A DNA stretch of 64,000 bases from Sideroxyarcus sp. Its GTDB lineage: Bacteria; Pseudomonadota; Gammaproteobacteria; Burkholderiales; Gallionellaceae. The notes beneath the pieces were generated by a model, which had not been told where the DNA came from, did no database searches, and worked only from the letters and a program-made list of their open reading frames with translations. Where the stretch lies: assembly GCA_030651895.1 (NCBI GenBank), contig JAUSBR010000010.1, positions 1 through 64,000 of the forward strand. The letters are read 5' to 3'. A program made the position numbers and the translations under genes. Below are positions 1 to 64,000 of this stretch, in pieces; position 1 is the first letter of the stretch; the number at the start of each line of letters is the position of its first letter.

Positions 1-56
1 AAAATTACATCAGGCGCCGGATCTTTAAACAAGTTTCGGCGATTGATAACAGTTAT

Positions 57-171
57 GTCTGACGACCATAGCAAGTTGGCCCCACTCCTTCCCATCTCGA
101 ACAGGACAGTGAAACGACTTCGCGCCAATGATAGTGTGCATCCGCATGTGAAAGTAGGTCATCGTCAGACT
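57..171 (+). rRNA. rrf: 5S ribosomal RNA
   Basis: The segment has the 5S layout. Its ends pair (GTCTGACGAC at the 5' end, ATCGTCAGAC at the 3' end) and it holds the conserved CCCATCTCGAACAG loop B/C segment and the GAAAGTAGGTCATCG 3' part. Length is about 115 nt, normal for 5S. It is followed within 15 nt by a strong terminator, so it is the last gene of a plus-strand rRNA operon whose 16S and 23S genes lie before the window. The first 56 bases are the 23S-5S spacer. End points are set by the terminal helix and may be off by a base or two. Confidence 0.93.
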
Positions 172-181
172 CCTTACAAAT

Positions 182-220
182 AGAAAACCCCCAGGTGAAA
201 ACCTGGGGGTTTTCTATTTG
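182..220 (+). terminator. rRNA operon terminator
   Basis: A 15-bp perfect stem (AGAAAACCCCCAGGT paired with its complement) closes on a GAAA tetraloop and ends in a T-rich run. It sits 10 nt after the 5S gene. The A tract before the stem suggests it could also work on the other strand. Confidence 0.93.
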
Positions 221-345
221 TGGGTCCGATAGCGACCTGTTTGAACGACAGGCACAGCATTGCATGACAGGTGCCGAGCGTGTACTGTGGCAACGTCTAA
301 GGGCCACATCGTATGGAGGGCCCCGCAAAACAACGGGAGGATACG

Positions 346-3945
<3,600 letters not shown>

Positions 3946-3947
3946 TC

Positions 3948-4958
3948 ATGAACCTGCGCACCCGTTATCTCGGTCTGGAACTGAAGAACCCGCTGGTACC
4001 TTCCGCCTCACCGCTGTCGCGCAGCCTCGATACGGCCAAGCGGCTGGAGGATGCCGGTGCCGCCGCGCTGGTGATGTATTCGCTGTTCGAGGAAGAACTC
4101 CGGCACGACCACGACGTGATGGACTCCTATCTGCACAACCAGTCGCTGGGCCATGCCGAGGCCACCAGTTTTCTGCCGATGCACGGTGATATGCCGTCCA
4201 GACAGGATCGCTATCTGGAGCAGCTGCAACGGCTCAAGCAGACGCTTGGCATACCGGTCATCGCCAGTCTCAACGGCGTCACGCCGGGCGGCTGGATCGA
4301 GTACGGCAAAGCCTTGCAGCAGGCCGGTGCCGATGCGCTGGAGCTGAACGTGTACTACATCGCCGGGGATGTGAATGTCAGCGGCGCCGACGTAGAGCAG
4401 CGCTACGTCGACATGCTCCAGGAACTGTGCCGGCACGTCAGCCTGCCCATCGCCATGAAACTGTCGCCGCAGTTCAGTTCCGTGTCCAATATGGTCGGCC
4501 GTTTGGAACAGGCCGGCGCTGCCGGCGTCAGCATGTTCAACCGCTTCTACCAGCCGGACATCGATCTCGACAGTCTGCGCGTGTCGCCGCAGTTGCACCT
4601 GTCCAGCTCCGCCGAGTCGCTGCTTGCCATGCGCTGGATCGCCATCCTCTTCGGCCGGGTCAAACTCACCCTCGCCGCCACCGGCGGCGTCCATACCCAC
4701 AGCGACGCGCTGAAGATGCTGCTGGCCGGTGCCGATGTGGTGCATCTGTGCAGCACTCTGCTGTTGCATGGCCCAAAGCAACTGGCGCATATACTCCAAG
4801 GCATGGAGGATTGGCTGGACGACAGCCCGTATGAATCGGTGGAGCAACTCAAGGGAGTACTGAGCCAGCGCCATGCCGGCAATGCCTCGGCCTCGGCCTA
4901 CGCCCGCGCCAACTACCTGCAATTGCTGGACAGCTACCCGCCCGGCGCGGGCAACTGA
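3948..4958 (+). CDS. Dihydroorotate dehydrogenase-like FMN protein
   Basis: 336-residue TIM-barrel flavoprotein of the dihydroorotate dehydrogenase family (start MNLRTRYLGLELKNPLVPSASP). Visible family features are KNPLVPSA at the N-terminus, LELNVYY near the middle, AMKLSP and the C-terminal phosphate-binding loop AATGGVHTHSDALKMLLAGADVVHL. An ATG at 3942 overlaps the nifJ stop, but AAAGGA at 3936-3941 is correctly spaced only for the ATG at 3948. Such proteins are commonly found next to nifJ, so a role linked to PFOR or ferredoxin metabolism is more likely than pyrimidine synthesis. The true substrate is unknown. A terminator follows. Confidence 0.85.
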   Translation: MNLRTRYLGLELKNPLVPSASPLSRSLDTAKRLEDAGAAALVMYSLFEEELRHDHDVMDSYLHNQSLGHAEATSFLPMHGDMPSRQDRYLEQLQRLKQTLGIPVIASLNGVTPGGWIEYGKALQQAGADALELNVYYIAGDVNVSGADVEQRYVDMLQELCRHVSLPIAMKLSPQFSSVSNMVGRLEQAGAAGVSMFNRFYQPDIDLDSLRVSPQLHLSSSAESLLAMRWIAILFGRVKLTLAATGGVHTHSDALKMLLAGADVVHLCSTLLLHGPKQLAHILQGMEDWLDDSPYESVEQLKGVLSQRHAGNASASAYARANYLQLLDSYPPGAGN

Positions 4959-5085
4959 AGCGTTACCGGCAGCGGCAAGGGCTATCCGTTCGTAATCTGC
5001 GCCCAAAGCCTGATGACAGCCCGCGAAAGTCTGACGCCCGTCCTGTGCTGAAAGATCAATTGATGGGGTGCAAGCTCTTGAAATA

Positions 5086-5124
5086 GCAAAAGACCCCGCC
5101 CCAAAGGTGGAGTCTTTTGCTTTG
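5086..5124 (+). terminator. Terminator after the nifJ pair
   Basis: Hairpin with stem GCAAAAGAC-(C/A)-CCGCC against GGTGG-A-GTCTTTTGC, loop CCAAA, followed by TTTGGG. It lies 128 nt past the DHOD-like stop and 86 nt before pyrG. It separates the two transcription units and may act on both strands. Confidence 0.75.
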
Positions 5125-5172
5125 GGTGTTCGATTGCCACAATGAGCAGACGGCCCGCGCTTCTTCCTTTGA

Positions 5173-10999
<5,827 letters not shown>

Positions 11000-11080
11000 T
11001 CATACCATCGGCATTGCGAGAGCAAGCCAAATTATGCCGGTCAGGGTAAGCTTGCAAACTCAAATCGAATCGCTACTTTC

Positions 11081-12919
11081 ATGACTACTGGCACCGCCCG
11101 ACAAATCCTGCGCGACACCTTCGGCTACACCGCTTTCCGCGGTGCGCAGCAGGCCATCGTCGAGCATGTTGTTGGGGGAGGCGATGCGCTGGTGCTGATG
11201 CCCACGGGCGGCGGCAAGTCCTTGTGTTACCAGATTCCGGCCCTGATGCGCAAAGGTGTCGGCATCATCGTGTCGCCGCTGATCGCGCTGATGCAGGACC
11301 AGGTGGACGCGCTCAAACAACTCGGTGTTCCTGCTGCGTTCCTGAATTCCAGTCTGGAAGCCGAAGAGGCGCGCGAGGTGTCGCGGGCTTTGATGCGCGG
11401 TGAATTGAAACTGCTGTATGTCGCGCCGGAACGGCTGATGACGGAAGGATTCCTGAATCTGCTGGAGCGCCTGAATCAGGACAATGGCATCGCCCTGTTC
11501 GCCATCGACGAAGCACACTGCGTCTCGCAATGGGGGCACGACTTCCGTCCCGAATATCGCGCACTGACCGTATTGCATGAACGATTCCCCAACGTGCCGC
11601 GCATCGCGCTCACCGCTACGGCCGATGCACCGACGCGCAGCGAGATTGTCGAGCGGCTGCAGCTGGAACAGGCGCAGCAGTTCGTTTCCAGCTTTGACCG
11701 TCCCAACATCCGCTACCGCGTCACGCTCAAAGACAACGCGCGCAAGCAACTGCAGGCTTTCCTCGAAGCCGAACATCCCGACGATGCGGGCATCGTCTAT
11801 TGCCTCTCGCGCAAGAAAGTCGAAGAGACCGCAGCGTGGCTCAAGGAGCAGGGCTGGGATGCCTTGCCGTATCACGCCGGACTGGATGCCGCGGTACGCA
11901 GCAAGAACCAGAAAAAATTCCTGCGCGAAGAGGGCGTGATCATGGTCGCCACCGTCGCCTTCGGCATGGGCATCGACAAGCCCAACGTGCGCTTCGTCGC
12001 CCACCTCGATCTGCCCAAGAGCATGGAAGGCTACTATCAGGAAACGGGTCGTGCGGGCCGCGACGGCCTCCCCGCGAATGCTTGGTTGGCCTACGGTCTG
12101 GGCGATGTCGTGTCCATGCGCCAGATGCTGCTGTCGGGCGATGCGCCGGAAGAACGCAAACGCGTCGAACTGCAGAAGCTCGATGCCTTGCTTGGTTTCT
12201 GCGAATCCACCGACTGCCGTCACCAGACCATCCTGCGCTACTTCGGCGAAGAACATCCCGGCGATTGCAACGAGTGCGACAACTGTCTGTCACCCGTGGA
12301 TACCTGGGATGCCACCAAAGCCGCGCAGATGGCGCTGTCCTGCGTCTATCGCACTGGGCAGCGTTTCGGTGTCGTGCATCTTATCGATGTGCTGCTGGGT
12401 AAGCCGTCGCCCAAGGTCGAACAGTTCAACCATCAGCAACTCTCCGTCTTCGGTATCGGCAAGGAGCTTGCGCAACAGCAATGGAGTAGCGTCTATCGCC
12501 AGCTCGTCGCTGCCGGATTCATCAATGTGGATATCGAAGGCTACGGCGGACTGAAACTTACTGAAGCCGCGCGCCCCGTGTTGAAGGGCGAACAGGAAGT
12601 CTGGCTGCGCCGCGATGCCGAACCCGCCAAACGCAAATCCAGCAAAGCCGAACGCGGCTCGCGCCTGCGCGAAGCCTTCGCCGGGGCCAACGACGACCCG
12701 TTGTGGCTTGCCCTCAAAGCCAAACGCACCGAGCTGGCTCGTGAACAAGGCGTGCCTCCTTATGTCATCTTCCACGATAGCACTTTGCTGGAGATACTCA
12801 ACCGCAAACCGCAGACCCTGGAGGAGATGGGGCAGATCAGCGGCGTGGGTCAAGCCAAACTGGCGAAGTATGGCGATGCATTCCTGCAGGTGGTGGAGGA
12901 TGTGGCGAACGGCGGATGA
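11081..12919 (+). CDS. recQ: ATP-dependent DNA helicase RecQ
   Basis: 612 residues, the full RecQ length. It is a 3'-5' helicase of recombination and fork repair. It has helicase motif 0/I ([27 protein letters not shown] near 45-55), motif II DEAH in [18 protein letters not shown] near 143, motif [15 protein letters not shown], a zinc-binding RQC domain (CESTDC...CNECDNC) and an HRDC domain at the C-terminus. No strong Shine-Dalgarno is seen before the ATG, but the N-terminus fits the family. Confidence 0.97.
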
Positions 12920-13006
12920 CCCTTCTTCGAGATTGAAGCCGCCCGCCACTTAGGGCAAGATGCGGGCTCGGGATTTTTGTATCAACCAACACACAAGAGA
13001 ACAGAC

Positions 13007-13708
13007 ATGGGCGCACAGTGGAAAGCCAGACATAAGGAAGTTGCAGCGAACGCTAAAGGCAAGATCTTCGGCAAATTGGCCAAAGAAATCATGGTTGCAG
13101 CCAAAGGCGGCGCCGACCCCACCTCGAATTCGCGCCTGCGTCTAGTGGTTGAACAGGCCAAAAAAGCCTCCATGCCAAAAGACACGCTGGATCGCGCCAT
13201 CAAGAAGGGCGCCGGCCTGCTCGATGGCGGCGCGCAACTGGAGCGCCTCGTTTACGAAGGCTTCGCCCCGCACCGCGTTCCCGTCATCGTCGAGTGTCTC
13301 TCCGACAACATCAACCGCACCAAATCCAGCATGAACGTGCTGTTTCGCAAAGGCCAGCTCGGCGCGGAAGGCTCCGTCTCTTGGGACTTCGACTATGTCG
13401 GCATGATCGAGGCGACACCGAACTCCAAAGATGCCGACCCGGAAGTCGCCGCCATCGAAGCGGGCGCGCAAGACCTGGAACCCGCCGACGAAGGCGCGAC
13501 CCTGTTCATCACCGACACCACAGACCTTGATGCGGTGTGCAAAGCCTTGCCTGCACAAGGCTTCACCGTGGTCTCCGCCAAGTTGGGCTATCGCCCCAAG
13601 AATCCGGTTACGATCGCCAACGATGCTGAACTCGAAGAAGTGCAAGCCTTCCTCGAAGCCATCGACGAAGACGACGACGTGCAGAGCGTGTACGTCGGTC
13701 TGGCATAA
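13007..13708 (+). CDS. YebC/PmpR family transcriptional regulator
   Basis: 233 residues. The family N-terminus is [35 protein letters not shown] (canonical form MAGHSKWANIKHRK), followed by the [12 protein letters not shown] motif and an acidic C-terminus. YebC-family proteins act as DNA-binding regulators, and some members assist translation of proline-rich stretches. The start is the ATG at 13007 before MGAQ; an upstream TTG at 12977 is unlikely. The variant N-terminus (AQWKARHKE) suggests the second YebC paralogue group rather than the ruvC-linked one, which is an inference. Confidence 0.93.
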
Positions 13709-13719
13709 GCGGAGGCGAG

Positions 13720-14040
13720 TTGGACAAACACCGCATCATCATCGGCTGGCTGTACGAAGCCATGGCCATGTTGCTGGCCGTATTCATCACCTTCGCCTGG
13801 CGGCGCGTCTTCAGCCCGGATGCGCCTGCAGGCGAAGCACAGATCATCCTCTATGCCATCGCCGTCGCCGCATTGTTCTTCGCGCTCGGCCTTACCCTCA
13901 TCCTCAACTACCGGCGTTCACACTGGATGTGCCTGCCGTTCTCGCTGGTCATCCTGATCTACTTTCCGGTGGGTACGGCGCTGGGCGGGTATTACATCTG
14001 GTATTTCTGGAAATTCCTGTACAAGCGGAACATCAACTAA
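13720..14040 (+). CDS. Small integral membrane protein, unknown function
   Basis: 106 residues with three probable membrane helices: about 5-26 (IIIGWLYEAMAMLLAVFITFAW), 42-62 (ILYAIAVAALFFALGLTLIL) and 72-93 (LPFSLVILIYFPVGTALGGYY). It ends in a basic tail, WKFLYKRNIN. The likely start is TTG at 13720, with GGAGG four bases upstream. No ATG gives a full first helix. It follows yebC by 11 nt and is probably cotranscribed. The family is not recognised. Confidence 0.7.
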   Translation: MDKHRIIIGWLYEAMAMLLAVFITFAWRRVFSPDAPAGEAQIILYAIAVAALFFALGLTLILNYRRSHWMCLPFSLVILIYFPVGTALGGYYIWYFWKFLYKRNIN

Positions 14041-14078
14041 CGACCCGCTGCTTAGATGCACCAACATAGGAGGCCGTC

Positions 14079-15512
14079 ATGTTTCTGTCGCCCAGGATGT
14101 TCATCTATTTACTGTTCACCGTCGCTGCATCAGTACAAGCCGATGAATTGCGGAGCACGCTGCAGGACCAGCAAAGCGTTGCGGTCACCATCTATAACGA
14201 GAACCTCGCGCTGGTGAAGGATCAGCGCAAGGTGCAGCTGAATAGTGGGCAGAATGCGTTGGCGTTCCGTGATGTCAGCGCCGGGATGCGCCCGGAGACG
14301 GCACTGCTGCGCAGTTTGACCAGCCCGGGCAAGTTGTCCGTCATCGAGCAGAACTTCGATTTTGATCTGCTCACGCCGGGCAAGTTGCTGGAGAAATATG
14401 TCGGCAAGACCGTCAGTGTCGTCCGTACCAATCCCGCCAACGGCAACGACACCACCGAGCAGGCGCTGGTGCTGTCGGCGAACGAAGGTGTGGTGATGAA
14501 GATCGGTAACCGTATCGAGACGGGCATGCCGGGCCGCATCGTCTATTCCGATGTGCCGGAAAATCTGCGCGACCGTCCGACGCTGGTGATGTCGCTCAAC
14601 AATGCCGGTGCGGCGCAGCAGGAGGTGGAGCTTTCCTATCTCACCGGCGGGCTGGCTTGGAAGGCGGATTATGTCGCCGAGCTGAATGCGGCTGATGACC
14701 GGCTCGATCTGTCCGGCTGGGTGACGCTGACCAACACCAGCGGTGCGACCTATCGCAATGCCAAGTTGCAACTGGTGGCCGGTGACGTGAATCAGGTGCA
14801 GGATGAATTGAGATTTCGAGATGGCTTGGTGCTTGAAAGAAAAGTCATGGCAGCACCAGCATCGCAAATGGCTGAAGAGTCTCTGATGGAATATCACCTC
14901 TACACGCTGGATCGGCCCACCACCATCGCCGAGAACCAGACCAAGCAAGTTTCGCTGCTTACCGCTTCCGCGATTCCTGCACGCAAGGAGTTGTTGCTGC
15001 GCGGTGCCAATTACTACTATCACAGCAGCTACGGTGACCTCGGCCAGAAGATGAAGGTTGCCGTGTTCGTCGAGTTCGACAACAGGGAAGCTAGTCATCT
15101 CGGCATACCGCTGCCTAAAGGCATCATCCGCGTGTACAAGAAAGACGGTGCGGGCAACGCCCAATTCGTCGGCGAAGACAGCATCGACCACACACCGAAG
15201 AACGAGAAGGTACGCATCAAACTTGGCGACTCGTTCGATGTGACGGCGGACAAGAAGCAGACCGACTTCAAGGCGCTGCCCAACCCGGCCAAAGGCAACT
15301 CGATGTATGAGAGCGCGTTCGAGATCGTGCTGAAGAATGCAAAGAAGGATTCTGTGGTGGTGAAGGTGCAGGAACCCATCCCGGGAGACTGGAAGATACT
15401 CAGTGCCAGCCACAAGCACGAGAAGGCGGCCAGCAATACTGCGGTCTGGAATATTTCCGTTCCTGCGGAGGGGAGTGTGAAGCTGAGTTATCGCGTGCAG
15501 GTGCGTTACTGA
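14079..15512 (+). CDS. DUF4139 domain-containing exported protein
   Basis: 477 residues with a signal peptide (hydrophobic residues 6-18, likely cleavage after SVQA-DEL). The body is all beta and matches the DUF4139 style: [19 protein letters not shown] near the N-terminus, [43 protein letters not shown] and a C-terminal domain ending [17 protein letters not shown]. The function of the family is unknown; it is probably periplasmic or surface-associated. The RBS AGGAGG is well placed. It stands alone, 38 nt after the small membrane protein gene and before a long inverted repeat. Confidence 0.85.
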
Positions 15513-15520
15513 TCACGCTG

Positions 15521-15571
15521 TCGGCAGGAGCGCGTTCAATTTGGTGCGGTGAATTGACGCGTTTCTGCCGA
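15521..15571. repeat. Imperfect inverted repeat after the DUF4139 gene
   Basis: TCGGCAG...CGCG(T)TCAATT on the left is matched by AATTGACGCG...CTGCCGA on the right. About 17 pairs form around a 10-nt loop. It starts 9 nt after the DUF4139 stop and lacks a T run, so it may be an mRNA 3'-end stabiliser or a weak terminator. Confidence 0.6.
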
Positions 15572-15701
15572 GCCCGTATATTCCGTCCCATGCAAACGCA
15601 ATTCATCACCGCCAAATCCATCATCGCCAAGCGACTGTGGCTAGCCATGCCAGCCCACTGCCGCAGCGCGTCCCTGTTTTAACGCAAGTTTTATTAACCG
15701 G

Positions 15702-15741
15702 GCAACTGCGGGTCTTCCGTAGTTGCTTGAGCCCCAGACCC
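15702..15741 (+). promoter_or_regulatory. Structured leader with alternative hairpins upstream of the EamA gene
   Basis: Hairpin A pairs GCAACTGCGG (15702-15711) with CCGTAGTTGC (15717-15726). A competing pairing joins GCGGGTCT (15708-15715) to AGACCCGC (15734-15741), 8 of 8. The two share bases 15708-15711 and cannot form together. A short GGGG Shine-Dalgarno before the EamA ATG lies just downstream and could pair with the CCCC at 15730-15733. This looks like a switch or attenuator, but no known riboswitch class was recognised. Confidence 0.4.
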
Positions 15742-15772
15742 GCACCAGTCCATCACTTGGGGTCTTAACATC

Positions 15773-16699
15773 ATGGCAAGTCACACAGGCAGTACCTTCG
15801 TAAATCGGGATGTTCTTCTCGGCGTCGTCTTCGCGCTACTCGCGGCAGTCGGCTTTTCGGCCAAGGCGATCCTGGTGAAGCTGGCCTATCTCGATCATGT
15901 GGATGCGGTGACGCTGCTGGCCTTGCGCATGGTGTTCTCGGTGCCGTTCTTCATCGCTGTGGCGATTTGGGTGCAGCGTCGACATGCCGCGCCGCTCGAC
16001 AGGCATGACCGTTTGCTCGTGCTGGGCTTGGGTTTGATCGGCTACTACTGTTCCAGCTTTCTCGATTTTCTCGGACTGCAATACATCTCCGCCGGGCTGG
16101 AGCGCCTGATCCTGTTCCTCTATCCGACCATGACGGTGATGCTCGCGGCGATACTCTACAAACGCGCTATCGGTCGCAAAGTCATCGCTGCGATGGCCTT
16201 GAGCTATGCGGGCATCGCATTGGTATTTTTGCATGACGTGGGAGCGAAGGAGGGGAGCATCGTGCTGGGTTCGGCGCTGGTGTTCGCCAGTACCTTGTCC
16301 TACTCGATCTATCTGGTGGGAGCCGGGCACGCCATCGCACGCATCGGTACGCTGCGTTTCACCGCCTATGCGATGGTGGTGGCGAGTGCTGCCAGCCTGT
16401 TGCAATTCCTGGTGATGCGTCCGCTGAGTGCACTCGACTTGCCCTTGCGCGTGTACGAGCTTTCCATCGCGATGGCGATCTTCTCCACGGTGCTGCCGGT
16501 GTTCCTGCTGTCCTTCGCCATCCGCCGCATCGGCTCGGGCAGCGCCTCGCTCATCGGCACCGTCGGGCCGGTAAGCACCATCTACATGGCGTATGTGTTT
16601 CTGGGCGAGAGCATCTCGCTGTTGCAGATCGCCGGCTCGGCGCTGGTGCTGGCCGGCGTGCTCATCATCAGCCTGAACAGCAAGAAGGAAGCGGGCTAG
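15773..16699 (+). CDS. EamA/DMT-family transporter
   Basis: 308 residues with ten predicted membrane helices in two EamA repeats, for example LGVVFALLAAVGFSAKAILVK at the N-terminus and YMAYVFLGESISLLQIAGSALVLAGVLIISL near the end. The drug/metabolite transporter superfamily exports amino acids, nucleotides or other metabolites from the cytoplasm; the substrate cannot be deduced. The ATG has GGGG about 10 nt upstream within a structured leader. The 3' end overlaps the convergent TonB receptor gene by 4 bases. Confidence 0.88.
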   Translation: MASHTGSTFVNRDVLLGVVFALLAAVGFSAKAILVKLAYLDHVDAVTLLALRMVFSVPFFIAVAIWVQRRHAAPLDRHDRLLVLGLGLIGYYCSSFLDFLGLQYISAGLERLILFLYPTMTVMLAAILYKRAIGRKVIAAMALSYAGIALVFLHDVGAKEGSIVLGSALVFASTLSYSIYLVGAGHAIARIGTLRFTAYAMVVASAASLLQFLVMRPLSALDLPLRVYELSIAMAIFSTVLPVFLLSFAIRRIGSGSASLIGTVGPVSTIYMAYVFLGESISLLQIAGSALVLAGVLIISLNSKKEAG

Positions 16700-18693
16700 A
16701 GGTTGAGCTGGAGCTGGATGAGGAGGGTGCGGCCCGGCAAGGGCAGGTCGGAGGCCATTATGCCTTTGAAGGTGGGTTCCCAAGCCTTGCGATCAAAAAG
16801 GTTGTATATCCCAACATTAGCATCCCAATTGTCGGCGAACTTCTCGCGGCGCAGGGTCAGATCAACCAGCGTGTAATCGGGCGTTTTTGCTCGGTTGTCC
16901 CCGGGCTGGCGCATGCGGTCTGCCACATGATTGATTGTGGTGCCGAACTGCCAGAGCGGCACAAAGCGCCAGTCGGCGCGGGCCAAGACGCGGCGGTGTG
17001 GTGCCATTCCTGCATCCTGTCCGGTGACGGAGTCGCGCGAATGCTGCAGCGAATAACTGCCCGACAGGCGCAGGTTGCTGGCGGCATCGAAAGTGGCTTC
17101 CAGTTCCAGGCCGCGTCCGGATTGGTCTCCGGCATTCTGCATGGTATTCCCGACAAGCTGAATGATGTTGCGCATGCGGTATTGGAAGAAATTCAGATTG
17201 GTTTGCAACGCGGAGGTAGCCTGCCAGGAGAAAGCCAGTTCGTTTGTCCTGATGGTCTCCGGTTTGATATCGGGAGTGCCTTGTTGTACCGGGTTGTTGA
17301 TGGAATATTGCTCGACGAAGGTGGGGGCGCGGAAAGCCTCTCCGTGCATAACCTTGACCACGACGTTGTAGGCGGCATCCCACACCAGTGCGAGACGCGG
17401 ATTGGTCGTGCCCCCGAAATCGGAGTAGTTGTCGTGTCGCACGCCGACGGTCAGCGCCCAATCCTTGGCGAGGCTCCATTCGTCCTGTACGAATGCATAC
17501 GACAATGTACGTTTTTGCGGCAACATATAGACAAGGGCCGGATTGCCCGTCGCGTCGACCATGGAACCCAAGGGAGCAAATGTCGCGTCGTAGTTCTTCG
17601 ATTCCACGACCTTGTACATATCATCGAGCCGGTATCCCGCGCCAATGCGTACACGATGTTGCTCAAAGCCGGTGTAGAAAATCGAAACGCTGGCGTGGGT
17701 ATGCCGTTCAGAGTGTCCGGGATTGCCGATCATCCCGGGAAATAGGGTGTAGTACGGATCGGCCTGTTTCTGCTCGATGTCGTAATAACCGACAACACCA
17801 GATACATCCCAGTTGGGTGCCCAGTTGGCTTGATCATAGTTCACATCCAGATAAAGCCTGTTCTCGGACGCACGCGCGTTGGGATCCAATGCCCCGGCAA
17901 CACCCACTCCGACCCCCGTCTTTCGTTGCTGATATGCCGCCCGGAAGCGCCACGCATCTTTGAAAAGGTCGGCGCGCGCATCGACTGCCTTGCGTTCTTC
18001 GCTTACCGGGCCGGAAGCGCCGACTGCATCCTGCTGGATGATTCCTTTTTGCCCATCAGTATTACCGGCACGCAGATAGAAAGCGGCATCGAGTGAGCCT
18101 ATCTTGCCGCCGTGCTGAATCCATGCATCGCGTGAATTGAAGCTGCCTACGCGTACGCCGGTTTCCGTTCCCCTGATGTCGGTAGCAGTCTTGGTAATGA
18201 CGTTGATTACACCCGAAAAGGCATCGGCTCCATACAGCGCCGATCCAGGTCCGCGGATCACCTCGATGCGCGCCACGTTCTCCAATGGCATGCCGCCCCA
18301 TATCTGGCTGCGGTCACCCTGGAACACATTGGTGATCGGGATGCCGTTGACCAGCATCAGCACCTGCGAATTCTGGAGGGTATGGATGCCGCGGAAGCTG
18401 TAGATCGGCTTAGAACCGATATGAGACTTTGAAACATGCAATCCCGGCACGCTTTCCAGCGCCTGATCCAGGTCGGTAGCGCCCATGGCTTTGATGTCCT
18501 GCGCGGTGATCACTGTTGCGACCGAAGGCGCGCGGGTGACTGGCTGCTGGCTACCCGTCGCGAGGCTGACGGTGGATTTGTCGCCATAGGCCAGCGCCAG
18601 GTCTTCTTCTTCAGTGGACTGCGCAGCCGCTGCGCCAGCATAGGCACAGATCAGGCAAGCAGAAAACACTTGAACTCTTATTGACGTATGCAT
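16696..18693 (-). CDS. TonB-dependent outer-membrane receptor
   Basis: 665 residues with a signal peptide cleaved near AAAA-QSTEEE. The plug domain (about 50-165) is complete: PSVATVITAQDIKAMGATDLDQALESVPGLHVS, YSFRGIHTLQNSQVLMLVNGIPI, then VARIEVIRGPGSALYGADAFSGVINVITK. A 22-strand barrel follows, ending in PGRTLLIQLQLNL, a typical aromatic/hydrophobic outer-membrane terminus. It imports a siderophore, cobalamin or other bulky ligand using ExbB/ExbD energy (encoded at 40268-41309); the ligand is unknown. It has its own AGGAGG RBS and lies 79 nt after the citrate-synthase-like pair, so it may belong to that operon. Confidence 0.93.
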   Translation of the reverse strand: MHTSIRVQVFSACLICAYAGAAAAQSTEEEDLALAYGDKSTVSLATGSQQPVTRAPSVATVITAQDIKAMGATDLDQALESVPGLHVSKSHIGSKPIYSFRGIHTLQNSQVLMLVNGIPITNVFQGDRSQIWGGMPLENVARIEVIRGPGSALYGADAFSGVINVITKTATDIRGTETGVRVGSFNSRDAWIQHGGKIGSLDAAFYLRAGNTDGQKGIIQQDAVGASGPVSEERKAVDARADLFKDAWRFRAAYQQRKTGVGVGVAGALDPNARASENRLYLDVNYDQANWAPNWDVSGVVGYYDIEQKQADPYYTLFPGMIGNPGHSERHTHASVSIFYTGFEQHRVRIGAGYRLDDMYKVVESKNYDATFAPLGSMVDATGNPALVYMLPQKRTLSYAFVQDEWSLAKDWALTVGVRHDNYSDFGGTTNPRLALVWDAAYNVVVKVMHGEAFRAPTFVEQYSINNPVQQGTPDIKPETIRTNELAFSWQATSALQTNLNFFQYRMRNIIQLVGNTMQNAGDQSGRGLELEATFDAASNLRLSGSYSLQHSRDSVTGQDAGMAPHRRVLARADWRFVPLWQFGTTINHVADRMRQPGDNRAKTPDYTLVDLTLRREKFADNWDANVGIYNLFDRKAWEPTFKGIMASDLPLPGRTLLIQLQLNL

Positions 18694-18772
18694 GCTGCTT
18701 CCTCCTGCTTTTGATTATTGTTTTTTTTGTTTTTATACTTAATTCACCACGCCTGCATGGACTCTAAATTGG

Positions 18773-19603
18773 TCAGCAAGGGACGGGCCTTGCTAGCTTA
18801 CCAGTGTATTCAATATCAGTGCAACGCAGAGGTAAAAACGCGTCGGGCGTTTTGTCATTCGTGTCTACATAACAGGCAGTGATACCACTGTTCACAACAA
18901 TGGCAAAGATCCGATAGATTTCTTCAGCGGTATACCCCCTGTCGGAGAGGAAAGCCGATGCATAGCCATTGATGTTCATGCTCTCGTTGAACTGCTTCAT
19001 CAGGGTGCTTTCGATCTGAAGGGCGAGCTGGAGATGCTCGCCGGTCGGGAGTCCAAGTTGTTTCTGAACCCTTTCCATCGCGACGACCCGCTCGTCTCCC
19101 TTGGCAAGAGGTCGTGCAAAACCGGTTATGTTGGGCTTGCCGCGATGTTTTGCACACGCATTGCTCACGATCTCTTCGGCGCTGACTCCGCGACGGTGGT
19201 CTTGCATTGCAGACTGGATGAATTGCACACCCTGAAGCAGAGGCTTTGAACCATATGTTTTTGCATCTGCAGCGAGGACTCCTGCTGTGGTAGCCGCCAC
19301 AACCGAGGCTCGGCTGGTGCCACCAAGCGCGCCGATCTGGTTGCACCAGATGCGCGGATCCGGCCAGCTCATGCAGATGTGGCAAGCCTCGAACCAGTCG
19401 GCTAATGGCCGTTCCGGCAAACGCCCCGTGGCATTGAGTACCAGCACCTGCATGTAGGAGGCCTTGCCGACCAGGTCATCCATCATGGAATAACCATGAT
19501 TGAATATTCCATTGCCAACTACCCAGCCCCCTTTTTTGCTTTGGATCTTGCCTCGGCGTTCGTCCCAAAGTCGATAAGAGGAATTATTCATATTGGATGA
19601 CAT
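18773..19603 (-). CDS. Citrate synthase-like protein, half-size, catalytic residues not conserved (B)
   Basis: 276 residues, about the length of citryl-CoA lyase and well short of true citrate synthase (about 430). The fold is suggested by GNGIFNHGYSMMDDLVGKASYMQVLVLNATGRLPERP, ITGFARPLAKGDERVVAMERVQKQLGL and NINGYASAFLSDRGY. At the positions of the citrate synthase triad the first His appears to be Lys (GSKPLLQ), the second His (GFGHR in the family) is Arg, and the Asp (NVD) is Asn. By this reading none of the three is kept. The start overlaps the previous gene by 20 nt, with AAGGA 8 nt upstream. It may be a partner subunit rather than an enzyme on its own. Confidence 0.72.
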   Translation of the reverse strand: MSSNMNNSSYRLWDERRGKIQSKKGGWVVGNGIFNHGYSMMDDLVGKASYMQVLVLNATGRLPERPLADWFEACHICMSWPDPRIWCNQIGALGGTSRASVVAATTAGVLAADAKTYGSKPLLQGVQFIQSAMQDHRRGVSAEEIVSNACAKHRGKPNITGFARPLAKGDERVVAMERVQKQLGLPTGEHLQLALQIESTLMKQFNESMNINGYASAFLSDRGYTAEEIYRIFAIVVNSGITACYVDTNDKTPDAFLPLRCTDIEYTGKLARPVPC

Positions 19604-20402
19604 AGTTTTCGTCCTTCACGAATGGCATGGCGGTAACGGGTTTGTTGGACAGCTCGACGCCATGTGCCAACAGACCGGGAGCACCCAGCAACTGGAACAA
19701 TCCTGCTCCGGCGCGGGGGCTGAAGCCAAGGTCGGTGAAAACGGCGGCGGCGATGGCGGGAGAGAGCCAGCCAAGTGTGTGGCTGTTCAACGCACGGGCG
19801 AATTCGCATCCCCATGTCAGGGTTTCATGCGTTCCCGGCAGCGAGGAAAGATGGTTGGCGATCTTCGTCGCCATCGGGTCTACTCCGCCAAAACGGCTGC
19901 CGAAGCCGGGCGCGATATGCCAGTCGCCTTCCCCGGGCGGCGTGCCGTTCGCAATCAATTCCTTGGCCACTTGCCCGGGATCGTGTTTGCGCTGTTTGCG
20001 CAACCAATCCATGGCGGGCTCGACCTCACCAGCACCCAGATGGCTGCCGCCGTAGATGGACAAAGCGATGGGCAGGATATGCTCACGGTCGGTGCTGCCG
20101 ACACCGGCTGTCATCGCGGCTCGTGTGGCCGGGTGACGGGGGCCGGGATTGATCAGCGCGATCATCAACTGTTCCAGCAATCTCGCCTCGTCGATGCCGG
20201 GCAGTTCGCCGCGGAACAATAAGTAAAGCACTTCGACGAAGCTGCGTTTTTGCGTCAATTCCAGCAGATCATAACCATGGCAGAGGCATGAGTCGGCGAG
20301 ATAAGGGTTGTGCTGATCTTCAACTTCGAGCCATATCTTCGTTTCGGTGCGTTCTACAAACACATCATTACGGCTTTCGACTTTTCTTCTTTCTGTGGAC
20401 AT
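19584..20402 (-). CDS. Citrate synthase/citryl-CoA lyase-like protein, half-size (A)
   Basis: 272 residues resembling citryl-CoA lyase: GYDLLELTQKRSFVEVLYLLFRGELP, then IYGGSHLGAGEVEPAMDWL with the first catalytic His kept (near residue 117). PGFGSRFGGVDPMA near 165 has Ser where the family has the second His. LSPAIAAAVFTDLGF near 216 has no Asp at the usual VD position. The end (LLGAPGLLAHGVEL) matches the family. The start at 20402 (MSTERRK) has GAGGGG 6 nt upstream; an extension to 20447 overlaps the upstream gene and is less likely. The ThDP enzyme ends 11 nt before it, and it overlaps protein B. Confidence 0.78.
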   Translation of the reverse strand: MSTERRKVESRNDVFVERTETKIWLEVEDQHNPYLADSCLCHGYDLLELTQKRSFVEVLYLLFRGELPGIDEARLLEQLMIALINPGPRHPATRAAMTAGVGSTDREHILPIALSIYGGSHLGAGEVEPAMDWLRKQRKHDPGQVAKELIANGTPPGEGDWHIAPGFGSRFGGVDPMATKIANHLSSLPGTHETLTWGCEFARALNSHTLGWLSPAIAAAVFTDLGFSPRAGAGLFQLLGAPGLLAHGVELSNKPVTAMPFVKDENYVIQYE

Positions 20403-20412
20403 CAATTTCCCC

Positions 20413-22281
20413 TCAAAGTGCATTTGCAAGTACGCGCATTCGAACATTCATCGGCGGTATCTCTTCCGGATCGATGTGAACATCGAGCAGGGTCGGACCT
20501 TTGCGTGCGCACAAGGCGGCGATATCCAGTTTGGCGATATCTTCCGGCGAGCGGATGGTGAGTGCCTTGGCCCCCAATGCGTGCGCCAGCATGGCAAAGT
20601 CGGTCGGCGGCAGTTCGCAACCGACCTGTTCGGCACCGGCCAAGCGTTGTCCGTGCTTGACCATGCCCAGCGACTGGTCGTTGAGCACCACGAAGATGAT
20701 GCCGAGTTTCTCGGCGACGGCGACGGAAATCTCCTGGCCGTTCATCAACATGCTGCCGTCGCCGGTGATGCACACCACCGGCACATCGGGATTGGCCGCG
20801 GCGGTGCCGATCGCGCCACCGATGGCCCAGCCCATGGCGGCGAAGTTCATGGTGACGCGCAGCCAGCCGCCGTCGGTCTTGCGTTGTCCTAGCGATATCT
20901 TGCGGCCGCCGCCGCCGAGACGGCGTTCGCTGTAACGCCGGTCGCCGACGGGATGCAGGTAATGCACCGACCAAGCGACGCTGTTGCCGGTGTCGGCGAG
21001 GAAGCGCGTGTTGGGGGGGAGGCGGGTGCCGAGTTCGCGCATCAGGCGTTGCGGGGTGAGCGGGGTCGCTTCGCTGTCGAATTTCCCGGGCGCGGCCAGC
21101 ATGTGCAGCGGGTCCCATTCGTTGCCCTCTGCTTTGCGCGATGCGCGCCGTCGGTGGTGTTCGGTATTGTCATTGCTGCGCTGGTTGTGCAGGCGTTCGA
21201 TCATGCGATCGAACACCGACAGGATGCGTCCGCGCACATGTAGCCGTGCCATCGGCGTGCGTGACAGGTGTTCTTCGGATTCGTCGATGTGTGCCAGCCG
21301 TTCGTTGAGCAGGCTTTCGCACCAGCCGCCGCTGTTCCACTCGCCCATGCTGGTGCCGATCGCCAGGATCAGATCCACGGATTGGTCGCGCAACGCGGTC
21401 TCTGCCGAGGCATGGCCGCCGAAGCCAAAGACGCCGCGAAACAGCGGATGGCGCGGATTGACCAACCCCTTGCCGTCCGGGGTGGTGACGAAAGTGGCGC
21501 CCTTCATGGCGGCGAACTGGAGTATCGAGCCGATGGCCTCACCGCAGCCGCTACCGACCAGCATGACGATATTGCCGGACTGGTCGATCAACTCGCACAG
21601 GTTATCGATCGCGCTGTTGTCCACCAGCGAGGATGGCGCCAGCAGGGTGCGCAGATCATATGAGGGCGCGGCAGCCGGGCTGGAACTGCGGAAGACATCG
21701 ACCGGAAAGCTCAGGTGCGATGGACCCTTTGGGGCGCGCACGGCGCGCTGCAGGGCGGAGATCAGCTTGGCTTCGATCTGTTTTGGGTGCGACACCAGCG
21801 AGTTGTAGCGCGTGCAGTGGCGGAACATGCTCAGGGTGTTGATCCCGGTGCAGCTCGATTCCTGCAGCGGGTTCTTGCCGAAGGAGGGTAGAGCTGGCTG
21901 TCCGGTGATGACCAGCATGGGGATGTTGTTGTCGTAGGCGCAGGCGACGCCGGTGATGAGATTGGTGGCGCCGGGGCCGGAAGTGGAGCAACAGACACCG
22001 ACCTTGCCGGTCTCGCGCGCATAGCCGTCGGCCATGAAGGCGGCTCCGGCTTCGTGGCGCGCCAGGATATGGCGTATGCCGCCCCTGCGTTCGCTTCTGG
22101 CGAGGGCGTTGTACAAGGGTTCGATGGCGCCGCCGGGGACGCCGAACACATATTCGATGCCCAATTGTTCCAGGTAGGCGACCAGCAGGTCGGCGACTTC
22201 GAACGGTTTGGCGGAAATGACGGGTGATGCTTCGGCTTTTGAATCGATATGACTAGGGACTAGCGACGCTTTGACGCCCAT
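20413..22281 (-). CDS. ThDP-dependent enzyme, acetolactate synthase large-subunit-like
   Basis: 622 residues with the three-domain layout of acetohydroxyacid synthase and its relatives. Domain 1 has YVFGVPGGAIEPLYNAL and ARHEAGAAFMADGYAR, with the ThDP-activating Glu at about 77. A central Rossmann-like domain (about 215-370) follows. The last domain has the ThDP/Mg motif ITGDGSMLMNGQEIS to VVLNDQS near 508-540. An insert of charged residues (RSNDNTEHHRRRASRKAEG, about 370-388) precedes domain 3. No regulatory small subunit lies beside it; instead two citrate-synthase-like genes follow. It is therefore probably not a biosynthetic AHAS but a carboligase or decarboxylase in an uncharacterised pathway. 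Start ATG at 22281 with AGGAGGG about 10 nt upstream. Confidence 0.82.
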   Translation of the reverse strand: MGVKASLVPSHIDSKAEASPVISAKPFEVADLLVAYLEQLGIEYVFGVPGGAIEPLYNALARSERRGGIRHILARHEAGAAFMADGYARETGKVGVCCSTSGPGATNLITGVACAYDNNIPMLVITGQPALPSFGKNPLQESSCTGINTLSMFRHCTRYNSLVSHPKQIEAKLISALQRAVRAPKGPSHLSFPVDVFRSSSPAAAPSYDLRTLLAPSSLVDNSAIDNLCELIDQSGNIVMLVGSGCGEAIGSILQFAAMKGATFVTTPDGKGLVNPRHPLFRGVFGFGGHASAETALRDQSVDLILAIGTSMGEWNSGGWCESLLNERLAHIDESEEHLSRTPMARLHVRGRILSVFDRMIERLHNQRSNDNTEHHRRRASRKAEGNEWDPLHMLAAPGKFDSEATPLTPQRLMRELGTRLPPNTRFLADTGNSVAWSVHYLHPVGDRRYSERRLGGGGRKISLGQRKTDGGWLRVTMNFAAMGWAIGGAIGTAAANPDVPVVCITGDGSMLMNGQEISVAVAEKLGIIFVVLNDQSLGMVKHGQRLAGAEQVGCELPPTDFAMLAHALGAKALTIRSPEDIAKLDIAALCARKGPTLLDVHIDPEEIPPMNVRMRVLANAL

Positions 22282-22665
22282 GATGAAGTACCCTCCTGAC
22301 GGTGTGAACCATCTCGTTATTTTTGTTACCGATGGAAGTCGGTATTCCGGTCTGAGCCGGCAGTTCTTTCGAGGCAGCTTGCCCCAAATCCGACCACGCA
22401 GCTTGCATTTTTACCCACGTAAGCTGTAGGGGCAGTGTAAAGCCTGATATTATTGGGCGCAAGTAAAGAGGCTACGAATGGCGGGAAAGATACAACCCGA
22501 TGTTTCGGCGCGAGAAATTGAATATTCTTGCAGCGGGGCAGATGCCGGATAGTCCAAATCTTCAGGAGGATGCATGTGTGCGGCAGCGAATAAATCGGAT
22601 TGCGCCGGGCAATATTTGCACTTGCATGGTCGCGCCTGTTTGAACGACACTCCGCGAAACCGCTC
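22282..22665. other. Divergent intergenic region
   Basis: A 384-nt gap between the minus-strand ThDP enzyme operon and the plus-strand binding-protein gene. It must hold both promoters. No convincing operator, RNA gene or ORF was seen. The exact left edge of the plus-strand gene is uncertain, so the gap could be shorter. Confidence 0.6.
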
Positions 22666-23826
22666 ATGAGCATGCATTCCACATTTTCATTTCTCTGCAA
22701 CGGAACATTCCGCTCACGCCGTGTAGGCGCATGGGCCGCTTTGTCCATTCTGCTGCTGACCGCTACGCCTGACGCATGGGCGAATTCCAGAGACACAGAA
22801 GCATTTCCGCACAAGAACACGTCCTGGACCGAGGACTTCTCCGGGGTGATCAGTTCGATCGAGGCCTCGCAGGATGTGGTGGTATTCCCAATCCAGGTCG
22901 CCGGGACCGGCACGGTCTCGATCAACAGGATGCTGGCCAACAAGGTCGCGCAGGCGGCCAGCGTGGGCGGCATCGCGGTGATCTACCCGGATATCGGCGA
23001 ACCTTATCGCAGTGTGTTCACGCAGATCATCGACGGTATCGAAGACAGGGCCAAAGGGCGGGTCGCCAATTTTGCCGTCGGACCGAACGTCAATGTCGGC
23101 GAACTGAATAATTCCCTGCGCCGCCAGGACACCAAAGTCGTCATCGCATTGGGGCGGCAGGGTATGAAGGTCGCTAATTCACTGGATAGCAATATCGGCG
23201 TGGTTGTGGGCGGCGTGCTGTCGGCGGCGGAAGACGGCGCGCGGGTATTGCAGGTGAACAGTCTTTCGCCCGATCCCGCTTTGCTGTTCTCGCGCCTGAA
23301 GAAGATGATGCCCAACACCAGGCGGATTTTCACCGTGTACGACCCGCGCCAAAACGAATGGCTGATCCAGTTGGCCAAAGAAGGCGCTGCCGTGCACGGG
23401 GTGGAGTTGGTGACCTATCCGGTGCAGGATCTGCGTTCAGCCATGCGCGCCTATCAGGAGATCATCGCCAAAGCTGACAGCAGGCAGGATGCGTTGTGGC
23501 TACCGCAGGATTCCACCGCTGTCGAGGAAAGCACCGTGCTGCCTTTCGTCTTGCAGGAGTCGTGGAACAACAATCTGGCGGTGTTCTCCAGCAGTTTCGG
23601 TCACGTGAAGCGCGGCGTGCTGTTCTCGCTGTATCCCGATAACGTCGAGTTGGGCCGTCACCTTGCCGGGGACGCGCTCGGCCTGTTGGCATCCGGCAAC
23701 AGGGATACTTCTGCACTACTGCCGCTGCGCGAAGTGCTGATGGCGGTCAATCTGCGTACTGCCAAGCACCTCGGGCTGAACACGGCCAGGATACAGAGTT
23801 TCGATATGGCCTTTCCGGAACAATAG
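22666..23826 (+). CDS. ABC-transporter-type periplasmic substrate-binding protein
   Basis: 386 residues if started at ATG 22666 (MSMHSTFSF). The signal peptide is about residues 20-42, with cleavage after DAWA-N. The body has the two-lobed layout of the ABC substrate-binding family PF04392: NRMLANKVAQAASVGGIAVIYPD, VVIALGRQGMKVANSL, NTRRIFTVYDPRQNEWLIQLAKEGAAVHG and ALWLPQDSTAVEESTVLPFVLQESW. No permease or ATPase lies nearby; a GGDEF/EAL signalling gene follows 11 nt later. This pairing suggests the protein acts as a sensor subunit rather than in import. The start is uncertain because no good RBS is seen; ATGs at 22600 and 22672 are alternatives. Confidence 0.75.
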   Translation: MSMHSTFSFLCNGTFRSRRVGAWAALSILLLTATPDAWANSRDTEAFPHKNTSWTEDFSGVISSIEASQDVVVFPIQVAGTGTVSINRMLANKVAQAASVGGIAVIYPDIGEPYRSVFTQIIDGIEDRAKGRVANFAVGPNVNVGELNNSLRRQDTKVVIALGRQGMKVANSLDSNIGVVVGGVLSAAEDGARVLQVNSLSPDPALLFSRLKKMMPNTRRIFTVYDPRQNEWLIQLAKEGAAVHGVELVTYPVQDLRSAMRAYQEIIAKADSRQDALWLPQDSTAVEESTVLPFVLQESWNNNLAVFSSSFGHVKRGVLFSLYPDNVELGRHLAGDALGLLASGNRDTSALLPLREVLMAVNLRTAKHLGLNTARIQSFDMAFPEQ

Positions 23827-23837
23827 GCGCGCCGGAT

Positions 23838-26282
23838 ATGAAAAGCTCATTGAAGGCCTTCTTCGGGAAATACAGCTTCCAGCGCCAACTGGGATTCGCA
23901 GTCGCACTGGGTATCATCTTCCTGGCATTGTCTTCCTCCATTGCCGGTTCCTGGCAGGTGAACGAACGCGTGCGTCACAACCTGATCGAGCAGGGCCAGC
24001 GCATCACCGAGAATCTGGCGCGCCAGAGCGCGCTGGCGCTGGTCTACTCTTCTGCCGACAATGCCGCCGAAGCGGTGCGCGCGACCATGGCGTTCCCCGG
24101 TGTGATCGGGGTCGAGATCCGACACACCAACGGCCATGTGTTGCTGGCGCAGGGCGATATCGATTCCAGCCGGATGGTCGCGCAGTCCGATCAGACAGAC
24201 GGATTGCAGGCTGCGGCCATGCTCGACGCCGAAAGCAGCAAGGCCTGGCACTTTGCCGCGCCCGTGTATTCGCAACCCGCGGCAGAGTCGCCGTTCGACG
24301 AACCGGCTGTGCCTGAACTGCTGGGCAAAGTCTCCGTGGTGATGAGCAAGGCTGCATTGGCGCGCACCACCTCCGACATCTTCCTTACCAATCTGGCCAC
24401 CTCGGTCTCCTTCGCACTGGTATTCCTGCTGCTGATCCGCTACCTCACCCGCAGCATGGCGCGACCGCTCAACCAGTTGTCGGCCAGTATGGAACGTGCC
24501 CAACTGGGTGAATCGCAAGTGCGCGCCGAACCGGGGGGGCCCAAGGACATCGCCGAGATGGCGCATGCCTTCAACGACATGATGGTTGTGCAGGAAGAGC
24601 GCGAAGCGGCATTGCGTGTCGCCGCCATCGCTTTCGAGACCGAAGAGGGCATGATGGTGACCGACGAGAACTCGGTGATCATCCGGGTCAACCACGCGTT
24701 CACCCGGATAACCGGATACAGCGTCGAGGACGCGCTCGGCTCGAAACCCTCCATGCTCAGTTCGGATCGGCAGGACCACGAGTTCTATGAACGCATGTGG
24801 GAGCGGCTGCGCAAAAACAACAGCTGGCAGGGCGAGATCTGGAACCGGCGCAAGAACGGCGAGATATATCCGGAATGGCTGACCGTCACCGCGGTGATCG
24901 GCAAGGACGGCGAGGTAACCAACTACGTCGGCACCTTCGTCGATTTCACCGAACGCAAGAAAGCCGAGAACGAGATCCATCTGCTGGCTTATTACGACCC
25001 GCTCAGCCAATTACCCAACCGGCGCATGCTGCTGGATCGCCTGCGTCAGGCGGTCTCGACCAGTGCGCGCAACCATACCGGCGGGGCGTTGCTGTTCATC
25101 GATCTGGACAACTTCAAGACGCTCAACGACACCAAGGGGCACGGCATCGGAGATCTGTTGCTGATCGAGGTCTCCAAGCGCTTGCAGGGCTGTGTCCGCG
25201 ATGGCGACACACTGGCGCGCTTCGGTGGCGACGAGTTCGTGCTGTTGCTGGAGGGTTTGAGCACAGATAGGGCACATGCCGCGGTGCAGGCCAGAGCGGT
25301 CGGAGAAAAAGTGCTCGAAGCGCTGAGCCAGCCCTATCAGCTCGAAGGGAGCGAATTCCACAGTTCGTCGAGCATGGGCATCACTCTGTTCATCGATTAC
25401 AAGGAGAAGCTCGACGAGCTGCTCAAGCAGGCGGACACGGCCATGTACGAGGCGAAGAAGTCGGGGCGCAACACCTTGCGTTTCTTCGATCCCGTGATGC
25501 AGGAAGAGCTCGAAGCGCGCGCGCAGCTTGAGGTTGGGCTACGTGAGGCTTTGCGCAAACAGGAGTTCCGGCTCTACTACCAGATGCAGGTCAACAATGC
25601 CGGCTGCATCCTGGGTGCGGAAGTGTTGCTGCGCTGGATACATCCTGAGCGGGGCCTGATCCCGCCGATGCAGTTCATCCCGCTGGCGGAAGAGACCGGA
25701 CTCATCCTGCCGATCGGTACGTGGGTGCTGGAAAGTGCCTGCCAGCAACTCAAGCAGTGGGAATCACAAGCGCATACCCGCGAGCTGCAACTTTCGGTGA
25801 ACGTCAGCGGGCGCCAGTTCCGTCAGGCCGACTTCGTTGAGCAAGTGAGCGAGATCATCACGCGAACCGCAATCGATCCTTTGCGACTCAAACTTGAGCT
25901 GACCGAGAGTATCGTGCTCGAAGACGTTGCCGATACCATCGCCAAGATGCAGGCGCTCAGGCAGATCGGCGTGACTTTCTCGATGGACGATTTCGGGACG
26001 GGTTATTCGTCGCTGTCCTATCTGACCCAGTTGCCGCTGAACCAGCTCAAGATCGACCAGTCGTTCGTGCACCACATCGGCACCAAGGCGTCCGATTCGA
26101 CCATCATCCAGACCATCATCGGCATGGCCAACAATCTGGGTATGGAAGTTATCGCCGAGGGCGTGGAGACGCAGGAACAGTGCGACTTCCTGGAAGCGAA
26201 CGGTTGTGTGCTCTATCAGGGATACCTGTTTGGTAAACCGGTCCCGCTGGACGAGTTCTCCGCGCTATTGTGTGCGGAGTAG
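23838..26282 (+). CDS. Membrane-bound diguanylate cyclase/phosphodiesterase (HAMP-PAS-GGDEF-EAL)
   Basis: 814 residues. An N-terminal membrane helix (about 18-40), a periplasmic sensor domain (about 40-180) and a second helix (about 183-203) are followed by HAMP (about 204-258), PAS (about 265-375, RITGYSVEDALGSKP), GGDEF (about 380-545) and EAL (about 560-810). The cyclase site RFGGDEFVLLLEG near 460 is intact. The phosphodiesterase signature is EVL (GAEVLLRW near 593), an accepted variant of EAL, and DDFGTGYSSLSYL and EGVETQEQ are present. The protein probably turns over cyclic di-GMP in response to the upstream periplasmic binding protein, encoded 11 nt before it. Confidence 0.94.
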   Translation: MKSSLKAFFGKYSFQRQLGFAVALGIIFLALSSSIAGSWQVNERVRHNLIEQGQRITENLARQSALALVYSSADNAAEAVRATMAFPGVIGVEIRHTNGHVLLAQGDIDSSRMVAQSDQTDGLQAAAMLDAESSKAWHFAAPVYSQPAAESPFDEPAVPELLGKVSVVMSKAALARTTSDIFLTNLATSVSFALVFLLLIRYLTRSMARPLNQLSASMERAQLGESQVRAEPGGPKDIAEMAHAFNDMMVVQEEREAALRVAAIAFETEEGMMVTDENSVIIRVNHAFTRITGYSVEDALGSKPSMLSSDRQDHEFYERMWERLRKNNSWQGEIWNRRKNGEIYPEWLTVTAVIGKDGEVTNYVGTFVDFTERKKAENEIHLLAYYDPLSQLPNRRMLLDRLRQAVSTSARNHTGGALLFIDLDNFKTLNDTKGHGIGDLLLIEVSKRLQGCVRDGDTLARFGGDEFVLLLEGLSTDRAHAAVQARAVGEKVLEALSQPYQLEGSEFHSSSSMGITLFIDYKEKLDELLKQADTAMYEAKKSGRNTLRFFDPVMQEELEARAQLEVGLREALRKQEFRLYYQMQVNNAGCILGAEVLLRWIHPERGLIPPMQFIPLAEETGLILPIGTWVLESACQQLKQWESQAHTRELQLSVNVSGRQFRQADFVEQVSEIITRTAIDPLRLKLELTESIVLEDVADTIAKMQALRQIGVTFSMDDFGTGYSSLSYLTQLPLNQLKIDQSFVHHIGTKASDSTIIQTIIGMANNLGMEVIAEGVETQEQCDFLEANGCVLYQGYLFGKPVPLDEFSALLCAE

Positions 26283-26345
26283 CGCTTGCACCTGCAACTG
26301 TTTGATCGCATGTATCGTCACCCCTGGCTTCGCTGTCGAGCAAAC

Positions 26346-26618
26346 ATGAACAGATACTTCATCCTGTGTGCGGTCCTGCTTGCTGCTTCTGCGCAAGCTG
26401 AAACTGAACCCCGTTGCGGCAGGGATGCCTTCGGCAACACGGTCTGCATGGACAAGGACGGGGTGCTCAGTATCGCGCCGCGGAGTTTGGCGAAGGACAG
26501 GAACAAGGAGAGTGCCGCATCGGCTGTCGCGGCAGACGGAACCGAGAGTGAGGACGAGGAGCAGGAAGCGCGCCCGCGTTGCAGCGTGGATCCTTTCGGC
26601 AATACCGTGTGCCGCTAG
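26346..26618 (+). CDS. Small secreted protein with duplicated cysteine motif
   Basis: 90 residues. The signal peptide is MNRYFILCAVLLAASAQA, with cleavage before ETEP. The mature part holds two copies of a motif, PRC-x2-D-x-FGNTVC: PRCGRDAFGNTVC near residue 22 and PRCSVDPFGNTVC at the very C-terminus. An acidic and charged linker (KDRNKES to DEEQEARP) separates them. Each copy has two cysteines nine residues apart that could form disulfides. It lies 63 nt after the GGDEF/EAL gene and may be cotranscribed. The family is not recognised. Confidence 0.75.
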   Translation: MNRYFILCAVLLAASAQAETEPRCGRDAFGNTVCMDKDGVLSIAPRSLAKDRNKESAASAVAADGTESEDEEQEARPRCSVDPFGNTVCR

Positions 26619-26648
26619 CTCTTTAGGGATTGCCGGAAAAGTCCGCTG

Positions 26649-27503
26649 TTATTTGCCTGCGGTGCGTTCCGCTGCCTGCACGGTGTTCGCCACCAGCATG
26701 GTGATGGTCATCGGACCGACGCCGCCGGGAACGGGGGTAATCCAGCCGGCCACTTCTTTCGCCGAATCGAAATCCACATCGCCGCATAACTTGCCGTTGT
26801 CCATGCGGTTGATCCCCACGTCGATGACGGCAGCACCGGGCTTGATCATGTCGCCTGTGATCATCTTCGGCTTGCCGGTGGCGACCACCAGGATATCGGC
26901 ATCGCGTGTGTGACCGGCGAGGTTTTTGGTCCGGGAAGTGCAGATGGTGACAGTGGCGTTGTGCTGCAACAGCAATAGTGCCATCGGCTTGCCCACGATG
27001 TTGCTGCGTCCGACCACTACCGCATGTTTCCCCTCGATCTCGACGCCGCTCTTTTGTAGCAGCACCAGCGAACCGTAAGGTGTGCAGGGCGCAAAGCGCA
27101 TGTTGCCGGTGACCAGCGCGCCGACGTTCATGGGATGGAAACCGTCCACGTCCTTGTCCGGGCTGATGGCGTTGAGGATCTTGTCGCTGTCGATATGCTT
27201 TGGCACCGGTAGTTGCACCAGCAGGCCGTGTATCTTCGGGTCGGCGTTCAACTCGGCGATCTTCGCCAGCAGTGTCGCCTCGCTGGTATCGGCGGGGAGT
27301 TCGATGTGCTTGGAATACAGGCCCAGTTCGGCGCAGGCCTTCACCTTGTTGGCGACGTAGACCTTGGAGGCCGGGTCTTCACCGACGATGATGACCGCCA
27401 GGCCGGGAGTGATGCCGCGCGCTTTCAACGCATCGGCGCGCACTTTCCATTCGGCGCGAACTTCCTGTGCGATGGTCTTGCCGTCAATGATGCGTGCGGT
27501 CAT
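26649..27503 (-). CDS. folD: Bifunctional methylenetetrahydrofolate dehydrogenase/cyclohydrolase
   Basis: 284 residues. It interconverts 5,10-methylene-, methenyl- and 10-formyl-THF with NADP in one-carbon metabolism. Motifs: [13 protein letters not shown] (active-site Lys), [54 protein letters not shown] (NADP-binding) and the C-terminal [19 protein letters not shown]. Start at 27503 (MTARIIDGK) with GGGAG 7 nt upstream; a longer start at 27560 overlaps ppa. It sits 16 nt downstream of ppa. Formyl-THF from this step would feed the ArnA formyltransferase at 48658-49575. Confidence 0.97.
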
Positions 27504-27519
27504 CTGCGTTCTCCCGTGT

Positions 27520-28068
27520 TTAGAACTCTGGCTTATCGGTGGCGTTCTGGTAGTTGGCAACGCCTTCCATGATCTCTTTGCGTGCCGATTCCACGTCTTC
27601 CCAGCCGCCGATCTTGACCCACTTGTTGGGTTCCAGATCTTTGTAGTGGGCGAAGAAGTGTTCGATCTGCTTCAACGTGATCTCGGGCAATTGTGTGTAG
27701 TCCTTCAGACCGCGATACAGCGTGGAGAGCTTATCCACGGGCACGGCCAATACCTTGGCATCGAAACCGGATTCGTCTTCCATCTTCAGTACGCACAGCG
27801 GGCGGCAGCGCACCACAACGCCGCTGTTGAGCGGAACGGGGGTGATGACCAGCACGTCGACGGGGTCGCCGTCGTCGGAAAGGGTGTGCGGGATGTAGCC
27901 GTAGTTGCAGGGGTAGTGCATCGCGGTGTTCATGAAGCGATCCACGAAGATGGCGCCGGATTCCTTGTCCACTTCGTACTTCACCGGCTCGCCGTGCATC
28001 GGGATCTCGATGATGACGTTGAAGTCGTTGGGAAGGTCTTTGCCGGAGGGGACTTTGTTCAAACTCAT
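27520..28068 (-). CDS. ppa: Inorganic pyrophosphatase (soluble, family I)
   Basis: 182 residues, normal for family I PPase. It starts [23 protein letters not shown]. Active-site elements are visible: [38 protein letters not shown] (metal-binding aspartates) and the Lys/Tyr-rich [16 protein letters not shown]. It hydrolyses PPi to phosphate and drives biosynthesis. A membrane H+-PPase and a PPi-dependent phosphofructokinase are encoded about 5-8 kb away, so cellular PPi has competing users. Start 28068 is preferred over an in-frame upstream start at 28107, from family length. Confidence 0.97.
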
Positions 28069-28158
28069 GATGCGACGCCTTTTTTGTGAAAATTGAAAGG
28101 CGCGCATTGTATCACCGGGCGGCGGTCTGCCAAAGGCCGCCCCCGGTGCGGTTACGAA

Positions 28159-29226
28159 TTAATAGTCGGTATAACCCTTCTCGCCCGGGGTGTAAAACGT
28201 GCTGAAATCGGGCGCGGTCAGTGCCGTGCCGCTCTTCAGTTTCTGCACCAGATCGGGGTTGGAGATGAAAGGACGGCCGAACGCCACCAGATCGCCCTTC
28301 TGTGCGTCGAGGTCGGCGTTGGCACGCGCCGCATCGTAGCCGCCGGAGAGGATGTACTTGCCCTTGAAATTGACACGTATCTTGGCTTTCAGTTCGGGGC
28401 TGACTTCCGGTGCGCCCATTGAGCTGTGATCGACGATGTGGATATACACCAGGCCGAGTTCGTTCAGGGCCTCGACCAGCTTCAAGTACATCACGTCCAT
28501 CTTGGCGTCGGGGGCGGTTCCGTTGAACGCTCCGTAGGGTGAGATGCGCATGCCGACGCGGTCTGCACCGATGGCGGCGACTGAAGCTCTGGCCACTTCC
28601 ACGGCGAAGCGGATACGGTTCTCCACACTGCCGCCCCATTTGTCGGTGCGCTGGTTGGTCGCGGTATTCAGGAACTGGTCGATCAGGTAGCCGTTCGCAC
28701 CGTGCAGTTCGACACCGTCAAAACCGGCTTCGATGGCGCGTTTGGAGGCGTTCGCGTATTCGGCGATAGCTGTGGCGATATCGGCCTCGCTCATCTCGGC
28801 GGGTGCCGGGTGCGGTTGCATGCCGTTGCTGTCAGTCCACATCTCGCCCGGAGCCACGACAGCCGAAGGTGCAACGATCTTTGCCTCAGCCGCCAGGTTG
28901 GCGGGATGGCCGATGCGTCCGGTGTGCATCAGCTGCACGAAGATTTTGCCGCCAGCCGCATGCACGCCATCGGTCACGCGCTTCCAGCCTTGCACTTGCG
29001 CATCGGAGAACATGCCCGGAATGCGGGCATAACCCAAACCGTTGGGGGAAGGTGATGTTCCCTCGGTGATGATGAGACCGGCAGCGGCGCGCTGTTGGTA
29101 ATACTTCTCCATCAGTTCGTTCGGCACATTGCCGGTGGCGCGCGAGCGAGTCAACGGTGCCATGACGATGCGGTTTTTCAGTTGCAGCTTGCCGAGCGTG
29201 GTCGGGGTGAACAGGGTGTTACTCAT
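28159..29226 (-). CDS. Old Yellow Enzyme family alkene reductase (NemA-like)
   Basis: 355-residue FMN TIM-barrel oxidoreductase that reduces activated C=C bonds, such as N-ethylmaleimide or other electrophiles, with NAD(P)H. Motifs: LQLKNRIVMAPLTRSRA, AAGLIITEGTSPSPNGLGYARIPGM, MHTGRIGHPANL (His/Asn substrate pair shown as HGANGYLIDQFL at about 178), NQRTDKWGGSVENRIRF and GRPFISNPDL. RBS AAGGAG 6 nt from the ATG. It is the last gene of the pirin-YceI-YceI cluster, suggesting a stress or detoxification operon. A GC hairpin lies before it. Confidence 0.93.
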   Translation of the reverse strand: MSNTLFTPTTLGKLQLKNRIVMAPLTRSRATGNVPNELMEKYYQQRAAAGLIITEGTSPSPNGLGYARIPGMFSDAQVQGWKRVTDGVHAAGGKIFVQLMHTGRIGHPANLAAEAKIVAPSAVVAPGEMWTDSNGMQPHPAPAEMSEADIATAIAEYANASKRAIEAGFDGVELHGANGYLIDQFLNTATNQRTDKWGGSVENRIRFAVEVARASVAAIGADRVGMRISPYGAFNGTAPDAKMDVMYLKLVEALNELGLVYIHIVDHSSMGAPEVSPELKAKIRVNFKGKYILSGGYDAARANADLDAQKGDLVAFGRPFISNPDLVQKLKSGTALTAPDFSTFYTPGEKGYTDY

Positions 29227-29275
29227 ATCGTGCTCCTTGGGTGCGTCTTAACAAAAATCAAATATACCGACTGCT

Positions 29276-29299
29276 CCTTCCCCCCCCATGGGGGGAGGA
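29276..29299 (-). repeat. GC-rich hairpin between a YceI gene and the OYE gene
   Basis: CCCCCCATGGGGGG (29282-29295) is a perfect 14-nt palindrome, flanked by further partial pairing. It lies between the YceI-family stop at 29309 and the OYE start at 29226. It could limit read-through or stabilise the upstream mRNA. No T run follows. Confidence 0.45.
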
Positions 29300-29308
29300 A
29301 TATGTCGT

Positions 29309-29875
29309 TTACTGCTTGATTGCCTCGACCGGGATGGTCAGCGTCACTTCGTCGCCAACATAAGGCACATTTTTGGACATATTGAAATCGGAACGCTTGA
29401 CCTTGGTTGTGGCGGTGACGCCGCATGCTTCTTTTTTCACCATCGGATGCGGCATGCACAGGAAGGAATTGATCGTGAGCGTGACCGGCTTGCTGATGTC
29501 CTTGATGGTCAGGATGCCTTCCACTGCAACCACCTTGTCACCGTCGAATTTAACCTTGCTCGATTTGTAGGTGATGGTGGGGAACATCTCGGTGTCGAAG
29601 AAATCGGCCGCCTGGATATGCTCATTGAACAATGCCGATCCGGTGTTGACCGACTTGGCGTCGATGGTTACGTCGATGGCGCCTGTTTTCTTGGTGCGGT
29701 CCAGGGTGATGGAGCCGGAAACCTTGTCGAAGCGGCTGAGTTGCAGCGAGTAGCCGAAGTGGCTGTACTCGAAGCGCGGCATGCTGTGCGACGGTTCGAT
29801 CATGTAGGTCTCCGGCGCGGCAAAGGCTGCGGTGGAGAGGAAAGCGGCTATCAGGGTGGCGATGGTTCTCTTCAT
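29309..29875 (-). CDS. YceI family periplasmic protein (1)
   Basis: 188 residues with a signal peptide (MKRTIATLIAAFLSTAAFA, cleavage before APETY). It belongs to the YceI lipocalin-like family that binds isoprenoid-type lipids: MIEPSHSMPRFEYSHFGYSLQLSRFDKVSGSITLD at the start and VKRSDFNMSKNVPYVGDEVTLTIPVEA at the end. The RBS and spacer (AAGGAGAACAAC) closely match those of the second YceI gene upstream, hinting at tandem duplication. The biological ligand is unknown. Confidence 0.9.
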   Translation of the reverse strand: MKRTIATLIAAFLSTAAFAAPETYMIEPSHSMPRFEYSHFGYSLQLSRFDKVSGSITLDRTKKTGAIDVTIDAKSVNTGSALFNEHIQAADFFDTEMFPTITYKSSKVKFDGDKVVAVEGILTIKDISKPVTLTINSFLCMPHPMVKKEACGVTATTKVKRSDFNMSKNVPYVGDEVTLTIPVEAIKQ

Positions 29876-29914
29876 GTTGTTCTCCTTGTGGTTGGTCTGG
29901 GTTACGTGGTGCCC

Positions 29915-30493
29915 TTACTTCTTGTTCGGTGCTGCGGTTACGACTAAATGGAACTTGATCTGTATCTCGTTGGCGACGGTGTCGACATCTGTCCACGCTC
30001 CTTCGCCGATGGCGTAGTCGAGGCGCTTGATGGTGAGGGTGCCGTCGAACTGGCCTTTATTGCCTGCGGACTGGAAGGTGACCGGTGCTTTCACATCCAG
30101 TGTGCGGCCTTTGATGCTGAGCTTGCCGCTGGCTTCATAGCGGTTGCCGCCCAGTGCCTTGAGGCCGGTTGAGACGAAACTGGCTGTGGGGATCGCTTTC
30201 GCGTTGAACCACTGCTTGCCGACCACTTCTTCATTCCCTTCGCTGGAGCCGGTGTCGATGCTGGCAACGTCGATGTCGATCTTTGCCTGTGCCTTGTCGA
30301 TTTTGGCTGGGTCAAAGCTGAGCTGGGCCGCGAACTTGCTGAAGTTGCCGTCCAGTGCAACGCCCATCTGTTTGTAGCCGAAGGTCACGCTGCTTTCGCC
30401 GGTCAGCACTTGGTTGAATTCGACAGCGGAAGCCATGCCATAAGCCAGCATGAACAGGATGAAGAAGAAAAAACGGGCTGTCGTGCGATGCAT
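29915..30493 (-). CDS. YceI family periplasmic protein (2)
   Basis: 192 residues if started at ATG 30493. The signal peptide is MHRTTARFFFFILFMLAYGMASA, with cleavage before VEFNQV. The body is YceI-like: SVTFGYKQMGVALDGNFSKFAAQLSFDPAKID, ASFVSTGLKALGGNRYEASGKLSIKGRTLDV and RLDYAIGEGAWTDVDTVANEIQIKFHLVV. Two ATGs are adjacent (30496 and 30493); GGAG is best spaced for 30493. It is 20 nt downstream of the pirin gene and 39 nt before the other YceI gene. The pair are divergent paralogues. Confidence 0.88.
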   Translation of the reverse strand: MHRTTARFFFFILFMLAYGMASAVEFNQVLTGESSVTFGYKQMGVALDGNFSKFAAQLSFDPAKIDKAQAKIDIDVASIDTGSSEGNEEVVGKQWFNAKAIPTASFVSTGLKALGGNRYEASGKLSIKGRTLDVKAPVTFQSAGNKGQFDGTLTIKRLDYAIGEGAWTDVDTVANEIQIKFHLVVTAAPNKK

Positions 30494-30512
30494 CATGTTC
30501 TCCTTGTCGGTT

Positions 30513-31379
30513 TCAGGCGAGGCGGCCATTGCGGTAATCATCCAGCGCCTGATGTATCTCTTCCTGCGTGTTCATCACGAAGGGGCCGTATTGCACGATG
30601 GGCTCATCGAGCGGCTTGCCCGCGACCAGGATAAGGCGCGCGTCTTCCGATGCAGTCAGCGCCAGGCCGTCCGCGCCGGGCGTGTTGCCGAGGATGCCCA
30701 TGCGCTGCGCTGACACCTGTGTGTCGCCGACCTGCACGGCACCGCGATACACATAGACGAAGGCGTTGTGCGTGGCGGGCAGGGCGGTGGCGAAGCTCGC
30801 GCCCGCAGGCAGGTGAATATCGAGATAAACCGGCTCGGTGGTTTCGCGCGTCATCGCACCCGCCACGCCGTTGCTGCTGCCCGCGATCACGCGCACAGTC
30901 GCGCCGTCCGGTGTGGTGTATTCGGGGATCTCGCTGGTGGGGAAATCCTTGTACCAGGGCGTGGACATCTTGTTGGCTGCCGGCAGGTTGAGCCAGAGCT
31001 GGAAGCCTTCCATGACACCGTTTTCCTGCTCCGGCATTTCGGAATGGATGGCGCCGCGCCCGGCGATCATCCACTGCATGCCGCCGTTCTCCAGCAGGCC
31101 TTCGTGCCCGGCGCTGTCACGGTGGCGCATGCGCCCGTGCAACATATAGGTGATGGTCTCGAAGCCGCGGTGCGGATGGTCGGGGAAACCGGCGATGTAT
31201 TCGTCCGGATCGTCGCTGCCGAAAGCGTCCAGCATCAGGAAGGGGTCGAGGCGGCGCTGCAGCTTGCCGGTCAATACTCGGGTGAGACTCACCCCCGCGC
31301 CGTCCGAGGTCGCAACGCCTTCGACGAGACGCTCGATGCTGCGCGATTGCTGGAGTGTTGCTGAGGTTGCCGTGTTCAT
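30513..31379 (-). CDS. Pirin family protein
   Basis: 288-residue bicupin. The N-terminal cupin has the metal site FPDHPHRGFETITYMLHGRMRHRDSAGHEGLL (two His, Glu and a later His), the pirin signature. GGMQWMIAGRGAIHSEMPEQENG follows, then a C-terminal cupin ending EEIHQALDDYRNGRLA. Bacterial pirins bind Fe(II) and can have quercetinase activity or modulate partner enzymes. It is the first gene of the minus-strand cluster with YceI and OYE, and is divergent from a LysR regulator (106 nt gap) that probably controls it. Confidence 0.92.
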   Translation of the reverse strand: MNTATSATLQQSRSIERLVEGVATSDGAGVSLTRVLTGKLQRRLDPFLMLDAFGSDDPDEYIAGFPDHPHRGFETITYMLHGRMRHRDSAGHEGLLENGGMQWMIAGRGAIHSEMPEQENGVMEGFQLWLNLPAANKMSTPWYKDFPTSEIPEYTTPDGATVRVIAGSSNGVAGAMTRETTEPVYLDIHLPAGASFATALPATHNAFVYVYRGAVQVGDTQVSAQRMGILGNTPGADGLALTASEDARLILVAGKPLDEPIVQYGPFVMNTQEEIHQALDDYRNGRLA

Positions 31380-31458
31380 GGCGATTCCTTGGTTGACTAA
31401 AGTGCTTGCATATTATGAGTTCCACGAATGTAGATAAAGACGGTTATGTGGGATAGAC

Positions 31459-31476
31459 TGTTCCAAAATTGGGACA
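31459..31476. promoter_or_regulatory. Dyad in the pirin-lysR divergent promoter
   Basis: TGTTCC-N6-GGGACA is an imperfect palindrome (5 of 6 pairs) lying 9 nt before the LysR start and 80 nt from the pirin start. LysR regulators usually bind such dyads between divergent genes and repress themselves. Assignment is by position only. Confidence 0.4.
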
Positions 31477-31485
31477 ATAATAATC

Positions 31486-32391
31486 ATGGAACAAATGAAC
31501 ATCTCTGCCGACGACATGATCCTGTTCGCCACCATCGCGGAACAGGCGAGTCTGGTGCGAGCCGCCGAACAGCTGGGCATGCCCAAGGCCACCGTCTCGC
31601 GTCGTCTCGGTAATCTTGAAGAGTTGTTGGGGCAGCGGCTGCTGATACGCACTACGCGCCGATTGACACTCACCGAGTTCGGGCAGGAGTTCCTCGATCA
31701 CAGCCGCCGTGTGGCGGAAGAGGTGGCAACGGTGCAGGATTTCGTGCGCAGCCAGGATGTGCAGCCGCGCGGCAAGCTGCGCGTCTCGATGCCGGAGGAT
31801 TACGCCCGGCGTTCCTTGTCCCGCGCGCTGGCCACCTTCAGCGAGGCCTATCCCGAAGTGGAACTGGAACTGGACCTGAGCTCACGCCTGGTCGACCTGA
31901 TCGGCGAACGCTTCGATCTCGCCATCCGCATGGGCGTGCTGGCCAACGATTCCACGCTGGTCGCGCGCAAGCTGGACGAGCAACATCTTGGCCTCTATGC
32001 CAGCCCTATCTATCTGGCGCTACATCCCGCACCGCAGCATCCCGACGAGTTACAACAGCATGTCGCGTTGCGCATGATCTCCGACCTTGGTCAGCCGCAG
32101 CCCTGGCGTCTGCTGCGCGGCAAGGAGGTATGGGAGGGGGTGCCGCCGGGACGCATGGCGCTAAATTCGATCAGCGTGATTCAACAGTTGTTGCTGGATG
32201 GGGCGGGCATCGCCATGTTGCCCGTGCCTTTCGCGGAAGAAGATGTGCGCAAAAAAAGATTGGTCCGCGTATTGCCGGAATGGTGTTTTCCCTCTGTCAC
32301 CGCCTGGGCAGTGATGCCGATGCGCCGCTTCCTGCCGGCCAAGACGCGCGCCTTTGTCGCACATCTGGAAAGTTTTTTGGCGCGGGCATAG
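31486..32391 (+). CDS. LysR-type transcriptional regulator
   Basis: 301 residues. The N-terminal winged helix-turn-helix (ISADDMILFATIAEQASLVRAAEQLGMPKATVSRRLGNLEELLGQRLLIRTTRRLTLTEFGQ) is followed by an effector-binding domain with the typical RGKLRVSMPEDYARR linker region. It is divergent from the pirin-YceI-OYE cluster, so it probably controls that cluster in response to an electrophile or redox signal; that target is an inference. ATGs at 31486 and 31495 are both possible, and neither has a strong RBS. Confidence 0.93.
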   Translation: MEQMNISADDMILFATIAEQASLVRAAEQLGMPKATVSRRLGNLEELLGQRLLIRTTRRLTLTEFGQEFLDHSRRVAEEVATVQDFVRSQDVQPRGKLRVSMPEDYARRSLSRALATFSEAYPEVELELDLSSRLVDLIGERFDLAIRMGVLANDSTLVARKLDEQHLGLYASPIYLALHPAPQHPDELQQHVALRMISDLGQPQPWRLLRGKEVWEGVPPGRMALNSISVIQQLLLDGAGIAMLPVPFAEEDVRKKRLVRVLPEWCFPSVTAWAVMPMRRFLPAKTRAFVAHLESFLARA

Positions 32392-32564
32392 TTGTTCGCA
32401 CGCATTAAATAATATTCCAAACATATACAGCCTGTTAAGGCTGTAACGCTTGAGCTTGTCGCTTCGAAAATAAATTAAAGTTCGCAGAAAATCTGACGAT
32501 AAAACTAGTGATTGGTTGATTCGCTGTAGTGTCAGTATTTCCACGTTTATTCGGAGGAAAGATC

Positions 32565-32774
32565 ATGGGCTCGATCAATAACTTCAAAAATTCCAGCTAC
32601 TTGCTGAGAGTGCCTGTTAAAAAGGCCGGCGAGTCGCGTTATGCAGACATTGGCGAACAGAAGATGTTTAGCCCGGTGAAACCCAGCTCCGAGGAAGCCT
32701 ATATCACGAGTTGTCGACCTACTCGTTTGTCCATTGAACTGATTGCGCAAATTCGGGCGAAAGAGCATCAATAA
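32565..32774 (+). CDS. Small hypothetical protein
   Basis: 69 residues, MGSINNFKNSSYLLRVPVKKAGESR and onward, with no signal peptide or membrane helix. A clear GGAGGAAAGATC leader precedes the ATG, and a strong terminator follows 30 nt after the stop. It therefore looks like a stand-alone, well-expressed unit. It is basic and hydrophilic. No family recognised. Confidence 0.6.
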   Translation: MGSINNFKNSSYLLRVPVKKAGESRYADIGEQKMFSPVKPSSEEAYITSCRPTRLSIELIAQIRAKEHQ

Positions 32775-32803
32775 ACTGCTGAGCGGAAATAATACTGCAA
32801 ATG

Positions 32804-32832
32804 AAAAAGGCCGACGTTACGTCGGCCTTTTT
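32804..32832. terminator. Bidirectional terminator
   Basis: 13-bp perfect stem AAAAAGGCCGACG / CGTCGGCCTTTTT with a TTA loop. It lies between the plus-strand small gene (stop 32774) and the minus-strand hppA (stop 32855). A tracts and T tracts on both sides suit termination from either direction. Confidence 0.92.
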
Positions 32833-32854
32833 GTTTCCTGTTGCTTGGTGATGG

Positions 32855-34903
32855 TTACAGCAGCGGCACGATCATCAGTGCAACGATGTTGATGATCTTG
32901 ATCAGCGGGTTCACCGCCGGGCCGGCGGTGTCCTTGTAGGGGTCGCCCACGGTGTCGCCGGTGACGGCAGCCTTGTGCGCTTCCGAACCCTTGCCGCCGA
33001 AGTTGCCTTCCTCGATATATTTCTTCGCGTTATCCCAGGCGCCGCCGCCGGTGGTCATGGAGATGGCGACGAAGATGCCGGTGATGATGGTGCCGACCAG
33101 CACGCCGCCCAAGGCTTGCGCGCCGAGCGTCAGACCGACGATCACGGGCACTGCAACCGGCAGCAACGACGGGATGATCATTTCCTTGATCGCCGCCTTG
33201 GTCAGCATATCCACGCAAGTGCCGTATTCCGGTTTTCCGGTACCTTCCATGATGCCGGGGATCTCTTTGAACTGGCGGCGCACTTCGACCACCACGCTGC
33301 CTGCTGCACGACCGACCGCCTCCATGCCCATCGCTGCGAACAGATAGGGCACCATGCCGCCGATGAACAGGCCGATGATGACCATGTGGTTGGACAAGTC
33401 GAAGGCCATTGCTTTGGCCATCGGATCGGCCAACAAAGCCTTGGCATCGATCGCGTGGGTGTAGTCGGCGAACAGTACCAGCGCAGCCAGACCGGCAGAG
33501 CCGATGGCGTAGCCTTTGGTCACTGCCTTGGTGGTATTGCCCACAGCATCCAGCGCATCGGTGATGACTCGCACGTTGTCCGGCAGATGCGACATCTCGG
33601 CGATGCCGCCCGCGTTGTCGGTGATCGGGCCGTAGGCATCGAGCGCCACGATGATGCCGGCCATGGAGAGCATGGAGGTCGCGGCGATGGCGATGCCGTA
33701 AAGTCCCGCGAGTTCATATGCACCGTAGATGGCGATACACACTGCAATCACTGGTGCGGCGGTGGACTTCATCGACACGCCCAGGCCGGCGATGATGTTG
33801 GTGCCGTGGCCGGTGGTGGAAGCTTGCGCGATGTGACGCACGGGCGAAAATTCCGTCGCGGTGTAGTACTCGGTGATCCATACCAGTGCGGCGGTGAGGA
33901 CCAGGCCGATGACGGCGGAAAGATAGATACCCATCTGGCTTCCGGCTGCACCCAATGCATCATCCGGGATCAGCATGGTGGTGATCGGGTAGAAGGCGAT
34001 CAATGCCAGCACGGCGGAGACCGCCAGACCGCGATACAGCGCGTTCATGATCTTGCCGCCTTCGCGGGCCTTGACGAAGAAGGTGCCGACGATGGAGGCG
34101 ATGATGGAGAAACCGCCCAGTACCAGCGGGTAGATAACCGCGTTCGCGCCGATATTGGCCATCAACAGGCCGCCGAGCAGCATGGTGGCGATGATGGTGA
34201 CCGCATAGGTCTCGAACAGGTCGGCTGCCATACCTGCGCAGTCGCCCACGTTGTCGCCGACGTTGTCTGCGATCACGGCCGGGTTGCGCGGGTCGTCTTC
34301 GGGGATGCCGGCCTCGACTTTGCCGACCAGGTCGGCACCAACGTCAGCGCCCTTGGTGAAGATGCCGCCGCCGAGTCGGGCGAAGATGGAGATCAGCGAA
34401 CCGCCGAAACCGAAGCCAACCAGTGCGTGTGTTGCTTCTGTCGTGGTTGCACCCATGCTGGTCAGGAACAGGAAATAGCCGGCCACGCCGAGCAGGCCGA
34501 GACCCACCACCAGCATGCCGGTGATGGCGCCGCCCTTGAAGGAAACGTTGAGTGCCGCATTCAGGCTTTCCTTGGCTGCTTCGGCAGTACGCACGTTGGC
34601 GCGCACCGAAACATTCATGCCGATGTAACCGGTCAAGCCGGAGAGGATGGCGCCGATGGCGAAACCGACTGCGGTCTGCCAGCCGAGCGCAGCCAGAATG
34701 ACGACGAACAAAGCAGCGCCGACCCAGGCGATGGCGGTGTACTGTCGGTTGAGATAAGCCGTGGCGCCTTCCTGAATGGCAGCGGCGATGTTTTGCATCT
34801 TCTCGCTGCCGGTCGACTTGCCCAGTATCCACTTGCCAGAAAGTACGCCATACAGAATCGCTGCTATCGCACAAAAAAGTGCAAAACCCAAGCCACCTGC
34901 CAT
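32855..34903 (-). CDS. hppA: Membrane-bound proton-translocating pyrophosphatase
   Basis: 682 residues with about 16 membrane helices. It couples hydrolysis of PPi to H+ pumping across the cytoplasmic membrane. Family motifs are visible: [56 protein letters not shown] (substrate-binding loop), and [19 protein letters not shown] and [21 protein letters not shown] near the C-terminus. The segment [17 protein letters not shown] has Lys at the position that in K+-dependent enzymes is Ala, so this is the K+-independent, H+-pumping type. RBS GAGGAG. It is downstream of pfp across a hairpin, pointing to joint PPi-based energy metabolism. Confidence 0.97.
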
Positions 34904-34919
34904 GTTCTTCTCCTCAAGT

Positions 34920-34944
34920 AAAAACCGCCCCTATAAGGAGCGGT
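34920..34944 (-). terminator. Hairpin with T run between pfp and hppA (possible attenuator)
   Basis: On the minus strand ACCGCTCC-TTATA-GGGGCGGT forms an 8-bp stem (one G-U pair) followed by TTTTTA. It lies after the pfp stop and ends about 10 nt before the hppA RBS. It would end pfp transcripts or attenuate read-through into hppA. Confidence 0.65.
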
Positions 34945-34959
34945 ATGTTGTTAACGACA

Positions 34960-36213
34960 TCAGATCTTGAAATTCCCCAGCTTCTTTGCGACAGCCACGT
35001 TCTTCAGTTGCACATATTGTGGCAACCCGTCTTTGTAAGGCGGGTAGTCCTCACCCTTGATCAGCGGTGTCAGATAAGTGCGGCATTTCTCGGTGATGCC
35101 GAAGCCGTCCTTGGTGATGAAGTCACGCGGCATGAATTTCTCCACGTTGGCGACTTTCGACAATGGCGCAACGCCGACTTTCCATTTATAAGGTTTGTCA
35201 GAGACGCGGTCGATGGTCGGCATCACCGCGTTCTGGCCTTTGAGCGCCAGTTCGACGGCGGACTTGCCCAGCGCGTAGGCTTGGTCCACATCGGTCTTGG
35301 AGGCGACATGGCGTGCGGCGCGTTGCAGGTAGTCGGCCACGGCCCAGTGGAACTTGTAGCCGAATGCTTCCTTGATCATGTTGGCAACCACCGGAGCGGC
35401 GCCGCCCAGTTGCGCATGGCCGAAGGCATCGCGCGTTCCCTGTTCGGCGAGGAACTTGCCGTCGGGGTAGTGGCAGCCTTCCGATACCACCACGCTGCAA
35501 TAGCCGTGCTTCTTGACCATGGCATTCACCTTGGCCAGGAATTTCTTCTGGTCGAATTCGATCTCGGGGAACAGGATGACTACAGGGATGCCCTGTTCTT
35601 CCACCAGTCCGCCCGCTGCGGCGATCCAGCCCGCGTGGCGTCCCATCACTTCGAGCACGAACACCTTGGTTGAGGTCTTGGCCATGGAGCGCACGTCGAA
35701 GCTGGCTTCCAGCGTCGAGACGGCGATGTATTTCGCGACCGAGCCGAAGCCGGGGCAGCAGTCGGTGATGGGCAGGTCGTTGTCCACGGTCTTGGGCACA
35801 TGGATGGCCTGTACCGGGTAGCCCATCTTCTCCGACAACTGCGATACCTTGTAGCAGGTGTCGGCGGAATCGCCGCCACCGTTGTAGAAGAAGTAGCCGA
35901 TGTTGTGCGCCTTGAACACTTCGATCAGACGCGCATACTCGCGCTGGTTCTGTTCCAGCGATTTGAGTTTGAAGCGGCAGGAACCGAATGCGCCGGAAGG
36001 CGTGCTGCGCAGGGCAGCGATGGCACGGGCTGATTCTTTGGTGGTGTCGATCAGGTCTTCGGTGAGGGCGCCGATGATGCCGTTGCGTCCCGCATATACC
36101 TTGCCGATCTTGTCTTTATGTTTGCGGGCTGTTTCGATGACGCCGCATGCTGAAGCATTGATGACGGCTGTGACGCCGCCGGACTGTGCATAAAACGCGT
36201 TCTTCTTCGCCAT
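34960..36213 (-). CDS. pfp: Pyrophosphate-dependent 6-phosphofructokinase
   Basis: 417 residues. It phosphorylates fructose 6-phosphate, and the reaction is reversible when PPi is used. The PPi-type signature is present: YNGGGDSADT near residue 110 has Asp where ATP-type enzymes have Gly, and PKTVDNDLP near 139 has Lys where ATP-type has Gly. Other motifs are GSCRFKLKS and EVMGRHAGWIAAAGGL. It is directly upstream of hppA (56 nt, through a hairpin) and on the same strand, so both may be made together; PPi-PFK beside an H+-PPase is known from methane and iron oxidisers. RBS GGAGAG upstream of the ATG. Confidence 0.93.
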   Translation of the reverse strand: MAKKNAFYAQSGGVTAVINASACGVIETARKHKDKIGKVYAGRNGIIGALTEDLIDTTKESARAIAALRSTPSGAFGSCRFKLKSLEQNQREYARLIEVFKAHNIGYFFYNGGGDSADTCYKVSQLSEKMGYPVQAIHVPKTVDNDLPITDCCPGFGSVAKYIAVSTLEASFDVRSMAKTSTKVFVLEVMGRHAGWIAAAGGLVEEQGIPVVILFPEIEFDQKKFLAKVNAMVKKHGYCSVVVSEGCHYPDGKFLAEQGTRDAFGHAQLGGAAPVVANMIKEAFGYKFHWAVADYLQRAARHVASKTDVDQAYALGKSAVELALKGQNAVMPTIDRVSDKPYKWKVGVAPLSKVANVEKFMPRDFITKDGFGITEKCRTYLTPLIKGEDYPPYKDGLPQYVQLKNVAVAKKLGNFKI

Positions 36214-36389
36214 ACTTTGCTCTCTCCATCAAAGGTTGTGAAGTGACTTCTCTGTTTGAAAAACCGGGCTCATATTACGCTTTTCGCGGAGCTGTGTGTG
36301 CAAGATAAGCAGCCCCTGTCGGGATGATATGGAATCAAGTAGAATGAGCCGGGTAGGGGGCGCTAGATCATCTTTATAGGGAAAAAATA

Positions 36390-37163
36390 ATGGCCATCGA
36401 ATTATTCAATAACGGCAAACACCAATGTCTGATGTTCGACGATCTGGTGGACGATTCAGTGGGGGATGCAGTTCAGGCCAACCAGTTCCTCATCGTTGAT
36501 AACGGTCACGGCGCGCTGATCGATCCGGGCGGCAACATGACCTATAATGGATTGTTGATGGAAATGCACAACTATTTCCCGCCCAAGAAGCTGGAATATA
36601 TCCTTGCCTCACACCCCGATCCGGACATCATTGCCTCGGTCAACAAATGGATGATCCACTCCGATTGCAAAGTGATGATCTCCAAATTGTGGGTGCGCTT
36701 CGTGCCGCACTTCTGCAGCGGCGACAACTCACTCGGTCGCGTACTGGGCATTCCCGACGAAGGCATGAACCTGCCCTTGGGCAACACGGCCATCAAAGCG
36801 ATCCCCGCGCACTTCATGCACTCGGAAGGCAACTTCCAGTTCTATGATCCGATCAGCAAGATATTGTTCTCCGGCGACATGGGCGCCTCCATCGTCGGTC
36901 ATACCGAGGCGGATACACCAGTCGAGGATTTCAAGGCGCACATCCAGCACATGGAAGGCTTCCACAAACGCTACATGATTTCCAACAAGATCTGCCGTTT
37001 CTGGGTCAACATGGTGCGCACCATGGATGTCGAAGCCATCGTGCCGCAGCATGGCCGTGCTTTCGTGGGCAAGAAGATGGTGAACGAGTTCCTGAACTGG
37101 ATAGAGGCCCTGCCTTGCGGGGTTGACCTCATGACGCAAGAGAACTATCGCGTCCCGGCCTAG
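36390..37163 (+). CDS. Metallo-beta-lactamase-fold, flavodiiron-like (ODP) protein
   Basis: 257 residues resembling the diiron lactamase domain of flavodiiron proteins without a flavodoxin domain. Metal-ligand positions are visible: HPDPD near residue 75 (family HxExD), HFMHSEGN near 145, SGDMG near 163 and PQHGR near 223. In related proteins such domains bind O2 or act as O2 sensors or reductases. The second position of the HxExD motif is Asp-containing here, so diiron chemistry is unproven. AGGGA 7 nt before the ATG. It is monocistronic, with a terminator 20 nt past the stop. Confidence 0.8.
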   Translation: MAIELFNNGKHQCLMFDDLVDDSVGDAVQANQFLIVDNGHGALIDPGGNMTYNGLLMEMHNYFPPKKLEYILASHPDPDIIASVNKWMIHSDCKVMISKLWVRFVPHFCSGDNSLGRVLGIPDEGMNLPLGNTAIKAIPAHFMHSEGNFQFYDPISKILFSGDMGASIVGHTEADTPVEDFKAHIQHMEGFHKRYMISNKICRFWVNMVRTMDVEAIVPQHGRAFVGKKMVNEFLNWIEALPCGVDLMTQENYRVPA

Positions 37164-37183
37164 AAGTTCGTTACGAGAAAATC

Positions 37184-37217
37184 AAACGGGCATCATCCGC
37201 AAGGATGATGCCCGTTT
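37184..37217. terminator. Terminator between the ODP gene and the adk operon
   Basis: 15-bp perfect stem AAACGGGCATCATCC / GGATGATGCCCGTTT with a GCAA tetraloop, then TGTTTTG. It stands between two converging units and could serve both. Confidence 0.93.
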
Positions 37218-37241
37218 GTTTTGCTACGGTACTTTTCGAGA

Positions 37242-37640
37242 TTACAGCGCGTTCACTCCCGCCTGCGCGATTTGCCCGTCCTGGAAGGAACGCACACCGC
37301 TGATACCGAGTCCGCCGATGATGACATCATCGCGTAGCAGCGGTACGCCGCCCTCGGCCGGGATGACGCCGGGCAGGGCGAGGTGGATCAGGCGGCCACT
37401 GAGCACCGCGTCTTCCGATGCCTTGGTGGGGCGCTGGAAGGCCACGGCGGCGTGAGCCTTGGCGATGGCGGTCTCGACACTGCCGAACTGCGTGTCGTGC
37501 CCGCGCTGCAGATAAAGCAGATGGCCGCCATCGTCCACCACCGCGATGACCACTTTCCATTCGTTCTTGAACGCTTCTGCTTCCGCAGCTGCGGCCACAC
37601 GTTTGGCGTCATCCAAAGTAAGGATGGGCTTGGCGGCCAT
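37242..37640 (-). CDS. GlcG/HbpS family (DUF336) heme-binding-like protein
   Basis: 132 residues: ILTLDDAKRVAAAAEAEAFKNEWKVVIAVVDDGGHLLYLQR, then TAIAKAHAAVAF and the C-terminal GGVPLLRDDVIIGGLGISG. This is the GlcG/HbpS fold, seen in heme-binding and glycolate-utilisation proteins. No signal peptide is visible. Two in-frame ATGs exist: 37646 overlaps the adk stop but sits one base from GGGAG, while 37640 has 7-nt spacing and is preferred. It is the last gene of the exbB-to-adk operon; the functional link is unclear. Confidence 0.85.
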   Translation of the reverse strand: MAAKPILTLDDAKRVAAAAEAEAFKNEWKVVIAVVDDGGHLLYLQRGHDTQFGSVETAIAKAHAAVAFQRPTKASEDAVLSGRLIHLALPGVIPAEGGVPLLRDDVIIGGLGISGVRSFQDGQIAQAGVNAL

Positions 37641-37642
37641 GC

Positions 37643-39089
<1,447 letters not shown>

Positions 39090-39090
<1 letters not shown>

Positions 39091-39275
39091 CAGAGCGCTT
39101 CGACTTCTTTCGCAGTGAGCTCGCGAGCTTCGTCGGCCAGCATCACCGGGATGTCATCCTTGATCGCGAAGGCCAGCCGGTCAGCCTTGCAGACCAGCTC
39201 CTGCTCGGCTTTGCGATAGACCAGCGGGGATTTGCACAGCGGGCAAACCAGAATGTCGAGAAGTTTTGCATCCAT
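39090..39275 (-). CDS. Trm112/YcaR family small protein
   Basis: 61 residues, [25 protein letters not shown] and onward. CPLC is a partial zinc-knuckle; a second Cys is at LVCK. Homologues sit between lpxK and kdsB in many proteobacteria. Their role is not settled; eukaryotic Trm112 is a methyltransferase activator. The gene overlaps its neighbours by one base on each side. Confidence 0.93.
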
Positions 39276-40258
39276 TATGGCGTGACCTTTTCAAGGATAA
39301 GTTGTGTGAGGGCGGGGCTGACCTGCGCATCCACACGCAGCACCCAGCATCTCTCGGTGGCGAACGCAGCGCATTTTACCGCATCTTTTTCGGTCATGAG
39401 TATCGCATCCGCATCGTCGAAGGCGATATCGGACGGAGTATAGCGATGGTGATCCGGGAAAGGATGCAGCTGTGCGTTCAGTCCGAGACGCTCCAGCTGG
39501 GTGAAGAAACGTTGCGGATGTCCGATCCCCGCGATTGCATGCAGGCGCAGCTTTGCGAATTCTGCGGCAGTGACGACGCGTTCAGGATTGAGCAGATTGT
39601 AGAAACTCGTGCCGGCCAGTTGCATGGCGAATTCGTCGCCGTGCGTCTCCCCGCCGTTGACCACCACCGCGTCAGACTTGTGCAAACGCGAGACCGGTTC
39701 GCGCAGCGGACCGGCGGGCAGCAACAGACCGTTGCCAAAGCGGCGCGCGCCATCCACGACGACGATCTCTGCACTGCGCTGCAAACGGTAATGCTGCAAG
39801 CCGTCGTCGGAGAGGATGATGTCGCATTCGGGATGGGCGGCAAGCAGGGCCTGTGCGGCAGCGGGTCGGTTGCGGCCTATCCATACTGGACACAATGCGC
39901 GTTGCGCCATCAGCAGGGGTTCGTCACCGACCAAGTCCGCCGCATCTTCGATTGAGACCTCATGGGGAATGCTGCGCTGCTTACCGTCTTTGGTATAGCC
40001 ACGGCTGACGATGCCGGGATGCCAGCCGTTATCGAGCAGTTGCTGCGCCAACCAGAGCGTGAGCGGCGTCTTGCCGGTACCGCCAACGCTGATGTTTCCA
40101 ATGATGACAACCGGAACAGGTAGTTTGACCGACGCCAGAATCCCGCTGCGATAAAGAAACCGGCGCAGAGCGGAAAGTGCGCCAAACAACAGACTGAGCG
40201 GGTAGAGCAGCAGGTGGAGCGGCGAGAGGCGATACCAGTGGTGTTGCAGCCGCTCCAT
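39275..40258 (-). CDS. lpxK: Tetraacyldisaccharide 4'-kinase
   Basis: 327 residues. It phosphorylates the 4' position of the lipid A precursor at the inner membrane. The P-loop [21 protein letters not shown] is near residue 54, preceded by an N-terminal membrane-associated helix ([25 protein letters not shown]). Other motifs are [15 protein letters not shown] and MTEKDAVKC near the end. It lies in an LPS and energy-transduction operon with exbB/exbD upstream and kdsB downstream. Confidence 0.97.
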
Positions 40259-40267
40259 AGGGTGGGA

Positions 40268-40693
40268 TTACTTATTCGGCTGGTTCTGGGTGGTGAAGGT
40301 GATGCGGCCGAATCCCGCGATGCGCGCGGCTTCCATGATGTTGATGACGGATTGGTGGGTAGCCTTGGCATCGCCGTTGATGACAATAGTCGGGTCGGTC
40401 TGGTCGCCCGCTGCCTTGCGCAGTGCTTCGGCAAAATCGACCACGTTGCTGAACGGGGTGCGCACGCTGTTCACTGCGTAGTGGTCCGAGGCATCCACCG
40501 CGACATGGATCGGTTTGCTGGATGCAAGCGCGGTTTCCTCGCCGGAAGCCTGTGGCAGGTTGATCTGCAACTGGGCGAAGTTCGAGTAGCTGGTGGTGAC
40601 CATCAGGAAGATCAGGATCACCAGCAGCACATCGAGCATCGGGATCAGGTTGATCTCCGGTTCTTCACGAGTGCGTCCGCGCCTAAAGTTCAT
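40268..40693 (-). CDS. exbD: Biopolymer transport protein ExbD/TolR family
   Basis: 141 residues from ATG 40693 (MNFRRGRTREEPEINLIPMLDVLLVILIFLMVTT). One N-terminal helix (about 18-38) carries the proton-channel Asp in PMLDVLLVI. The periplasmic domain follows. With ExbB it energises TonB, needed by the three TonB-dependent receptors here. A ten-residue longer start (40720) is less likely; GGG lies just before 40693. lpxK starts 9 nt past its stop. Confidence 0.93.
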   Translation of the reverse strand: MNFRRGRTREEPEINLIPMLDVLLVILIFLMVTTSYSNFAQLQINLPQASGEETALASSKPIHVAVDASDHYAVNSVRTPFSNVVDFAEALRKAAGDQTDPTIVINGDAKATHQSVINIMEAARIAGFGRITFTTQNQPNK

Positions 40694-40703
40694 TTCCCGA
40701 CCC

Positions 40704-41309
40704 TTACTTGCGTTCGCCATGGACGACTTCCACCAGCTTGATGGCCTGCTGCTCCATCTCGATGGTCAGGCTGTCGACCTGGGCGCGGAAATGACGATAA
40801 GAGATCATGCTGGGGATGGCGACGATCAGACCAAATGCCGTGTTGTACAGGGCGACCGAGATGCCGTGCGCCAGTTCGGCGGGAGCTGCGCCGCCCGCGT
40901 TCTGCGAGCCGAAGATCTCGATCATGCCGACCACCGTGCCGAACAGGCCGAGCAGCGGGCTGATGGAGGCGATGGTGCCGATGGTGGTGAGGAACTTCTC
41001 CAACTGGTGGGTTGCGGAACGTCCTGCCTCTTCGATCGATTCCTTCATGACCTCGGGTGCGCTCTTGATATTCTTCAATCCGGCGGCGAACACCATACCC
41101 AGCGGCGAACCTTCGCTCAGGCGGGTCAGCATCTGCTGGCTGACGCCTTTCTGCTTGAGTTCCTGAACCACCTCATCAAGCAGTTGCGGCGGAACGATCT
41201 TCTTGCGGCGCAGGAAGAGTGCGCGTTCGGTGATGAGTGCGACTGCGACCAGAGATGCGATGATGAGTAACCAGATGGGCCAACCGGCGGCTTGGACTAG
41301 AGTGAACAC
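40704..41309 (-). CDS. exbB: ExbB/TolQ/MotA proton channel protein
   Basis: 201 residues from a GTG at 41309 (start seen as VFTLVQAAGWPIWLLIIASLVAVALITERALF). GGAG lies 7 nt upstream, so this GTG is preferred over the longer start at 41438, which would need an unsupported 43-residue extension. Three helices are visible, including EKFLTTIGTIASISPLLGLFGTVVGMIEIFGS and SVALYNTAFGLIVAIPSMISYRHF. It pairs with ExbD 10 nt downstream. ExbB-ExbD directly upstream of lpxK is a typical betaproteobacterial order. Confidence 0.92.
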   Translation of the reverse strand: MFTLVQAAGWPIWLLIIASLVAVALITERALFLRRKKIVPPQLLDEVVQELKQKGVSQQMLTRLSEGSPLGMVFAAGLKNIKSAPEVMKESIEEAGRSATHQLEKFLTTIGTIASISPLLGLFGTVVGMIEIFGSQNAGGAAPAELAHGISVALYNTAFGLIVAIPSMISYRHFRAQVDSLTIEMEQQAIKLVEVVHGERK

Positions 41310-41704
41310 GTAACGTCTCCGCAAAGTATGCTTAAATTCGAAGGCGGCACTGTATCTTGTAGCCCATGATTGAGCAAGGTGAGAAGCGGCGCTTTGAGCT
41401 AACTTGAAGCTGCGTAAGCGATTTGTTTTCTTATGCACAAAATCTGTGGATAACTTTGTGCATGAAATGCCGCAATGGATGCTGCAAGCCCTGTATTGAA
41501 GCCCTTTCGCAATAATCGCCCAAAAAATATACCGCGATAATTAATTGCAAAAACAATGAGATACTGTAAGTTGTAATTCTCTGTGGCGGCGAATGCCATG
41601 GAAGCGGCGATTTTGCTGGGGTTGTGGATTGTAATGAGTTTGTCAATATGCCATTTGGCCTAGTTTGATGAAAAATATTTTTCTGAACTGAACGCGGATT
41701 GTGC
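41310..41704. other. Divergent intergenic region with DnaA-like boxes
   Basis: A 395-nt gap between exbB (minus) and xseA (plus). It is AT-rich in its right half and has no supportable ORF. It holds a perfect inverted repeat around a consensus DnaA box, listed separately. Promoters for both genes must lie here. Confidence 0.7.
41431..41463. promoter_or_regulatory. DnaA-box cluster within an inverted repeat
   Basis: TTATGCACA (41431-41439) fits TTATNCACA. TGTGGATAA (41445-41453) is the exact complement of TTATCCACA. ATGCACAAA (41433-41441) is mirrored by TTTGTGCAT (41455-41463). This may be a DnaA-responsive promoter site or a DnaA-titration site. No dnaA, dnaN or other origin gene is present, so a replication origin is not claimed. 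Confidence 0.55.
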
Positions 41705-43045
41705 ATGGGAATGGATAAGAACCGGATATTGAGCGTGCGCGAATTGAATCTCGCGGCGAAACAAATAATTGAAAGCGGGCTGCCCCTCTTGTGGGTGCGC
41801 GGCGAGATATCCAATTTCGTCAGCGCCGCCTCCGGGCACTGGTATTTTTCGCTCAAGGACGAGGCCGCGCAGGTGCGCTGTGTGATGTTCCGTCATAAAA
41901 GTCAGTATCTGGATTTCAAGCCCGCGAACGGCATGCAGGTGGAAGTGCTGGCGCTAGCCAGCTTGTATGAGGCACGCGGCGATTTCCAGTTGAACCTCGA
42001 AAAGATGCGACCAGCCGGTCTGGGTGCTTTATTCGAGGCGTTCGAACGGCTGAAGTCCAAGCTGGAAGCAGAGGGCCTGTTCGACGAAGAGCGCAAACGT
42101 GACCTGCCCTTGCTGCCCAGACAGGTCGGCATCGTCACCTCGCCGCAGGCAGCGGCACTGCGCGATGTGCTGAGAACGCTGGCCAACCGCATGCCGAACG
42201 TGCCGGTCTTGTTGTATCCGACGCCGGTGCAGGGAGAAGGTGCGGCGCAGAAGATCGCACAGGCGATCAAGACGGCCAACCAGCGCGCCGAGTGCGATGT
42301 GCTCATCGTCTGTCGCGGCGGCGGCAGTATCGAGGATCTGTGGGCGTTCAACGAGGAAGTGGTGGCGCGCGCCATCGCAGCCAGCCATATCCCGATGGTG
42401 AGCGGGGTGGGGCACGAGACCGACTTCACCATCGCCGATTTCGTCGCCGACCTGCGCGCGGCCACGCCGACGGCGGCGGCGCAGGCCGTGGTGCCGGACC
42501 GGCAGGAACTGCGCCAGCGTCTGGATCAATTCCGGCGGCACCTGCTGCGCGCTGCGTCGCGCCGGTTCGAGCAAGGCATGCAACAGGTGGATTTCCTGCA
42601 ACGGCGGCTGGTGCATCCCGCACAGCGCATACAACAACAGTCGGAACGGCTGGCGGCATTGCTGCAACGCATGCGGCTTGCCCATGCCTATGCCGTGCAG
42701 CATCAGCAAGGGCGCTGGAGTTCCCTGTGGCAGCGTTTGCGCGGGCAGTTGCCGGACGTGGCGCGATTGCGGGAACAGCAAACCAGCCACGCACGGCGCA
42801 TAAACGCAGCGATGCGGCGCACGCTTGACCGGCATGATGCACGGCTGAGCGCATTGCAGCAGCATCTGCAACTGCTCGATCCGAAACAGGTACTGGCGCG
42901 CGGTTACAGCATGGTGCGCGACGCGCAGGGCAACATCGTGCAGAACAGCGAAGACATCGCCCTGGGAGAGAAACTGGACATCACTTTCGCGCAGGGTGCA
43001 GCGAGGGCGGTGGTGCAGGAAAAGAGCGGCCCGCAGGCGGATTAG
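41705..43045 (+). CDS. xseA: Exodeoxyribonuclease VII large subunit
   Basis: About 446 residues. With the small subunit XseB it digests single-stranded DNA from both ends. An N-terminal OB fold (ILSVRELNLAAKQIIESGLPLLWVRGEISNF) is followed by the nuclease domain with GIVTSPQAAALRDVLRTL, VLIVCRGGGSIEDLWAFNEE and VSGVGHETDFTIADFVADLRAATPTAAA. The rest is a Gln/Arg-rich helical region typical of the C-terminal half. ATGs at 41705 and 41711 are both possible and a strong RBS is absent. The arn genes follow 41 nt downstream. Confidence 0.96.
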   Translation: MGMDKNRILSVRELNLAAKQIIESGLPLLWVRGEISNFVSAASGHWYFSLKDEAAQVRCVMFRHKSQYLDFKPANGMQVEVLALASLYEARGDFQLNLEKMRPAGLGALFEAFERLKSKLEAEGLFDEERKRDLPLLPRQVGIVTSPQAAALRDVLRTLANRMPNVPVLLYPTPVQGEGAAQKIAQAIKTANQRAECDVLIVCRGGGSIEDLWAFNEEVVARAIAASHIPMVSGVGHETDFTIADFVADLRAATPTAAAQAVVPDRQELRQRLDQFRRHLLRAASRRFEQGMQQVDFLQRRLVHPAQRIQQQSERLAALLQRMRLAHAYAVQHQQGRWSSLWQRLRGQLPDVARLREQQTSHARRINAAMRRTLDRHDARLSALQQHLQLLDPKQVLARGYSMVRDAQGNIVQNSEDIALGEKLDITFAQGAARAVVQEKSGPQAD

Positions 43046-43086
43046 GTTAAAATCCGCGCCTGTTATCAACCCCCTGATTTTTCCTT

Positions 43087-44733
43087 ATGAAGAATGACAT
43101 TTCCCGCCGCGGGCTGTGGCTGATGTTGCTGGCCCTCGTGATCATCTGGTTCGGCAACCTCGAATACCGCAAGCTGGTGAAGCCCGACGAAGGCCGCTAC
43201 GCCGAGATCCCGCGCGAAATGGTGGTGAGCGGAGACTGGACGACCCCGCGCCTCAACGAACTCAAGTACTTCGAGAAACCGCCGCTGCAATACTGGGCGA
43301 CCGCCACTGCCTATACAGTGTTCGGGGAGCATCAATGGACCTCGCGCCTGTGGGCGGCATTGACCGGATTCGCCGGGGTGCTGCTGGCCTGGTTCGCCGG
43401 AACACGACTGTTCGGACGCCAAGCCGGTATCTACTCCGCGCTGCTGCTCGGCAGCAGCATGCTGTATTCGATGATGGCGCACATCAACACGCTGGATATG
43501 GGCGTGACCTTATTCATCACACTTGGCATCTTCTCCTTGCTCATCGCGCAGAAGGAAGAGCGCCCACCGCAGCGGCGCAACTGGATGTGGCTGGCCTGGG
43601 CCGGGCTGGCACTGGCGGTGTTGAGCAAAGGGCTGATGGGGCTTATCCTGCCGGGCGCTGCTTTATTCCTGTACTCGGTATTCAATCGCGACATCATCAT
43701 CTGGAAACGCATGCACTGGTTCAGCGGACTGGCGGTGTTCCTGCTGATCGCCGCTCCCTGGTTCGTGCTGGTGATCAAAGCGAATCCGGAGTTCTTCGAC
43801 CGTTTCTTCATCTACGAACACTACACACGCTTCACTTCCAAGGTGCACGGGCGCTATCAGCCCTGGTATTACTTCGTGCCGGTGTTGGCGCTAGGCATGC
43901 TGCCCTGGCTGTTCGTGATGTTCGATGCGCTGCTGCGCACCTGGAAGAACACGACACAGCAGGTGCGTGAGTTCAGCCCGGAGCGTTTCCTGCTGGTGTG
44001 GGCGGTGTTCATCTATTTCTTCTTCTCCATCTCCGGTTCCAAGCTGCCGTCGTACCTGTTGCCGATGTTCCCGGCGCTGGCTTTGCTGATGGGCAAGCAG
44101 ATCGCCGAGATGGAATCGCGGCGACTGTTCTGGCTGATCCTGCCGGTGTTGTTTATTGCGGCTATCCTGCTCGGTCTGGCACCGTTTACCGCCAAAACTG
44201 CCGATACGCCGCTGCAGCTGGAGTTGTATAGCGCATACGCCATCTGGCTGACAGTCGCAGCGGCAGTGTGGGTCACCGGTATCGTTGCGGGGCTATGGCT
44301 GTTGCGCCGCGAGAACAAGATAGCAGCGGTAATCGTGCTGGCTTTCTCATCACTGATTGCGGCGCAGATCGGCACGTCCGGGCATAACACCGCGGCGCGC
44401 GACCGTTCTGCTTACCATGTGGCCGAAGCCATCATGCCGTATGTGAAACCGGACATCCCGTTCTATTCCGTCATGTATTACGAGCAAACGCTGCCGTTCT
44501 ACATCAAGCGTACTTTCACGCTGGTGCAGTATCAGGATGAGATGGATTTCGGCATCCAGCAGGAACCGGAGAAATGGATTCCGGATCTGGCTGGCTTTGC
44601 CGAGCGCTGGAACAAGGACAAGGAAGCGCTGGCCATCGTGCAGATGCACCGTTACCCTGAAGTGGAAGCCCTGCATCTGCCGATGCAGGAGATATTCCGC
44701 GACGAACATTTTGTGGTGGTGAAGAAACCATGA
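43087..44733 (+). CDS. ArnT-like membrane glycosyltransferase
   Basis: 548 residues, PMT/ArnT family, with about 12 membrane helices. The catalytic Asp/Glu lie in KPDEGRYAEIPREMVVSGDWTTPRLNELKYFEKPPLQYW near residue 35. ArnT moves 4-amino-4-deoxy-L-arabinose from undecaprenyl phosphate to lipid A in the periplasm, giving polymyxin resistance. The arn genes follow directly and support this role. The next gene starts inside its last codons (4-nt overlap). Confidence 0.93.
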   Translation: MKNDISRRGLWLMLLALVIIWFGNLEYRKLVKPDEGRYAEIPREMVVSGDWTTPRLNELKYFEKPPLQYWATATAYTVFGEHQWTSRLWAALTGFAGVLLAWFAGTRLFGRQAGIYSALLLGSSMLYSMMAHINTLDMGVTLFITLGIFSLLIAQKEERPPQRRNWMWLAWAGLALAVLSKGLMGLILPGAALFLYSVFNRDIIIWKRMHWFSGLAVFLLIAAPWFVLVIKANPEFFDRFFIYEHYTRFTSKVHGRYQPWYYFVPVLALGMLPWLFVMFDALLRTWKNTTQQVREFSPERFLLVWAVFIYFFFSISGSKLPSYLLPMFPALALLMGKQIAEMESRRLFWLILPVLFIAAILLGLAPFTAKTADTPLQLELYSAYAIWLTVAAAVWVTGIVAGLWLLRRENKIAAVIVLAFSSLIAAQIGTSGHNTAARDRSAYHVAEAIMPYVKPDIPFYSVMYYEQTLPFYIKRTFTLVQYQDEMDFGIQQEPEKWIPDLAGFAERWNKDKEALAIVQMHRYPEVEALHLPMQEIFRDEHFVVVKKP

Positions 44734-45101
44734 ATCTGGTCAGCTTTAGTTTGATCTTCGCGGGCGTGATGCTCAATGCCGCCGCGCAGATATTGATGAA
44801 GGCGGGCACCAATACCGTCGGCCATTTCGAGTTCAGCGCGGCGAACGTGCTGCCCATCGGCTGGAAACTGGCGACAGAGTGGCACATCGTCACCGCGCTG
44901 TTCTGCTACGGCATCAGCGTGGTGGTGTGGATCCTCGCGCTGTCGCGTGTGCCGGTCAGCATCGCCTTCCCCATGCTGTCGATGGCCTATGTGGTCAATG
45001 CCATTGCGGCGTATTACCTGCTGGGTGAACCGTTCAGCGCAACCAAACTGGCCGGCATGGCCGTCATCATCGTCGGCGTCATCATCATTTCGAGAGCCTG
45101 A
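44730..45101 (+). CDS. Small EamA/SMR-type membrane protein, ArnE/ArnF-like
   Basis: 123 residues with four membrane helices (for example LVSFSLIFAGVMLNAAAQILMKAG, then a loop, and LAGMAVIIVGVIIISRA). ArnE and ArnF together flip undecaprenyl-phosphate-L-Ara4N. Only one such gene is here, so it may form a homodimer, or a second copy may lie elsewhere. It overlaps arnT by 4 nt and precedes arnB by 2 nt. Confidence 0.85.
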   Translation: MNLVSFSLIFAGVMLNAAAQILMKAGTNTVGHFEFSAANVLPIGWKLATEWHIVTALFCYGISVVVWILALSRVPVSIAFPMLSMAYVVNAIAAYYLLGEPFSATKLAGMAVIIVGVIIISRA

Positions 45102-45103
45102 GC

Positions 45104-46225
45104 ATGTCTGAATTCCTTCCGTTCACCAAACCCTGCATCGACGAAGCCGCCATCGCCGCCGTCGGCGACGTGCTGCGTTCCGGCTGGATAACCTCCGGCC
45201 CCAAAGTGCAGGAGTTCGAGAAACAACTCTCGGCTTATTTCGGCGGGCGTCCGGTGCGCACCTTCAACTCCGGTACTTGCACCATGGAGATCGCCCTGCG
45301 CATCGCGGGTATAGGCGCGGGCGATGAAGTCATCACGACGCCCATCTCCTGGGTGGCGACATCCAATGTCATCCTCGAAGTCGGCGCGACGCCGGTGTTC
45401 GCGGATATCGACCCGGTCACCCGCAACATCGACCTGGACAAGGTCGAGGCTGCGATCACGCCGAAGACCCGCGCCATCATTCCGGTAGATCTGTCCGGCC
45501 TGCCGGTGGACCGCGACAGGCTGTACGCCATCGCCGCCAAACACAAGCTGCGTGTGGTGGAAGATGCCGCGCAGGCCATCGGTTCGCTGTGGAACGGCAA
45601 GCGCATCGGCAGCTTCGGTGATTTCGTCTCGTTCAGCTTTCAGGCCAACAAGAACCTCACCACTACCGAAGGTGGCTGTCTGGTGCTGAACAACGAGGAT
45701 GAAGCGCGGCTCGCGGAAAAATATCGCCTGCAAGGCGTCACGCGAAGCGGCTTCGATGGCATGGATGTGGACGTGCTGGGCGGCAAATACAACATGACCG
45801 ACGTGGCTGCCGCCATTGGTCTGAACCAGTTGCCGCAACTGGACGCCATTACCGCACGTCGTCATGCGCTGGCCAAACATTACTTCGCCACCTTTGGTAC
45901 GGATTTCGAGAAACAGACCGGTGCGCAGCTGCCAATCCCCAATTTCGAGAATACCAACTGGCACATGTTCCAGCTTGTGCTACCGCAAGGCGTGGTACGC
46001 GCGGAGTTCATGGAAAAGATGAAAGCGCACAATATCGGCTGCGGTGTGCATTACCCGCCCATCCACCTGTTCCAGATGTACCGTGCGCGCGGCTTTAAGG
46101 AAGGCATGTTCCCCAACGCCGAAAGCGTGGGGCGGCGCATCGTCAGCCTGCCCATGTTTCCCAGGATGGGCGATGCTGACGTTGGTCGAGTTGTGACCGC
46201 TGTACGCGAAGTGCTGGCCGGCTAG
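45104..46225 (+). CDS. arnB: UDP-4-amino-4-deoxy-L-arabinose aminotransferase (ArnB, DegT/DnrJ family)
   Basis: 373-residue PLP aminotransferase. The PLP lysine is in SFSFQANKNLTTTEGGCLV (near residue 188). VEDAAQAIGSLWNGKRIGSFGDFVSFS and GGKYNMTDVAAAIGLNQLPQLD are typical ArnB segments. It converts UDP-4-ketopentose to UDP-L-Ara4N. It has arn neighbours on both sides, but the minus-strand chemoreceptor gene begins its 3' end 25 nt after arnB, breaking the plus-strand operon. Confidence 0.94.
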   Translation: MSEFLPFTKPCIDEAAIAAVGDVLRSGWITSGPKVQEFEKQLSAYFGGRPVRTFNSGTCTMEIALRIAGIGAGDEVITTPISWVATSNVILEVGATPVFADIDPVTRNIDLDKVEAAITPKTRAIIPVDLSGLPVDRDRLYAIAAKHKLRVVEDAAQAIGSLWNGKRIGSFGDFVSFSFQANKNLTTTEGGCLVLNNEDEARLAEKYRLQGVTRSGFDGMDVDVLGGKYNMTDVAAAIGLNQLPQLDAITARRHALAKHYFATFGTDFEKQTGAQLPIPNFENTNWHMFQLVLPQGVVRAEFMEKMKAHNIGCGVHYPPIHLFQMYRARGFKEGMFPNAESVGRRIVSLPMFPRMGDADVGRVVTAVREVLAG

Positions 46226-46250
46226 AGGGGGCCGAGCGCCACAACCGAGC

Positions 46251-47405
46251 TCAATGTTTGGTTGCCTGCATCGACTCCCTGCATTCCCGGTAATCGTCCG
46301 AGTTGATATTTTCCTTGCCGCTCTCGGCAATGATCTCCAGCGTCTCGAGCACCTTGAAGCTGGCTTTTTCCATTTCGGCGATGGCTTCCAGGCCTTCTTT
46401 GTAGCGCCCCTCGTGGTAATGGGTGACTGCCTCTACGCCAAGCCGGTGGAAATGCTGATGCGGTTCCTCCATTTCGCGAAAGCCGTGCAGCTTGGAAAAA
46501 CAGTGGTGCCCCTCTCCCTCGTAATACCATTTGCCCAGTCGGCAGCCTTTGTGGCTGGCGAACTCGTCCGGATGTTTGGTTGAGGTGCCGAGGAACACTT
46601 TGTAGATTTCGAACTTGAACACCAGATGGTCCATTTTGGCGACTTCGATGAAGGAGCGCAGGGCGGTGGTGCCGATGGCACTCTTCATCTCGACGGTGAC
46701 CTGCATCAGTTCCTTCATGCTGCTGACCGCCTGCTGTCCGTCTTTATGGAATCCTTCAGCCTGCTGCGGGCTTACTTCCACCAGCGCTTTGACTGCCGAT
46801 GTCTCTTTCTGGATCGCGCTGACCAGTTGGCCGATCTCGCTGGTGGCGGTTGAGGTGCGCTCGGCCAGTTTGCGGACTTCGTCGGCGACGACGGCGAAAC
46901 CGCGGCCCTGTTCGCCCGCGCGCGCGGCCTCGATGGCGGCATTCAGCGCCAGCAGATTGGTCTGGTCGGCGATTTCCTTGATGAGTTTGACGATGCCGCC
47001 AATCTGACTGGTGCGTTCGTTAAGGTGGTCGACGCTGGCGGCGGTCTCCACGGTCTTTTCCGACATCTTCTGCAGATTGCTGGCGATGCGCTCGACGGCG
47101 ACCAGGTTCATGCTCAGTGCACCCGTGGTCTGGCCGATATGCTCGTTCTCCTGTTTCATGGTGTGCGCCAGGGTGGCCAGTGTGGACTGGATCTCTTTGG
47201 CGGATTCGCAGTAAGAATTCATATGCTGGAACAGTCCTTCATGCATGACGATCAGCTCGGTGCTGTTGTTGAATCTGGCGATGACCGATTCGTGCTGCTG
47301 TTGCAGGCTGATGACGTTGTTTTCCCGCTCGTCCAGCAATTGTTCGAAATCGCGCAGTTTTTCCTTCAGCGTCGCTACTTCTTGCTTGTAACCGTTATTG
47401 AACAT
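46251..47405 (-). CDS. Methyl-accepting chemotaxis-type protein with CZB domain
   Basis: 384 residues, no membrane helix, so a soluble cytoplasmic receptor. The signalling tip is complete: [45 protein letters not shown]. An N-terminal coiled coil ([28 protein letters not shown]) precedes it. The C-terminal CZB (zinc-binding) domain has [22 protein letters not shown] and PHQHFHRLG, which fit the His-Cys-His-His ligand set. Start 47405 (MFNNGYKQE) has GGGAG 8 nt upstream; an upstream in-frame extension to 47588 is not supported. It is antisense inside the arn cluster and alone among chemotaxis genes here. Confidence 0.92.
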
Positions 47406-47644
47406 TTTGGGCTCCCTCGTTGGTTTTTTTGGCCTATCCATTCTTCCGGCCGCATCAGCTTCGAATGAACAAGCCATTCGCCTATGCGGATATGGAAGGT
47501 ATCGGCAATGCCCATGAGGAATCAATATGCCAAAAGGTCTAGATAAATATATAGATAGCCACCCCCTTCGGGTTAGGCCTTGTGTCATGTCCCCAACATG
47601 GCGGATTTCGCTAACCCCATGCTCTGCGGTAGAATGCCACCCTT

Positions 47645-48661
47645 ATGAGTACACCCCAACTTTCTGTCGTCATCCCCGTCTATAACGAAGAGCAGGGTTT
47701 GCAGGCCTTGTTCGACCGCCTGTATCCCGCCTTGGATAAACTCGGCATCGGCTACGAAGTCGTGTTCGTCAACGACGGCAGCCGTGACCGATCCGCCGCC
47801 ATCCTGCGCGAACAGTTCCAGAAACGCCCCGATGTGACCCGTGTGGTGCTGTTCAACGGCAATTTCGGCCAGCACATGGCCATCATGGCCGGTTTCGAAC
47901 AATGCCGCGGTCAGCGCATCGTAACGCTGGATGCCGACCTGCAGAATCCTCCCGAGGACACCGGCCTGCTGCTGGCCAAGATGGACGAGGGCCACGACTA
48001 TGTTGGTTCAATCCGTCGCCAGCGCAACGACAGTTGGTGGCGCCATGTCGCCTCGCGCGCCATGAACGGCCTGCGCGAGAAGATCACCCGCATCAAGATG
48101 ACCGACCAGGGTTGCATGTTCCGCGCCTACGACCGCAACATCATCGACGCCATCAACAGTTGCAAGGAAGTCAGCACCTTCATTCCGGCGCTGGCCTACA
48201 GCTTCGCGCGCAATCCCGCCGAGGTGGTGGTGGGTCACGAAGAGCGTGCGGCGGGCGAGTCCAAGTATTCGATGTACAGCCTGATCCGCCTCAACTTTGA
48301 CCTGATGACCAGCTTCTCGCTGGTGCCCTTGCAGATGTTCTCCATGCTGGGCATGCTGATCTCGGTGTTCTCCGGCCTGTTCTTCATCTTCCTGGTGGTG
48401 CGCCGTCTGATCATCGGCCCGGAGGCCGAGGGCTTGTTCACGCTGTTTGCGCTGATGTTCTTCATGATCGGCATCGCGCTGTTCGGCATCGGTCTGCTGG
48501 GCGAATACATCGGCCGCATCTACCAGCAGGTACGACATCGCCCGCGTTATCTGATCGAGGCGGTACTGGAGCAGCAGGAGAATGAAAAACCCAAACGTGC
48601 GCGCAAACCCAAAGCCGCGACAGAGCCCGCAACCGACCTGTTCGCGGACGGTGACGAATGA
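47645..48661 (+). CDS. arnC: Undecaprenyl-phosphate 4-deoxy-4-formamido-L-arabinose transferase
   Basis: 338 residues, GT2 family. The N-terminal catalytic part has VVIPVYNEEQGLQALFDRLYPAL, FVNDGSRDRSAAIL, TLDADLQNPPEDTG and the acceptor loop TDQGCMFRAYDR. Two membrane helices lie at about 235-300 (ISVFSGLFFIFLVVRRLI and LFALMFFMIGIALFGIGLLGEYIGRIYQQV). The C-terminal tail is rich in Lys and Pro. It transfers formyl-L-Ara4N to undecaprenyl phosphate. It overlaps the next gene by 4 nt. Confidence 0.95.
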   Translation: MSTPQLSVVIPVYNEEQGLQALFDRLYPALDKLGIGYEVVFVNDGSRDRSAAILREQFQKRPDVTRVVLFNGNFGQHMAIMAGFEQCRGQRIVTLDADLQNPPEDTGLLLAKMDEGHDYVGSIRRQRNDSWWRHVASRAMNGLREKITRIKMTDQGCMFRAYDRNIIDAINSCKEVSTFIPALAYSFARNPAEVVVGHEERAAGESKYSMYSLIRLNFDLMTSFSLVPLQMFSMLGMLISVFSGLFFIFLVVRRLIIGPEAEGLFTLFALMFFMIGIALFGIGLLGEYIGRIYQQVRHRPRYLIEAVLEQQENEKPKRARKPKAATEPATDLFADGDE

Positions 48662-49575
48662 GCCGAGCCGTTGTCTTCGCCTACCATAACGTAGGTTATC
48701 GCTGCCTGAATGTGCTGCTCGCGCACGGTGTAGATGTGGCGCTGGTGGTGACCCATCGCGACAATCCCAAAGAGACCATCTGGTTCGAGAGCGTGCAGAG
48801 GCTGGCCGAATTGCACGGCATCCCGACCATCACGCCGGATAACCCGAACGTGCCGGAAGTGGAAGAGCAGATCCGCGCCCTGCAACCGGATTTCTTCTTC
48901 TCCTTCTACTACCGCGAGATGCTGAAAGCGCCGCTGCTGGCCATTCCCAAGCGGGGTGCGCTGAACATGCACGGCTCGCTGCTGCCCAAATATCGCGGGC
49001 GTGTGCCGGTGAATTGGGCGATAATTCGCGCCGAAACGGAAACCGGTGCGACGCTGCACTACATGACCGAGAAGCCGGACAACGGCGACATCGTTGCACA
49101 ACAGGCCGTGCCTATCCTGCCCAACGATACGGCGCATGAGGTGTTCCAGAAGGTAACGGTTGCCGCCGAGATGGCATTGAATGATGTGCTGCCCGCCTTG
49201 TTGGCGGGAACGGCCAAGGCCGAAAAACAGGACCTGAGCAAAGGGGCCTATTTTGGCGGGCGCAAGGCCGAAGACGGCATCATCGACTGGTCGCAGTCTG
49301 CGCTGCAGATACACAATCTGGTGCGCGCGGTTGCCCCGCCTTATCCGGGTGCGATGACGCAGGTGATGGGCAAGGCCATGCGTATCCTGCAGACGCTGGT
49401 GGACAAGGAACAAGGCACGGGACAGCCGGGCTTGTTTGTGAGAGACGGCAAAGCTTGGGCGGATTGCGGCAGCGGCGTGCTGCGCATCGTGCGCTTCGAG
49501 CTGGACGGAATCGAGTTGAACGCGGCGGAGTTCGCGGCGAAGTACGGCACGGGGAAATTTGAATTTAATCGTTGA
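48658..49575 (+). CDS. ArnA-type formyltransferase (separate gene)
   Basis: 305 residues. It N-formylates UDP-L-Ara4N with 10-formyl-THF. The catalytic core NMHGSLLPKYRGRVPVNWAIIRAETETGATLHYMTEKPDNGDIVAQ (His near 103, Asp in PDNGD) is intact. In enterobacteria this is the N-terminal domain of a fused ArnA; here the dehydrogenase half is a separate gene beginning 10 nt downstream. The start overlaps the arnC stop (ATGA). Confidence 0.93.
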   Translation: MSRAVVFAYHNVGYRCLNVLLAHGVDVALVVTHRDNPKETIWFESVQRLAELHGIPTITPDNPNVPEVEEQIRALQPDFFFSFYYREMLKAPLLAIPKRGALNMHGSLLPKYRGRVPVNWAIIRAETETGATLHYMTEKPDNGDIVAQQAVPILPNDTAHEVFQKVTVAAEMALNDVLPALLAGTAKAEKQDLSKGAYFGGRKAEDGIIDWSQSALQIHNLVRAVAPPYPGAMTQVMGKAMRILQTLVDKEQGTGQPGLFVRDGKAWADCGSGVLRIVRFELDGIELNAAEFAAKYGTGKFEFNR

Positions 49576-49585
49576 GGAAATAAAA

Positions 49586-50629
49586 ATGAAGAAAGTACTG
49601 ATCCTGGGTGTGAACGGCTTCATCGGCCACCATCTGTCCAACCGCATCCTGGCCACCACAGACTGGGAAGTCTATGGCATGGACATGAGCACCGACCGTA
49701 TCACCGACCTGATCGGCAAGCCGCGCTTCCACTTCTTCGAAGGCGACATCACCATCAACAAGGAATGGGTCGAGTACCACGTCAAGAAGTGCGACGTGAT
49801 CCTGCCACTGGTCGCCATCGCCACACCGGCTACCTACGTCAAACAGCCACTGCGCGTGTTCGAGCTCGACTTCGAAGCCAACCTGCCCATCGTGCGCGCC
49901 TGCGTGAAGTACAACAAACACCTGGTGTTCCCCTCGACTTCCGAGGTCTACGGCATGTGCCATGACGAGGAATTCGACCCGGAGAATTCCGAACTGATCT
50001 GCGGCCCGATCAACAAGCCGCGCTGGATATACTCCAACTCCAAGCAGCTCATGGATCGCGTGATCTGGGGTTACGGCATGCAGGACAACCTGAACTTCAC
50101 CCTGTTCCGTCCGTTCAACTGGATCGGTGCCGGACTGGATTCGATCAATACACCGAAGGAAGGCAGCTCGCGCGTGGTGACCCAGTTCCTCGGCCACATC
50201 ATCCGCGGCAACAACATCAGCCTGGTCGACGGTGGCCACCAGAAACGCGCTTTCACCTACATCGACGACGGCATCGACGCGCTGATGAAGATCATCGACA
50301 ACAAGAACGGCGTCGCCACCGGCAAGATCTACAACATCGGCAACCCGACCAATAACCACTCCATTCGCGATCTGGCCGACATGATGATGAAGCTGGCGAA
50401 CGAGTACCCCGAGTACCGCGATTCCGCCAAGAAGGTAAAGATCGTCGAAACCACCTCCGACGCCTACTACGGCAAAGGCTATCAGGACGTGCAGAACCGT
50501 GTGCCCAAGATCACCAACACCTGCGAAGACCTGGGCTGGAAGCCGACCACCACCATGCCGGATACCCTGCGCAAGATCTTTGATGCCTATCGCAATCAGA
50601 TCGCCGAAGCACGCGGTCTGATCGACTAA
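49586..50629 (+). CDS. ArnA-type UDP-glucuronate dehydrogenase/decarboxylase (separate gene)
   Basis: 347-residue extended SDR. It oxidises UDP-glucuronate at C4 and decarboxylates it to UDP-4-keto-arabinose. NAD-binding VLILGVNGFIGHHLSNRIL opens the protein. STSEVYGMC and PRWIYSNSKQLMDRVIWGYG carry the Ser/Tyr-x3-Lys set as in ArnA. Start 49586 (MKKVLILG) has GAGGAAAT just upstream. It equals the C-terminal domain of the fused ArnA of E. coli. It follows the formyltransferase gene by 10 nt. Confidence 0.95.
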   Translation: MKKVLILGVNGFIGHHLSNRILATTDWEVYGMDMSTDRITDLIGKPRFHFFEGDITINKEWVEYHVKKCDVILPLVAIATPATYVKQPLRVFELDFEANLPIVRACVKYNKHLVFPSTSEVYGMCHDEEFDPENSELICGPINKPRWIYSNSKQLMDRVIWGYGMQDNLNFTLFRPFNWIGAGLDSINTPKEGSSRVVTQFLGHIIRGNNISLVDGGHQKRAFTYIDDGIDALMKIIDNKNGVATGKIYNIGNPTNNHSIRDLADMMMKLANEYPEYRDSAKKVKIVETTSDAYYGKGYQDVQNRVPKITNTCEDLGWKPTTTMPDTLRKIFDAYRNQIAEARGLID

Positions 50630-50637
50630 CGACAGTT

Positions 50638-50717
50638 CTGAGTACTGAGAAACGAGTGCTGAGGAAAACCCGCAGACTCCGAATTCAGTACTCGGCTCTC
50701 AGAATTCAGCACTCGTT
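50638..50717. repeat. Fourfold repeat/inverted-repeat block before arnD
   Basis: Left pair GAGTACTGAGAAAC and GAGTGCTGAGGAAA (from 50640) are direct near-repeats. Right pair GAATTCAGTACTCG (50681-50694) and GAATTCAGCACTCG (50702-50715) match 13 of 14. AACGAGTGCTGA (50651-50662) is the exact complement of TCAGCACTCGTT (50706-50717), and GAGTACTGA (50640-50648) matches TCAGTACTC (50685-50693). The block ends 3 nt before the arnD ATG and replaces its RBS. Confidence 0.8.
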
Positions 50718-50720
50718 TTC

Positions 50721-51617
50721 ATGAAAAAGATCGCCCTCAAGATCGACGTCGATACCTACCGTGGCACCCGCGAAGGCGTGCCGCGTCTGGTCGAGGCACT
50801 GCAACGCAATCATGCCCAAGCGAGCTTCTATTTCTCCCTTGGGCCCGACCATACCGGCCGTGCCATCAAGCGCGTGTTCCGTCCCGGCTTCATGAAAAAA
50901 GTGTCGCGCACCTCGGTGCTCGAGCATTACGGTTTCAAGACGCTGATGTACGGCACCCTGTTGCCGGGGCCGGATATCGGCCGCAATTGCGCCGACATCA
51001 TGCGCTCGGTGCGCGATGCGGGTTTTGAGGTCGGTATCCATTGCTACGACCATATCCGCTGGCAGGACCATGTGGCGGAGAAGGATGCGAAGTGGACGCA
51101 GCGCGAGATGCAACGCGCGGTGGACCGTTTCACCGAGATATTCGGTGAGGCGCCCAAAGCCCATGCCGCCGCAGGCTGGCAAACCAACCGCTATGCCTTG
51201 CGCATGACACAGAGCCTGGGCTTCGAGTACAGCTCAGATACCCGTGGCACACAGCCTTTCATCCCTACCTGGGATGCCGAGATCATCGCCTGCCCGCAAC
51301 TGCCGACCACCCTGCCGACACTGGACGAACTCATTGGTCGCGATGGCATTACGGTCGAGAACGTTGCGCAGCATCTGTTGGAGATGACCGAAAAACCGAG
51401 TGCGACCGGTCATATCTATACTCTGCACGCCGAGTTGGAAGGGCAGAAGTGGATGCCCATCTTTGAAGCATTGTTGAAGGGGTGGCACGAGCAGGGTTAC
51501 GATCTGATCTCCATGCGCCAGTATCTGCAAGGTTTCAAACCGGCCGATCTGCCCTTGCATGAGGTCAAATCCGGGTCGGTCGAAGGCCGAAGTGGTACAT
51601 TGGCGGTGCAGGGCTAA
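50721..51617 (+). CDS. arnD: 4-deoxy-4-formamido-L-arabinose-phosphoundecaprenol deformylase
   Basis: 298-residue polysaccharide deacetylase (NodB homology). It removes the formyl group of undecaprenyl-phosphate-formyl-L-Ara4N. It starts MKKIALKIDVDTYRGTREGVPRLVEAL; the Asp of the first motif and HCYDHIRWQD (about 110) are visible. It is the last arn gene and the only one with no recognisable Shine-Dalgarno, because a repeat block abuts the start. Homologues usually lie right after arnA. Confidence 0.94.
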   Translation: MKKIALKIDVDTYRGTREGVPRLVEALQRNHAQASFYFSLGPDHTGRAIKRVFRPGFMKKVSRTSVLEHYGFKTLMYGTLLPGPDIGRNCADIMRSVRDAGFEVGIHCYDHIRWQDHVAEKDAKWTQREMQRAVDRFTEIFGEAPKAHAAAGWQTNRYALRMTQSLGFEYSSDTRGTQPFIPTWDAEIIACPQLPTTLPTLDELIGRDGITVENVAQHLLEMTEKPSATGHIYTLHAELEGQKWMPIFEALLKGWHEQGYDLISMRQYLQGFKPADLPLHEVKSGSVEGRSGTLAVQG

Positions 51618-51674
51618 AGCTTACTGCCGTTCTGCCGAAATATCCTTCGCGGACGCTTATTCGAGGGGGAAGGT

Positions 51675-52526
51675 ATGCAACGACCGGAATTGAAGGGACT
51701 GGATCATTGGGTGGCATTCCTGACCCAAGCGGATATCCCCGTGCTGAAACAGACCGCCCGCGATCTCGCCGTACTGCACGAGGACCAGAACAAGCTCAGC
51801 GCCCGTAGCGTCGCCAGCGTCATCGCGGTCGATCCGATGATGACAGTCAAACTTCTGCGCTACCTGCAACAGAACAAGCACCGCAGCCAGACCAGCGAAG
51901 TCGCCTTGGTCGAACAGGCGCTCATCATGATGGGCGTCGGAGCCTTCTACAACAAGATACCCGCCGCTCCAACTGTGCAGGACATGCTGACCGGGCAGAT
52001 GGACGCACTCGTCCAGTTGCTCCACGTCATCCATCGTTCGCACCGCGCTTCCGAATATGCCTATGACTGGGCAGTACGCATGAGCGACCTGCACTATGAA
52101 GAAGTGCGCATCGCCGCCTTGCTGCGCGACCTGGCCGAGATGCTGATGTGGTGTTTTGCGCCGCAGGAGATGCTTGGCATCCGTGTTATCCAGCAGCAGG
52201 ACAAGACTTTGCGCAGCCGTGCCGTGCAGGAACAGGTGCTGGGGTTTGCCCTGATCGATCTGCAAAAGGCGTTGGTGCAAAAATGGGAGCTGCCGGAGTT
52301 GTTGTTGATGCTGATGGATGAAACCAGCAGCACAAAACCGAAAGTGCGCAATGTTGCTTTGGCGGTCAATCTGGCGCGCCATTCCGCCAACGGCTGGGAC
52401 GATGCAGCACTGCCGGACGACTACAAAGACATTGGCGCGTTATTGCGCATTCCGGCCGAACAGGTGATGTTGCTGCTCGGCGTCGAGGCCGGGAATATTT
52501 GCGATCTGAGCAAGCCTCACGGGTGA
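51675..52526 (+). CDS. HDOD domain-containing protein
   Basis: 283 residues. The HDOD fold is seen in LTQADIPVLKQTARDLAVLHEDQNKLSARSVASVIAVDPMMTVKLLRYLQQNKH and later LLRDLAEMLMWCFAPQEML; the HD motif itself is degenerate (RDLAE). HDOD proteins act in signalling output without phosphodiesterase activity. The RBS is GAGGGGGAAGG. It converges on miaA (10-nt overlap of 3' ends). Confidence 0.9.
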   Translation: MQRPELKGLDHWVAFLTQADIPVLKQTARDLAVLHEDQNKLSARSVASVIAVDPMMTVKLLRYLQQNKHRSQTSEVALVEQALIMMGVGAFYNKIPAAPTVQDMLTGQMDALVQLLHVIHRSHRASEYAYDWAVRMSDLHYEEVRIAALLRDLAEMLMWCFAPQEMLGIRVIQQQDKTLRSRAVQEQVLGFALIDLQKALVQKWELPELLLMLMDETSSTKPKVRNVALAVNLARHSANGWDDAALPDDYKDIGALLRIPAEQVMLLLGVEAGNICDLSKPHG

Positions 52527-53458
52527 GTGCGCAACTCCGTCTCGATCAACTTCTTCACCTGTAGGCCGTAGTCTGCCGACAGGCAATCCACCCCGATATT
52601 TTCCGTGCTGCGCAACCAGGTGAGCTGGCGTTTCGCCAGCTGCCGCGTGGCGGCGATACCTTTCTCCGATAGCCCGGCTGCGTCGATCTCGCCTTCCATG
52701 TACTCCCACGCCTGCCGATAGCCGACGCAGCGCATCGAAGTCATCTCGCGGTGCAGCGGGTATTTCTTGCGCAAGCCGCGCAACTCATCCACCAACCCCT
52801 GTTTGATCATGTCTGCGAAACGTACGGCGATGCGCTGGTGCAGCACGGCACGGTCGGAGGGGATGAGTCCAACCGGCAAAATGCGATAGGGCAGCGGTTC
52901 CTGTTCCTGCAGTTTGATGAGTTCCGACATCGGCTTTCCAGTCAGAAGGTATATCTCCATCGCGCGCTGGATGCGCTGGGTGTCGGTGGAGTGCAGACGC
53001 GCGGCGGTCTCGGCATCGACCCCGGATAGTCGCTGGTGCAGATGCTCGATGCCGTGTTGCGCGATCTCGGCATCCAGTTCCGCGCGCACCTCCGCATCCG
53101 CCTGCGGCAGCGGGCTCAGGCCTTCGCGTAGAGCCTTGAAGTACAGCATAGTGCCGCCGACCAGCAGCGGAATCTTGCCGCGCGCGGTGATGTCCGCCAT
53201 CAGTCGCAACGCATCATGGCGAAAGGCGGCAGCGGAATATGCTTCGGTGGGACTGATGAGGTCAATGAGGTGATGCGGCGCGCGGGCGAGGGTGGCGGCA
53301 TCCGGCTTGGCCGTGCCGATATTCATATCGCGGAACACTAGCGCCGAATCCACGCTGATGAGCTCCACCGGCATGGACTGCGCAAGTTCCACTGCCACGC
53401 CCGTCTTGCCGCTGGCGGTGGGGCCCATCAGGAAGATCGCGGGCGGGCGGGTGCTCAT
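52517..53458 (-). CDS. miaA: tRNA dimethylallyltransferase
   Basis: 313 residues. It adds the isopentenyl group to A37 of tRNAs that read UNN codons. The P-loop is IFLMGPTASGKTGVAVELAQ. SVDSALVFRDMNIGTAKP, VGGTMLYFKALREGLSPLP, TQRIQRAMEIY and SMRCVGYRQAWEYMEG are family motifs. Start 53458 (MSTRPPA) is preferred; the longer in-frame start (53572) overlaps the DAHP synthase gene. miaA follows mutL in many proteobacteria; here a DAHP synthase gene lies between. Confidence 0.96.
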   Translation of the reverse strand: MSTRPPAIFLMGPTASGKTGVAVELAQSMPVELISVDSALVFRDMNIGTAKPDAATLARAPHHLIDLISPTEAYSAAAFRHDALRLMADITARGKIPLLVGGTMLYFKALREGLSPLPQADAEVRAELDAEIAQHGIEHLHQRLSGVDAETAARLHSTDTQRIQRAMEIYLLTGKPMSELIKLQEQEPLPYRILPVGLIPSDRAVLHQRIAVRFADMIKQGLVDELRGLRKKYPLHREMTSMRCVGYRQAWEYMEGEIDAAGLSEKGIAATRQLAKRQLTWLRSTENIGVDCLSADYGLQVKKLIETELRTHP

Positions 53459-53480
53459 CGCAGACAGCAGCGACTGACGG

Positions 53481-54548
53481 TCAACGAGCTTCCAGTTTAA
53501 GCCGACGCTGGCGGACACCTTCAGCGAGCGTTTCCAGCACGCGCACGCTGTCGTCCCAGCCGATGCAGGCATCGGTAATCGAGACGCCTTTCTTCAGCGG
53601 CGTGCCGGGCACCAGGTCCTGACGGCCTTCATTGATATTGGATTCGATCATCACGCCGAAGATGCGCTCTTCGCCGTTCGCCAGTTGCGCCGCGCAATCC
53701 TGCGCCACTTCGACCTGGCGCTTGAATTCCTTGCGGCTGTTGGCATGCGAGAAATCGACCATCACACGCGCGGACAGACCGGCGTTGGCCAGTTCCTTAC
53801 CGGCAGCATCGACGGAAGCAGCATCGTAGTTGGGCTGCTTGCCACCGCGCAGAATGACGTGACAATCCTCGTTGCCGTTGGTGGAGAAGATCGCCGTATG
53901 GCCGGCCTTGGTGACCGACAGGAAATGGTGCGGGCTGGCGGCTGCCTTGATCGCATCCACCGCGATGCGCAAGTTGCCGTCGGTGCCGTTCTTGAAACCG
54001 ATGGGGCAGGAGATGCCCGATGCCAGTTCGCGGTGCACCTGTGATTCAGTGGTGCGAGCACCGATGGCCCCCCAGGAGATCAGGTCTGCCGTGTACTGCG
54101 GCGTGACCACATCCAGAAACTCGGTGGCACAGGGCAGTCCCTGTTCGTTGAGTTCCCACAGCAGCTTGCGCGCGCGGTGCAGGCCTTCGTTGATCTTGAA
54201 ACTGCCGTCCAGATGCGGGTCGTTGATCAGCCCTTTCCAGCCCACTGTGGTGCGCGGTTTCTCGAAATAGACTCGCATCACGATCAGCAGGTCGGCATTG
54301 TGCCGTTTGGCCTCGACTTTTAGCTTTGCGGCATATTCCATCGCCGAGTCTGCATCGTGGATGGAACACGGCCCGATCACCACCAGCAAGCGGTCGTCCG
54401 CGCCATGCAGGATGCGATGGATCGCGGTGCGCGCGGTAAAAGTGGTCTCGGCAGCCGCGTCGCTGACCGGGAATTCGCGCAGAAGATGGCTGGGGGGGGA
54501 GAGTTCTTTGATTTCTTTGATGCGGACGTCGTCGACGATGTGTTTCAT
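53481..54548 (-). CDS. 3-deoxy-7-phosphoheptulonate (DAHP) synthase, class I
   Basis: 355 residues, AroF/AroG/AroH type. It condenses PEP and erythrose 4-phosphate, first step of the shikimate pathway. Motifs: LLVVIGPCSIHDADSAMEYA, MRVYFEKPRTTVGWKGLINDP, GARTTESQVHRELASG and VDFSHANSRKEFKRQ. Which aromatic amino acid inhibits it cannot be read with certainty. Start 54548 (MKHIVDDVRIKE) is chosen; the upstream extension to 54710 does not look like coding sequence. It follows mutL by 236 nt on the same strand. Confidence 0.96.
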   Translation of the reverse strand: MKHIVDDVRIKEIKELSPPSHLLREFPVSDAAAETTFTARTAIHRILHGADDRLLVVIGPCSIHDADSAMEYAAKLKVEAKRHNADLLIVMRVYFEKPRTTVGWKGLINDPHLDGSFKINEGLHRARKLLWELNEQGLPCATEFLDVVTPQYTADLISWGAIGARTTESQVHRELASGISCPIGFKNGTDGNLRIAVDAIKAAASPHHFLSVTKAGHTAIFSTNGNEDCHVILRGGKQPNYDAASVDAAGKELANAGLSARVMVDFSHANSRKEFKRQVEVAQDCAAQLANGEERIFGVMIESNINEGRQDLVPGTPLKKGVSITDACIGWDDSVRVLETLAEGVRQRRLKLEAR

Positions 54549-54784
54549 GATGATGGATCGGATCTGTAAATTGTTGAGTGGAAAACTGGGCCAAATGGAA
54601 ACCGGCAAGTTGCGTATTGTGCCTGTTCTGACGGGGTGAGGGCCAGTGATTTTGCCGTTTGAACATCGTCTTTCGCTGTTTGCGGCTGAATGGCCGCCGA
54701 TGGGCTTCAAACCGGCAGCTCAGGATAATTCCATATCCCGCATCTCATGCACCAGCAACGCTGCCACCACACTGATAGTGGCAA

Positions 54785-56548
54785 CTATTTTCCGCGCATA
54801 AACATCGCATCCAGCTCCGCCAGCGTCACTTGGAACCAGGTCGGCCGCCCATGGTTGCATTGGTCAGCGCGTTCGGTCTGTTCCATCTCGCGCAGGATGG
54901 CGTTCATCTCGGGGAGGCTGAGTTGCTGGTTGGCGCGCACGGCGGAATGGCAGGCGAGGGTGGCGAGCAGTTCGTTGCGGCGTTCGGTGAGGGCGCGGCT
55001 GGCGCCGAAGTCGCGCAGTTCGTGCAGCACTTCGCGCGCGGCGGTTTCGGCGTGCGATTGCTTGAGCATGGCGGGCATGGCGCGTACCGCCAACGTGTTG
55101 GTGGAGATGGGGGCGATATCGAAGCCCAGTTGTTTTAGCGCTTCCTGTTCTTCTTCGGCGGTGGCGATGTCCAGCGCTTCGGCGGCGAAGGTGACGGGGA
55201 TGAGCAGCGGCTGGGTTGGCATCTGCTGGGCGTCGAAGGCGGTCTTAAGTCGTTCGTACACGATGCGTTCATGGGCAGCGTGCATGTCGACCACCATCAG
55301 GCCTTGCTGGTTCTGGGCGAGGATGTAGATGCCTGAGAGTTGACCCAACGCAAAGCCCAGCGGGTGGGCATCCTGTTGAGGTGCGGCGGCCTCCTGTTCG
55401 CGTACGACGGCGGATTCTTCCCACAGTTTGTAGGCAGCTTGGGGTTGGGCAGCAGTGAACGGGATGTTTTGTTGGGTACTCGTGTAGGAGCTAGTTTGCT
55501 GGCGAATGCCATTCGCGGCTGTGACTGCTCCTTCAGGAGTTGTGCCGGATTGAGCTTCTGCCATCGTCGTGCTCAGCGCATCCTGCAAGGCATGGAACAC
55601 GAACTGGTGGATGCCCTGGCTTTCGCGGAAGCGGACTTCACTTTTCGCAGGGTGCACATTGACGTCCACCTGTTCCGGCGGCATGTCGAGGAACAGGACA
55701 AAAGCGGGATGCCGCTGGTGGTGCAGGATGTCTTGGTAGGCCTGGCGCACGGCGTGCATCAGCACCTTGTCGCGTACGAAGCGGCCGTTGACGAAAAAGT
55801 ATTGTTCGTCGCGTGTGGAGCGCGAATAGGCGGGCAGGGCGGCGATGCCGTAGAGGTGCAATGCACCGATCTGGCGCTCGGCGGTGACGGCGTGTTGGCC
55901 GAATTCGGAGCCGAGGATGGCGGTGATGCGCTGCGGCAGGTCGTGCCTGGGCAGTTGCCATACGCTCTTGCCGTTGTGTTGCATTGAGAAGGCGACATCC
56001 GGCCGCGACAGCGCTATGCGCTTGAACGTCTCTTCGCACCAGGCGTATTCGGTGTTCTCGCTCTTGAGGAATTTGCGCCGCGCCGGGGTGTTGAAATACA
56101 GCTCGCGCATCTCGATGGTGGTGCCGTTGGCATGGGCGGCGGGGGAGGCGGAGCCTTGAGTGCCGTCGGCCGCCTCGATCTTCCAGGCATGCTCGGCTTC
56201 GGCGTTGCGGCTGGTGAGTGTGACCTGCGCCACGGCGGCCATGCTGGCTAGTGCCTCGCCGCGGAAGCCCATGCTGGCGACTCGCTGCAGGTCATCCAAT
56301 GATTTGATCTTGCTGGTGGCATGGCGCATCAGCGCCAGCGGCAGTTGTTCCTTGGCGATGCCACTGCCGTTGTCGCGCACCCGCAGCAATTTGATGCCAC
56401 CATTCTCAAGTTGCACAGCAATCTCGGTCGCACCCGCATCCAGACTGTTCTCCAGCAGTTCTTTCAGCGCCGAAGCGGGGCGTTCGATCACTTCGCCGGC
56501 GGCGATCTGGTTGATGAGGAGGTCGGGAAGGAGCTGGATGGTGGACAT
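54785..56548 (-). CDS. mutL: DNA mismatch repair protein MutL
   Basis: 587 residues. N-terminal GHKL ATPase: LINQIAAGEVIERPASALKELLENSLDAGATEI, VRDNGSGI, MGFRGEALASM. The C-terminal domain has DMHAAHERIVYE (near residue 418), matching DQHA-x2-E-x4-E, so this MutL is probably an endonuclease that nicks DNA itself, as in bacteria without MutH. A low-complexity Gln/Thr linker joins the domains; part of it (about 339-355) is encoded by a REP-like palindrome. No mutS is present in this window. Confidence 0.97.
   Translation of the reverse strand: MSTIQLLPDLLINQIAAGEVIERPASALKELLENSLDAGATEIAVQLENGGIKLLRVRDNGSGIAKEQLPLALMRHATSKIKSLDDLQRVASMGFRGEALASMAAVAQVTLTSRNAEAEHAWKIEAADGTQGSASPAAHANGTTIEMRELYFNTPARRKFLKSENTEYAWCEETFKRIALSRPDVAFSMQHNGKSVWQLPRHDLPQRITAILGSEFGQHAVTAERQIGALHLYGIAALPAYSRSTRDEQYFFVNGRFVRDKVLMHAVRQAYQDILHHQRHPAFVLFLDMPPEQVDVNVHPAKSEVRFRESQGIHQFVFHALQDALSTTMAEAQSGTTPEGAVTAANGIRQQTSSYTSTQQNIPFTAAQPQAAYKLWEESAVVREQEAAAPQQDAHPLGFALGQLSGIYILAQNQQGLMVVDMHAAHERIVYERLKTAFDAQQMPTQPLLIPVTFAAEALDIATAEEEQEALKQLGFDIAPISTNTLAVRAMPAMLKQSHAETAAREVLHELRDFGASRALTERRNELLATLACHSAVRANQQLSLPEMNAILREMEQTERADQCNHGRPTWFQVTLAELDAMFMRGK
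55483..55531. repeat. REP-like palindrome inside mutL linker
   Basis: TGTAGGAGC (55483-55491) and GCTCC (55527-55531) form the outer arm, with GGAGC/GCTCC pairing. GCGAAT-GCC-ATTCGC (55502-55516) is a perfect 6-bp stem with a 3-nt loop at the centre. The TGTAGGAGC-N-GCGAA-N-TTCGC layout is like the extragenic palindromes known from pseudomonads. Here it lies in frame in coding sequence and no stop is created. Confidence 0.6.
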
Positions 56549-56638
56549 GGCGCTGGATTATACCGGATGGGGCTTTCGGAGCTTGACGCTACGCGGATAT
56601 GACTCTCAACCGCAAATGTTGCGTCCTCCTTGGAGAGT

Positions 56639-56668
56639 GCGACATTTTGTCGCGCGACAATATGTCGC
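56639..56668. promoter_or_regulatory. Tandem 15-bp operator dyads upstream of TonB receptor gene (site 1)
   Basis: Two abutting inverted repeats: GCGACATTTTGTCGC (56639-56653) and GCGACAATATGTCGC (56654-56668), each GCGACA-N3-TGTCGC and together a nearly perfect 30-bp palindrome. They match a second pair at 62921-62950 in sequence and in spacing to a shared downstream box. The first dyad fits GNG(A/G)C(A/G)TTNNGNCGC, reported for RegA/RegR-type redox response regulators, so such a regulator is a candidate. Confidence 0.75.
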
Positions 56669-56686
56669 ATTCCCCTTTCTGTAGTA

Positions 56687-56706
56687 GGTCTTTAGTATTC
56701 GCCCCG
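56687..56706 (+). promoter_or_regulatory. Shared promoter box 1
   Basis: The 20-nt box beginning GGTCTTTAGTATTCGCC is identical at 62969-62988 and is 48 nt from the start of the tandem operators in both places. TAGTAT inside it resembles a -10 element, with a weak TTCCCC at the -35 position next to the operators. This suits activation by a protein bound at the dyads. The start codon is 31 nt downstream. Confidence 0.55.
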
Positions 56707-56736
56707 TTTTATCAACAGCAATTCACAGGGGGAAGT

Positions 56737-58914
56737 ATGAAAAAGAAGCTATTCGCCATGAGCGCGCTGCCGCTCATGTTTTCCATGTCGTGCGTCAATC
56801 AAGCCTATGCGGAAGATGTGCCTGCCACGCCAGCGGCGGAGCCGGGTAGCGCTGTGCCGGCTGTGGAAAAAGCAACTCCTGCAGGTGGCGTGACCAAGAA
56901 GATGCTTGATGAAGTGTCGGTCACTGCGACGCGTGAGGCACGCACAACTCGTGAAGTTCCCCAGGCCATCGCGGTGGTCGGAAAGGACAAGATCGAAAAG
57001 AAGCGCATGTTCAACCTGAAGGAAGCGCTGGAGGGTATCCCGGGTGTGCAGGCAGAAAGCAAGAACGGCGGTTCTGATGTGCGTTTGTTCATTCGCGGCG
57101 CGGGGGTGAAGGCGACATATGGCATTCGCGAGATCATGGTATTGCGCGATGGCGTGCCGGTGACGGATCCGGACAGCCTGACACGCCTCGACTTCATCGA
57201 CATGCAAGATATCGAGCGGGTCGAGGTCAGCAAAGGGCCTGGCAACATCTACAGCACCGGCTCTTTCGGTGGTGCGATCCAGATCATCTCCAAATCCGTG
57301 TTCGACAAGAGCGGCAATGTGGCGCGCATCGGGGTGGGTGAGCAGGGCGCCAAGAATCTGCACCTTCGCCAGGCCGGAATGATCAATGACAGCAATGCAC
57401 TTGCGGTAACCACCTCTTTCAGAAAACAGGACAATCCCTGGCGCATCAGAAACATATCAGAGTCAGAGCAGATCGGGTTCAAGCATGGCCTGTTGCTGGA
57501 TGGCGGGGCGACGCTGGAAAGCGAATTGACCTATGCAAATTCGCAGATGCAGCTGCCTGGCGGGATGGATCTGGCCGGGTTCAACAACTATCTGTCGACG
57601 GGGACGCAGACCACGACGTCCAGCCAGTGGAAACACTCCAAGCGTGATTCCAGAGTATGGTCGTTCAATACCAAATACGAGAAAGAGATCGGCGACTGGA
57701 CGGTCAAGCCACGCGTCTACGCGAACTGGTGGAAGCATTATCACCCTGTGACCGGTCTGATCAACGACACGATCGACTGGACCAAGACGATAGGTACCGA
57801 TCTTGAAGGACAACTGAAGCACAGCGTGGCCGGTCTTCCTGCTTCACTGGTGGTTGGTTTGACTTTGCGTCAGGTCGGCAACAATGATTCAAGACAGTAT
57901 CAATACCGCGATGTCACCACCGGTTTCGGCGGGAGGATCACCGCAACGCTTTCCGACACCAAGGGTGCGCTGGCGAATCAGGAAAGCTACACGGACACTG
58001 TCCGGGGGGTGTTCCTGCAAGAGTCATTACGTCCCAATGAGGCATGGCTGATCGATGCCGGAATGCGTTTCGACCAGTCCAAATTCTCGATGACGGCGAA
58101 TGAGATATCGAAGTTCAACTACACGACCGGTACTTATGTGGCGGGAGCTGGGCTCACGCGCACCGAGAAGAGCTACAACCTACCCTCCTACAAGCTGGGT
58201 GCAACCTTCAAGGCCACCGAGGAGATTAATCTGTATGTGTCGGCAGGGCGCAGCAACCAACTGCCTTCCAATGCCGAGATATCTTCCAACCCCAATCTCA
58301 CTTTGGCGACATCGACCAACTACGAAGTGGGTATCAAGGCCAGGGCTGATGCGTGGTTTGGCAATGCATCGCTGTACAACAATGATCTGACAAACGAGAT
58401 CGTCAGCGTCAACACCGGCGGCGTGACTGCCTTCGTCAATGCGGGAAAAACGAAGAAGAAGGGCCTAGAGCTGGATGGCGGCTACCTTGTTCTCGACAAC
58501 ATCGAGGTCGGCGGTCAATACAACTACAGCGATTATCACTACGCTACATTCAGTGAGCCGGTGGGAGCGAGTAACGTGGTTCGCGATGGCAACCAGTTGC
58601 CCTACATCCCGCAGAATCGATACGGCGTGTTTGTGGGATACAAGGACAATTCCGGATTCAGCGCACGTATGCAGTCGAACTACTCGGGTGCCTATTTCAC
58701 GGATAACGCGAACAGTCTGAAGTATGAAGGTTATCGTGGCGTCATCAGTGCCTCCGTGGCATACGAGGCCGGTGCGCATCTGCTCAGTCTGAGTGCGGAG
58801 AATCTGACCAACAAGTACTACGCCATCGAAGTCCAGAAAAGCACCCAGGGAACGGTCACTTACACGGCGGCTTCTCCGCGCGTGATCATGTTCATCTACT
58901 CCTACAAGCTTTGA
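56737..58914 (+). CDS. TonB-dependent outer-membrane receptor
   Basis: 725 residues. The signal peptide is MKKKLFAMSALPLMFSMSCVNQAYA, with cleavage before EDVPA, then a Pro/Ala linker. The plug has DEVSVTATREARTTREVPQAIAVVGKDKIEKKRMFNLKEALEGIPGVQ, SDVRLFIRGAGVKATYGIREIMVLRDGVPV and IERVEVSKGPGNIYSTGSFGGAIQIISKS. The barrel ends TAASPRVIMFIYSYKL. Start 56737 has GGGGGA 5 nt upstream; the ORF extension to 56599 is promoter sequence. The ligand is unknown. It leads a metal/redox gene set. Confidence 0.95.
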   Translation: MKKKLFAMSALPLMFSMSCVNQAYAEDVPATPAAEPGSAVPAVEKATPAGGVTKKMLDEVSVTATREARTTREVPQAIAVVGKDKIEKKRMFNLKEALEGIPGVQAESKNGGSDVRLFIRGAGVKATYGIREIMVLRDGVPVTDPDSLTRLDFIDMQDIERVEVSKGPGNIYSTGSFGGAIQIISKSVFDKSGNVARIGVGEQGAKNLHLRQAGMINDSNALAVTTSFRKQDNPWRIRNISESEQIGFKHGLLLDGGATLESELTYANSQMQLPGGMDLAGFNNYLSTGTQTTTSSQWKHSKRDSRVWSFNTKYEKEIGDWTVKPRVYANWWKHYHPVTGLINDTIDWTKTIGTDLEGQLKHSVAGLPASLVVGLTLRQVGNNDSRQYQYRDVTTGFGGRITATLSDTKGALANQESYTDTVRGVFLQESLRPNEAWLIDAGMRFDQSKFSMTANEISKFNYTTGTYVAGAGLTRTEKSYNLPSYKLGATFKATEEINLYVSAGRSNQLPSNAEISSNPNLTLATSTNYEVGIKARADAWFGNASLYNNDLTNEIVSVNTGGVTAFVNAGKTKKKGLELDGGYLVLDNIEVGGQYNYSDYHYATFSEPVGASNVVRDGNQLPYIPQNRYGVFVGYKDNSGFSARMQSNYSGAYFTDNANSLKYEGYRGVISASVAYEAGAHLLSLSAENLTNKYYAIEVQKSTQGTVTYTAASPRVIMFIYSYKL

Positions 58915-58928
58915 ATTAAAGAAAGGCA

Positions 58929-58958
58929 AAACTCCCTGTGCATGATGGCGGGGAGTTT
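58929..58958 (+). terminator. Terminator-like hairpin after TonB receptor gene
   Basis: AAACTCCC / GGGAGTTT, an 8-bp stem with a 14-nt loop followed by a short T-rich TATTG. It lies 14 nt after the receptor stop and about 49 nt before the next gene. It could be a partial terminator or a processing site. Confidence 0.5.
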
Positions 58959-59006
58959 ATTGTCGAGCGAGTTCGGACAATCAAGTCTGCTATCGAGGAA
59001 ACGGCA

Positions 59007-59921
59007 ATGAAAAATAATGGAATATTGATAGTGCTGGTGTTGCTGGCTGTATCGACTGCACAGGCGGCTGAAACGGCAACCCGGCCTTCTGCAACGATGG
59101 GGGAACCCGGACATGACCATGCGGCGATGATGAGGAAAGCAAAGACTTCGTGGACGCTCTATCCGACACTGAAAGTCAGAATGAGCGGAGATAGCCGTGC
59201 GACGCAGGTCATCACCCTGGCGCCGCAAAACATCGTTGCAGATGTCATTGAGGATTATTCAAACGATCTGAATGACGAGAAAGCACACAGCAAGTTGCCT
59301 GTGGGCATGGGCGGTGCCAAGTTCGACAGATCGGCAAAAGGCGGTTTTCACATGCTGGCAGCACGGGAGGAGAACGGTGCAAATGTTCGAGTAGCCTCCA
59401 CTGTCTATTACAACGGTGAACGCGGGGCGAAGAATCCGACCGCGATGTTCATGCAGCAGAAGCATGAACTGGAGATCATTCCGCAGCCGCAACCGCGCGA
59501 GCATTCCCGCTATCGTGCCAACGAGGACTGGAAATTCATGGTGCGCCTCAACGGCAAGCCGCTGTCCGGACAGAAGGTCTATCTGGAAACATCGAATGGC
59601 AGCATGTCCGAGTTCGTGTCGGATGCGCAGGGCATGTTCGTTATGCATGTTCCGGACGACTTCAAGGCTGAAGAAGAAGGTGGGCAGGCATCAGCGCACA
59701 ACCACGGCAGACGCGGGGCCGATCTGGTTCTGGCTACCGAGTATGTCGAGCAAGGCAAGAGTTATCTGACTGCACTCAACAGCAACTACGGGCCCGATGC
59801 GTTCGATCAGCGCAATCTGGCGAAGGGGGCAGGGTTCGTCCTGCTTGGCATGCTGGGTGCGGTGCCGCTGTTGCGCAAGCGCAAGACCGAACAAAAGGGC
59901 GAGGAGAGCGACAATGCTTAA
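59007..59921 (+). CDS. Periplasmic DUF4198-like protein with C-terminal anchor
   Basis: 304 residues. The signal peptide is MKNNGILIVLVLLAVSTAQA. A His/Met motif, GEPGHDHAAMMRKAK, follows the mature start. The core (NEDWKFMVRLNGKPLSGQKVYLET, SEFVSDAQGMFVMHVPDD, AHNHGRRGADLVLATEY) resembles the DUF4198 family found near metal transporters. A C-terminal helix (GAGFVLLGMLGAVPLLRKRK, about 275-295) with a basic end would anchor it. GAGGAA before the ATG sets the start at 59007, not 58938. It overlaps the next gene by 8 nt. Confidence 0.72.
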   Translation: MKNNGILIVLVLLAVSTAQAAETATRPSATMGEPGHDHAAMMRKAKTSWTLYPTLKVRMSGDSRATQVITLAPQNIVADVIEDYSNDLNDEKAHSKLPVGMGGAKFDRSAKGGFHMLAAREENGANVRVASTVYYNGERGAKNPTAMFMQQKHELEIIPQPQPREHSRYRANEDWKFMVRLNGKPLSGQKVYLETSNGSMSEFVSDAQGMFVMHVPDDFKAEEEGGQASAHNHGRRGADLVLATEYVEQGKSYLTALNSNYGPDAFDQRNLAKGAGFVLLGMLGAVPLLRKRKTEQKGEESDNA

Positions 59922-60972
59922 AACACTATTCCCGACGCTGGGTCGCGTTCGTTTCACCGTGCAGATACTCATGTTGTTTCTGACCGTATATGGCGGCGCG
60001 CTGCTCGGCAGCTATACCGTGGACCGTATCTCGCAGGCATTACCCGCGCTGTCCTGTGCCTATGATAAGACCACCGGCGACCATTGCATCCTTATCGTCA
60101 ACCAGCATCTGTTGCATCACCGGGTGGGCGAGGCGCTAGTCAACGCGCAGAACTTCACACTCAAGGTGTTCATCCCGGTAGTGATGTCGGTCGGCATTTT
60201 TTTCATGTTCTTCTTCTTCCTCAACAAGATGTTCTGCGGCTGGGTCTGCCCGCTGGGTACGGTGCAGGAGTTGCTTTACCGCATCGGCCGCCGTCTCGGT
60301 CGTCCGCTCAACCGCTTCAATCCCAAGAACGTCGGTCGTGTGCGTCCGGTGAAATGGCTGATGTTGCTGGTATTGGTGCTGGCTCTTCCGGTCATGGCGG
60401 GTATGGGGGTGGTGAGCAACGAACTCGGCGACCCGTTCTGTCAGGTCTGCCCCTCGCGCATTGCCACGACCTTGCTGACGGCGGATAGCGAGCAGATCGC
60501 CGTGCGCACCTCGACCACCGTTAACTTCGCCCTCGGCGCACTGGGCAACGCGATGTTCGGCTTCATCATCATCGCAGCGCTGGCTGCACGCCAGCCTTTC
60601 TGCCGCATCTGTCCTCTGCTGTCATGGAATGCGCTGTTTCAGAAGCTGTCGCCGATGCGTTTGGTGAAGAAGGATGCCCACGAGAAATGCGAGAAGTGCG
60701 GTGTGTGCGAAAAGGCTTGCCCGATGGACATTCACGAGATCGGAACTCAGTTCGGCAAGAAGGCTTTTCACGAAGACTGCACCCTGTGCGGGCGCTGCGC
60801 CGAATATTGTCCGGACGATGATGTGATCCAGATCAAATTCTTCGGCATCAGGCTGTTCGGTTCTTCGCGCGAGTATTACAAGAAGCGGGTGAAGCTGGAA
60901 ACGCCGGAAGGAACGCAGAAGAAGCGTGTCATCAGCATCCATCCCGGCAAGCCGAAAACCGAGAATGAATGA
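59914..60972 (+). CDS. NapH/CcoG-like membrane polyferredoxin
   Basis: 352 residues. Four membrane helices carry cysteine pairs: FCGWVCPLGTVQE near 107, FCQVCPSR near 176 and FCRICPLLSWN near 229. Two 4Fe-4S sites follow in the cytoplasmic part: CEKCGVCEKACP near 259 and CTLCGRCAEYCP near 289. NapH/CcoG proteins pass electrons across the inner membrane, and CcoG reduces Cu(II). The link to a TonB receptor and periplasmic metal-binding protein suggests metal reduction. It starts inside the DUF4198-like gene's end (8-nt overlap) and the next gene begins 7 nt before its stop. The start at 59914 is chosen over an in-frame 59797, which lies inside the upstream gene. Confidence 0.9.
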   Translation: MLKTLFPTLGRVRFTVQILMLFLTVYGGALLGSYTVDRISQALPALSCAYDKTTGDHCILIVNQHLLHHRVGEALVNAQNFTLKVFIPVVMSVGIFFMFFFFLNKMFCGWVCPLGTVQELLYRIGRRLGRPLNRFNPKNVGRVRPVKWLMLLVLVLALPVMAGMGVVSNELGDPFCQVCPSRIATTLLTADSEQIAVRTSTTVNFALGALGNAMFGFIIIAALAARQPFCRICPLLSWNALFQKLSPMRLVKKDAHEKCEKCGVCEKACPMDIHEIGTQFGKKAFHEDCTLCGRCAEYCPDDDVIQIKFFGIRLFGSSREYYKKRVKLETPEGTQKKRVISIHPGKPKTENE

Positions 60973-61624
60973 GCTGCTGAATACCTCCCTGCTGCCGCAG
61001 CAGACCACGCTGTTCACCGTGTGGCTGCTCGGTGCCTCGCTGGGGCTGACCGCCTGTACCGCGACCTGCCTGCCGTTCATGGGCACCTGGGTGCTGGGAC
61101 GTGGCGGTACGCAGATGCAGGCCTTGCGCGATACAGCGCTGTTCATTAGCGGACGTATCCTTGCTTACATCCTGCTTGGTGCCCTCGCAGCCGGGGCGGG
61201 TGCATGGCTGGCACAGGTGATGCGTGGCGGCATCGGCAATTTCGTCATAGGAGCAGCGTCGATAGCCGCCGGGCTGTGGCTGTTGCGTCCCGGCAAGGCA
61301 CATGCGCCGTGCGATGCAGCGCGCAACGCGGGCAGCACGCCGCCGTTGTTGCTTGGTTTTTCACTGAGCCTCACGCCGTGCGCGCCGTTGGCGTCCCTGT
61401 TGGCTGTGTGTGCGGCAGCGGGCAGCGTGAAACTGGGCATGGCCAGCGGAGCAGCCTTCGGTCTGGGAGCCGCGCTGACACCCCTGTTGATCATCTTGCC
61501 GCTGATCAGCCTATTGGGAAAGAATCTGCGCGAGAACCGCGATTGGATGAACCGCTGGATCCGCTGGGGTGCGGCAACGGTGATGATCATACTGGGGCTT
61601 CGACGAATCCTTCTCGTTCTTTAG
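60965..61624 (+). CDS. Sulfite exporter TauE/SafE-like membrane protein (COG2836 type)
   Basis: 219 residues, about six helices. LGASLGLTACTATCLPFMGTWVLGRGG (near 20-45) and LLGFSLSLTPCAPLASLLAVCAAAGS (near 128-150) have Cys/Pro pairs as in CcdA/DsbD-like and copper-related proteins. COG2836 members occur with cbb3 oxidase assembly genes. It probably moves electrons or metal at the inner membrane. It overlaps the preceding polyferredoxin gene by 8 nt, so the two are coupled. It could also be annotated as a DsbD-like transporter. Confidence 0.78.
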   Translation: MNELLNTSLLPQQTTLFTVWLLGASLGLTACTATCLPFMGTWVLGRGGTQMQALRDTALFISGRILAYILLGALAAGAGAWLAQVMRGGIGNFVIGAASIAAGLWLLRPGKAHAPCDAARNAGSTPPLLLGFSLSLTPCAPLASLLAVCAAAGSVKLGMASGAAFGLGAALTPLLIILPLISLLGKNLRENRDWMNRWIRWGAATVMIILGLRRILLVL

Positions 61625-61676
61625 GATTACAGGGCAAGTTGGCAAGATATTTTAATCAATCAATGGAGAATTAAAC

Positions 61677-62141
61677 ATGTTAAAAAAGATGCTTAAAGTC
61701 CTTCTGTCGCTGACCTTGTTGGTCGGATTTGCCGGGGTTGCCCAGGCCGAGATGACGCGTGAGGAATATGCCATCAAATTCCGCCGCAGCAGTTTTACCA
61801 CCATGACCTGGTATATGGGCGCCATGTCTCGCATGGTGAAAGGCGAGATGACTTACGACAAGGCGCTGTTTGCCCGCAATGCCGAATATGTGGCGTTTCT
61901 GAGCAAACTGCCCAAGGATGGTTTCATTCCGGGAACAGAAAGCGGCGACACCAAAGCCAAGCCGGAGATTTGGTCCAAGGCAGACAAGTTCAAGGATGCC
62001 AACGACAACATGGAGAAAGAGACGGCCAAACTGGCTGAGCTGGCCAAAGTCGGCAACTTCGACGACCTCAAAGAACAATACGGCAAGATGCAAAAGACCT
62101 GCAAGGTCTGCCACGAAGAGTTCAAGAAAAAGGCCGATTAG
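61677..62141 (+). CDS. Cytochrome c' / c556 family protein
   Basis: 154 residues. The signal peptide is MLKKMLKVLLSLTLLVGFAGVAQA, with cleavage before EMTRE. The heme site CKVCHEEFKKK lies near the C-terminus (residues 141-145), as in four-helix-bundle cytochromes c' and c556. Lys/Ala/Glu-rich helices precede it. It would accept or give electrons in the periplasm, possibly to the polyferredoxin or to cytochrome b561 encoded next to it. Confidence 0.92.
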   Translation: MLKKMLKVLLSLTLLVGFAGVAQAEMTREEYAIKFRRSSFTTMTWYMGAMSRMVKGEMTYDKALFARNAEYVAFLSKLPKDGFIPGTESGDTKAKPEIWSKADKFKDANDNMEKETAKLAELAKVGNFDDLKEQYGKMQKTCKVCHEEFKKKAD

Positions 62142-62165
62142 GCCTGTGAAAATGCGGTCCGGTTG

Positions 62166-62843
62166 TCAGGCAAATCTCGCCAGCAGCCAGACCGCCCCCG
62201 AAGTGCATCCCAATATCAGCAATGCGAGCCATGCTTTTTGAGGGTGAAGCTGGCGCAATTCTATTCCCCGCGGCAGATGTTTGATGCCGGTGAGCATCGG
62301 CTGTACCAGATTCTCTTTCTTCACCAGCAGGTAGAACGCAATGGCGGCAATGTGCAGTCCAACCAGGACGAGCAGTAAATAGAATCCGCTTTCATGCCAC
62401 GAAGTGGACAGGTCACTGTAACGCTCACTGACGTAGTGTGCCAACGGGCCTTCGCTCATGATGTCGTCGTTGGCGAACAGGCCGGTTACCGAAACGAGCA
62501 ACAACATTCCCAGTAACAACAGCACCATCCAGCCACCTGCCGGGTTGTGGCCGATAGCTTGGAGCGCATCGTTCTCGCGTGCGCCGAAAAGATATTCGAA
62601 TACAACACGCGGCGAAGTGACGAAGCTGGAAAAGCGAGCTGTCGTGCTTCCGAGAACTCCCCATACCAAGCGGAACAGCAGTAGGGCAAGAACTGCATAG
62701 CCGCAACGCATGTGCCAATCGATGTCGCCGTCTTCGCCCGCAGTCCACCAGCATGCGATCACCAGCAACAGCAGTGACCAATGGAACAGGCGGGTGGGCA
62801 GGTCCCATACCCGGTACGATTCGAGCTTGTCGTTCTTTGCCAT
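62166..62843 (-). CDS. Cytochrome b561 family protein
   Basis: 225 residues, four helices, typical of prokaryotic cytochrome b561. YRVWDLPTRLFHWSLLLLVIACWWTAG carries the first heme His. IDWHMRCGYAVLALLLFRLVWG and FYLLLVLVGLHIAAIAFYLLVKKENLVQPMLTG carry others. It can take electrons from a periplasmic cytochrome or quinol. Start at 62843 (MAKNDK); 62864 (MSTQ) is possible. It is minus strand and divergent from the second TonB receptor gene, so the operators at 62921-62950 lie in its own promoter region. Confidence 0.9.
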   Translation of the reverse strand: MAKNDKLESYRVWDLPTRLFHWSLLLLVIACWWTAGEDGDIDWHMRCGYAVLALLLFRLVWGVLGSTTARFSSFVTSPRVVFEYLFGARENDALQAIGHNPAGGWMVLLLLGMLLLVSVTGLFANDDIMSEGPLAHYVSERYSDLSTSWHESGFYLLLVLVGLHIAAIAFYLLVKKENLVQPMLTGIKHLPRGIELRQLHPQKAWLALLILGCTSGAVWLLARFA

Positions 62844-62920
62844 ACGGATTCTTTGCGTGCTCATGAGATTGCGTGCACACATGGTACCAAAACCGCCGCA
62901 CGTGATGACTGTGCAGAGGT

Positions 62921-62950
62921 GCGACAAATTGTCGCGCGACAATATGACGC
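62921..62950. promoter_or_regulatory. Tandem 15-bp operator dyads between cytochrome b561 and TonB receptor genes (site 2)
   Basis: GCGACAAATTGTCGC (62921-62935) and GCGACAATATGACGC (62936-62950), the same pair type as 56639-56668, with two and one changes respectively. The pair stands between divergent genes, so it could control both. Spacing from operator start to the shared box is 48 nt, as at site 1. Confidence 0.75.
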
Positions 62951-62968
62951 ATTCCCCTGGCTGCTGTG

Positions 62969-62988
62969 GGTCTTTAGTATTCGCCCCG
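62969..62988 (+). promoter_or_regulatory. Shared promoter box 2
   Basis: Same 20-nt box as at 56687-56706, starting GGTCTTTAGTATTCGCC. It lies 32 nt before the receptor ATG (31 nt in the first copy). Candidate -10 is TAGTAT. Confidence 0.55.
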
Positions 62989-63020
62989 GTTTGTTTTAAC
63001 TCGAAAGTTTAGGGGAGTGT

Positions 63021-64000
63021 ATGAATAAGAAACTATTCGCCATGAGCGCGCTGCCGCTCGTGTTGTCCATTTCGTTCGCCAATCAGGCAAATGCGGAAGA
63101 TGCGGCGGTGGTTGCGCCTGACATGGCTGCGGAAACGGTTGTGCCTGTCGTTGCCGCACCATCCGCGGATGAAGTGAAAATTATTGAAACTGAGAAAGCG
63201 AAAGCACCCCAAATGCTCGGCGATGTGGTGGTGAGTGCCTCCAAGATTTTGCAGTCCACCAAGGAGGCTCCTAGTGCAGTCGCTGTTATCACTTCTGCAG
63301 AGTTGGAGAAAGGTAATAACCAACGAGTAGGGGATGCATTGATTGCAGCTGTTCCAAGCTTCTACAATCGAGGAGGAGCATTGAGAGGTTCAAAGGGTGG
63401 CGCTGGCAATAATATGTCTATGCGCGGTCAGGGCGGGTCGCTGAAAAAGATTGTTTTCATTGTCGACGGCATCAATATGGTTGATGCGTATTCAGGTGAA
63501 GTGAATTTTTCTGCGGTTTCGATGGACGATATCGAGCGGATAGAAGTTGTGCCTGGCGTTGGTTCGGCCTTGTACGGTAGCAATGCTATGGGGGGCGTGG
63601 TCAGCATCATCACAAAGGCCCCTACTAAGAAAGAAGTCGTTATCAAATCGGGGTCGGGCTATGGGGATGCGGCTGGTTTGTATTCAAGTGTTTCATACAG
63701 AGATAAATTCGAGAGCGGTTTGGGAATCGTCTTTGGTGTTTTCCGGAATATTCGTGATGGATACGTGTCCGATTATGTGACCAAGACACCAACCGGGGTT
63801 GCAACAACTCAGCCTGTAGCCAGTGGCGCTATAGCAACCACAACTTACACTGGCAGCCCCACGTACATCGTTGGTGACAAAGGTCTCAATGCATCTACCG
63901 AGAGAAATGTAAACACGAAGTTGTATTTCGATTTGTCGCCCACAGCAAGAATATTTGCAGGCGTTTCTTATGCAGATGACAGTTACGAAAATCAACGCTA
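63021..64000 (+). CDS. TonB-dependent outer-membrane receptor, N-terminal part (runs off the window)
   Basis: 326 residues are visible with no stop codon. The signal peptide is MNKKLFAMSALPLVLSISFANQANA, close to that of the receptor at 56737. The plug has VVVSASKILQSTKEAPSAVAVITSAELEKGNNQRVGDALIAAVPSF, MSMRGQGGSLKKIVFIVDGINMVD and IERIEVVPGVGSALYGSNAMGGVVSIITKAP. AGGGGAGTG precedes the ATG. The Ala/Val-rich linker after the signal peptide and the barrel start differ from the first receptor. Ligand unknown. Confidence 0.92.
   Translation, partial: MNKKLFAMSALPLVLSISFANQANAEDAAVVAPDMAAETVVPVVAAPSADEVKIIETEKAKAPQMLGDVVVSASKILQSTKEAPSAVAVITSAELEKGNNQRVGDALIAAVPSFYNRGGALRGSKGGAGNNMSMRGQGGSLKKIVFIVDGINMVDAYSGEVNFSAVSMDDIERIEVVPGVGSALYGSNAMGGVVSIITKAPTKKEVVIKSGSGYGDAAGLYSSVSYRDKFESGLGIVFGVFRNIRDGYVSDYVTKTPTGVATTQPVASGAIATTTYTGSPTYIVGDKGLNASTERNVNTKLYFDLSPTARIFAGVSYADDSYENQR

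Follow-up and report, generated by a model that had tools for sequence, protein, structure and literature searches.

Tandem 15-bp dyads before TonB-dependent receptor genes of Gallionellaceae form a probable RegA-type operator at a fixed distance from a -10-like hexamer

Introduction

In the 64,000-nt stretch of Sideroxyarcus DNA analysed here (the window), two genes for TonB-dependent receptors are each preceded by two abutting 15-bp inverted repeats. An earlier note on this DNA attributed the repeats to a redox or metal response regulator, named a RegR/RegA box, and suggested control of both receptor genes and of a cytochrome b561 gene divergent from the second. Which regulator is likely to bind these sites, and how would it act on the receptor promoters?

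Passages of PMC5506826 describe the HTH of RegA, PrrA and RegR as identical, yet their published boxes as degenerate and dissimilar, and portray RegA as a dimer that becomes a tetramer on target DNA and mostly binds upstream of -35. In passages of PMC4263372, no strong consensus emerged from ChIP of PrrA, and the account of PrrA targets mentions cytochrome b561; by the passages of these two sources, neither A. ferrooxidans nor R. sphaeroides yielded a clear site. A well-conserved recognition sequence is claimed for R. capsulatus RegA from ChIP-seq (PMC5359404, in part). According to an excerpt of PMC13274454, RegA raises tbdr and tonB expression in Methylomonas, with no appreciable binding seen at those promoters by ChIP.

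Results

Two tandem dyad pairs in the window

Reading of both sites confirmed that the window carries four 15-bp dyads arranged as two abutting pairs (Table 1). All four take the form GCGAC-N5-G(T/A)CGC, that is, inverted GCGNC and GNCGC half-sites with a short spacer. Half-sites lie 10 bp apart inside a dyad and neighbouring dyads are offset by 15 bp (spacings of 10, 5 and 10 bp); together with a flanking T and A, the pairs at sites 1 and 2 are near-palindromic at 30 of 32 and 28 of 32 positions, respectively. When at most one mismatch was allowed, the dyad was found five times in the window as compared to 0.45 expected, and none of 100 shuffles reached five. The likeness of the two sites extends beyond the dyads: positions 56639-56706 and 62921-62988 are identical at exactly 60 of 68 bases without a gap, including the box GGTCTTTAGTATTCGCCCCG at the same spacing, in agreement with the earlier estimate by eye. 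After a short indel, the two sequences become alike again over the codons of the signal peptide, with 88% identity across 66 nt.

Both receptors scored above the cut-offs for the Plug (PF07715) and barrel (PF00593) domains. The polyferredoxin ORF overlaps the preceding gene, so that its true start probably lies further downstream.

Table 1. Sites, putative promoter elements and genes around the two operators of the window
Feature	Position	Strand	Remark
Distal RegA-type dyad, site 1 (GCGACATTTTGTCGC)	56639..56653	.	sequence read
Proximal RegA-type dyad, site 1 (GCGACAATATGTCGC)	56654..56668	.	sequence read
Putative weak -35, TTCCCC, site 1	56670..56675	+	assignment inferred
20-nt box GGTCTTTAGTATTCGCCCCG	56687..56706	+	identical at both promoters; contains the -10, then a GC-rich stretch
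Putative -10 hexamer, TAGTAT, site 1	56693..56698	+	24 nt past operator edge; 17-nt spacer
TonB-dependent receptor 1	56737..58914	+	725 aa; Plug and barrel
DUF4198-like protein	58998..59921	+	below Pfam cut-off; probable operon member
NapH/FixG-like polyferredoxin	59797..60972	+
DsbD_2-type membrane protein	60926..61624	+	true start probably downstream of the one listed
Cytochrome c'	61677..62141	+
Cytochrome b561	62166..62843	-	divergent from receptor 2; start codon inferred from relatives
Distal RegA-type dyad, site 2 (GCGACAAATTGTCGC)	62921..62935	.	sequence read
Proximal RegA-type dyad, site 2 (GCGACAATATGACGC)	62936..62950	.	sequence read; one mismatch
Putative weak -35, TTCCCC, site 2	62952..62957	+	inferred
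Putative -10 hexamer, TAGTAT, site 2	62975..62980	+	inferred
TonB-dependent receptor 2	63021..64000	+	800 aa; extends past the window (L017:3021-5423)

The abutting pair is specific and centred on Gallionellaceae

The whole 2.13-Mb draft genome (73% complete) was scanned, with the reversed pattern as control. The single dyad (at most one mismatch) matched 41 places versus 23 for the control, a moderate enrichment that makes it weakly specific alone, whereas the abutting pair (at most three mismatches) matched five places versus none. These five were both window sites, two overlapping pairs at C11:51471-51515, and C11:51696-51725.

The pair was present in 70 of 150 genomes of the family, taken here as Gallionellaceae (reversed control, 2 of 150), and in 21 of 34 genomes of the genus (control, 0). 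Across the order, at no more than two mismatches, 10 of 250 genomes contained it, namely 2 of the 7 genomes drawn from the same family and 8 others, with 2 for the control. Exact pairs in the named genome collection amounted to 14 stretches, from Nitrosomonas, Nitrosovibrio, Rhodocyclaceae/Rhodocyclales, Rubrivivax, Curvibacter, Gallionellaceae and other Gammaproteobacteria. Based on these counts, the tandem element seems to have been elaborated mainly in Gallionellaceae and to be used sporadically in other groups. When the gap between dyads was left free from 0 to 30 in the same 150 family genomes, 48 places were found (control, 0 of 150), with a gap of 0 in 39, 2 in four, 1 in one, and 8, 9, 23 and 29 once each. 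The dominance of gap 0 in this search indicates a preference for abutting dyads, rather than an effect of the pattern used in the first search.

Most large genes beside pairs encode TonB-dependent receptors

Sixty family loci were fetched: each of the 20 other genus genomes with a match contributed, for a total of 21 regions, and 39 regions came from other genera among the matches listed. Two sequences were duplicated: L086 equals L146, and was omitted from the promoter sets, and L191 equals L088. A TonB-dependent receptor started within 200 nt of the pair in 41 of the 60 family loci and in 6 of the 14 named loci (one of which duplicates a family locus), leaving 19 and 8, respectively, with no receptor start beside the pair. 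With MutL set aside, pairs had 53 distinct ORFs of 600 aa or more beside them. Of these, 51 were TonB-dependent receptors with both Plug and barrel at E 0.001; one of the others was a U32 peptidase, and the last an ABC transporter lying opposite a receptor. Joint control of both window receptor genes, as proposed earlier, is supported by this recurrence of the element at receptor promoters across the family.

Other neighbours of pairs included regB-type genes (L081, L112, L117, L127, L132 and L133), cydA (L107 and L115), cytochrome c' (L123 and L125) and a regA-type gene 348 nt away (L147). The sites without a clear target include L104, L137 and L138. Outside the family, five of the eight sites from the order scan adjoin receptor Plug-domain genes (L186, L187, L190, L191 and L193), and at L193 the pair has the receptor Plug gene on one side and, on the other, the gene of a RegB-type kinase scoring 271 bits.

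Copper as the common receptor substrate was considered and rejected as a general rule, with only 4 of the 53 ORFs matching the TonB-copper model TIGR01778 at E 1e-40; at this threshold, a hemin model was matched by 35 and a siderophore model by 32, in overlapping sets. In genus g12, several receptor leaders (L118, L122, L129, L131 and L141) contain, after the -10, an AT-rich sequence that by eye resembles a Fur box and suggests a second layer of control. Separately, a single dyad (TGCGTCATATTGTCGCA, L016:4246-4260) lies upstream of a cluster of ECF sigma, anti-sigma-like and heme-type receptor genes.

The operator lies at a fixed distance from a -10-like hexamer

For the promoter profile, 57 site-ORF rows, MutL ORFs having been set aside, were reduced by four overlapping third-dyad rows and two non-receptor ORFs to 51 receptor promoters, which were aligned on the operator. 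Positions G1, G3, C5, A6, G11, C13 and C15 were kept in 51 of 51, a result that the query pattern favours. Outside the query pattern, ATTCCC directly after the operator was strongly conserved and present in most promoters, and TAnnAT began 24 nt past the operator (T 43, A 50, A 46 and T 50 of 51), followed by GC-rich CCGCCC. A -10 hexamer matching at least 4 of 6 bases was found at an offset of 23-25 nt in 49 of 51 receptor promoters, as compared to 6.1% of random positions in the same loci. At six other offsets in these promoters, such a hexamer occurred in 2, 8, 6, 5, 23 and 13, the highest count being in the AT-rich leader.

Twenty site-directions were picked by hand: 12 promoters for the geometry count, five directions towards b561, two at L193 and one at receptor 2. 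All 12 promoters (regB, 5; cydA, 3; cytochrome c', 2; regA2, 1; copper receptor, 1) had a -10 at 23-25 nt, and 9 of the 12 matched 5 of 6 bases; some of the cydA and cytochrome c' promoters come from close relatives and are thus not independent. Since the same offset occurs at unrelated gene families, shared descent of the receptor promoters cannot explain the geometry. If the -10 is placed at -12 to -7, the operator would span approximately -66 to -37, its two dyads being centred near -59 and -44, and would lie next to a poor -35. Such a position upstream of a poor -35 is the arrangement of an activator site, as far as the predicted promoter elements hold.

In the direction of cytochrome b561, the same geometry was absent or weak, and the earlier suggestion that site 2 also controls this divergent gene found no support here. 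Genes resembling b561 lie near pairs in four relatives. No -10-like hexamer was seen at operator distance in the window, L102 or L103, and only a weak TACCAT in L123 and L125.

RegB- and RegA-type proteins are encoded, and the element marks their genes

A search for a regulator of the RegA/RoxR type, another proposal of the earlier note, yielded a RegB-type kinase and two RegA-type proteins. On contig C17, a RegA-type gene lies directly behind the kinase gene (L019:4812-6155), whose product carries the quinone motif GGxxNPF as GGSTNPF and, after the H-box, a conserved cysteine in QVKSCKRIL. Relatives picked by the quinone motif show the same RegB features; the L193 kinase has GGSTNPL. The C17 kinase scored 240 bits against NF033792, for which the cut-off is 350 bits and which none of 60 family genomes passes, and a six-frame search of this genome with NF033792 gave no match at E 1e-50.

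The gene for the second RegA-type regulator (L016:7822-8388, contig C11) adjoins cydAB, with a three-unit operator on each side. A second match to the ActR/PrrA/RegA family NF033791 was seen in 12 of 150 family genomes, two of them with an internal stop. The C17:22172 copy scored 202.7 bits and the C11:51842 copy 178.5 bits; neither reaches the cut-off of 250 bits, nor does any of the 150 family genomes, and we therefore call both proteins RegA-type and not certified members. NF033791 was by far the best-scoring family for the C11 copy, which combines a PF00072 receiver with a PF02954 Fis-type HTH. Of 33 loci searched for the recognition helix, with a pattern that fixes part of it, 32 carried MHRRTLQRK; the remaining locus, L147, ends at a contig end. 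The closest solved structures of the HTH were 3rqi (response regulator protein) and 1umq (photosynthetic apparatus regulatory protein), the latter presumably PrrA. The C17 copy was aligned to both, and MHRRTLQRK is common to the two structures.

The element also occurs at the genes for these proteins. A single intergenic region on contig C11 separates cydA (leftward) from the regA-type gene (rightward, L016:7822) and holds three 15-bp units per side, some with mismatches, before cydA and before the second regA; CydA and CydB beside these arrays gave strong matches. On C17, regB and a divergent receptor gene have a single dyad (TGCGACATATTGCCGCA) between them, at 38 nt from the start of regB. 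The product of this receptor gene passes the TonB-copper cut-off (672.8 versus 472.45 bits), and a PCu(A)C gene comes after the receptor gene. RegB matches were found in 44 of 60 family genomes searched, and the best 30 RegB loci were taken. The start was assignable in 27 of these, and a dyad with at most two mismatches lay 34-41 nt before it in 12 of the 27; with hand-picked loci (4 of 5), the total was 16 of 32, as compared to a chance expectation of approximately 0.0008 per locus from shuffle density. The nine RegB loci of genus g8 had no dyad at the regB start.

A RegA match was present in 137 of 150 family genomes, and pairs occurred in 67 of these 137 and in 3 of the 13 without a RegA match, the three being 79, 79 and 85% complete. 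Because RegA is nearly universal, this co-occurrence test has little power.

Comparison with published RegA boxes

The earlier note gave the first dyad as a match to the RegR box. This match exists, but GNGRCRTTNNGNCGC was matched by only one of the four window dyads, which is not above chance with 0.47 matches expected in the window. The ChIP consensus for R. capsulatus RegA, SSGNVRDNHYSNCSS, matched all four dyads; the string has 128 window matches where 73 were expected, and this is thus weak evidence. When read by eye against the PrrA string YSCGGC(5)GWCRMA, as given in a passage of PMC5506826, the three bases ahead of the 5-bp core are GAC in the dyads but GGC in the string.

Likeness to the RegA/PrrA/RegR/ActR/RoxR boxes, as far as the cited passages describe them, lies in the inverted GCGNC and GNCGC half-sites, in the 5-bp spacer of the RegR and PrrA strings and in the occurrence at cyd genes; likeness to the regulators lies in the receiver with Fis-type HTH, paired with a quinone-motif RegB kinase. 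Unlike the published boxes in those passages, the sites described here are near-exact, abut in twos or threes and are locked approximately 24 nt from the -10.

RegA boxes are already known, as are effects of RegA on iron uptake. In both R. capsulatus and Methylomonas sp. DH-1, RegA alters iron-transport genes, in the latter including a TonB-dependent receptor; by the passages cited, R. capsulatus differs in that most iron genes are repressed, and the effects on tbdr and tonB in Methylomonas sp. DH-1 are probably indirect by ChIP, whereas here the receptor promoters themselves carry putative operators. Among the matches listed for the open-licence PMC literature, no RegA operators at TonB receptors were found for Gallionellaceae or Sideroxydans, the Methylomonas report being the nearest, and an abutting operator with fixed geometry, concentrated at receptor genes, appears to be new.

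Fur-controlled promoters of TonB-dependent receptors are alike in that receptors are placed under a global regulator, and unlike in that the operator here lies upstream of -35 and is common to respiratory genes. By eye, the operator is also unlike what we take to be the consensus of the Fur box.

A shared 5' module and a mosaic receptor region

The two window receptors are 85% identical in DNA from operator to ATG and 88% in leader DNA, as compared to 28% identity of the mature proteins. For 72 pairs of unrelated leader types from different genomes, mean and maximum identity were 73 and 83% for the leader and 76 and 82% from operator to ATG. Three of 11 within-genome receptor pairs exceeded the maximum for the leader, as the window pair does, and five of 11 for the operator-to-ATG stretch. 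At L142 (G074), two neighbouring unrelated receptors (27% mature identity) have identical operator letters and 95% leader DNA identity. A shared leader as a general rule was rejected, since only 3 of the 11 pairs beat the 83% maximum of unrelated leaders. The 60 of 68 identical bases probably have two causes, a conserved operator-promoter and a common origin of the 5' module.

Around receptor 1 (window 54785-58914, and L090-L109), the position next to mutL is occupied by either of two unrelated receptor types, depending on the species, and the flanking genes are conserved where aligned. Fourteen genus genomes with a readable receptor had the two types in 3 and 11 genomes, at 22-27% identity between types, and MutL was 78-94% identical among those genomes (the partial L093 copy being left out). 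The receptor 1 body is 94-100% identical in DNA to that of G093 in each 100-bp step from 56781 to 58880, with lower identity in the flanks. Divergence at fourfold sites was 35/354 for the receptor, 8/50 for partial mutL, 9/107 for TonB, 46/103 for DUF4198 and 138/257 for receptor 3. A recent horizontal cassette transfer of the receptor 1 body is weakened by the low fourfold-site divergence of partial mutL and TonB as well. The region around receptor 1 is mosaic, and we claim neither direction nor recency.

Discussion

The motif and its arrangement, the fixed geometry, the target genes and the presence of RegB- and RegA-type proteins were read from the DNA itself; RegA binding, activation rather than repression, and the signal are what we infer. 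On this basis, each site is very likely a tandem RegA-type operator at which two RegA dimers, bound at about -37 to -66, would activate a weak -35 promoter when the respiratory chain is reduced. The membrane kinase RegB, which has the quinone motif and a conserved cysteine, would phosphorylate an ActR/PrrA/RoxR-like RegA, and either of the two RegA paralogues may be the actor. Two RegA dimers would then occupy the two abutting dyads. Since half-sites are 10 bp apart and dyads are offset by 15 bp, the dimers should sit on nearly opposite faces of the helix, which could explain joint filling of abutting sites. With the operator ending at about -37, immediately before a poor -35 and at 24 nt from the -10, RegA is expected to recruit RNA polymerase or to stabilise it there, and so to turn the receptor operons on. 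The same element, in one to three dyads, would serve regB, cydAB, the second regA and cytochrome c', and its presence at these genes suggests that receptor synthesis is part of a respiratory redox regulon.

The background matches of the single dyad might suggest a chance similarity within GC-rich promoter DNA, but this is refuted for the pair by its absence from the control in this genome and its near-absence from the 150 control scans, and we regard its likelihood as virtually nil. Alternatively, the 68-bp match might be mainly the trace of a 5' module (operator, promoter, leader and signal peptide) copied by recombination, in which case identity alone would be no proof of selection for joint control. 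The high leader identity of the window pair and of the G074 pair, set against their dissimilar mature proteins, fits such copying. The baseline was exceeded by only a minority of within-genome pairs, though, and the operator and its -10 distance recur at receptor-unrelated regB, cydA, regA2 and cytochrome c', which contradicts the module as a sufficient cause. Copying as the main cause is thus quite improbable; as a contribution, it is compatible with the RegA-type operator and does not exclude it.

Might the operator be bound by another regulator, such as a second Fis-type response regulator or a metal sensor, which controls RegBA and for that reason has sites at regB and cydAB? The RegA matches lie below the equivalog cut-off, and TonB-copper receptor, PCu(A)C and NosL-like genes occur near some sites. 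Against this, the inverted GCGNC-N5-GNCGC half-sites fit published RegA and RegR sites (passages of PMC5506826 and PMC4263372), the sites mark regB, regA2 and cydA, where RegA is reported to control cydAB positively in B. pseudomallei (an excerpt of PMC8191878), and the recognition helix is constant, as the search pattern favours. We consider another regulator improbable. It is unlikely that RegA binds the operator yet represses the receptors, as it does iron transport in R. capsulatus, where RegA represses 40 iron-uptake genes anaerobically in minimal medium (passages of PMC5359404); the operator here lies entirely upstream of the predicted -35, beside a weak hexamer, which is the usual place of an activator.

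A RegA-type activator operator, if this assignment is right, would directly connect the redox state of respiration with TonB-dependent uptake, in a way that can be tested, where the Methylomonas data in the cited excerpt (PMC13274454) suggested an indirect connection. These sharp sites, repeated by the dozen at a fixed promoter position, are well suited to footprinting or to a RegA-DNA structure, and allow one to ask how the RegA dimer becomes a tetramer on DNA.

As to the signal, the earlier proposal of a redox or metal response regulator stands in its first part: with the element at regB, regA2 and cydAB and with RegB and RegA encoded, a redox regulator of the RegA/RegR type is the likely binder, while a metal signal is unproven. 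Redox control through quinones is our default reading, and copper is a lead. The receptor that passes the TonB-copper cut-off has its operator region in common with regB. PMC9147068 describes RegA of R. capsulatus as itself a copper-binding protein that dimerises through Cys156. In our alignment, an asparagine of the C17 RegA copy faces the sole cysteine of the 1umq HTH stretch, which would correspond to this residue. The periplasmic TM5-TM6 loop of RegB, between the last two membrane helices, is variable and often Met/His-rich in the family (L150-L179; here MQGMDHSHHDMSSMQ, L019:4812-6155) and is a possible metal site. The idea that such a loop is unique to the family was dropped, as loop histidines are common in other families of the class and only the longer Met-rich forms stand out. 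The open-licence PMC literature yielded nothing that joins RegB, copper, histidine kinase and periplasmic loop.

A broader proposal, which we think unlikely, is that the RegB/RegA system of Gallionellaceae has become a switch through which redox state and metals jointly control the outer membrane. It would combine an expanded Met/His-rich periplasmic loop of RegB that might bind copper, the operator region shared by regB and the copper receptor, and a standard module (tandem RegA operator, -35, -10, and sometimes leader and signal peptide) before interchangeable receptors; a new receptor would then enter the redox regulon at once.

Just past the window on contig C16, a small exported Cys/His-rich protein (EECKKTEKHPECKACKEACAACYEECRKVAA, L017:12047-12490) is encoded beside tonB-exbB-exbD-like genes. 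It has no Pfam match and resembles, by eye, a four-helix copper-storage protein of the Csp1 type.
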